The translations under genes were made by a program, and so were the position numbers. 32,634 bases of DNA. Origin: Pedosphaera sp. GTDB taxonomy: Bacteria > Verrucomicrobiota > Verrucomicrobiia > Limisphaerales > AAA164-E04. Position 1 is the stretch's first letter. The number at the start of each line of letters is the position of its first letter. The notes under the pieces are model-generated. The model was given only the letters and a program-made list of their open reading frames with translations. It was not told the origin of the DNA and ran no database searches. Where the stretch lies: positions 36,120-68,753 of the forward strand of contig NYYT01000010.1 of assembly GCA_002686885.1 (NCBI GenBank), read 5' to 3'. Positions 1 through 32,634 of this stretch are shown piece after piece.

Positions 1-845
1 AGAAGGCGATGGCGTTTTCGAATCAAAGGGATCAATTCATTGGGTGTTTCAAGGCGTGCCTCTGACATGGCTTGTGAAGAGGGCCAGGCAAGCGTTGATG
101 CGGCCGCCCCGAGTGTCTCAAGGATTCGTTGGGCCGCCATCCAGTGAGCCGCCTGATTCATGTGGACCCCATCTCCAGCCAGCAAATAGTTTGGTTTTTC
201 CCTTCGCTGGTTCTCAAGATGGGCCTTCATGGGGCCATGAAGGTCAATGACTTCCCATCCCTCGGCTCTCATGGCTACCAGCCAACCACTATACAGGGTC
301 AAGACTTCGTCATAACCGGCATAGGCTTGAGGATACGTCTCCAGGCCTGCAGGGAGCGTTCTGGCAGCGATGGGCTGGGCATCAAAGACCGGTGGCGTTA
401 CGTGAATGATGTGGGCTCCGGTCGCTTCGACCCTTTCGTGCAGACGCCGCATGCCCACCTTGAAGGCCTCGAAGCGCGTTTCATGATAAGGGTGGTAAAT
501 ACCGCAATTCATTCCGTAACAGGCGAGCACAATCTCAGGTTGGATGGCTTCGAGAGTACGATCCAGGCGTTCGTGCAGGTCGGGTCGTGGAAAGGCGCCG
601 CCGGCATGACCGGGTTCGGAGAGGCCCGAGACGGTTTCACTGGGCAGTCCCAGGTTCAGCCATTGAGGGGAGGCCTCTGGAAAATGCAGGCGCAGGTAGG
701 CTTCGATGTCTGCCACATAATGACCTCCGTAAGTGATGCTGTCACCGAGTACGAGCGTGCGTTGGGTGGCCAGGGCCTCCAAATTCACCCCGGCCCGAGC
801 AAGCAAAGGGCTGACACACACTAGAAAGAGGAGGAGCCACTTCAT
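1..845 (-). CDS. Secreted SGNH/GDSL hydrolase (3' end cut by the window)
   Basis: This reading frame is open for 281 codons from an ATG at 845 and runs off the left edge. It begins with a signal peptide (MKWLLLFLVCVSPLLARA) and then shows SGNH blocks: block I GDS at residues 34-36, a block III-like YGMNCGIYHP segment, and block V DGVH with Asp225 and His228. Together with Ser36 these would form the catalytic triad. The family contains esterases and lipases, including deacetylases of polysaccharides; the substrate cannot be read here. In related proteins the block III segment usually reads YGMND; here the Asp is Cys. In-frame ATGs at 875 and 893 would add 10 or 16 residues before the signal peptide, and no Shine-Dalgarno site decides between them. 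It follows the sulfatase at 925-2340 on the same strand, so the two are probably co-transcribed. Confidence 0.85.
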   Translation of the reverse strand, partial: MKWLLLFLVCVSPLLARAGVNLEALATQRTLVLGDSITYGGHYVADIEAYLRLHFPEASPQWLNLGLPSETVSGLSEPGHAGGAFPRPDLHERLDRTLEAIQPEIVLACYGMNCGIYHPYHETRFEAFKVGMRRLHERVEATGAHIIHVTPPVFDAQPIAARTLPAGLETYPQAYAGYDEVLTLYSGWLVAMRAEGWEVIDLHGPMKAHLENQRREKPNYLLAGDGVHMNQAAHWMAAQRILETLGAAASTLAWPSSQAMSEARLETPNELIPLIRKRHRL

Positions 846-924
846 GGATCGTCTGATCCGGAATCGGTTGAGCATGCTTGCTGTGGAGGTCATTGCATCA
901 GCCTGCTTGGAGCTGGGGAAAACA

Positions 925-2340
925 TCAAATCCCATTATCCATTCTTGGCTGATGGGAGGCATCCATCCAACGCTTGAGCTCTCCGACAAGCGCTGGATGG
1001 CTTGCTGAAAGATCATGGGATTCCTCCAGATCGACCGAAAGATCGTAAAGCTCGACAGGTCCCTTTGGGTTCTCCAAGAAGCGATGCTGAACCGCCTTCC
1101 AAAAGCCCTTTCGAATGGCCCGCTTTCCCCCACGTTCATAGAATTCCCAATAAAGATGGGTATGCTGTCGCTGAGGCGTTTTCTCCGACAGCAGGGTGGG
1201 CAGGAAACTGATGCCATCGGTCAGCTCGATCGTTTGTCCTGAGGCTTCGGCCAGCGTTGGAAGAATGTCCTGAAACCCGCACACAAGGTCGCTCTGCGTG
1301 TCAGCCGGAATGCGGCCGGGCCAACAGGCAATGAGGGGAACCCGGATACCCCCTTCGTAAAGATCTCGCTTCATCCCTCGCAGGGGCCCATTGGAATCAA
1401 AAAAAGACATGCGATGACCACCTTCCTGGTGTGGACCATTGTCGCTGGAAAACAGGACAAGCGTTTGCTCTTCCAGGCCCAAGCGCTTCAGTGTTTGGAG
1501 GATCTCGCCCATGGCTGCATCGATCTGTCGGAGCATTTCAGCAAACCCTTTCTCCGTATCCGGCCAGGATTCTTCTTCAAAGGCCTTCAGAGTGGGTACT
1601 TCCATGCCGTTGCGATTCGATCTCGGATCCCCTCCAGCCTCATTATTGGCGTGTGGCTGGTTGAGAGGCAAATAGAGGAAAAAACGGTCCGAGCGATGAT
1701 CTTCAATGAATTCAAGGGCCCGATTCAGGATGAGAGCAGGGGCATAATCCACCTTTTGTGAGGCGACACCTCTTCCCTCGCGTTCCATGGGGCGGGCGTA
1801 ATCTTCGTGAACTTGGTTGCGCAATGAGACTTTTTTCCCGTCGGCTACCAGCCATTCCGGGTAAAAGTTGTGGGCATGATACATGTTGATGTAGCCGTAG
1901 AAGGTATCAAAGCCATGCATTTTGGGGTCGTTCAGAGGAGGGGGATGACCCACTCCCCATTTTCCCATGCAAGCGGTGATATAACCGGCATCGCGCAGGA
2001 TTTCGGCGATCGTCTGGTCCCTTGGTCTGAGCAGGGAAGGGTCATTACCGCGGATCCTGGCGTGGCCAGTGTGGTAACCCGTCAGCAGCACAGAGCGGGA
2101 TGGAGCGCATACGGTCGATCCTGCGTAGTGCTGGGTGAAGCGCATGCCGCGGTGGGCCATGGCATCGAGATGCGGTGTTTGAAGGATCTTTTGTCCGTAA
2201 CATCCCAGATCTCCATAGCCGAGATCATCTGCCAATACGTAAATGATGTTGGGTGCCTCAGGTGGCAGGGCTGCACTTGTCTGCATGAGAATGCCGAGTG
2301 CTTGAACCACAAGCCAAAGGAAGAGGGAGAATGGCTTCAT
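925..2340 (-). CDS. Exported arylsulfatase-type sulfatase
   Basis: A 471-residue protein of the alkaline-phosphatase superfamily sulfatases, which hydrolyse sulfate esters of carbohydrates or aryl compounds. A signal peptide (about residues 1-24) directs it out of the cytoplasm. The metal-binding ADDLGYGD segment lies at residues 37-44. The C-A-P-S-R signature at 78-82 marks Cys78 as the residue converted to formylglycine. A second metal-site motif, SSDNGPH, follows in the C-terminal half. I chose the ATG at 2340 because it starts the signal peptide directly; an upstream in-frame start at 2379 would add 13 residues before it. No formylglycine-generating enzyme is in the window. The closing domain and length are normal. 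The substrate is unknown, but the company of an SGNH hydrolase suggests removal of substituents from a decorated polysaccharide. Confidence 0.93.
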   Translation of the reverse strand: MKPFSLFLWLVVQALGILMQTSAALPPEAPNIIYVLADDLGYGDLGCYGQKILQTPHLDAMAHRGMRFTQHYAGSTVCAPSRSVLLTGYHTGHARIRGNDPSLLRPRDQTIAEILRDAGYITACMGKWGVGHPPPLNDPKMHGFDTFYGYINMYHAHNFYPEWLVADGKKVSLRNQVHEDYARPMEREGRGVASQKVDYAPALILNRALEFIEDHRSDRFFLYLPLNQPHANNEAGGDPRSNRNGMEVPTLKAFEEESWPDTEKGFAEMLRQIDAAMGEILQTLKRLGLEEQTLVLFSSDNGPHQEGGHRMSFFDSNGPLRGMKRDLYEGGIRVPLIACWPGRIPADTQSDLVCGFQDILPTLAEASGQTIELTDGISFLPTLLSEKTPQRQHTHLYWEFYERGGKRAIRKGFWKAVQHRFLENPKGPVELYDLSVDLEESHDLSASHPALVGELKRWMDASHQPRMDNGI

Positions 2341-2483
2341 GTTAAGCCGCATATTGAATGCACAGACCCCACTGCGCAACCGCTTTATCTTCGGCTTGTT
2401 TTCGGTGCCAAGCGGGAGGGGCTCCGGCTAGGCCGCATGTGGCTCGAATGAGCTGGATGGGTTTAACAATGAAGGGAGCGGGC

Positions 2484-3092
2484 TTACTTGGGAAGTTTCC
2501 CGCCCAAATACTCCTTGAACTTCTTCATCTTCGGTTGGATGACATAAACGCAATACCCTGCATTGGGGTTGTGTTTGAAGTAATCCTGATGGTAGTCCTC
2601 CGCTGGGTAGAATACATCCAGCTTTTCCAGCTTGGTCACGATGGGATCCTTGAAAAGAGGAGCTGCTTCCTTGATGGAGGTTTGCGCTTCTTTGAACTGA
2701 TCCTCGTCATGCCACATGATGGTGGATCGGTATTGCGTCCCCACATCGGCACCTTGACGATTGAGGGTGGTCGGATCATGGGATTGCCAGAAAAGCTCAA
2801 GCAGTCGCTTGTAGGTGATTTCGTCCGGATCGTAGGTGACCTGCACCACTTCTGCATGACCGGTGGTCCCTTCGCAAACGGCTCGGTAAGTCGGATTTTT
2901 CACGTGGCCTCCAGCGTAGCCGGAGATCACATCCAAGACTCCCTCGACATCTTCCAGCATCGCTTCGGTGCACCAGAAGCAGCCGCCACCGAAAGTGGCT
3001 TTTTTGTTTGCTTGATGGCTTTCTTCTCCTTGCATGGTCATCCAGGTCAGGATTCCCGCCAGAACGCAACATGGCCAGAACCAGAGTTTCAT
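2484..3092 (-). CDS. msrA: Peptide methionine sulfoxide reductase MsrA, exported form
   Basis: A 202-residue MsrA, which reduces methionine-S-sulfoxide in proteins. The catalytic motif GGGCFWC is present, followed by the family segments GYAGG, GHAEVVQVTYDP, DVGTQYRS and YHQDY, and a C-terminal NPNAGYC with a likely resolving cysteine. Unlike the usual cytoplasmic enzyme it starts with a hydrophobic N-terminal segment (from MKLWFWPCCVLAGIL), so it is probably exported or membrane-anchored; there is no proper lipobox. The ATG at 3092 gives this leader. A longer frame to 3254 has no extra conserved sequence and would run into the divergent gene's promoter region. It is encoded upstream of the sulfatase on the same strand, with a gap of about 140 bp, so it may be a separate unit. 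Confidence 0.93.
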   Translation of the reverse strand: MKLWFWPCCVLAGILTWMTMQGEESHQANKKATFGGGCFWCTEAMLEDVEGVLDVISGYAGGHVKNPTYRAVCEGTTGHAEVVQVTYDPDEITYKRLLELFWQSHDPTTLNRQGADVGTQYRSTIMWHDEDQFKEAQTSIKEAAPLFKDPIVTKLEKLDVFYPAEDYHQDYFKHNPNAGYCVYVIQPKMKKFKEYLGGKLPK

Positions 3093-3293
3093 GATGGAAC
3101 CATTCCGCTGATAGCACGAAAAATCAAGCACGCTTCGAGACCAGGCCTCAAAAAGGTGGGGGTCGTCTTGCTTTGAATCTGGGTTGACGCATCTATTTGG
3201 AGCCTTCAAATTCAAGACGTCCCCCCCTTGTCTATGATTCGATTGCCCACCCACTCCATCCTGCGGCTCCCCATGCCTTCTCGATCGCTTTCC

Positions 3294-4040
3294 ATGCTTG
3301 CGCCCTTGAAATGCCTTTCAATAAGGCGATTGGGATTCACTCTGATCGAGTTGCTGGTGGTGATTGCCATCATTGCCATCCTAGCAGGGATGCTTCTCCC
3401 CGCCTTGAGCCGCGCCAAGGAGAAAGCCAAGGCCATCCAATGCCTGAGTAACAAGCGTCAACTGGGCTTTGCCATGCTCCTTTACACCGAGGATCATGAG
3501 GAATCTCTCATCAATCTGGCTGTTCGGGACAATGACGCTACCGATAAGGTGGTCACCGATGATCGTCAGGGAGGGATCCGCTGGTGGCCCGACCTGCTTA
3601 AATCCTACAGTCAGGATCGTCAGGTGAATCAGTGTCCCAGCGTACGACCACAGCATGGATTCGGCATTGGGCTCAATTATCACGAGTTAAGCCTCTGGCT
3701 TCCGGATCCGGGTAAAGAGATCAAGGTGACGACGGTGCGCCAGCCAGTGCAGACCCTGCATCTGGCGGATGCCTCGGTGATTGAAAACCCCAGTGAACCC
3801 GACGCAGATGCGTGGGTGACCACAACCGATCCGTCCAAGCAGCATACCCTGTTTCGCACGGTGTTTTTTCGAACTCCAAACAATGGCTCCTACAACAGTC
3901 TTCCCTCAAGGGTTGTCAATCGCCACGGTGGCAGGGCTTCACTGCTCTTTGTCGATGGTCATGCCGACACTCGGCGCACCGCCGAACTGGGCTGGCATTT
4001 GCCTCGAGGTCACGAGCAGGCCATGTGGGATCGAGAGTGA
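3294..4040 (+). CDS. Pseudopilin-like protein with prepilin-type N-terminus and C-terminal DG motif
   Basis: A 248-residue protein with a short basic leader ([14 protein letters not shown]), a prepilin peptidase site between Gly14 and Phe15, and the hydrophobic helix [16 protein letters not shown]. The C-terminus carries [17 protein letters not shown], which is the H-x9-DG type of ending seen in DUF1559-like and type II secretion G-like proteins that are expanded in Planctomycetes and Verrucomicrobia. Such proteins are thought to be exported and processed like pseudopilins; their exact job is unknown. I chose ATG 3294 because it gives a normal 14-residue leader; ATGs at 3234 and 3273 are possible. 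No secretion or pilus assembly genes lie nearby, so it is an orphan. A second member is at 31188-31958. Confidence 0.85.
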
Positions 4041-4041
4041 C

Positions 4042-4059
4042 CCTCTGGGCCTTCAGAGG
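4042..4059. terminator. Stem-loop between convergent genes
   Basis: CCTCTG (4042-4047) and CAGAGG (4054-4059) form a perfect 6-bp stem with a 6-nt loop, right after the stop codon at 4040 and overlapping the end of the convergent SDR gene. There is no T-tract on either side, so it is a weak candidate for a bidirectional terminator. Confidence 0.3.
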
Positions 4060-4844
4060 CTTCTGAGATGGAAACCTCCATCGACATTGATCACCTCTCC
4101 CGTGCTGAAGGGCAGCAGGTCCTGGGCAATAGCGATGATGGCCTTGCCGATATCAGAAGGCTCTCCCCACCTTGGCATGGGGGTGAGACCCTCAGCAATG
4201 AGCTTGTCGTATTTGGCTTTCACCGGAGCGGTCATGTCCGAGGCAATGATGCCCGGACATATCTCATAGACTCTGATGCCATGAGCTGCCAGGCGTACGC
4301 CATAGAGTTTGGTCATCATACCCAGGGCCGCCTTGGCCATGCAGTAATCTGCCCGGTTGGTGGACACCGTGTGGCCGCTGATGGAGGAAATGGAAACGAT
4401 TTTTGGCGCCTCTACTTTACCTTCTTCAACCAGGTCTATCATCCACCTGGCTGCTTGTTGGCTCAGAAAGAAAGGTCCCTTCAGGTTGGTGGCCATTAGT
4501 TGATCAAAGTTGGCTTCTTTGGCTTCCAGGATGTCGTTGCGACCAATGGAAGTGATCCCCGCATTGTTGACCAGAAGATCCAGTCGACCGAATCGTTCAC
4601 GCGTGCTCTCCAGGAGTCGTTCGCGATCCGCTGCACAGCCGACATCGGCCTGGACCACCAGGGTTTCAATGGCATGACCCGCCTGCTTCGCCACCTCCTG
4701 GCATTGCTCGGCGGTTTGCAGGGCGGCTTGTTCGTTGCCTGCGTAGTTGATCACCAGGTCGTGGCCAATGCTTGCCAATGACAAGCCGATACCGCGGCCA
4801 ATGCCGCGCGAAGCTCCTGTAATCAAGGTAGTGGGTTGACCCAT
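4053..4844 (-). CDS. Short-chain dehydrogenase/reductase, 3-ketoacyl-ACP reductase-like
   Basis: A 263-residue classical SDR with the Rossmann glycine motif TGASRGIG (residues 9-16), NNAG (93-96), the active-site serine in SISSISG (151-157), and the Tyr167-x3-Lys171 pair. The C-terminal segment MTAPVKAKYD...MPRWGEPSDIG...STGEVINVDGG closely resembles the provisional '3-ketoacyl-ACP reductase' group PRK12745. That group is distinct from housekeeping FabG and often sits among sugar or sugar-acid genes. It should use NAD(P)H to interconvert an alcohol and a ketone; the substrate cannot be told. The gene stands alone: it is convergent with the pseudopilin gene and divergent from larE. The ATG at 4844 places the Rossmann motif at the normal distance from the N-terminus. 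Confidence 0.9.
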   Translation of the reverse strand: MGQPTTLITGASRGIGRGIGLSLASIGHDLVINYAGNEQAALQTAEQCQEVAKQAGHAIETLVVQADVGCAADRERLLESTRERFGRLDLLVNNAGITSIGRNDILEAKEANFDQLMATNLKGPFFLSQQAARWMIDLVEEGKVEAPKIVSISSISGHTVSTNRADYCMAKAALGMMTKLYGVRLAAHGIRVYEICPGIIASDMTAPVKAKYDKLIAEGLTPMPRWGEPSDIGKAIIAIAQDLLPFSTGEVINVDGGFHLRSL

Positions 4845-4888
4845 AGGTCGACACTATGGTCCATGGTGAGAGGTGAGGTCAACTGGTG

Positions 4889-4911
4889 GTCTCAGGTATC
4901 TCGCCTGAGAC
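4889..4911. promoter_or_regulatory. Perfect 8-bp inverted repeat between divergent SDR and larE genes
   Basis: GTCTCAGG (4889-4896) and CCTGAGAC (4904-4911) are exact reverse complements separated by 7 nt. The site lies 45 bp upstream of the SDR start and 87 bp upstream of larE. It could be an operator shared by both genes or a hairpin in one leader; no T-tract follows. Confidence 0.4.
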
Positions 4912-4997
4912 TCCTTGCCCCCCGGATACTTGCCGAGCCCTACAAGGATGGATTTTCATGACTCGACACCGTTGCTGGATCATGGCAACAAGGAACC

Positions 4998-5831
4998 ATG
5001 GAAAAGCTCGAGCAACTGGAAGCCCTTCTCAAGGAGATGGGAGGTTGTCTGGTTGCCTACTCTGGCGGCGTCGACTCCGCTTTTCTGGCCTACACCGCCC
5101 ATCGCATTCTTGGAGATGCCTCTCTGGCTGTTCTGGCCGACAGCCCGAGTCTGCCCAGAGCGGAACTCAAGGAGGCCGTTGCATTGGCGAATCAATTTGG
5201 ATTTGCTCTGGAAGTGATCCAAACGGCTGAGTTTGATAATGAGGACTATCTGACCAACCCACCCAACCGATGCTACTTCTGCAAGCACGCCCTCTTTGAG
5301 TCCATGGAGCGACTGGCCTCCCAAAAGCATTTCCCTTATCTGGTCTACGGAGAGAATGCCGACGATGCGGGAGATGTTCGGCCCGGAGTCCAGGCAGCGA
5401 AGGCATTTCAGGTCAAGGCTCCTCTCAAGGAAATCGGCATGACCAAGGCGGAGATTCGAGCTCTTTCAGCTCAGTGTGGGCTTCCCACCGCAGAAAAGCC
5501 ACAGATGGCCTGTCTGAGTTCGCGAATCCCGCATGGAGAGCGCGTCACCCCAGCCAAGCTTTCACAAGTTGAGGAGGCTGAAAAGTTTCTCAAGGAATGT
5601 GGCTTCTTTGATGTGCGCGTGCGGCATCACGAAATGCAACAAGGTGCGCTGGCGCGGATCGAAATTGGTCCCTCGGAGTTCAGTCGTTGTCTGGATGAGA
5701 GCCTCAGGCATCAAGTGGTCGATGCCCTCAAGGCCTTGGGCTATCACCAGGTCACCCTTGATTTGAGAGCGTACCAACGCGCCACTCATGAGGCAGGAAG
5801 CGTGGGGGAAAGGGAAGCTATCCGATCATGA
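4998..5831 (+). CDS. larE: LarE-type ATP-dependent sacrificial sulfur transferase
   Basis: A 277-residue PP-loop protein with SGGVDS at residues 22-27. In the lactate racemase system LarE inserts sulfur into the pyridinium mononucleotide precursor of the nickel-pincer cofactor, after adenylylating the substrate carboxylate. The conserved Cys172 in the ACLSSR motif corresponds to the cysteine that donates its sulfur in the one-cysteine type. This protein also has Cys92 and Cys95 in NRCYFCKH. This matches LarE variants proposed to hold an iron-sulfur cluster and so to act catalytically; that assignment is from memory. No larA, larB or larC lies in the window. It overlaps the next gene by 4 nt, so translation is coupled. 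A general PP-loop sulfur-transfer role is the alternative. Confidence 0.85.
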   Translation: MEKLEQLEALLKEMGGCLVAYSGGVDSAFLAYTAHRILGDASLAVLADSPSLPRAELKEAVALANQFGFALEVIQTAEFDNEDYLTNPPNRCYFCKHALFESMERLASQKHFPYLVYGENADDAGDVRPGVQAAKAFQVKAPLKEIGMTKAEIRALSAQCGLPTAEKPQMACLSSRIPHGERVTPAKLSQVEEAEKFLKECGFFDVRVRHHEMQQGALARIEIGPSEFSRCLDESLRHQVVDALKALGYHQVTLDLRAYQRATHEAGSVGEREAIRS

Positions 5832-6316
5832 ATCCCACTCCATATTCCCAAAAAGTCATGGATCAAGCGCGGCTGCTTAACTGGCGATCGGGCTTGCGCA
5901 CGCAAGGAAAGTCTCTGGTGGTGACCAATGGATGTTTTGATTTATTGCATGCCGGGCACGTCCATTATCTCGCCCAAGCCAAAGAGCAGGGCGACTGCCT
6001 TTTGATAGGCCTTAATGGAGATCAAAGTGTCTCCGAACTCAAGGGGCCAACGCGGCCCATCAACCCGGAAGGTGATCGCGCCCTGGTGCTGGCTGCCCTG
6101 GCTTCGGTCGATGCGGTCTGCGTGTTCGCTGAAAAGCGTGCCACCCGATTTCTGGAAAAGGTTCAGCCTGACATTTATGTCAAAGGGGGCGATTACACGC
6201 TCGAGACTCTGGATTCCGACGAACGCCAGGCGGTTCTCTCACATGGGGGAAGCATCGTCTTCATCCCTTTTTTGGAAGGGCGCTCGACCACCCAAATCAT
6301 CCACCGCATGGGTTAG
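5828..6316 (+). CDS. rfaE2: D-glycero-beta-D-manno-heptose 1-phosphate adenylyltransferase (RfaE domain II)
   Basis: A 162-residue nucleotidyltransferase matching the stand-alone second domain of RfaE/HldE, which makes ADP-heptose for lipopolysaccharide inner core. The cytidylyltransferase-type motif HAGH is at residues 41-44 after TNGCFDLL. Other family segments are LIGLNGDQSVSELKGPTRPI, the conserved YVKGGDYT, and the C-terminal GRSTTQII. The ATG overlaps the larE stop as ATGA. It is the only clear envelope-sugar gene in this part of the window; the kinase half (RfaE1) is absent here and must lie elsewhere if the pathway is complete. It supports a Gram-negative cell envelope. Confidence 0.92.
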   Translation: MNPTPYSQKVMDQARLLNWRSGLRTQGKSLVVTNGCFDLLHAGHVHYLAQAKEQGDCLLIGLNGDQSVSELKGPTRPINPEGDRALVLAALASVDAVCVFAEKRATRFLEKVQPDIYVKGGDYTLETLDSDERQAVLSHGGSIVFIPFLEGRSTTQIIHRMG

Positions 6317-6321
6317 AGAGA

Positions 6322-7644
6322 ATGCGACGAGCCTTGATTCTGGTTGCCTGCTTCGTGTCCCTCTTGTGCCGGGCAGAAGAGGCATCCCAACATTGGCCGC
6401 AGTGGCGAGGCCCCATGGCCAACGGTACGGCACCTCATGCCAACCCTCCCTCGACATGGTCCGAAACCGAGCATGTGCAATGGAAAGCCTCCCTTCCAGG
6501 GAAGGGGCACAGCAGTCCCATCGTCTGGGGAGATCAGGTGTTGGTTTCCATGGCCATTCCAACAGGCCCCAAAAAGGCTCCTGTCTACAACCAGGCTGAG
6601 GGAGCTCACGACAACTTGCCTGTCGATCAGGACCATGCCTTCGTCTTGGCCAGCTACAATCGACAGACCGGAAAACTGGCGTGGAAAACCACCCTGGCCA
6701 CCGCTTTTCCTCATGAAGGAGGCCACGACACCGGGAGTTTGGCCTCTGCTTCACCTCTCACGGATGGAGAGCATGTGATCGCTTTTTTTGGCTCGCAGGG
6801 TCTCTACGGCATGGATCTTCAAGGCAAGGTGCTTTGGTCGCGAGACCTTGGGCGCATGGATACCCGACATGCGCATGGTGAGGGGGCCTCGCCGGCTCTG
6901 CATGGTTCTCATTTGATCGTCAACTGGGATCATGAAGGCGCCTCCATGCTCCATGCCTTGGACAAGGCGACGGGTCAAACCCTCTGGTCTCGTCCGAGGG
7001 ATGAGGCGACTTCCTGGTCGACTCCACTGATCGTTGAGCACCAGGGTGTCAGGCAGGTCATCGTCAGTGCCACAGGTCGCATACGCTCCTACGACCTATC
7101 GACAGGCAAAGAGCTTTGGCAATGTGGTGGGCTTTCCCGCAACGTGGTAGCCAGCCCGGTGGCTGGGCATGGTTTAGTGGTGGCGGCCAATAGCTATGAC
7201 TGGCAGGCCATGCTGGCAATCCGTCTGGAGGGCGCCCAAGGAGATGTGACGGATAGCGATCAGGTGGCATGGTCTCTCAATCGTCTGACGCCTTATGTCC
7301 CCAGTCCCTTGTTGCTTGGTAAGCGTCTCTACTTCCTGCGACATCTGCAGGGGATCCTTTCCTGCGTGGATCTTGAAACCGGTGAGGCTTCCCATGGGCC
7401 GTGGAGACTTCCTGTGGTTCGCATGGTCTTTGCTTCTCCGGTAGCCGCGGCGGGAAGAATCTACATCACCAGTCGTGAGGGGATCACCTTGGTCTTTGAT
7501 CATTCGCAGGAAGAGGACATGCGATTGATTGCGGTCAATCGTCTGGACGATACCTTCAGTGCCTCACCTGCTTTGGTGGGTGAGCAACTCATCCTTCGAG
7601 GGGAGCGCTTTCTTTATTCCCTCAAGGCAGCTTCAGAGCCCTGA
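6322..7644 (+). CDS. Secreted PQQ-type beta-propeller protein
   Basis: A 440-residue protein with a signal peptide (about residues 1-18, ending LLCRAEE) followed by HWPQWRGPMANGTA, the usual opening of PQQ-like (BamB-type) beta-propellers in Planctomycetes and Verrucomicrobia. The rest shows repeated propeller blades, visible as recurrent 'D..TGK.LW' units such as YNRQTGKLAWKTTL, LDKATGQTLWSRP and YDLSTGKELWQCG. No dehydrogenase catalytic or cytochrome domain is seen, so an enzymatic quinoprotein role is not supported; protein scaffolding or binding in the periplasm is more likely. It begins 5 nt after rfaE2 and probably ends the larE-rfaE2 transcription unit. Confidence 0.87.
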   Translation: MRRALILVACFVSLLCRAEEASQHWPQWRGPMANGTAPHANPPSTWSETEHVQWKASLPGKGHSSPIVWGDQVLVSMAIPTGPKKAPVYNQAEGAHDNLPVDQDHAFVLASYNRQTGKLAWKTTLATAFPHEGGHDTGSLASASPLTDGEHVIAFFGSQGLYGMDLQGKVLWSRDLGRMDTRHAHGEGASPALHGSHLIVNWDHEGASMLHALDKATGQTLWSRPRDEATSWSTPLIVEHQGVRQVIVSATGRIRSYDLSTGKELWQCGGLSRNVVASPVAGHGLVVAANSYDWQAMLAIRLEGAQGDVTDSDQVAWSLNRLTPYVPSPLLLGKRLYFLRHLQGILSCVDLETGEASHGPWRLPVVRMVFASPVAAAGRIYITSREGITLVFDHSQEEDMRLIAVNRLDDTFSASPALVGEQLILRGERFLYSLKAASEP

Positions 7645-7678
7645 GCCCCTTTTCCGAGGGCAAGGGCCATCGCAACCC

Positions 7679-8449
7679 TCAGGCAGAGGGCTCCACTTTG
7701 CGGTTGAAGGCAACAGCCTCCTTGTAAGCGATTCCCGAACCCCCGAACAGATCCAGCGCGGAGCCGATGGTCAGGTCGACCTTGCCGCCACTCTCCTGAT
7801 GTACGGTTTGAAGGTCCTCCATCGATCGGGCACCTCCGGCATACGTGGTAGGAATGGGACTCCAATCTGCCAAGTGCCTTACCAACGGCAAGTCGATCCC
7901 ACCGCAGAGACCTTCCACATCCACTGCATGAATGAGGAATTCATCACAGTATTGAGCAAGGTCCTTCATGACTCCCGGCCCGAGCATGAGATCGGTGAAG
8001 GTCTGCCAGCGATTGGTCACCACGTAATAAGCCCCATCGCGCTTGCGACAACTCAGATCCAATACCAGGCGATCAGCCCCTACGGTTTCGGTGAGGGAGT
8101 CCAATCGATCCCTTCTCAAAACGGCTCCTTCAAAAATCCAGGAGGTCACAATCACGTGGCTGGCACCTACCTCGAGATAGCTCCAGGCATTGTCGGCGTG
8201 AATCCCACCTCCAACCTGAAGGCCCTGTGGGTAGGCCTGCAAAGCTTCGCGGGCAGCCGCCTCGTTTCCCGGACCCAGTTGGATGACATGGCCGCCCTTG
8301 AGCCCATCTTTGCGATACAGTTCTGCATACCACCCGCTGGATCGCTCTGAAACGAAGTTTGTCTCAGGATCTGGGCCATCGTCCTTGAGGCTTCCTCCCA
8401 CGATCTGTTTGACTTTGCCGTGGTGCAGGTCGATGCAGGGTCTAAACAT
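7679..8449 (-). CDS. hisA: Eukaryotic-type HisA: ProFAR isomerase of histidine biosynthesis
   Basis: A 256-residue TIM-barrel isomerase that converts ProFAR to PRFAR, the fourth step of histidine synthesis. It resembles yeast HIS6 and plant HISN3 rather than ordinary bacterial HisA. The shared stretches, matched from memory, include CIDLHHGKVKQIVGG, HVIQLGP, LQVGGGI, VIVTSW, DLSCRK, NRWQTFTDL, EFLIHAVDVEGLCGGID and GKVDLTIGSALDIFGG-like (LDLFGG here). Asp7 and Asp131 are the expected catalytic acids. It is the last gene of a minus-strand run, and its start overlaps the stop of the HD gene by 8 nt. No other his genes are nearby. This eukaryotic type is known from a few bacteria (for example Fibrobacter) and is usually explained by transfer. 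Confidence 0.93.
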   Translation of the reverse strand: MFRPCIDLHHGKVKQIVGGSLKDDGPDPETNFVSERSSGWYAELYRKDGLKGGHVIQLGPGNEAAAREALQAYPQGLQVGGGIHADNAWSYLEVGASHVIVTSWIFEGAVLRRDRLDSLTETVGADRLVLDLSCRKRDGAYYVVTNRWQTFTDLMLGPGVMKDLAQYCDEFLIHAVDVEGLCGGIDLPLVRHLADWSPIPTTYAGGARSMEDLQTVHQESGGKVDLTIGSALDLFGGSGIAYKEAVAFNRKVEPSA

Positions 8450-8900
8450 GAGTTGGAGGGGCTGTTAGGATTCGGTAAGCCCGATGGTACCGCTGAGATC
8501 GGAGCATGCCTGCCTCATCGAGATAGCGGTATCGGCAAAGATCCATATGATCTTCAAGGTCGGCCAGTTTGACTTGTTTGGCCAGATCATTCTCAGCGGC
8601 TCGAGCAATCAGATGTTCGTAAGGCTCTTCCGGCCTTCGGGTCAACGCATCCACCGCATCGACCACGGTTTGGGAAAAACCCTCATCCAGGAGATTCTGC
8701 AGCGTGACGGGGCTATCTTCGACGACATCGTGCAAGAGGGCGATGAGTTGAAGAGTCGGGTCGCGAAACTTCGCCAGCAATCGCAGTGGGTGAAGGATGT
8801 AGGCTGCTCCCTGGCGATCGGTTTGTCCTTGATGAGCCTCAAGGGCGATGCCAAGTGCTTTTTCAAGCAGGGTTGGATGGCTTTCACCGGCCATGTCCAT
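8442..8900 (-). CDS. Small RelA/SpoT-like HD hydrolase (MESH1-like)
   Basis: A 152-residue HD-domain protein. The metal-site residues are arranged as in the hydrolase domain of SpoT and MESH1: His37 (LHPLRL), His57-Asp58 with Glu61-Asp62 (LLHDVVED), and Asp114 (VKLADLEDH). No synthetase or TGS domain follows, so it would be a small alarmone hydrolase, degrading (p)ppGpp, or possibly an NADPH phosphatase as reported for human MESH1. I start it at ATG 8900, which overlaps the thioesterase end by 17 nt; ATG 8894 is equally possible. A longer frame to 9008 only adds sequence inside the upstream gene. It is translationally linked on both sides, to the thioesterase and to hisA. Confidence 0.82.
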   Translation of the reverse strand: MDMAGESHPTLLEKALGIALEAHQGQTDRQGAAYILHPLRLLAKFRDPTLQLIALLHDVVEDSPVTLQNLLDEGFSQTVVDAVDALTRRPEEPYEHLIARAAENDLAKQVKLADLEDHMDLCRYRYLDEAGMLRSQRYHRAYRILTAPPTHV

Positions 8901-9381
8901 GGTGATGCATGGCCTGTTGGATGGCTTCCCATTGATCCCCGAATTCGGATTGAAGCATGGACAGGGCATCCTCCTTGATGGGAAAGAATTTGGCCGAGCC
9001 CGAAGCAATGCAGGTGTCCTCCACGCTCAATTCCGCGCTTGCCAGAAAGAGTTTTCCACGACGGTTTTCATCCAGGCGCCCCAGGCAATGGACGGTTTGT
9101 CCCGGGCTGAGAAGGCGGTGAAAGCGAATGTTCATGTCGACCGAATAGGCGAAGGTGCCTCCCAGAATGCCACAGGCCCATGCCATCATTTCATCGAGGA
9201 CAGTCGTGATGACACCCCCGTGAATGGCATGACTGAATCCGGCATGTCGAACTTCAGGAACCCATTGAGCATGGATGGCTTTACCATCGGTTTTCATGCG
9301 AAGGGCCACGCCTGCGGGATTCCCATGTCCGCAGCCGAAGCACGCCTTTGTCTGTGGTAACCATTCCATGGCGTCCATCAT
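8884..9381 (-). CDS. PaaI-type hotdog thioesterase
   Basis: A 165-residue single hotdog-fold protein of the PaaI/YbgC-related acyl-CoA thioesterase group. The N-terminal CFGCGHGNP motif (residues 14-22) and the active-site helix HAIHGGVITTVLDEMMAWA with His54, Gly55-Gly56 and Asp63 are typical. It probably hydrolyses an acyl-CoA, but the acyl group cannot be read. GGGAGGA stands about 10 nt before the ATG at 9381, which selects this start over a 27-residue upstream extension. It starts 20 nt after the serine hydrolase stop and ends overlapping the HD gene, so it belongs to the mntR-to-hisA run. Confidence 0.85.
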   Translation of the reverse strand: MMDAMEWLPQTKACFGCGHGNPAGVALRMKTDGKAIHAQWVPEVRHAGFSHAIHGGVITTVLDEMMAWACGILGGTFAYSVDMNIRFHRLLSPGQTVHCLGRLDENRRGKLFLASAELSVEDTCIASGSAKFFPIKEDALSMLQSEFGDQWEAIQQAMHHHGHGR

Positions 9382-9401
9382 GTCAGTCGGTGTCCTCCCA
9401 T

Positions 9402-10472
9402 TCAATGCCCTTGGGTGGAATCTTCTTCCGTGGTGGGGATTGCTTTTTGCTGAAGGATCCACCGGGTCAATGCCTTGGCCATCTGTCCGATGACTTTTCC
9501 GTCTCCGGTATGAGCTGCAAGGGATAGAATGAATTTTACATTCAGCGCCTCATCTTCGACATATGCCACATCCAGAACATAGTTGCTGATCAATCCTGCC
9601 TTGTGGAAATAGCGTGCATTGGGCAGAAAGGTCTCTATGCCATCGGTCCAGGCATACGGGCCTGCCGACTTGTTCTCCAGGCCGACCAGCCCGTCTTCTC
9701 CGTGGCGAATCCAAGCCAGTTGTTGATCTGTGAGTTGATACTTTTCTTCGGGAGGGAGGACTTCAGCAAAAAAAATGCGGCGCAGGCATTCAGCCAGCTC
9801 GCGCGTGGAGGTGGCATTGCCCGTGGTGTCACTCAAGATGGTGGCACCGCGCTGCTTGGCATAGGAAAGGCCAGTCCAGGTGTGGGTGACCTCCCGGCGC
9901 TTCCCATCGGGTTCCACAATCCGGATCCGTTGTGGTTCCGTATTTTCGTAAACGACGGGTCGATGAACGACATAGTCACGCATCAAGGCAGAATGAGGAA
10001 AACCTTTCTCTGGAATCAGAAATTGGGTGTTGATGCGATCGATGCCTACAAACCGCAGTAGAAGCGTGTAATCCTCATTGGAAGAGCGACGAAATACCTC
10101 ACTGATCATTTCCCTGGGGGTGCGGGCTGCATCGACTTGCCAGCGATCACCCACCTGGCGTTCAAAAATCAAGGCACTGTCACTTGAGACGCTCAATTGG
10201 TTGAGGTATTCCAAAGCGGCGACTGCCGTGTAGATCTTGATGGTGCTGGCTGGCCAGAAATCGATGGCATGTTCACTGTCGCGGTAATGATACCACCTGA
10301 AGCTTGGAGAGCTCTCCTCGCCATCCACCACCACTAGCGAAGCCCACTTGCGCACCGAGGGTGCGATGGGTTCCAGGATGGCGTCGAGGGTCGCAGCGTC
10401 TCCAGAAGGATGCATGATCAAGAGATAGAGTGAGCCAACAAGATACCATGGGTATGAGGTAGCCTGCGGCAT
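9402..10472 (-). CDS. Exported serine hydrolase with beta-lactamase/transpeptidase-like fold
   Basis: A 356-residue protein with a hydrophobic N-terminal segment (YPWYLVGSLYLLIM) and the three active-site elements of class A beta-lactamase-like serine hydrolases. These are S-T-I-K with nucleophile Ser76 and Lys79 in FWPASTIKIYTA, an SSNEDY box in place of SDN, and HKAG in place of KTG near the C-terminus. The weak second and third boxes argue against a true antibiotic lactamase; peptidoglycan- or peptide-directed hydrolysis is more likely. The ATG at 10472 lies 16 nt after the mntR stop and gives the export signal at the N-terminus; upstream frame would overlap mntR. Confidence 0.78.
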   Translation of the reverse strand: MPQATSYPWYLVGSLYLLIMHPSGDAATLDAILEPIAPSVRKWASLVVVDGEESSPSFRWYHYRDSEHAIDFWPASTIKIYTAVAALEYLNQLSVSSDSALIFERQVGDRWQVDAARTPREMISEVFRRSSNEDYTLLLRFVGIDRINTQFLIPEKGFPHSALMRDYVVHRPVVYENTEPQRIRIVEPDGKRREVTHTWTGLSYAKQRGATILSDTTGNATSTRELAECLRRIFFAEVLPPEEKYQLTDQQLAWIRHGEDGLVGLENKSAGPYAWTDGIETFLPNARYFHKAGLISNYVLDVAYVEDEALNVKFILSLAAHTGDGKVIGQMAKALTRWILQQKAIPTTEEDSTQGH

Positions 10473-10488
10473 CTTTATTGCGGACCCA

Positions 10489-10956
10489 CTAGGAAGTTTG
10501 TTTGTTTTCAATGCCAGGGTCATCGATCGATTCTCGCCTTTGTGCGAAATGATGGTGAAAGGCCTTGAGGGTATCGGGATGCTGTTCAAAAAAATCGGTC
10601 AACGAAGTGAGCATGTCCATGGTTTTACTGCTGAGATGGTGCTCGATACCTTCGATATCGGATTGTTGAGTGGCTGCATCAATGCCAAAGAGGGAAAAAA
10701 AGCGCGAAAGCATTTCATGGCGCTTTTGAATGGCAAGAGCGATGGTGCGACCTTCTTCCGTCAGCACCAGACCACGGTATTTCTGATAATTGAGGTAACC
10801 CAGTTCATCGAGTTTTTGCACCATGTTGGTGACCGAGGCTTGCTTGACATCCAGAGAAGATGCGATGTCCACCACCCGAGCATATCCCTTCTCCTCGATC
10901 AACTCGTGGATCCGCTCCAAATAATCTTCGGCGGTTTGACTGGGTTTGGGTGGCAT
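10489..10956 (-). CDS. mntR: Manganese-responsive regulator MntR
   Basis: A 155-residue DtxR/MntR-family repressor without the SH3-like third domain. The winged helix spans about residues 6-70, including YARVVDIASSLDVKQASVTNMVQKLDELGYL. All six metal ligands of Bacillus subtilis MntR (Asp8, Glu11, His77, Glu99, Glu102, His103) have counterparts at Asp11, Glu14, His80, Glu102, Glu105 and His106, a constant offset of three, so manganese sensing is well supported. ATG 10956 gives the standard N-terminus; a longer frame to 10998 adds no conserved sequence. No mntH, mntABC or mntP is in the window, so its targets lie elsewhere. It heads a minus-strand run and is divergent from the HAD gene, with 53 bp between. 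Confidence 0.9.
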   Translation of the reverse strand: MPPKPSQTAEDYLERIHELIEEKGYARVVDIASSLDVKQASVTNMVQKLDELGYLNYQKYRGLVLTEEGRTIALAIQKRHEMLSRFFSLFGIDAATQQSDIEGIEHHLSSKTMDMLTSLTDFFEQHPDTLKAFHHHFAQRRESIDDPGIENKQTS

Positions 10957-11009
10957 AGGCTCTTCAGAGGGTTTACTATCGGCTCTCCGCAGATGCAAGC
11001 CATTGAGCC

Positions 11010-11690
11010 ATGATCAAACTCATTCTTCTGGATATTGATGGAACCATGATTCACGCCAAGGGGGCAGGGGGGCTCGCGTTCGGCCGCGCGTTCGGAAGCA
11101 TGTTCAACTTGCCTGATGGCGCGAAGGGGCTGCGATTCGCTGGGCGTACCGATCTTTCGCTGCTGCACGAATTCATGGGAATGCACGGCATTCTTTCATC
11201 GCGCGCGCTTGAAAGGGATTTCTTTGCTCTCTATGCGCACTGGTTGGCTGAAATGCTTCCTCAATTTGAAGGAAACGTTTTCCCCGGAGTGCGAGATTTG
11301 ATGGCCTCCTGCCGTGATCATCCAGAGGGGCCTGAGCTGGGCCTGCTCACGGGGAACACTCGTCTTGGGGCAGAAATCAAACTGCGTCACTTTGATCTGT
11401 GGGAAGACTTTTTAATCGGCGCCTATGGAGATGAAGATCCATCGCGGCCGGTTCTGGCTGGGCTGGCCGCTCGCCGTGGTCAGGAACACCTGCGCACCCC
11501 ACTCCAGCCTGATGAAATTCTGGTCATCGGGGACACTCCCAGTGATGTGGCATGTGCTCAAAGTATCGGGGCGACTTCCCTGGCTGTGGCGACTGGCGGC
11601 TTTTCCATCGAGGCTCTCGAACAAAGTGGCGCCACCCGAGTGGTGGATTCCCTGGAAGGCCTTGGCCTGGAAACACTGCTTTCGCTCTGA
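11010..11690 (+). CDS. HAD-superfamily phosphatase, phosphoglycolate phosphatase-like
   Basis: A 226-residue HAD hydrolase with the catalytic LLDIDGT (nucleophile Asp8, acid/base Asp10), a helical cap region (about residues 16-85), motif II Thr114 in LLTGNT, and the terminal motif GDTPSDV (Gly174-Asp175, Asp179). This layout fits the phosphoglycolate phosphatase/beta-phosphoglucomutase branch. It dephosphorylates a small phospho-compound that cannot be named from sequence. It is transcribed divergently from mntR; a TACTAT at 10974-10979 could be its -10 box, but no convincing -35 box is seen. Confidence 0.87.
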   Translation: MIKLILLDIDGTMIHAKGAGGLAFGRAFGSMFNLPDGAKGLRFAGRTDLSLLHEFMGMHGILSSRALERDFFALYAHWLAEMLPQFEGNVFPGVRDLMASCRDHPEGPELGLLTGNTRLGAEIKLRHFDLWEDFLIGAYGDEDPSRPVLAGLAARRGQEHLRTPLQPDEILVIGDTPSDVACAQSIGATSLAVATGGFSIEALEQSGATRVVDSLEGLGLETLLSL

Positions 11691-11692
11691 GC

Positions 11693-11707
11693 AGTCTGTA
11701 AAAGACT
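11693..11707. terminator. Weak hairpin between HAD gene and TRAP operon end
   Basis: AGTCT (11693-11697) and AGACT (11703-11707) form a 5-bp stem with a 5-nt loop in the 17-bp gap between convergent genes. There is no T-tract, so it is a marginal candidate for a terminator. Confidence 0.2.
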
Positions 11708-12991
11708 TCAGGAGGCAGGCATCAACCAATCCGGAAGAAAGAGGACCAATTCCGGAAACAGGATGACCAGCAGCAACATGATTGCATTGGCAGCGAGAAA
11801 GGGCAGCGCACCCCGAAAGATCGTGCCAATGGATTGACCAGAAATCGCAGCACAGACATTCAGGCAGGTGCCAACCGGAGGGGTGCAGGCGCCGACGGCC
11901 AGCGCTCCTACAAATACGACCCCAAACCATACGGGAGAAATTCCTGCCTGAGCTACCACCGGCATGAAAATGGGCGTGAGCAACAGAATGCCCGGGCTCA
12001 CGTCGATGACCGTACCCATGATCAGAACCAGGGCGACGATGATCAGAAGCAGCATGAAGGGCGAAAGATTCAAGGCCATCAGTCCCTCAGCCAATGCCTG
12101 TGGTGTGCGTTCCAGAGCCAGCATCCAAACGAAGACTTGGGAAAAGGCAATGATCATCATGATCTGCGCGCTGAGACGGGCGGATTGAATGAGTGCGTCC
12201 AGGCATTTTTTCCAGGTCAACTCCCGGTGGACCAGGCCGCCGATGGCAACGGCGTACAGTGCCCCGATGGCAGCGGACTCGGTGGCGGTGGCAATACCAA
12301 AAACGATGGAACCCACCAGGAGTATCGGCATGAGCAATACATGCATGGAACGCATCAAGAGAACACCCGATGCGCTCCAACTGGGTGGGTGCTCCTCTCG
12401 GGGATAGTGGTTGCGTGAGGCCATCCATGCAACGGCCGCGAGTTGAAGCACTCCAACGATGAGTCCGGGAAGAATCCCTCCCAGAAAAAGGCGCCCGATG
12501 CTAACCTGGCCTGCAATGGCAAAGATGACCATGGGGATGCTGGGAGGCAGGACCATACCCATCGTGGAGGAGGCCACCGTGATACCTGAAGCATGATGGA
12601 GAGGGTATCCTCGCTTTTTCATTTCGGGAATCAGCACGGAGCCAATCGATGCAGTGTCCGAGGTGGAGGAACCTGAGATGCCTCCAAAGAGCATGCTGCT
12701 GATGACATTGACCATGCCAAGACCGCCCGGGAGTCGACCGACCAGCAGCAGGCATAAATCCACTAGGCGACGGGTGATGCCCGTCGAGTTCATGATTTGC
12801 CCCATGAACATGAACAAGGGGAGTGCAATCAAGGCATAGGAATGCAGTCCGGCAAACACCCGTTGGGGCAGAACGGGGAGCAGTTCAGGGTGCGCCGTGA
12901 GAAAATAGGCCAGGGAGGCCATCCCGAGGGCATAGGCAATGGGAAAACCGAGCGCCAGCAGCAGAACCCAGGTGATGGCCATGATCGTCAT
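11708..12991 (-). CDS. dctM: TRAP transporter large permease DctM
   Basis: A 427-residue, strongly hydrophobic membrane protein with about a dozen predicted helices, the secondary-transport subunit of a sodium-coupled TRAP system. Family signatures visible are MLFGGISGSSTSDTASIGSVLIPEMKKRGYP, the GITVASSTMGMVLPPSIPMVIFA segment, and GALAVGACTPPVGTCLN near the C-terminus (shown here in part only as motifs). It starts with an ATGA overlap on the DctQ stop and is the last gene of the five-gene operon. Length and architecture are normal. Confidence 0.95.
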   Translation of the reverse strand: MTIMAITWVLLLALGFPIAYALGMASLAYFLTAHPELLPVLPQRVFAGLHSYALIALPLFMFMGQIMNSTGITRRLVDLCLLLVGRLPGGLGMVNVISSMLFGGISGSSTSDTASIGSVLIPEMKKRGYPLHHASGITVASSTMGMVLPPSIPMVIFAIAGQVSIGRLFLGGILPGLIVGVLQLAAVAWMASRNHYPREEHPPSWSASGVLLMRSMHVLLMPILLVGSIVFGIATATESAAIGALYAVAIGGLVHRELTWKKCLDALIQSARLSAQIMMIIAFSQVFVWMLALERTPQALAEGLMALNLSPFMLLLIIVALVLIMGTVIDVSPGILLLTPIFMPVVAQAGISPVWFGVVFVGALAVGACTPPVGTCLNVCAAISGQSIGTIFRGALPFLAANAIMLLLVILFPELVLFLPDWLMPAS

Positions 12992-13524
12992 GTCCCTACC
13001 TCCCGAGAGCTCGTCTCAGAATCCTGCCTCTCCTGAGGCACATCCTCGTTTTGGAAAGCATGGATTCCATGAAGGAGGCAGATCAAAGCGCCCAAGGCGC
13101 CCATGAGAGGGATGCTGATTTGTGCGATCCATCGGGGCAGTTCGGTGCTGGGCATGATGAATTGCCCAGTGGTGGCGATCCACCCAAGGCTGAGACCCGC
13201 AATGGCCAGGTGAAACAAGGCCATTGCTCCATGATGCAGCAGCGTCATTCGGCGCTGGTTTTGAGTCGACAGTCGATCGATCAGGATGCTCACCGAAAGA
13301 TGTTCCCTGTGGCCCAGGCCAACGGTGGCACCCAAGGCGCTGGTGTAAACAAACAGCAGCACGATGGATTCATTGGCGCCTTGAATAGAAATGCCAAACC
13401 CGTAGCGCAGCATCACCTGTAACAAAACCACCAGCCAGATGGCCAAGAGCATCCCGGCAAGAAGGCCTTCCAGTGGCTTGAGCAGTCGATTCAGCCAGGG
13501 GGATGTTGACGTTTGGCTTTTCAT
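12988..13524 (-). CDS. dctQ: TRAP transporter small permease DctQ
   Basis: A 178-residue membrane protein with four predicted helices and the family segment FGISIQGANESIVLLFVYTSALGA, followed by GHREHLSVSIL. It is the small subunit that pairs with DctM. It overlaps both neighbours by 4 nt (the DctP stop on one side, the DctM start on the other), so the three transporter subunits are translated as a coupled set. Confidence 0.93.
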   Translation of the reverse strand: MKSQTSTSPWLNRLLKPLEGLLAGMLLAIWLVVLLQVMLRYGFGISIQGANESIVLLFVYTSALGATVGLGHREHLSVSILIDRLSTQNQRRMTLLHHGAMALFHLAIAGLSLGWIATTGQFIMPSTELPRWIAQISIPLMGALGALICLLHGIHAFQNEDVPQERQDSETSSREVGT

Positions 13525-14561
13525 GGCTTGGAGGATCCTGGCTCTGAGGAGATCGGATGCTCACCTCTGGCAACTTGTTGGGCTTGATGAATGTCTTCCC
13601 AGCTGAAAGTGCCTTGAGCGACAAAATGCTCATAAACGGGCCCCACCGCTTCCCGAAACGGTTGGAGCTGGGATTCGTTCAAAATGTTGACCTCCAGGTG
13701 ATCGGCCAGACGATCGAGGTATTGCTGTTCCATGTCCCGATTGAGTTGATCACTCAGAGCCATCGACTCACGCGCCGCCTGATCGAAGATTTCCCTCAGA
13801 TCCTCTGGCAGGGATTCATACCAGCCAAGGTGGACCATGAACGGGTCGGGTCCGGTGGAGTAGTGGGTGACGGTGACATACTTGGAGACTTCATGAATGT
13901 GATAATCCCAAATATTCGAGGGGGGATTGTCCTGCCCATCTACCACACCTGTCTTGAGAGCCTGATAGATCTCAATGGCAGGGATTTCCTGCGGGTTGGC
14001 TCCAAAGGCTTCGGCTGTCTTGACATACATGGCCTGAGGTGGGACCCGCATGTTCATGCCCTTGAGATCATCGGGATGGGTGATGGGATGTTGGCTATTG
14101 GTGTGGGCGCGAAAGCCCTGGGAAATGCCAGTGGCCGGAATGTGAAAGCCCCGTTCCTTTGCCTTCTGGTTCAGTGCCGCTGTAAAGGGACTCTGGATCA
14201 GGGCGATGGCCTCATCCCAATTCGCGACCAGAAACGGAAGGGTGAACAGTTGAAATTGAGGATTGGCATCCCGATAGAAGGCCCCGCGAGTCCCTTGCAG
14301 TACCCCCATGGTAACGTAGTCCATCAATTCCCTTTCGGTGCCCAAAACCCCTCCAAAATATAATTCGACCTGAAGACGTCCCTGGGACCGCTCCTCCACG
14401 ATCTTCTTGAAATGACGCATGGACTCGCTTCGCAGGGCTGCTTCCGGCTGACTGTGGGCATAGCGGAAGAGGTGGGTTTCCGATGAGCGCGAACAGGAGG
14501 TGACGCCCACCCATAGCATGAGCCAACCGAGAAACAGGCCATGTGGGGCGAAGATTTTCAT
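13521..14561 (-). CDS. dctP: TRAP solute-binding protein DctP, probable lipoprotein
   Basis: A 346-residue periplasmic binding protein for a TRAP system. The signal sequence ends in VTSC with Cys23, a lipobox, so the mature protein is probably lipid-anchored. The ligand-binding core is visible as LKGMNMRVP, whose Arg typically salt-bridges the ligand carboxylate, followed by EAFGANPQEIPAIEIYQALKTG and VVDGQDNPPSNIWDY. This favours an organic acid or sugar acid as the ligand. The gene starts 30 nt after the epimerase stop and overlaps DctQ by 4 nt. The adjoining dehydrogenase and TIM-barrel isomerase suggest that the imported compound is an aldonic or uronic-type acid, which is inference. Confidence 0.93.
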   Translation of the reverse strand: MKIFAPHGLFLGWLMLWVGVTSCSRSSETHLFRYAHSQPEAALRSESMRHFKKIVEERSQGRLQVELYFGGVLGTERELMDYVTMGVLQGTRGAFYRDANPQFQLFTLPFLVANWDEAIALIQSPFTAALNQKAKERGFHIPATGISQGFRAHTNSQHPITHPDDLKGMNMRVPPQAMYVKTAEAFGANPQEIPAIEIYQALKTGVVDGQDNPPSNIWDYHIHEVSKYVTVTHYSTGPDPFMVHLGWYESLPEDLREIFDQAARESMALSDQLNRDMEQQYLDRLADHLEVNILNESQLQPFREAVGPVYEHFVAQGTFSWEDIHQAQQVARGEHPISSEPGSSKP

Positions 14562-14591
14562 CGGTTGGCTTGGATGGTGATGGATTCGTAA

Positions 14592-15455
14592 TCAGCCAAA
14601 GACCTTCTTGAAGGTTTCGATCGATCGGCGAAAGCCTCCCTCAAAACTTCCCTTTTCGTCACAGTGGACGCTTTCAAAGGAGACCACCCCCTCATAGCCA
14701 TCCTTGCGGATGGCATCGGCCAAGGGCTCAAAACTTTCCGCCAGTTGTCCCTGGCCCATGGGACAGAAGGTCACAGTCGCCTTGTTCATTTCCACAATAG
14801 CATCCTTGATGTGGAGGTGGCCCATGGCACCACCTTTGAGTGCTTCCCAGCCATCCGGGAAGGCAGGCTCATTGGCGTAAAGGCAGTTGCCAGGATCCCA
14901 CAGAATGCTCAGATGCTGACTGGCCATTTCACGAACCAGCTTGGCTCCCATCCACGCTGATGGAATCATCGCGTTGTTGCCTGTCTCCAACACCAGCTGG
15001 ACCCCTTCCCTGGCTGCCAGTTCGACGGGCGGGCGCAACAGTTCCAGCAGTTTTTCCCAGGCACCTGTGGAAACCACCCACTCTTCAGCACCCCCTTTAC
15101 CAAAGACGATCATTTCGCGACGAAAGCTCATGATGCGTACCCTGGGGCAGCTCAGGTCCTGCGCCATGCCGATGCATCGCTTGAGTCCCTCCATGTGTTT
15201 CTGATAGTCCGAGTCGCCCACCGCAGTCTGGTGCACGCCCATGCCCACAAAGTTATGACGAGAGATGCAGGCCACTTTCATCTGGCGAGCCTCCAACAAA
15301 CCTTTGGCACGTTGGATTTCGCCGGCATCCAAATCGCCTACCTCCTTGTCCCATAAATACTGTAGCTCGGCGTATTCGAGTTCGAACTCGGCCATGACGT
15401 TCAAGGCGTGTTCGAAATCACGGCTGATGCCGTCGGTAATCACTCCACATTTCAT
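14592..15455 (-). CDS. Sugar phosphate isomerase/epimerase-like TIM-barrel protein
   Basis: A 287-residue protein of the xylose-isomerase-like TIM-barrel family (AP endonuclease 2 fold). The metal-binding positions are present: Glu157 (LVLETGN), Asp187 with WDPGN, His213/His215 (GHLHIKD), and Glu261 (VVSFESVH). Relatives include hydroxypyruvate isomerase, tagatose/L-ribulose epimerases and inosose dehydratase, so it probably isomerises a sugar or sugar acid. AAAGGAA about 10 nt before the ATG at 15455 fixes the start and excludes a 22-residue extension that would overlap the upstream gene. It lies between the dehydrogenase (16 nt upstream) and DctP (30 nt downstream). Confidence 0.88.
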   Translation of the reverse strand: MKCGVITDGISRDFEHALNVMAEFELEYAELQYLWDKEVGDLDAGEIQRAKGLLEARQMKVACISRHNFVGMGVHQTAVGDSDYQKHMEGLKRCIGMAQDLSCPRVRIMSFRREMIVFGKGGAEEWVVSTGAWEKLLELLRPPVELAAREGVQLVLETGNNAMIPSAWMGAKLVREMASQHLSILWDPGNCLYANEPAFPDGWEALKGGAMGHLHIKDAIVEMNKATVTFCPMGQGQLAESFEPLADAIRKDGYEGVVSFESVHCDEKGSFEGGFRRSIETFKKVFG

Positions 15456-15471
15456 TTTCTTGGATTCCTTT

Positions 15472-16368
15472 CTACCATTTGACTTGGGCGCCCGCGATCT
15501 GTTCGATGACTTTGGTGACACACCAGTTGTCCTCTTCTGGAAAGGAAGAGATCCCCGCCTGAAAGAGCTGTTGAGCTGCGGCGGTGGTGAACATCGGCAC
15601 CCCGGATTGTCGTGCCAAATTCATGGTGATGCCGAGATCCTTGTACATGGTGCCAATCTGACTTCCCGTATCCTTAAACTGGCGCTCCATGATCAGTTTG
15701 GCGCAATTCTTGAAAAGGGGGCTACTGACCCCACTGGCGCTGAACACCTCGTAGAGCACTTTGCCCTCAATGCCTGCCTTGGCGCCCAGCACCAGAGATT
15801 CGAAGATCGCTGCAAAGGTGCTGCCAATGAGGGCTTGCAGGGAAGCTTTTACCGTCTGCCCCATGCCAACCTTTTCCCCGACATGAAAAATATTTCCACC
15901 CACTGCCTGCATGCGTGGGAGATTGGCTTCCCAGACCGATCGCGGACCTGCCGCCATCATCGCCAACGTACCAGATTCAGCTCCATTCTGTCCTCCGCTG
16001 ACCGGTGAATCGATCATTTGAAGCCCCGCTTCCTGAACCCGCTTGCCAAGCGCTTCGGCCTCGGATGGTTCAATCGTCGCGGTCAGCAAGACCGTGGAGC
16101 CTTGCTTCATCGAGCCCACCAAACCTTGCTGTCCAAAAAGCACTCGCTCGGCCTGCTGACCGGTCATGACCATGATGAAAACGGCCTCAGCATCGGTCCC
16201 TACTTCGGCGGGTGAAAGACCTCGTCGTCCGCCGGCCTGCTCCAGCAGCTCCAGTCGTTCTTCCCTTAAGTCAAACCCGATGACGTCGAATTCTGCCCCT
16301 ATCAGGTTCCGTGCCATGCACAGGCCCATGTCTCCCAGTCCGATAAAACCAATGGTCTCTTTTGTCAT
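15472..16368 (-). CDS. 3-hydroxyisobutyrate dehydrogenase-family oxidoreductase
   Basis: A 298-residue beta-hydroxyacid dehydrogenase with the N-terminal NAD(P) motif GFIGLGDMG (residues 7-15), the substrate motif SPVSGG (121-126), and catalytic Lys174 in GQTVKASLQ. The family covers 3-hydroxyisobutyrate, tartronate semialdehyde, L-threonate and sulfolactaldehyde-type reductases; the exact substrate is not readable. AAAGGGA about 11 nt before ATG 16368 supports this start over a GTG at 16392. As first gene of the TRAP operon it probably oxidises or reduces the imported acid, working with the neighbouring isomerase. L-threonate-type catabolism is one option, but no DUF1537 kinase is present. 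Confidence 0.9.
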   Translation of the reverse strand: MTKETIGFIGLGDMGLCMARNLIGAEFDVIGFDLREERLELLEQAGGRRGLSPAEVGTDAEAVFIMVMTGQQAERVLFGQQGLVGSMKQGSTVLLTATIEPSEAEALGKRVQEAGLQMIDSPVSGGQNGAESGTLAMMAAGPRSVWEANLPRMQAVGGNIFHVGEKVGMGQTVKASLQALIGSTFAAIFESLVLGAKAGIEGKVLYEVFSASGVSSPLFKNCAKLIMERQFKDTGSQIGTMYKDLGITMNLARQSGVPMFTTAAAQQLFQAGISSFPEEDNWCVTKVIEQIAGAQVKW

Positions 16369-16475
16369 TTGTTGAATATCCCTTTTTGCCACCTGCTGAG
16401 AAAGCAGGGCCTCTCACGGCGATTTTCTGGTGTGAAGCAAGAGGCTAAACCCAAGCTCATGAGACAATCAAGGGT

Positions 16476-16508
16476 GGAAGGCCATGAGTCGTTGGTGGTG
16501 GGCCTTCC
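16476..16508 (-). terminator. Inverted repeat downstream of the glycosidase-like gene
   Basis: GGAAGGCC (16476-16483) and GGCCTTCC (16501-16508) are perfect 8-bp complements around a 17-nt loop. They lie just past the stop at 16519 on the minus strand. No T-run follows, so it may be a factor-assisted terminator or an mRNA 3'-end stabiliser. Confidence 0.35.
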
Positions 16509-16518
16509 GAGAAACGCT

Positions 16519-18678
16519 TCAACGACCTTTGCGGTCGACCGAATGAATTTCCCTCAGGTCCGACACACCGATGAGGTGAGCAGCTGCAGGTTCGTGCGTT
16601 GTTTGTTGAGGTGTTTCCAAATCTCGGAAAACGGCCCAGGCAGCTTTTTTTCGGCCATAGGGATGACTTTTCTCGGGCAGGGACCTCAACCCAAGCATCA
16701 AACCTCCTTCCTGGGGATGATCGACCCATCGATGGAGGTGGAATGCTTCCACCGCTTTGAGCGACTCCATCTTGTGCCAGGTGTAAAGCAGGGCTGCTGA
16801 CTGAATCGCCTGCGCCTGAGCCGAAGAGGCAGGCGCGTGGAAGCCCTGTTCGGAGAGAATCAGTCCTCGCATGCGCTTCTGCTCATACTTCATGGAGGGT
16901 TGCTCCATGAACCGGATCAGCACTTCCAGGTTTTTCATGGTAATCAATGGGGTATCGGGCTCAAAGGTAGGTTGGTCATCCAGCCACATTCTGGGCTCAA
17001 ACAGATTTTGAGGATAAGGGTGGTAGGCCACTCCCCAGTCAAAGTCGCCTTCTACCCTGCTGGCCGTGGAAAGCCATTCCAGAATGTCTTTGGGTGCGTA
17101 TGTTTTCCAGGTGGGATCCAGTTCTTTGGTCCAATGATGTGTGAGTGAGACAAAGACCCTTGCATGGGGGTTGTAGCGGCGTGCCATGGTGTGAACCAGG
17201 CGCATCGAACGCAGGTAATGGTCGAGGTAGAGCCCCATCGGCTGCTGGCCCATGTTGGTCCAGACCCATCCATAATCAATTTCGTTGTGAAGGATCCAGT
17301 TGGAGATCCGGCCAAAGGGGTCTCCCGGCTGAGCGTAGCGACGTGTCAGCCAATCGATGGCGGCGCCATAGGCTGCGATGCCTTCGCGGTCCGTGAGGTT
17401 GGGCATGGCATAGTGGCCTGCTCTCTCTGCCTCCGGGTGCCGCATGGCATCTCCTGTTTCGCTCTTATCCCATGCGATCAGGAGAATGGCCGAGACGACC
17501 ATCTGATGTTGTGTCGCGAAGCGAATCAATCGGTCGAGTCGTTCGCTTTGGGCGGGCGAAACAGCCCAGGTTTGCTGGCCATGAGTAAACGAGGGCCACC
17601 CGTTGCGAGGCTGTGAGTTGATCAATTGATTGAGCAAAATATTGACGGTGATATGCCCCACGCCCAATTCCACCAGTTCCTCGAGAATCTCGTTGCTCCA
17701 TACGCCTCCCATGCCCTTGCGGGTTTGAGACGTAATGGGTTCCATCGTATTTGTTCTGGGTGCCTGCTTGGGTTCCACGTAGTGCGGATGGGTGAGCAGA
17801 TTCCACGTGCCTTCCTGATAGGTGGCGATGGCCCAGCGCGAGAGCAGTCTAAGCTCGGGATCGGAGCCTACAGGCAAGGTTTGCTTCCAGCTTCCATCGG
17901 CATGCAGATGGAGTTTGCCCTGTCTCAAAGGTTCGACCGGCTGCGAAGGATTCCAGTGAAAGGGGATTTCCACCCAGTAGGGAGCAGCCACGTCTTTTGA
18001 GGCACTCATGCCTTCAAGCCGGATACCACCGGAAACGTGCCGCACGGAGGTGAGCTGCCATGGCTTTGGCGTCTGATAGAATGCATCGATCAAGTTCGAA
18101 GTTTCTTCCTTTTTCCTGCGAAGACTCTGGGCTTCCTTGCGGTTAGCAATTTCTGCACGGCTGGCCTCTCGCAGGACGAGTTTGCGAATTTGCCAGCGTA
18201 CCCCTTCCTGACGGCCCGGATCCAGCCGCAACAGGTGGTGCCGGGTAGGATCCCAGCGCTGATCGGATTCAAAGGGCAGGTCAATGGCAACGGGCATCCA
18301 GGCTTCCGCCTTGATGAGAGGCCCCATGCTCATGGACTGAGAGGCCGTGATGGGTGGCCCAAAGAAAATCTCCAGATCATCCAGCCCCTGAGGACAAAAG
18401 GTTTCAAAACTCAGCACGACCCGTTGACCTCCCACCGTTGCTGCGGGCAAGGGTTTGAGGGTCACATAGGGATCGGAGCCGGTGCTGCGCAGGGACCAGG
18501 CATCCTCGGATGCCTCCAGCACCTCCAGGTGATGCAGGGTTGCCAGATCCAGGCTCAGTGGGATCGTTGAGGATTCCGGAGAAAGGGGTGCGTCTGCTCC
18601 CCATAGAGGGGCGATGGAGAAGGCCGCGATCAGTGGGATCGGTAGCCAGTTCCAACGGTTGGACCCTCCGAATGTCAT
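16519..18678 (-). CDS. Large secreted glycosidase-like protein (DUF5722-type)
   Basis: A 719-residue exported protein with an N-terminal signal (LPIPLIAAFSIAPLWGADA). The first 200 or so residues look like a beta-rich carbohydrate-binding or jelly-roll part. A TIM-barrel-like region follows with GMGGVWSNEILEELVELGVGHITVN, which I recall as the DUF5722 opening. Two acids fit a retaining clan-A glycosidase: Glu466 in ILHNEIDYGW (acid/base type) and Glu610 in ILSEQGFH (nucleophile type). The substrate is unknown. A TTG at 18696 overlapping the preceding stop (TTGA) is an alternative start that adds six residues and would couple translation; the ATG at 18678 is the conservative choice. It is last in an operon with ptsI and a nucleotidyltransferase. 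Confidence 0.75.
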   Translation of the reverse strand: MTFGGSNRWNWLPIPLIAAFSIAPLWGADAPLSPESSTIPLSLDLATLHHLEVLEASEDAWSLRSTGSDPYVTLKPLPAATVGGQRVVLSFETFCPQGLDDLEIFFGPPITASQSMSMGPLIKAEAWMPVAIDLPFESDQRWDPTRHHLLRLDPGRQEGVRWQIRKLVLREASRAEIANRKEAQSLRRKKEETSNLIDAFYQTPKPWQLTSVRHVSGGIRLEGMSASKDVAAPYWVEIPFHWNPSQPVEPLRQGKLHLHADGSWKQTLPVGSDPELRLLSRWAIATYQEGTWNLLTHPHYVEPKQAPRTNTMEPITSQTRKGMGGVWSNEILEELVELGVGHITVNILLNQLINSQPRNGWPSFTHGQQTWAVSPAQSERLDRLIRFATQHQMVVSAILLIAWDKSETGDAMRHPEAERAGHYAMPNLTDREGIAAYGAAIDWLTRRYAQPGDPFGRISNWILHNEIDYGWVWTNMGQQPMGLYLDHYLRSMRLVHTMARRYNPHARVFVSLTHHWTKELDPTWKTYAPKDILEWLSTASRVEGDFDWGVAYHPYPQNLFEPRMWLDDQPTFEPDTPLITMKNLEVLIRFMEQPSMKYEQKRMRGLILSEQGFHAPASSAQAQAIQSAALLYTWHKMESLKAVEAFHLHRWVDHPQEGGLMLGLRSLPEKSHPYGRKKAAWAVFRDLETPQQTTHEPAAAHLIGVSDLREIHSVDRKGR

Positions 18679-18692
18679 GCGCGGGAAACGCT

Positions 18693-19439
18693 TCAAAGGT
18701 GGATGAAAATACGGTTGGCTTCTTCGAGCGTTTCCTTGGATCCGATGTCATACCAAAGCCCGGGCAGGGTCCAGGTATGGACCGGGGTGCGAGGGTAGAG
18801 CCACTGAATCATGCGTCCTGGCTGGTCGGCATTGTTTCCGTCTTTCACGTATTGAGTGATCTGAGAAAGAAATGCCTTGGGGTAGAAGTAAAGGGCAATC
18901 CCTATGACCGTGGTGGTGGGGTTCTGGGGTTTTTCCTCGAAGGAGGTGATTTGCCCTTCGATATTCATGTGGACCTCGCTGTATTTCTTGGTGTGTTCCA
19001 GTCGTCCCACATCATGAACGCCCAGCACCGGTGTTTTCTTCTCCAGGCAAAAGGCGCCAAAATCTTGAATATCCTGGCTGAAGAGATTGTCTCCTGCGAC
19101 GACCATGATGTCTTCGTCAATGGATTGCTTTTCGATGGCAAAGACCAGGTCACCGATGGCACCCAGCCGGTTGCTTGCATCGGTCGATCCATCGTTGATC
19201 ACTTTGATGGGCAGCGCAGGGTCGATGCTTTGTTGATGCTGGGCCCAAACGTGAAAATGATCGTAAAATCGATGGTTGGAAATAATTGTCACGCTGGACA
19301 GCTCCGGGGTCTGGCGCAGGTGCTGCAACACATGCGCGAGAATCGGTTTGCCTGCGACCTCCAGAAGGGGTTTGGGTTGTGTCAGCGTCAGCGGATACAG
19401 CCGGGTGGCGTATCCGGCAGCCAGAATGATGAGTTTCAT
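18693..19439 (-). CDS. Sugar-1-phosphate nucleotidyltransferase
   Basis: A 248-residue nucleotidyltransferase of the glucose-1-phosphate thymidylyltransferase/RmlA-related group, which makes NDP-sugars from NTP and sugar-1-phosphate. The N-terminal signature is LAAGYATRLYPLTLTQPKP (residues 7-24), where the common GxGTRL is GYATRL. The metal-binding Asp117 is in VVAGDNLF, and FEEKP and WYDIGS segments follow. It lacks the C-terminal left-handed helix domain of GlmU/GlgC, so it is a short stand-alone form. It overlaps ptsI by 4 nt upstream and abuts the glycosidase-like gene downstream. The sugar is not known. Confidence 0.88.
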   Translation of the reverse strand: MKLIILAAGYATRLYPLTLTQPKPLLEVAGKPILAHVLQHLRQTPELSSVTIISNHRFYDHFHVWAQHQQSIDPALPIKVINDGSTDASNRLGAIGDLVFAIEKQSIDEDIMVVAGDNLFSQDIQDFGAFCLEKKTPVLGVHDVGRLEHTKKYSEVHMNIEGQITSFEEKPQNPTTTVIGIALYFYPKAFLSQITQYVKDGNNADQPGRMIQWLYPRTPVHTWTLPGLWYDIGSKETLEEANRIFIHL

Positions 19440-21223
19440 AGGGTGGAGAGGTCGTGGGTGTTCATGGGCATGATCTCGGGCACCAGGCGTCGGACCAATC
19501 CCTGGGTGGCCTGCAGGATTTCTGCCGAGGTACTCATCTTCAGAGCCTTGGCAGCAAAATCGCGCGCTTCCTCGAGCTTCAGTCTGCGGATGAGGTATTT
19601 GACCCGAGGCACCAGTGGAGGTGCCACACTCAGTTCATCCACTCCCAACCCGATCAACAAGGGTACCATCACCGGTTCTCCAGCCATTTCGCCGCACACA
19701 CCCACCTGGGTGCCGGCTGCATGAGCCCTTTGGGTCACCTGACTGATCAAACGAATGATGGCTGGATGGGTGGGTTGATACAGACCCGCAATCAAATCGT
19801 TGGTGCGGTCTACCGCCATGGCATATTGAATGAGATCGTTGGTGCCGATACTCACAAAATCCACTTTTTCCGCCAACTCATCAACGATCATCGCTGCTGC
19901 AGGGGTTTCGATCATCACCCCGACTTGGATGTCGTCATCGTAAGGGGTCCCTTCTGCCTGGAGCTGTGCCTTGCATGCTTCCAGGTGGCGAAGACTTCCC
20001 TCCAGTTCCTCCAGGCTGGTCACCATGGGAAACATCACCCGAAGCTGTCCGTGATGACTGGCACGCAGGATGGCCCGTAACTGAGTCTGAAAGATGTCCT
20101 CTCGGGCCAGACTGATGCGAATGGCACGGAAGCCAAGTGCTGGGTTGGATTCTTCTCCGGAATGCACCAGATGACTGAGTTTGTCGGCACCCAGATCGAG
20201 CGTGCGAATGGTGACCGGCCGCCGCGGTAGTGTCTCGACGACCGATTGGTAGGCTTGGGCCTGGGTGGCTTCATCCGGCCACTGGGTTTGATTGAGAAAA
20301 AGGTATTCGGAGCGAAAGAGCCCCACCCCGTCGGCACCTTGTTTGAGGATGGCAGCGGCATCCTCGGGTTGATCCAGATTTGCCTCCAGTGCCACCGGGT
20401 GATCATCCAGGGTGATCGCGGGCAGATCGCGCACCTTGGCCAGGCGCGCCTCCTGATCTTCGTGCATCCGAATGAATTGACCGTATTCAAAGAGGATCTG
20501 ATCGGAAGGGTTCTGAACGACCATGCCATTGTAGCCGTCTAGAAGAACAAAATCATCTTCGCGCAATTGCTGGCTGATATTGTGTAAGCCCACGACCGCT
20601 GGGATCTGGAGTGCGCGGGCAAGGATGGCCGTGTGGGAAGTTTGGCTTCCGACATCGGTGGCAAAGCCCAGCACCATGTTGCGATCCAGCATGGCCGTCA
20701 TGCTGGGTGTCAGATCATGTCCAACGACGATGCTCGGCACCTTCAGCTGATAGAGTCGCATGTCATCCTGCTGCCCCATCAACTGGGTCAGGACACGCTG
20801 GGACACATCCCTCAGATCCACCGCTCTTTCGCGAAGGTAGTCATCCTCCATGGCTTCAAAGGCGCGGGCGTACTTTTCAGAAATACTCCAGTAAGCATGC
20901 TCCACATTGCAGCCGTTATCTCGGACCATCTGATGGGTTTCCTGGAGCAGGGCCGCATCCTCCAGCACCATCAGATGCGCTTCAAAAATATCCGCATGCT
21001 GACTACCGACCTTTTCCTTCAGGCTTTGATGCATGGCCTTCAACTCCTTTCGCGTCTGAACGATGGCCGATTCAAAGCGGGAGAGCTCTGCCTCAAGTTG
21101 GTCTTTGCTCACACGGTGCTGTGGCACGTGCAGGTGTTTTTTGTCCAGGAGGTGTACACGGCCACGACAGACACCTCCGGATGCGGCGATGCCTTGGCGC
21201 TTGAGTTGACTTTCCTGACTCAT
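19436..21223 (-). CDS. ptsI: Phosphoenolpyruvate-protein phosphotransferase (PTS enzyme I)
   Basis: A 595-residue enzyme I that takes phosphate from PEP and passes it to HPr. The swivelling phospho-histidine is His197 in SQTSHTAILARAL; the PEP-binding half shows GVGLFRSEYLFL, a conserved arginine in LGFRAIRISL, MIETPAA, and the catalytic-cysteine motif VGVCGEMAGEP. There is no N-terminal GAF domain, so it is a standard EI rather than PtsP. I chose ATG 21223 because the frame upstream to 21319 has no conserved sequence. No HPr or EII gene is in the window, so it may serve a regulatory PTS. It heads a three-gene operon. Confidence 0.93.
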   Translation of the reverse strand: MSQESQLKRQGIAASGGVCRGRVHLLDKKHLHVPQHRVSKDQLEAELSRFESAIVQTRKELKAMHQSLKEKVGSQHADIFEAHLMVLEDAALLQETHQMVRDNGCNVEHAYWSISEKYARAFEAMEDDYLRERAVDLRDVSQRVLTQLMGQQDDMRLYQLKVPSIVVGHDLTPSMTAMLDRNMVLGFATDVGSQTSHTAILARALQIPAVVGLHNISQQLREDDFVLLDGYNGMVVQNPSDQILFEYGQFIRMHEDQEARLAKVRDLPAITLDDHPVALEANLDQPEDAAAILKQGADGVGLFRSEYLFLNQTQWPDEATQAQAYQSVVETLPRRPVTIRTLDLGADKLSHLVHSGEESNPALGFRAIRISLAREDIFQTQLRAILRASHHGQLRVMFPMVTSLEELEGSLRHLEACKAQLQAEGTPYDDDIQVGVMIETPAAAMIVDELAEKVDFVSIGTNDLIQYAMAVDRTNDLIAGLYQPTHPAIIRLISQVTQRAHAAGTQVGVCGEMAGEPVMVPLLIGLGVDELSVAPPLVPRVKYLIRRLKLEEARDFAAKALKMSTSAEILQATQGLVRRLVPEIMPMNTHDLSTL

Positions 21224-21345
21224 TGACGTTGCCAAGCCTAGACAAGAGCGCAATGAGTTGAAAATCAAATAGTGGACGGAGCTTCGCATCCGGGAAATGC
21301 AAATGGGTGTTGAGCCCATGCAGTGGCTCCACTTAAAATGGGAAC

Positions 21346-21630
21346 ATGCTTTGGGTTCATGTGATGATTCATGTCAACGAGGCCGATGTGGACGCCTTCC
21401 GCCAAGCCTCGCTGGAAAACGCACGTCAGAGTCGAGAAGAACCTGGCATCGCTCAGTTTGACCTTGTTCAGCAGCGCGATGACCCCACTCGATTTGTCCT
21501 CATCGAAGTTTACCGTGATGCCGAAGCTCCCTTACGCCACAAGGAGACGGTACACTATCAGAAATGGAGGGACACCGTGGCTCCGATGATGGCGTCCCCT
21601 CGAACCAGTATCTCCTACCAGCTCTGCTGA
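21346..21630 (+). CDS. ABM-domain protein (LsrG/YgiN-like)
   Basis: A 94-residue antibiotic-biosynthesis-monooxygenase (ABM) fold protein, a single ferredoxin-like barrel. The family pattern is clear: N-terminal [17 protein letters not shown], then [30 protein letters not shown], and [12 protein letters not shown]. Relatives include LsrG, which isomerises phospho-AI-2 products, and YgiN quinol monooxygenase. It sits 4 nt before an Fe-alcohol dehydrogenase, and LsrG-like proteins do occur beside deoxysugar genes, so a role in handling a reactive carbonyl or sugar-derived dione is plausible but unproven. Confidence 0.85.
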
Positions 21631-21634
21631 TGTG

Positions 21635-22807
21635 ATGGACCGTTCAGCTGTTTCGGCTTTTACCTTCTCCACTGCAGCCTCGGTCCGGTTTGGGTGGGGT
21701 TCCCTTGCAGAGCTCGGTCAGCGAGTGAGTTCCTATGGAGATCGTGTCTTGGTGGTGTGCGGCCGGCGTGTCGAGCGGGTTCAACCCTGTCTCGATCTTC
21801 TGGATCAGTGCGGCAAGAAGCCCACGCTTTTCGAATTGGCTTCCGAACCCAAGGTGGAAGACATCGAACGGGGGATTCTTCAGGTGCGGGAGGGTTTTGA
21901 CTGGGTGCTCGGCTTCGGGGGCGGAAGTGTCCTGGATGCCGCCAAGGCCCTGGCCATCATGGCGCCCCAGCCGGGTTCGCTCATGGATTATCTGGAAGTG
22001 ATTGGTCGCGCTCAGCCGTTTCCGCTCCCTGGCCTTCCAGTGGTTGCGGTGCCCACCACAGCTGGAACGGGATCGGAAGTCACGCGCAACGCGGTCATTA
22101 CCTCGCCCGACCATCGGGTGAAAGTAAGCCTCAGACACGATTCCATGTTGCCAACCATGGCACTGGTGGATCCATCCCTTGCCTGCTCGCTGCCGGCCCC
22201 GCTCACCGCTGCCACCGGTCTGGATGCCTTGACGCAGCTCATCGAGGCCTTTGTCTCGCGGCGTGCCAACCCGCTCACTGATGCTTGCTGCCGCCAAGGC
22301 ATTCCCAGAGCCCTGCGATCTCTCGAAAAGGCGGTTCATGCCCCTGAGGATCCATCCGCCCGCACCGACATGGCACTGGCAAGCCTCTACAGTGGCATGG
22401 CTCTCGCCAATGCCGGCCTGGGGGCGGTGCATGCAATTGCCGGGCCTCTGGGCGGCATGCATCCTTCAGCTCCTCATGGCGCTCTATGTGCGGTTTTGCT
22501 TCCCCATTCTCTGGAACGACTCCATGCAGCCGTGCGGAATCTCCAGCCCACGCCGACCTGCCTGTTCCAGTTGGAGGCCCTAGCTGAAATGATCTTGGGT
22601 GACCCAAAAGCGTCGATCACCGAGGCACTTTCCTGGCTTCACGCATGGGTCGCGTCCTTTGCCCTGCCCTCACTGCGTCACTACGGTCTCTCCCAGCAAG
22701 AATGGCCTCTATTGGCGGAAAAAGCCCTGGCTTCCAGCAGCATGAAGGGCCATCCGGTGGACATGACCCTGCAGGAAGTGTGCGACCTGGTGCAGCGTGC
22801 CTACTAA
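21635..22807 (+). CDS. Iron-containing alcohol dehydrogenase, lactaldehyde reductase-like
   Basis: A 390-residue group III alcohol dehydrogenase. The NAD(P) motif GGGSVLDAAK is at 95-104, with PTTAGTGSEVT at 140-150. The metal site shows Asp197, then Gln201 where FucO has His, and His266 and His281 (PHG). The His-to-Gln change in DALTQ occurs in a recognised subgroup of the family, so it need not mean inactivity, but metal use may differ. The likely partner reaction is reduction of L-lactaldehyde released by the downstream aldolase. A GTG codon at 21632 directly precedes the ATG at 21635. It follows the ABM gene by 4 nt. Confidence 0.87.
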   Translation: MDRSAVSAFTFSTAASVRFGWGSLAELGQRVSSYGDRVLVVCGRRVERVQPCLDLLDQCGKKPTLFELASEPKVEDIERGILQVREGFDWVLGFGGGSVLDAAKALAIMAPQPGSLMDYLEVIGRAQPFPLPGLPVVAVPTTAGTGSEVTRNAVITSPDHRVKVSLRHDSMLPTMALVDPSLACSLPAPLTAATGLDALTQLIEAFVSRRANPLTDACCRQGIPRALRSLEKAVHAPEDPSARTDMALASLYSGMALANAGLGAVHAIAGPLGGMHPSAPHGALCAVLLPHSLERLHAAVRNLQPTPTCLFQLEALAEMILGDPKASITEALSWLHAWVASFALPSLRHYGLSQQEWPLLAEKALASSSMKGHPVDMTLQEVCDLVQRAY

Positions 22808-22889
22808 GGGGAACTGCTCGTCAGAAAGGAAGTTCGGGTGGCGCGATACGACATCGACGGGCACGCAAAGGGTGGGTTAGGCTTCTCCC

Positions 22890-23786
22890 ATGCACGGCCA
22901 GGATCTATCGGCATACCATCACATGATAGGGTCACACTTTGCCTACCCAGACCAAGCAGAGCAATGGTCTCAATACGCGCTTTCCACGGAACAACTCGAC
23001 CACTACCGAGAACAGGGTTTTGTCAGCGGCGTTCCTCTGCTGAGTGATGCGCAGGTGGATCTCCTGAGAGAGGAGTTGGACACATTCTTTGAACCCGATC
23101 ATGCGGGGCGCGAGTGGTGGTATGAGTATCATTCCAACGAGGCCAGTGAGCCCGAGCAGGTTCTCTTCCACGCTCTGGGCAGTTGGCGCCTGCGTCCGGG
23201 CTTTCACGATGCCCTGTGGAATCCTGCCTTTACCTTGCCCGCCACCCAACTCCTGGGAGGCGCGGTCCGTTTCTGGCATGACCAACTGTTCTGCAAGCCG
23301 GCTCACCATGGTGGTGTGGTGGCCTGGCATCAGGATTATTCTTACTGGACACGCACCTGTCCCATGCAACACCTCACGTGCTGGATCGGACTGGATGACA
23401 CCGATGAAAGCAATGGCTGCATGTTCTATGTGCCTGGCAGCCACCAGTGGGACCTCCTTCCCATCACGGGTCTGGCAGGCGACATGGACGCCATTGAGCA
23501 AGTCCTCAGCCCCGACCAGTGGGAGGCTCTACAAAACCCCGTTCCCGTATGCCTCAAGAAAGGGCATGCTGCTTTTCATCACCCGCTCATGGTGCATGGC
23601 TCTCGCGAAAACCGTTCGGACCGACCCCGGCGAGCCCTGGTGCTCAATGCCTTCAAGGACGGTACGCTGAGCGACACGAAGGAACCCCTGATGGCGGGAG
23701 TGCCGGCCGTACCCAGAGGAGAGAAGCTGGCCGGTACGTTCTTTCCGCTCCTGCTCGACCCGGCTCGATTACCGGTTTCCTCATAA
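22890..23786 (+). CDS. PhyH-family Fe(II)/2-oxoglutarate dioxygenase
   Basis: A 298-residue phytanoyl-CoA dioxygenase family enzyme with a double-stranded beta-helix core. The iron facial triad is His147-x-Asp149 in AWHQDYSYW and His236 in HHPLMVHGS, followed by RPRRALV with the arginine that binds 2-oxoglutarate. [16 protein letters not shown] is a typical PhyH segment. The substrate cannot be predicted; members hydroxylate fatty acyl chains, small metabolites or sugars. It lies 82 bp after the dehydrogenase and 73 bp before the aldolase on the same strand, so it is probably part of this cluster. ATG 22923 is an alternative start. Confidence 0.87.
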
Positions 23787-23859
23787 GGGCACTGCTGGTG
23801 GATCCGGCCTCATCGATCCTTGAAACTCGAGCCAGTACGGTTCATCTTTTCAAGCATCC

Positions 23860-24684
23860 ATGATGACCGAGGACGCCTCACCGACTGATCGGACTGATCG
23901 CGCGACTGTCGCGGCACTGCTGGATCTCTCTCACCAACTGGGAGACTCCTGTCGATCTTTGTGCATCCTTGGAGAGGGCAATACTTCGGCTCTGCTGGAA
24001 GGGGGGCGACTGGCGGTCAAGGCCAGTGGCTCGATCCTCGATCAGCTTCAACTGGGAGACCTTACCTGGTGCTACCAGCAACCTTTGGTTCAGGCGTTGG
24101 ATCAGGAAACCATGACCGATACGCAGATGCATGATTTGCTGAAGTCCTCTCAGGTATCTTCCGAGGCCAAAAAACCCAGCATCGAAACGGTCTTTCATGC
24201 CTGGTTGCTGACGCTTCCGGGAGTTGGATTTGTGGGGCACACCCACTGCCTGGCAGCCAACCAAATCCTCTGCTCACCTCGAGGGAAGGACTTCGCGACG
24301 CAACGACTCTTTCCCGATGAAGTGGTGGTCTGTGGGCGTTCCTCGGTATGGGTTCCATACACCGATCCGGGGCTCCCTCTGGCCAAGGCCATTCGCGAGG
24401 GTGTGCAACAGCACATGCAGGAAGAGGGTCTGCCGCCCAAACTGGTGCTGCTGCAAAACCACGGCATCATCGCTTTGGGGGCGACCAGCGAAGCCGTCCT
24501 GGCCATCACCTTGATGGCCGAAAAAGCCGCTGCTATTTTTGTGGGTGCTGCTGCCTTGGGGGGCCTGAGTTCATGCGGCCCGAACAAGTTGATCGCATTG
24601 CTTCCAGGCCGGATGAACACGAGCGGCAACAGTGTTTGCATCTTGGGGAACCCCTTGCAAGCGACAGAAATTCCTTATGAGTGA
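23860..24684 (+). CDS. Class II aldolase/adducin-family protein, putative deoxysugar-phosphate aldolase
   Basis: A 274-residue class II aldolase. The zinc ligands are His127 and His129 (GHTHC) and His201 (LQNHGIIALG); the catalytic acid position is Glu109 (KPSIETVFHAW). The ILGEGNTSALLEGGRLAVKASG region is typical of a PVC-group subfamily rather than E. coli RhaD. Given rhamnulokinase immediately downstream, the likely reaction is cleavage of a 6-deoxyketose 1-phosphate into dihydroxyacetone phosphate and L-lactaldehyde. The stop overlaps the rhaB start by 8 nt, so the two are translated together. Two adjacent ATGs (23860, 23863) are possible starts. Confidence 0.85.
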   Translation: MMTEDASPTDRTDRATVAALLDLSHQLGDSCRSLCILGEGNTSALLEGGRLAVKASGSILDQLQLGDLTWCYQQPLVQALDQETMTDTQMHDLLKSSQVSSEAKKPSIETVFHAWLLTLPGVGFVGHTHCLAANQILCSPRGKDFATQRLFPDEVVVCGRSSVWVPYTDPGLPLAKAIREGVQQHMQEEGLPPKLVLLQNHGIIALGATSEAVLAITLMAEKAAAIFVGAAALGGLSSCGPNKLIALLPGRMNTSGNSVCILGNPLQATEIPYE

Positions 24685-26155
24685 GCATCATTATCTTGCT
24701 TGTGATCTGGGGGCTGAGAGCGGTCGGCTCATGGCGGGTCATCTTTGCGATGGCCGCTTGCGACTGGAGGAAATCCACCGCTTTCCCAACCAGCCCGTAC
24801 AGGAGGCAGAGAGTCTTCGTTGGGATCTGGATGCCCTGCAGACGGCCATTGAGGTCGGGCTCCACAAGGCTGCTCAAACGGGGGTGGATTATCAAAGTAT
24901 CAGCTGTGATTCCTGGGGGGTGGATTACGTGCTCTACGATGCTCAAGGCCAACGCATGCAGCCAGCCTTTCACTACCGCGATCCTCGCACGGCCAGAGGA
25001 GTGAAGACCATTCTCAATCGCATGCCCTGGGAAAGCATCTTTGCCGAATCAGGGATTCAATTCATGCCCCTCAATGCCCTGTTTCAGTTGGGAGCCGAAG
25101 CGCCTGAGCGACTGGCCTCAGCGCAAACTTTGCTGGGAGTCGGGGATGCCTTCAATCATTGGTTGGGGGGAAAACCTGCTCTGGAAGTTTCCATGGCCAG
25201 TACTTTTCAGCTGTATCACCCCATGAAACGCGCTTGGTCTGAAGCCCTGGTGGCAGCTGCAGGCCTGCGAGCCGAACAGCTCCCCGAACTGGTTCCATCG
25301 GGGACTATCACAGGTACCCTCAGCCAGGGTCTGATGGAGCGCACGGGTCTGGGAGCCATGAAGGTAGTGGCCACCTGTTCGCATGACACTGGAGCTGCGG
25401 TGGCGGCCGTTCCGGTTTCAGTGGATGATTCGGGTTCCTGGGCCTACCTCAGTTCCGGCACCTGGTCCTTGATGGGGGTGGAACGTGCGGCACCCATTTT
25501 AAGCGATGGGTGCCGAGAATTGAATTACACCAACGAGGTGGGTCATGGTCATTCCATCCGCCTCCTCAAAAATCTCAGCGGTATGTGGCTGCTGCAGGAG
25601 TGTCGTCGGGCCTGGGAAGCGGAGGGAGAGGCCTATGATTATCAGGCGCTCACTGAGATGGCTCAGAAGGCGGAGCCCTGGGTTTCCTTGATCCAGCCCT
25701 CGCATCCGAGATTCCTGGCACCCGGTGGTATGCCCGAGCGGATCGCTGCCTATTGTCAGGAAACCGGGCAGCCAGTGCCCGCCAGCAAGGGGGCCATGGT
25801 GCGCTGCCTACTCGAGAGCCTGGCCTTGCTCTACCGTCAATCTCTGCAGGATCTGGAAACCTTGACCGATCAAACCATCCAAACCCTTCATATTGTCGGG
25901 GGAGGTAGTCAAAATCAGCTCCTCAACCAGTGGACAGCCGATGCGCTTCAACGTACGGTGGTGGCAGGGCCTGTCGAGGCCACCGCCGTGGGCAACCTCA
26001 TGATCCAGGCCATTGCTCTGGGACAGGTGAAGGACCTCCATCAGGCTCGAGCGATGGTGGCCCGATCCTTCCCGACCACCACCTACCTGCCTTTGAATGC
26101 TTCATCGGGGCATGCGGCATGGGAACGCTTTGCCTCCCTGCCTGCTGATGCCTGA
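24677..26155 (+). CDS. rhaB: Rhamnulokinase
   Basis: A 492-residue FGGY-family sugar kinase of normal RhaB length (E. coli is about 489). Signatures are LACDLGAESGRLMAG at the start, SCDSWGVDYVLYD, HYRDPRT, CSHDTGAAVAAVP, SSGTWSLMG and the terminal VGGGSQNQLLNQWTADAL. It phosphorylates L-rhamnulose, or a related deoxyketose, to the 1-phosphate substrate of the aldolase upstream. The ATG at 24677 gives the normal N-terminus, and the frame upstream of it is inside the aldolase gene. It is the last gene of the cluster and is followed by a terminator. No rhamnose isomerase RhaA is nearby. Confidence 0.92.
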   Translation: MSEHHYLACDLGAESGRLMAGHLCDGRLRLEEIHRFPNQPVQEAESLRWDLDALQTAIEVGLHKAAQTGVDYQSISCDSWGVDYVLYDAQGQRMQPAFHYRDPRTARGVKTILNRMPWESIFAESGIQFMPLNALFQLGAEAPERLASAQTLLGVGDAFNHWLGGKPALEVSMASTFQLYHPMKRAWSEALVAAAGLRAEQLPELVPSGTITGTLSQGLMERTGLGAMKVVATCSHDTGAAVAAVPVSVDDSGSWAYLSSGTWSLMGVERAAPILSDGCRELNYTNEVGHGHSIRLLKNLSGMWLLQECRRAWEAEGEAYDYQALTEMAQKAEPWVSLIQPSHPRFLAPGGMPERIAAYCQETGQPVPASKGAMVRCLLESLALLYRQSLQDLETLTDQTIQTLHIVGGGSQNQLLNQWTADALQRTVVAGPVEATAVGNLMIQAIALGQVKDLHQARAMVARSFPTTTYLPLNASSGHAAWERFASLPADA

Positions 26156-26191
26156 GAGGGGATGCTCCGCATGGTTCCTTCAGGCTCTTTT
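26150..26191 (+). terminator. Rho-independent terminator after rhaB
   Basis: GCCTGA-G-AGG (26150-26159) pairs with CCTTCAGGC (26177-26185) as a 9-bp stem with one bulged base, and an inner ATGC/GCAT stem helps close it. TCTTTT follows at 26186-26191. It overlaps the rhaB stop codon. Confidence 0.6.
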
Positions 26192-26403
26192 CGTGCCGGC
26201 TCTGGTGGGAGTCTCTGTTCTCCTGGCGTGTAATCCTTCGTAGTTTTTTCAACATGCCGCTCTTCGTTCGCGGCTGCGCAAAAACCCTGCCTGAAGCGTT
26301 TTGCCAGGTTGCTTGGTGGGCGAGCCCATTCCTGCACTGCAAGTGGGCAGCAGTTCGAGCCTCGCGCAGTCGTGTGAGCTCCTTTACACGGCCACCTTTC
26401 TGT

Positions 26404-26988
26404 TCAGGCCGGCTCGATGTGCTGCCACTCAGCCAGCATGTTCCTCAACCGTTCGACCGGTAACCCCACCACGTTGGTGAACGAGCCTTTGAGTTCGCTC
26501 AGGATGAGTTCGGCGTGTTCCTGAATCGCATAGCCCCCCGCTTTGTCGAGGGGTTGGATCCGCGCCAGGTAGGTGCGAATCACTTCTGCGCTCAATTTTT
26601 GAAAATGTACGTCGGTGCTCTCTGCCTGCAGCAGGCATCGGCGGGTACTCCACTGAATCAGCGCTACCCCGGTAATGACCTGGTGGGTTTTGCCCGACAG
26701 AGTCTTGAGGTTACCAAAGGCCTGAGCCAGATCGGCGGGTTTGCCAAAGGAACGCCTGCCCAGTGCCACGACTGTGTCACTGCCGATGACCAGTGCCTTG
26801 GGGTGACGTGCGGCCACAGCTCGGGCCTTGAGCCAGGCATTGGCCTGTGCCGTTTCTCCAGGGGTCAGCCAGGAGGGGGCGATTTCGTCGGCATGGGATA
26901 CATCGACCTCGAAGCGCCTGAGAACGGTCCGAAGCAATTGCTGTCGACGCGGGGACTGCGAAGCAAGAATGACAGGTGGCAGTCTCAT
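26404..26988 (-). CDS. maf: Maf-like nucleotide pyrophosphatase
   Basis: A 194-residue Maf/Ham1-fold protein. The N-terminal ILASQSPRRQQLL holds the phosphate-binding SxSPRR motif; VIGSDTVVALG carries the catalytic-site Asp, and DKAGGYAIQEHAELIL and GSFTNVVGLP are standard. Maf proteins hydrolyse non-canonical or canonical nucleoside triphosphates (dTTP, UTP, CTP or modified forms). The ATG overlaps the stop of the DUF1802 gene (ATGA), so translation is coupled; the longer frame to 27063 lies inside that gene. It is convergent with rhaB. Confidence 0.93.
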   Translation of the reverse strand: MRLPPVILASQSPRRQQLLRTVLRRFEVDVSHADEIAPSWLTPGETAQANAWLKARAVAARHPKALVIGSDTVVALGRRSFGKPADLAQAFGNLKTLSGKTHQVITGVALIQWSTRRCLLQAESTDVHFQKLSAEVIRTYLARIQPLDKAGGYAIQEHAELILSELKGSFTNVVGLPVERLRNMLAEWQHIEPA

Positions 26989-27545
26989 GACAGCGCCCTG
27001 TGAAAGGCATTTTTTTTGGCTTCGAAGGCCTGCGGGTTCAGCACGGGTGAGGTCGAGGCCCATTCAGGGGCCTCTTCCAGTTCCACCCATGAGCGGCAGC
27101 CTTCGTAGGCATCGGACATGGGGATCGGGGTGGGGCGAGTCAGTCGATGCACCTCAACCAGCAGGGCGTGCAGTCGATAGGTGGTGCCATAGGCCATGCG
27201 TTCTTCAAGGACCTCATTCTGCCAGACGTGCTGGTCCTGCAGGGCCTGTATCTGATCAGGATGTTCCAGCTGATGGTGGCCGACCACTGCACAGGCAAAC
27301 TCAATGGGGATGAGACCGGGCTCGGAAGCGGGCTGGTCCCTCCGTTGGAGCCGCTCCATCCAGGATGGGACGATGCGCACGGCCTGCTGGTGAAACTGAG
27401 TCGGGAAGAGCCAGAAGCGCGAGTGGCGAATTTCGAAGCCACCAGGCCCTTCATCGAGACCTCCCTTGCGAAAAATCAGGATCTGCTCCCCATGCCCAAG
27501 TGCCTCCACCACTGCCGACCACTCCTTGAATGCTGCTTTGACCAC
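26985..27545 (-). CDS. DUF1802 family protein
   Basis: A 186-residue protein with the DUF1802 opening AFKEWSAVVEALGHGEQILIFRKGG and FWLFPTQFHQQ, from recall of the family. The function is not known. The only in-frame start at the right place is a GTG at 27545, with AGAAAG immediately before it; the next ATG would lose the conserved N-terminus. It is translationally coupled to maf, and divergent from the sulfatase at 27664. Confidence 0.8.
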   Translation of the reverse strand: MVKAAFKEWSAVVEALGHGEQILIFRKGGLDEGPGGFEIRHSRFWLFPTQFHQQAVRIVPSWMERLQRRDQPASEPGLIPIEFACAVVGHHQLEHPDQIQALQDQHVWQNEVLEERMAYGTTYRLHALLVEVHRLTRPTPIPMSDAYEGCRSWVELEEAPEWASTSPVLNPQAFEAKKNAFHRALS

Positions 27546-27615
27546 CTTTCTAAGTTAAACCACCCGCCGGGCATGTGCAACGGAGCCCGTGCCTTGAGGA
27601 CTTTCCTGCTTTATG

Positions 27616-27632
27616 CCTCGCCGCAGGCGAGG
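27616..27632. promoter_or_regulatory. Perfect 7-bp hairpin in the divergent DUF1802/sulfatase spacer
   Basis: CCTCGCC (27616-27622), a GCA loop and GGCGAGG (27626-27632) form an exact GC-rich stem. It sits 32 bp before the sulfatase start. It could be an operator, a hairpin in the sulfatase leader, or a REP-like element; no T-tract follows. Confidence 0.4.
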
Positions 27633-27663
27633 ATCGAGTCTATCATGATGTTTCCTCCAAGCC

Positions 27664-29205
27664 ATGCGATCACTCCTTGCCATGAAATCGTGTCTTGCCG
27701 CCTTGGGCATGCTTCTCGGGATGACGGTCCTTCCTCTGGAAGCGCGACCCCCCAATGTCATTTTTTTTCTGGTCGATGATCTGGGATGGAGTGATCTCGG
27801 TTGTTATGGGAGTCGCTTTCATGAAACGCCTCACATGGATCAACTGGCCCGTGAAGGGGTGCGATTTGATCAGGCCTACGCCACCTGTCATGTCTGTTCC
27901 CCCAGTCGCGCCAGTATTCTGACAGGGAAATACCCCGCACGCCTGGACTTGACCGAATGGCTGGGGGGGCGCCCTGAAAGGCCATTCGAAGCCTTGCACA
28001 GCGCTCAAAAGCAGACCGCACTGCCTCTAGGGGAGAAGACCCTGGCAGAGACCTTGAAGGGACATGGCTATGCCACTGCCAACTACGGTAAGGCGCACCT
28101 CAATCGAGATCCCAGGACCTATGGCTTTGATGAGGCCATCACCGGATGGGTGCGCTCTTACTACCACCCCTTTTCGCCTCAGTATGAGAAAAGCCTTCCT
28201 TCGCAGGAGGGGGATTATTTTACGGATCGACTGACCGATGCGGTCATCGATTTCATCGAGCGGAAAAAAGATCAACCCTTCTTTGTGCATCTCGAACACT
28301 TTGCCGTCCACGACCCCATCCAGGGGCGCAAGGATCTGGTTGCCAAGTATGAGGCCAAGCGCCGGGCACCATCGCCCTCTGCAGGGCCGACCTTTCTTTT
28401 GGAGCCCAACCCGGATGGTCCGCTCCCTTCACCGGAGGCGCTGAAGGCCCTGCAGACCAACGATACACTTCAGGCACATCAGGATCAGCGTGTGTGGTGG
28501 GTGAAGCAGGTGCAGGACAACGCCCAGTTTGCGGCCATGCTGGAGGCGACCGATGAGAGCTTGGGGAGGATCCGAGCCAAGCTCGGAGAACTGGGACTGG
28601 CGGAGAACACCATCCTCATTTTTACGGGAGACAACGGTGGGATGTCTGCTTCCAATCAATACCGAGGGGTGCATCACCCCCGAGAGGTGCTCGATCGCCG
28701 CTTTGCCTCTTCCAACTTGCCTTTGCGGGGAGCCAAGGGGTGGAACTACGAGGGGGGTATCCGCGTACCCCTGATCGTGCATTGGCCTGGTCGAGTCAAG
28801 GCAGGAAGCACTTCTCAGGCCATGGTCATTGGCACAGACTTTTACCCCACTCTGCTGGAGATGACCGGTCACCCACTGCTTCCCCATCAGCATGTGGATG
28901 GGCAGAGCTTCGTGCCAGCCCTGCTCGGGCAAGCCCATGATCGTGGGGCCCTCTTCTGGCACTTCCCTCACTACAGCAACCACGGCTATCAAAGCCCGGG
29001 AGGGGCCATCCGCCTGGGAGACTACAAGCTCCTCGAATACTATGAAAATGAAACCGTTCAGCTCTTCAACCTGAAGACCGACCTTGGGGAGCAGCAGGAT
29101 CTCTCCGGGCTTCAACCAGCCATGGTGGAACAACTCCGCTCCCGGTTACATGCCTGGCGGCGCGAGGTCGATGCGAAGATGCCCATGCCGAAGCAGGGAT
29201 CATGA
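27664..29205 (+). CDS. Exported sulfatase
   Basis: A 513-residue formylglycine sulfatase with a signal peptide (about residues 1-27, ending PLEARPP). Metal ligands Asp38-Asp39 are in LVDDLGWSDLGCYG, and the modification motif is C-S-P-S-R at 78-82 with Cys78. Later motifs are GKAHLN and TGDNGGMSASNQ. Its middle region differs strongly from the first sulfatase at 925-2340, so the two are unlikely to share a substrate. The start may be ATG 27664 or ATG 27682; neither has a clear Shine-Dalgarno site. It faces the DUF1802 gene divergently and stands alone or with the downstream cupin gene 199 bp away. Confidence 0.93.
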   Translation: MRSLLAMKSCLAALGMLLGMTVLPLEARPPNVIFFLVDDLGWSDLGCYGSRFHETPHMDQLAREGVRFDQAYATCHVCSPSRASILTGKYPARLDLTEWLGGRPERPFEALHSAQKQTALPLGEKTLAETLKGHGYATANYGKAHLNRDPRTYGFDEAITGWVRSYYHPFSPQYEKSLPSQEGDYFTDRLTDAVIDFIERKKDQPFFVHLEHFAVHDPIQGRKDLVAKYEAKRRAPSPSAGPTFLLEPNPDGPLPSPEALKALQTNDTLQAHQDQRVWWVKQVQDNAQFAAMLEATDESLGRIRAKLGELGLAENTILIFTGDNGGMSASNQYRGVHHPREVLDRRFASSNLPLRGAKGWNYEGGIRVPLIVHWPGRVKAGSTSQAMVIGTDFYPTLLEMTGHPLLPHQHVDGQSFVPALLGQAHDRGALFWHFPHYSNHGYQSPGGAIRLGDYKLLEYYENETVQLFNLKTDLGEQQDLSGLQPAMVEQLRSRLHAWRREVDAKMPMPKQGS

Positions 29206-29350
29206 AAGCTTCGATGGAGTGGAACAAGGTTCACTGATGACTCTGATATTGAAGCCAATAACGCTTGCCTCTCTCAGGTGAAATCATCAGAATTTGGCAC
29301 TCCCAACGAGATCGCAGTTCCTTGGCTTTCTTGGCCCTGCCGCTCATTGA

Positions 29351-29364
29351 TTGGGTAGACCCAA
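29351..29364. promoter_or_regulatory. TTGGGT-AG-ACCCAA dyad upstream of the PMI-like gene
   Basis: TTGGGT (29351-29356) and ACCCAA (29359-29364) are exact complements separated by 2 nt, about 40 bp before the ATG at 29405 and followed by a run of T's. With so small a loop it is more like a regulator-binding dyad than a hairpin. Confidence 0.35.
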
Positions 29365-29404
29365 CACATCAAATTTTTTTCAATACCTACTAGATTATTT
29401 GTCC

Positions 29405-30733
29405 ATGGCTGCTTCAACTTCCATTCTCTCGGATAAACTTCACGAATACCCTCAACAGGATGTGATCGATGGATCCAGCGCAGGACCGGATTCCGTGTTC
29501 GAGGATTGCCTCAACCAGCACGACGGCGTTCTGCAGCTGCTGCACCGTTACGCCGGCCGGACCTTCTGCACACCGGGTAAGCGACTTCGTCTTGATGCCC
29601 AATCGTATTATCCGGATTACATGAATGGGACCGGACTCGATGAGCTCTGGATGTGCTGCACTGTTCCCATTGTGACCGGTGTGATTGACACGCGCACCAA
29701 CAAGGCGCCCTTTCGTGAGGGTGAATCGCACGTGCTGACCCCAAATGGCCAGGTCATCTCGCTGCAGGACTTGATCGTCGCTAGTCCAGAAGCCGTGATC
29801 GGTGAGAAGATGGCAGCGTTTTCCAAATCGCTGTTCGGAAACCCAACCTGGCCTATCGTATCCAAGAAGTTTGACAACCTGAATCCGATCCCACATCACC
29901 TCCACTGGGCCAAATGGGAGGTTTACGATATCAATTCCTATGATAACCCTGGGGTCAGTCCGTCGCACTATCACACCACTGCGATGGGCTTGTACCCGTT
30001 CGTGAACAAGGATGAGTTCCTGGCATGTATGAAGCGCTTTGGAAAGGGCGCCTACAACGATGTGCGGCATTTGTCTCCTCATACCATGATGCATATCGAT
30101 AATGGGTTTGTCATGCCCAACGGTGTGCTGCACTCGCCGACCGATCTCTGTACGCACGAGCTTCACGTCACAATGGATGAGCACTTTCTAGCTGAGGATT
30201 TGACACTTGATGGCCGTATTGGCGCCGCCGATGCGTTTTACGCCTGCCGAGAGGAAGACTATCCCAAAGACCGACATGAAGATTGGGAATTTCTGGTGGA
30301 TACATTCGACTTCGCCGCCAACCAGGACCCCGACTTCGTCCGCAAGAATGCCCGACCGGCCATCCCTGCCGACAAATTTACTGGAGACGGTGTGGAGGCA
30401 AAGTGGATCATTTACGGTGATTTTCTGGGTGATCAGAAATGCTCCATCCTTCGTCTTATTTTGGCGCCCGGCGCCAAGACGCAATTCTGTCCTGAGAGTC
30501 CTGCGCTCTTCCACACCAATGGAGGCAGCGGCCGGGTTGGAAAACTCGAAGTGCGCTATCACCAGGACATGAAGCTCGGTGAAATCTATCCTGAAATCGG
30601 GTTCATCACTCAGGCCGCACTCGCAAACGGTGGCGTCGAAATCGCCAACACGGGCAGTGAGCCACTCGTGCTGACCTTTGATTTCCCTCAAAACGCGCAT
30701 TCCCAAACACCCGGTGTGGCCTCTGCGAATTAG
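29405..30733 (+). CDS. Divergent type I phosphomannose-isomerase-like cupin protein
   Basis: A 442-residue protein with no exact family I can name. Its order of segments follows type I mannose-6-phosphate isomerase: DELWMCCTVP (GEsWe region), LTPNGQVISLQDLIVASPEAVIGEKM, then PIPHHLHW (161-168) at the place of the PMI P-x-x-Q-x-H metal segment, SHYHTTAMGLYPFV (187-200) at the HKPEMA region, and MPNGVLHSPTDLCTHELHV (237-255) at the GTPHAY region. The normal Gln and Glu ligands appear replaced: His164/His165 stands at the Gln and Thr/Ala at the Glu position, while His167 and His243 remain. No signal peptide is seen. ATG 29405 is chosen over a TTG at 29351. Function may be sugar isomerisation or another cupin reaction. 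Confidence 0.55.
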   Translation: MAASTSILSDKLHEYPQQDVIDGSSAGPDSVFEDCLNQHDGVLQLLHRYAGRTFCTPGKRLRLDAQSYYPDYMNGTGLDELWMCCTVPIVTGVIDTRTNKAPFREGESHVLTPNGQVISLQDLIVASPEAVIGEKMAAFSKSLFGNPTWPIVSKKFDNLNPIPHHLHWAKWEVYDINSYDNPGVSPSHYHTTAMGLYPFVNKDEFLACMKRFGKGAYNDVRHLSPHTMMHIDNGFVMPNGVLHSPTDLCTHELHVTMDEHFLAEDLTLDGRIGAADAFYACREEDYPKDRHEDWEFLVDTFDFAANQDPDFVRKNARPAIPADKFTGDGVEAKWIIYGDFLGDQKCSILRLILAPGAKTQFCPESPALFHTNGGSGRVGKLEVRYHQDMKLGEIYPEIGFITQAALANGGVEIANTGSEPLVLTFDFPQNAHSQTPGVASAN

Positions 30734-31187
30734 GGTAGGTTCCCAACGACTCGATAGGGTTGAACAAAGGGTAGGACCCTCTCAGAACGTTCCTTGAACG
30801 ACTCTCTGCTTCAAGGGTGGATACCCAGTTGGGGGTTTTTCGTTGGCTGGCGCGAAGTGAGGTATTGGACGGGATGTGTTCTTTTATGACATAGAGAATG
30901 GATTTGCCCTCAAAAGCCCATGACGCCCGCGCAATGCATCCCATCAGTGTGTCTGGTAGCCAAGAGACCGGTGGCGCTCGTTTGCCCGGGTTTGACCGCC
31001 CTGACTGAGTGACTCAGTCCTTTGGATCATCACAAAGAGAACACTCGCCCTATCAGCTAGGGTTGGTGATTTGGGGGGACCATTCTTGCCACGTTCAAAA
31101 AAAAAACCATTTTTTACTCTGCACGGTTCGTTGAATGCTTTACAAACATAGAGTCCCCACAATGGTTACCACCCAAAGGTTATCTCT
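30734..31187. other. 454-bp intergenic region with several small hairpins, no gene seen
   Basis: No convincing coding frame lies here. Visible structures are AGGGT-AGG-ACCCT (30768-30780) just after the PMI-like gene; GACTGAG/CTCAGTC (31003-31009, 31013-31019), a 7-bp stem with a 3-nt loop; and CCCTA/TAGGG (31048-31052, 31058-31062) nested in ATCAC/GTGAT (31029-31033, 31066-31070). An A-run follows near 31099. The AAAGG at 31175-31179 serves as Shine-Dalgarno for the gene at 31188. The structured part could be a leader or a small RNA, which cannot be settled from sequence alone. Confidence 0.4.
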
Positions 31188-31958
31188 ATGAACGCGTATA
31201 CCCGTGTCCCCAGCTCGAACGTTCGATTCAAAAACCGCAACGCCTTCACCCTGATAGAACTACTTGTTGTGATCGCCATCATCGCTATTCTGGCGGGCAT
31301 GCTACTGCCGGCCCTAGGGAAGGCCAAAGCGAAAGGAAAATCGATTGCCTGCATCAACAATCTCAAACAAACCGGATTGGCCATGATGCTTTATTCGGAT
31401 GAGAACGATGATTACATTCCAAGGGGCAATGGTTACCCGTGGTTTTTAGCCTATATGCCTTACATGCCTGAGGGCGGCACGGATGAAGATTTCAGTGGTA
31501 TTCGAATATACAAATGCCCCAGTTATCCCAACCGTGATCCCAAAAAAAGACAGATCATTACTTACGTCATCAATGCATGGAAATTTGAAGGTCCCAATGA
31601 TCCGACGGGAAGCGAACAGGTTGGACCATCCAAGGTGACTGCTTTTCAGGAGCCAAGCAATACGGTGCACATCGGTGACAATGAGAACGGCTCCTGGCGT
31701 CCCATTGTCACGGGGATCCGGGATGCTGTCATGGATCTGAATGACGTATTTCGTCTCAATCAACTTCCGCTCAATGAGCAGAGCGGTCAATTAAACCCGG
31801 AGCGACGGATCGCTGCCAAACGGCACAACCAGGGATCCAACTGGGTATTCCTGGACGGGCATGCGGAGTATCTGGATTCGACGCGTGTGGTCAGTAACCT
31901 TTTCAGGGAAGAAAAAAACCCCAACGCAATCACCCGGATCACGCCCTCAGGTCGTTAA
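31188..31958 (+). CDS. Second pseudopilin-like protein
   Basis: A 256-residue protein with leader [19 protein letters not shown] and the helix [16 protein letters not shown], cleaved after Ala19 rather than the usual Gly. The C-terminal [19 protein letters not shown] resembles the DG ending of the protein at 3294-4040. The two share the N-terminal helix and the ending but little in between, and the DNA of the identical helix differs at many third positions, so they are not a recent duplicate. AAAGG about 10 nt upstream of ATG 31188 supports the start. Its role is presumably as an exported pseudopilin-like surface protein; no assembly genes are near. Confidence 0.85.
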
Positions 31959-32079
31959 TGGATGCCTCTTCGGCAGTCTTAATCAGCCAACTTTCCCGGA
32001 TGCTGGTTCAGGGTGGATCTTGTTCAAAGGACTGCCAGGCCATGGTTTTGAAGCATCCTGCCTCAAGCCAAGAAGAGCA

Positions 32080-32128
32080 TGGTGCTCCTGCAGGGACTCG
32101 AACCCCGATCGACGGTTTAGGAAACCGC
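32080..32128 (-). tRNA. 3' fragment of tRNA-Arg(CCU), probable attachment site
   Basis: On the minus strand this is the 3' part of a tRNA ending in the encoded CCA (32080-32082). It shows the 3' acceptor strand (complement 32084-32090), a T arm with TTCGAGT loop and 5-bp stem (32091-32107), a short variable loop, and an anticodon stem-loop (32112-32128) with loop TTCCTAA and anticodon CCU, so arginine. The 5' half is missing: neither a D arm nor the GCTCCTG acceptor strand needed to pair is present above 32128. An orphan 3' end like this is the usual remnant at the far side of an element that inserted into the intact tRNA gene, which then lies at the other end of the element. tRNA-Arg(CCU) genes are known integration targets (argW in E. 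coli). Confidence 0.75.
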
Positions 32129-32362
32129 AACGGGCATTTGCGCAACTTGTTGGTAATTAGGCAAACAAATGCAAAACAACATGTTGCAAAAAGTGACAAT
32201 GTGCAGCGATCGGCATATTTCGGCAAGAAAGTGCACGTTTTCTGCCACGCAAACGACACTCAACATGTAACTGCCTTTAAAAATTTTGGCAGTTATAAAT
32301 AATTGTGAAAAAGCGCCTAACACGCCTTGCCTTATCAGCTTCAAACCTTGAGGTTGATGATA
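32129..32362. promoter_or_regulatory. Putative recombination/control region at the element edge
   Basis: This stretch is visibly A/T-richer than the chromosome to its left and holds no gene. It contains three related decamers, CAACTTGTTG (32143-32152), CAACATGTTG (32177-32186, a perfect palindrome) and CAACATGTAA (32261-32270). It also has an imperfect 25-bp dyad at 32222-32246 around GTGCAC, and a perfect 8-bp inverted repeat TAACTGCC/GGCAGTTA (32268-32275, 32288-32295) around an A/T loop. Such sites could bind an integrase, excisionase or repressor; the third may also act as a terminator. From 31959 to 32079, before the tRNA fragment, I see nothing beyond a minor 4-bp hairpin. Confidence 0.45.
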
Positions 32363-32593
32363 ATGAAGGACAAAAAAGCAGATGCTGATTCACTGCTAAC
32401 CAAGCGCGAATTGGCCCAAAAACTGAAGGTCTCCGAAAGGACGATCACTAATCTTACTAATTCGCGGATGATTCCCGTCATCCGTATGGGCTACATTGTT
32501 CGATACGACTATGTAGAGTGTTTAAAGGTATTGAAAGATTCTCATACTGTTGAAGCTATTCGCATTGAACCCAGAGGAGGTTTCAATGCCTAA
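32363..32593 (+). CDS. Excisionase/AlpA-like HTH DNA-binding protein
   Basis: A 76-residue protein with a MerR-type winged helix as in excisionase-family (HTH_17) proteins: LLTKRELAQKLKVSERTITNLTNSRMIPVIRMGYIVRY. These small proteins direct excision or activate integrase genes in mobile elements. ATG 32363 is preferred because GAGG (32350-32353) lies 9 nt upstream; ATG 32357 would leave only 3 nt. Its low-GC codon use and position just inside the tRNA fragment mark it as part of an integrated element. It overlaps the next gene start, so the two are likely co-translated. Confidence 0.75.
   Translation: MKDKKADADSLLTKRELAQKLKVSERTITNLTNSRMIPVIRMGYIVRYDYVECLKVLKDSHTVEAIRIEPRGGFNA
32573..32580 (+). 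promoter_or_regulatory. Strong Shine-Dalgarno site for the partial gene at 32586
   Basis: AGAGGAGG ends 5 nt before the ATG at 32586. Most chromosomal genes in the window have weaker sites, so this stands out and supports that start. Confidence 0.6.
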
Positions 32594-32634
32594 AAGCAAC
32601 AGTTTAAGCCCCAAAATCCGCAAAAGGACGCACC
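32586..32634 (+). CDS. Start of a gene cut by the window edge
   Basis: From ATG 32586 the frame reads MPKSNSLSPKIRKRTH and continues past the edge. It overlaps the stop of the excisionase-like gene by 8 nt and has a strong Shine-Dalgarno site. The basic N-terminus fits a DNA-binding protein such as an integrase, but 16 residues are too few to assign a function. Confidence 0.55.
   Translation, partial: MPKSNSLSPKIRKRTH

What the first reader, a model, noticed from the sequence alone, without database searches (positions are those of the whole stretch)
32080..32634. Boundary of an undescribed integrated element at tRNA-Arg(CCU)
The minus strand has exactly the 3' 49 nt of a tRNA, from the anticodon stem through CCA, with no 5' half. 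The composition then shifts to A/T-rich, followed by an excisionase-like HTH gene and a closely linked second gene. Tyrosine-recombinase elements insert in tRNA 3' halves and leave such an orphan at one end. The cargo is outside the window, so the element's identity is open.
Basis: partly seen in the sequence, partly recalled or inferred. Interest (0 to 1): 0.8.

Follow-up and report, generated by a model that had tools for sequence, protein, structure and literature searches.

The report
Right end of tRNA-integrated mobile element
The end of this contig holds the displaced 3' two-thirds of an arginine tRNA gene next to foreign-looking DNA, the usual footprint of a phage-like element that inserted into that tRNA gene; it is a good example of a well-known process, but the element itself lies beyond the contig end.

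Summary
Window 32080-32129 (minus strand) is the 3' 50 nt of tRNA-Arg(CCU), 48/50 identical to the intact gene of a family relative; both differences keep stem pairs. The adjoining 26 nt match the tRNA 5' part at only 6/26, and ARAGORN finds no tRNA. The window's right edge is the contig end, so about 500 bp of the element is visible: a 233-bp spacer, a 76-aa HTH_17/excisionase-type gene, and 16 codons of an overlapping second gene. The bin has no intact tRNA-Arg(CCU) among 51 tRNA hits, so the other end is missing. Relatives supply the missing evidence. In G089 an intact tRNA-Thr(CGU) has an integrase just downstream on one contig, and on another contig an orphan with a 48/48 identical 3' part is followed by an HTH_17 gene, the window's layout. 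G029 has an orphan tRNA-Arg(CCU) 48/48 identical to an intact copy, beside an integrase. Cargo, integrase and mobility remain unseen.

The parts
32080..32129 (-). orphan 3' part of tRNA-Arg(CCU), positions 27-76 including encoded CCA; inferred displaced attachment site (attR-like)
   Evidence: 48/50 identical to intact tRNA-Arg(CCU) of G008; 90-92% to G002, G003; no tRNA called; T-arm and acceptor 3' strand keep pairing
32130..32362 (.). 233-bp A/T-rich non-coding spacer on the element side; where integrase arm sites and the HTH promoter would be expected
   Evidence: sequence; G+C 0.41-0.43; internal repeats not above shuffles; one promoter-like site, no more than chance
32363..32593 (+). 76-aa MerR-type/winged HTH_17 protein, excisionase-like (inferred directionality factor or regulator of the element)
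   Evidence: Pfam HTH_17 E 4.6e-4, below cut-off; TIGR01764 excisionase E 3.5e-4, below cut-off; PHROG excisionase families and a terminase small subunit family; AlphaFold core pLDDT over 90, nearest folds terminase small subunit, BldC, Pukovnik Xis, RdfS
32587..32634 (+). start of a second gene overlapping the HTH gene by 7 nt (MPKSNSLSPKIRKRTH...), cut by the contig end; identity unknown (replication protein or integrase inferred)
   Evidence: ATG at 32587 after AGAGGAGG; in relatives a 4-nt overlap joins the same kind of HTH gene to replication genes
31188..31958 (+). chromosomal flank: prepilin-like N_methyl/DUF1559 protein on the side of the tRNA 3' end
   Evidence: Pfam N_methyl 1.1e-8; homologues in all 10 family relatives

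Best explanation
A tyrosine-recombinase mobile element inserted into a tRNA-Arg(CCU) gene of this Limisphaerales (Verrucomicrobiota) bacterium by crossing over in the anticodon-arm half of the gene. The element carried its own copy of the tRNA 3' part, so the gene was rebuilt at the far end, and the original 3' part (32080-32129) was pushed to the near end as an orphan. SHOWN: the orphan, loss of homology at 32129/32130, and an HTH gene plus an overlapping gene reading into the element. SHOWN IN RELATIVES: identical 48-nt repeats, an integrase beside one end, and an HTH_17 gene reading inward at the orphan end (G089). INFERRED: the HTH protein bends the attachment DNA to favour excision and/or controls the element's genes; the second gene is a replication protein (or the integrase); the rest of the element and the intact tRNA lie on a contig that was not binned or not assembled.
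For: Orphan anatomy. G089: intact tRNA-Thr(CGU)+integrase on C360 and, on C547, an orphan with 48/48 identity followed by HTH_17; GTCACGC(AAA) arm-type pairs 11 bp apart on both element sides. G029: orphan tRNA-Arg(CCU) identical 48/48 to the intact copy, beside an integrase. G019: orphan tRNA-Arg(CCU) beside a PF00589 integrase. Order-wide, many integrases of this family sit beside intact or orphan tRNAs. The orphan keeps its stems, which suggests a young insertion. Most mapped tDNA islands leave a 3' fragment: 3760 of 3919 (PMC4383910).
Against: No intact tRNA-Arg(CCU), no integrase for this site and no second repeat were found in the bin. Four family relatives (G001, G004, G006, G010) also show no tRNA-Arg(CCU), so loss without repair is possible. 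Arm-type repeats in the spacer are not above chance. HTH scores are below curated cut-offs. The left flank has no syntenic empty site in relatives.
Confidence: 0.82

Rival explanations
1. Relic of gene loss: the tRNA-Arg(CCU) gene was broken by an insertion, or by an element since decayed, without being rebuilt; AGG is read by tRNA-Arg(UCU), so the loss is tolerated.
For: No intact tRNA-Arg(CCU) in the bin or detectable in G001, G004, G006, G010; tRNA-Arg(UCU) is present.
Against: The orphan is 96% identical to functional genes with pairing preserved, so little decay; the bins are only 75-94% complete and fragmented; an element-type gene pair begins right beside it.
Confidence: 0.1
2. Assembly or binning chimera: the last 0.5 kb comes from another genome (for example a phage carrying a tRNA-derived attP) joined at the shared tRNA sequence.
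For: The bin is contaminated (6.66%) and holds near-duplicate contigs such as C82/C124 and C50/C117; the contig ends 506 bp past the junction; a shared repeat is where chimeras form.
Against: A 50-nt repeat is shorter than usual assembly overlaps; the same orphan-plus-HTH or orphan-plus-integrase architecture recurs in unrelated assemblies.
Confidence: 0.06
3. Intron or split tRNA gene: an insertion in the tRNA that is removed from, or joined at, the RNA level (group I intron or trans-spliced halves).
For: Group I introns in bacterial tRNA-Arg(CCU) are known (from memory); the 5' part is missing locally.
Against: The break lies 5' of the anticodon stem, not in the anticodon loop; only chance-level Rfam matches here and none to an intron family; the apparent 5' half in G001:C490 is from tRNA-Arg(UCG), not CCU.
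Confidence: 0.02

Closest known systems
Genomic islands in tRNA genes as catalogued by Islander (PMC4383910)
   Same: tRNA gene split, displaced 3' fragment with correct orientation, break in the anticodon-arm region, foreign DNA on the 5' side of the fragment
   Different: The cognate intact tRNA, the integrase and the island body are not in the assembly, so it would fail Islander's integrase filter as it stands
E. coli prophage KplE1 at argW (PMC2951348; that argW is tRNA-Arg(CCU) is from memory)
   Same: tRNA-Arg target, tyrosine integrase with a small DNA-binding directionality factor (IntS/TorI)
   Different: Different phylum; integrase not seen here; no TorI homology tested beyond fold class
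Limisphaerales tRNA-integrated elements found here (G089 C360/C547; G006:C125; G008:C719; G019:C1; G029:C257)
   Same: Orphan or intact tRNA beside int; in several an HTH_17 gene, overlapping the next gene
   Different: Target tRNAs and the placing of int and HTH relative to the orphan vary; in most, HTH follows int at the intact-tRNA end, whereas here and in G089 it is first from the orphan

Membership tests
tDNA-integrated genomic island (Islander definition) | displaced tRNA fragment at one end, in the orientation expected of a 3' fragment | tested here: met
   32080-32129 minus strand
tDNA-integrated genomic island (Islander definition) | intact cognate tRNA gene at the other end with identical 3' part | tested here: inconclusive
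   No tRNA-Arg(CCU) among 51 hits in a 140-contig, 92.7% complete bin
tDNA-integrated genomic island (Islander definition) | tyrosine integrase inside the island | tested here: inconclusive
   Four PF00589 genes in the bin, three on contigs with other intact tRNAs and one on C124, none on C47; the contig ends 506 bp into the element
Excisionase/recombination directionality factor | small winged-helix/MerR-type HTH protein | tested here: met
Excisionase/recombination directionality factor | score above the curated excisionase model cut-off | tested here: not met
   TIGR01764 20.9 bits against 28.8; HTH_17 20.8 against 27
Excisionase/recombination directionality factor | binds attachment DNA and drives excision | not testable with these tools
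   needs in vitro or in vivo excision assay
Prophage or phage satellite | phage structural or packaging genes, or satellite replication genes | not testable with these tools
   element body is off the contig

The most novel reading that the evidence does not exclude
The element belongs to a so far unnamed family of small tRNA-targeting elements of Limisphaerales (integrase, HTH_17, overlapping replication gene; several tRNA targets), possibly phage satellites, of which this is a form with the HTH gene at the orphan end.
Probability: 0.25. Interest if true: 0.4.

Novelty: new member of a known kind. Interest (0 to 1): 0.2.

Why it matters
It marks one exact end of a mobile element in a poorly cultured order and shows, with its relatives, that tRNA genes (Arg, Thr, Ser, Tyr, Leu and others) are recurrent insertion sites in Limisphaerales. 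That is useful for mapping elements that binning tends to lose, but it confirms established biology.

Tried and rejected
Search for the continuation of the contig end in the bin: no overlap. HTH protein in viral contigs, genome contigs and phages: nothing. tRNA 3' pattern in viral contigs: nothing. Peptide pattern of the second gene in viral contigs: nothing. Syntenic empty site: left-flank genes were not found beside tRNA-Arg in relatives. Split-tRNA idea from a 26-nt 5' match in G001: it is tRNA-Arg(UCG), rejected. Arm-type repeats in the spacer: not above shuffles. Second gene as integrase by N-terminal resemblance to the G019 integrase (MSKPNSARPK against MPKSNSLSPK): suggestive only, not established.

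Full report
What is there. The window is G000:C47:36120-68753 and its last base is the last base of the contig. On the minus strand, 32080-32129 reads as the 3' 50 nt of tRNA-Arg(CCU) with its encoded CCA. It matches the intact gene of a same-family genome at 48/50; the two changes, T49C and T72C, turn a U-G pair into C-G and a G-U pair into G-C (the G at position 1 is taken from the relative, since the window lacks the 5' part). Other family genomes give 90-92% over the same stretch, and their intact genes are called as tRNA-Arg(CCT). The next 26 nt show 6/26 identity to the missing 5' part, which is chance. ARAGORN calls no tRNA; Rfam tRNA scores 20.7 bits against a gathering score of 29. 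A scan for T-arm + acceptor + CCA found this as the only such site in the window.

Taxonomy. Public MAGs carrying the intact gene are named Limisphaerales bacterium, Verrucomicrobiia bacterium and Verrucomicrobia bacterium, so the window is probably from this order of Verrucomicrobiota (inference from kinship).

The element side. G+C drops to 0.41-0.44, although part of the left flank is nearly as low. After a 233-bp spacer comes a 76-aa gene. It hits HTH_17 and the TIGR01764 excisionase domain, both below curated cut-offs, and PHROG excisionase and terminase-small-subunit families. The predicted fold (core pLDDT over 90) is closest to phage terminase small subunit, BldC, Pukovnik Xis and RdfS. 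The Foldseek E-values are weak (0.03 and up) for so small a domain, but the match probability is 1.00. A second gene starts at 32587 inside the end of the HTH gene, behind AGAGGAGG, and is cut after 16 codons.

Own genome. The tRNA hits of the bin (51) were identified by anticodon: Arg(UCU), Arg(ACG) and Arg(CCG) are present; no intact Arg(CCU) was found. Four integrase-domain genes exist: three share a contig with an intact tRNA-Lys, -Met or -Tyr, the fourth is on C124; none is on this contig. The contig end overlaps no other contig of the bin. The other end of the element is therefore not held. The bin also contains near-duplicate contigs and 6.66% contamination, which can break assemblies at variable sites.

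Relatives as controls. G089 carries an intact tRNA-Thr(CGU) with an integrase starting close downstream on one contig; on another it carries an orphan whose 48 nt are identical, plus 5 nt beyond CCA, followed on the element side by an HTH_17 gene reading inward. Both element sides hold GTCACGC(AAA) pairs 11 bp apart. That is the layout of the window; that the two G089 contigs are two ends of one element is inferred. G029 has an intact tRNA-Arg(CCU) and an orphan identical over 48 nt with different 3' flanks and an integrase beside the orphan. G019 has an orphan tRNA-Arg(CCU) beside a PF00589 integrase. Members of this integrase family sit next to tRNA-Thr, -Ser, -Arg and other tRNAs or orphans throughout the order. 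HTH relatives in the same family of bacteria lie in int - unknown - HTH - replication operons at tRNA-Tyr, tRNA-Leu and tRNA-Thr; in several, the HTH gene overlaps by 4 nt a DNA polymerase A, a BT4734-like/D5 primase-helicase or a Toprim/DUF3631 gene. This makes a replication protein a fair guess for the window's second gene; the integrase is the alternative.

Mechanism. Tyrosine integrases recombine an element's attP, which carries a copy of the tRNA 3' part, with the gene; the gene is rebuilt and its own 3' part is displaced. Islander counted 3760 of 3919 such islands with a 3' fragment and 2083 with anticodon-centred crossover (PMC4383910). tRNA-Arg argW is a known target in E. coli (KplE1, PMC2951348). 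The window fits this scheme. The rebuilt gene, the integrase and actual mobility are inferred.

What remains open. Four family genomes show no tRNA-Arg(CCU) at all, so true loss of the gene cannot be excluded. The spacer shows no repeat excess, so integrase arm sites are not demonstrated. Identity of the element cannot be given from 0.5 kb.

Noticed in passing
G000:C80:15724-15800 (L215:11725-11801): Second orphan-like site in the same bin: the 3' part of tRNA-Thr(CGU) is nearly identical to the intact copies on C50 and C117, but the 5' part is replaced by unrelated sequence (28 bits, below the tRNA cut-off).
   Followed up: partly
G000:C124:1-240 and C82 from 27314: Near-identical duplicate loci including tRNA-Ser(CGA), likewise C50/C117: probably two strains in one bin.
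   Followed up: partly
G001:C490 (L255, about 1480-1526): Orphan 5' part (about 40 nt) of tRNA-Arg(UCG) broken in the anticodon loop, while an intact copy exists on C154: the rarer 5'-fragment configuration.
   Followed up: no
L193 (G130:C6), L181 (G061:C177), L200 (G045:C50): Intact tRNA-Arg(CCU) with a divergent integrase-like gene on its 5' side (L193 has one on each side); an arrangement not explained by simple 3'-part replacement.
   Followed up: no
L129 (G008:C918) 9582-9615 and 9942-9975: Two direct copies, about 360 bp apart, of a tRNA-like 3' part with CCU anticodon, one in a full tRNA-like sequence, at a contig end.
   Followed up: no
order Limisphaerales: L169-L173, L185, L191, L192, L196, L198: Orphan tRNA 3' parts lying within a few hundred bp of an integrase gene, in several cases divergently transcribed; a layout worth a systematic survey.
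   Followed up: partly
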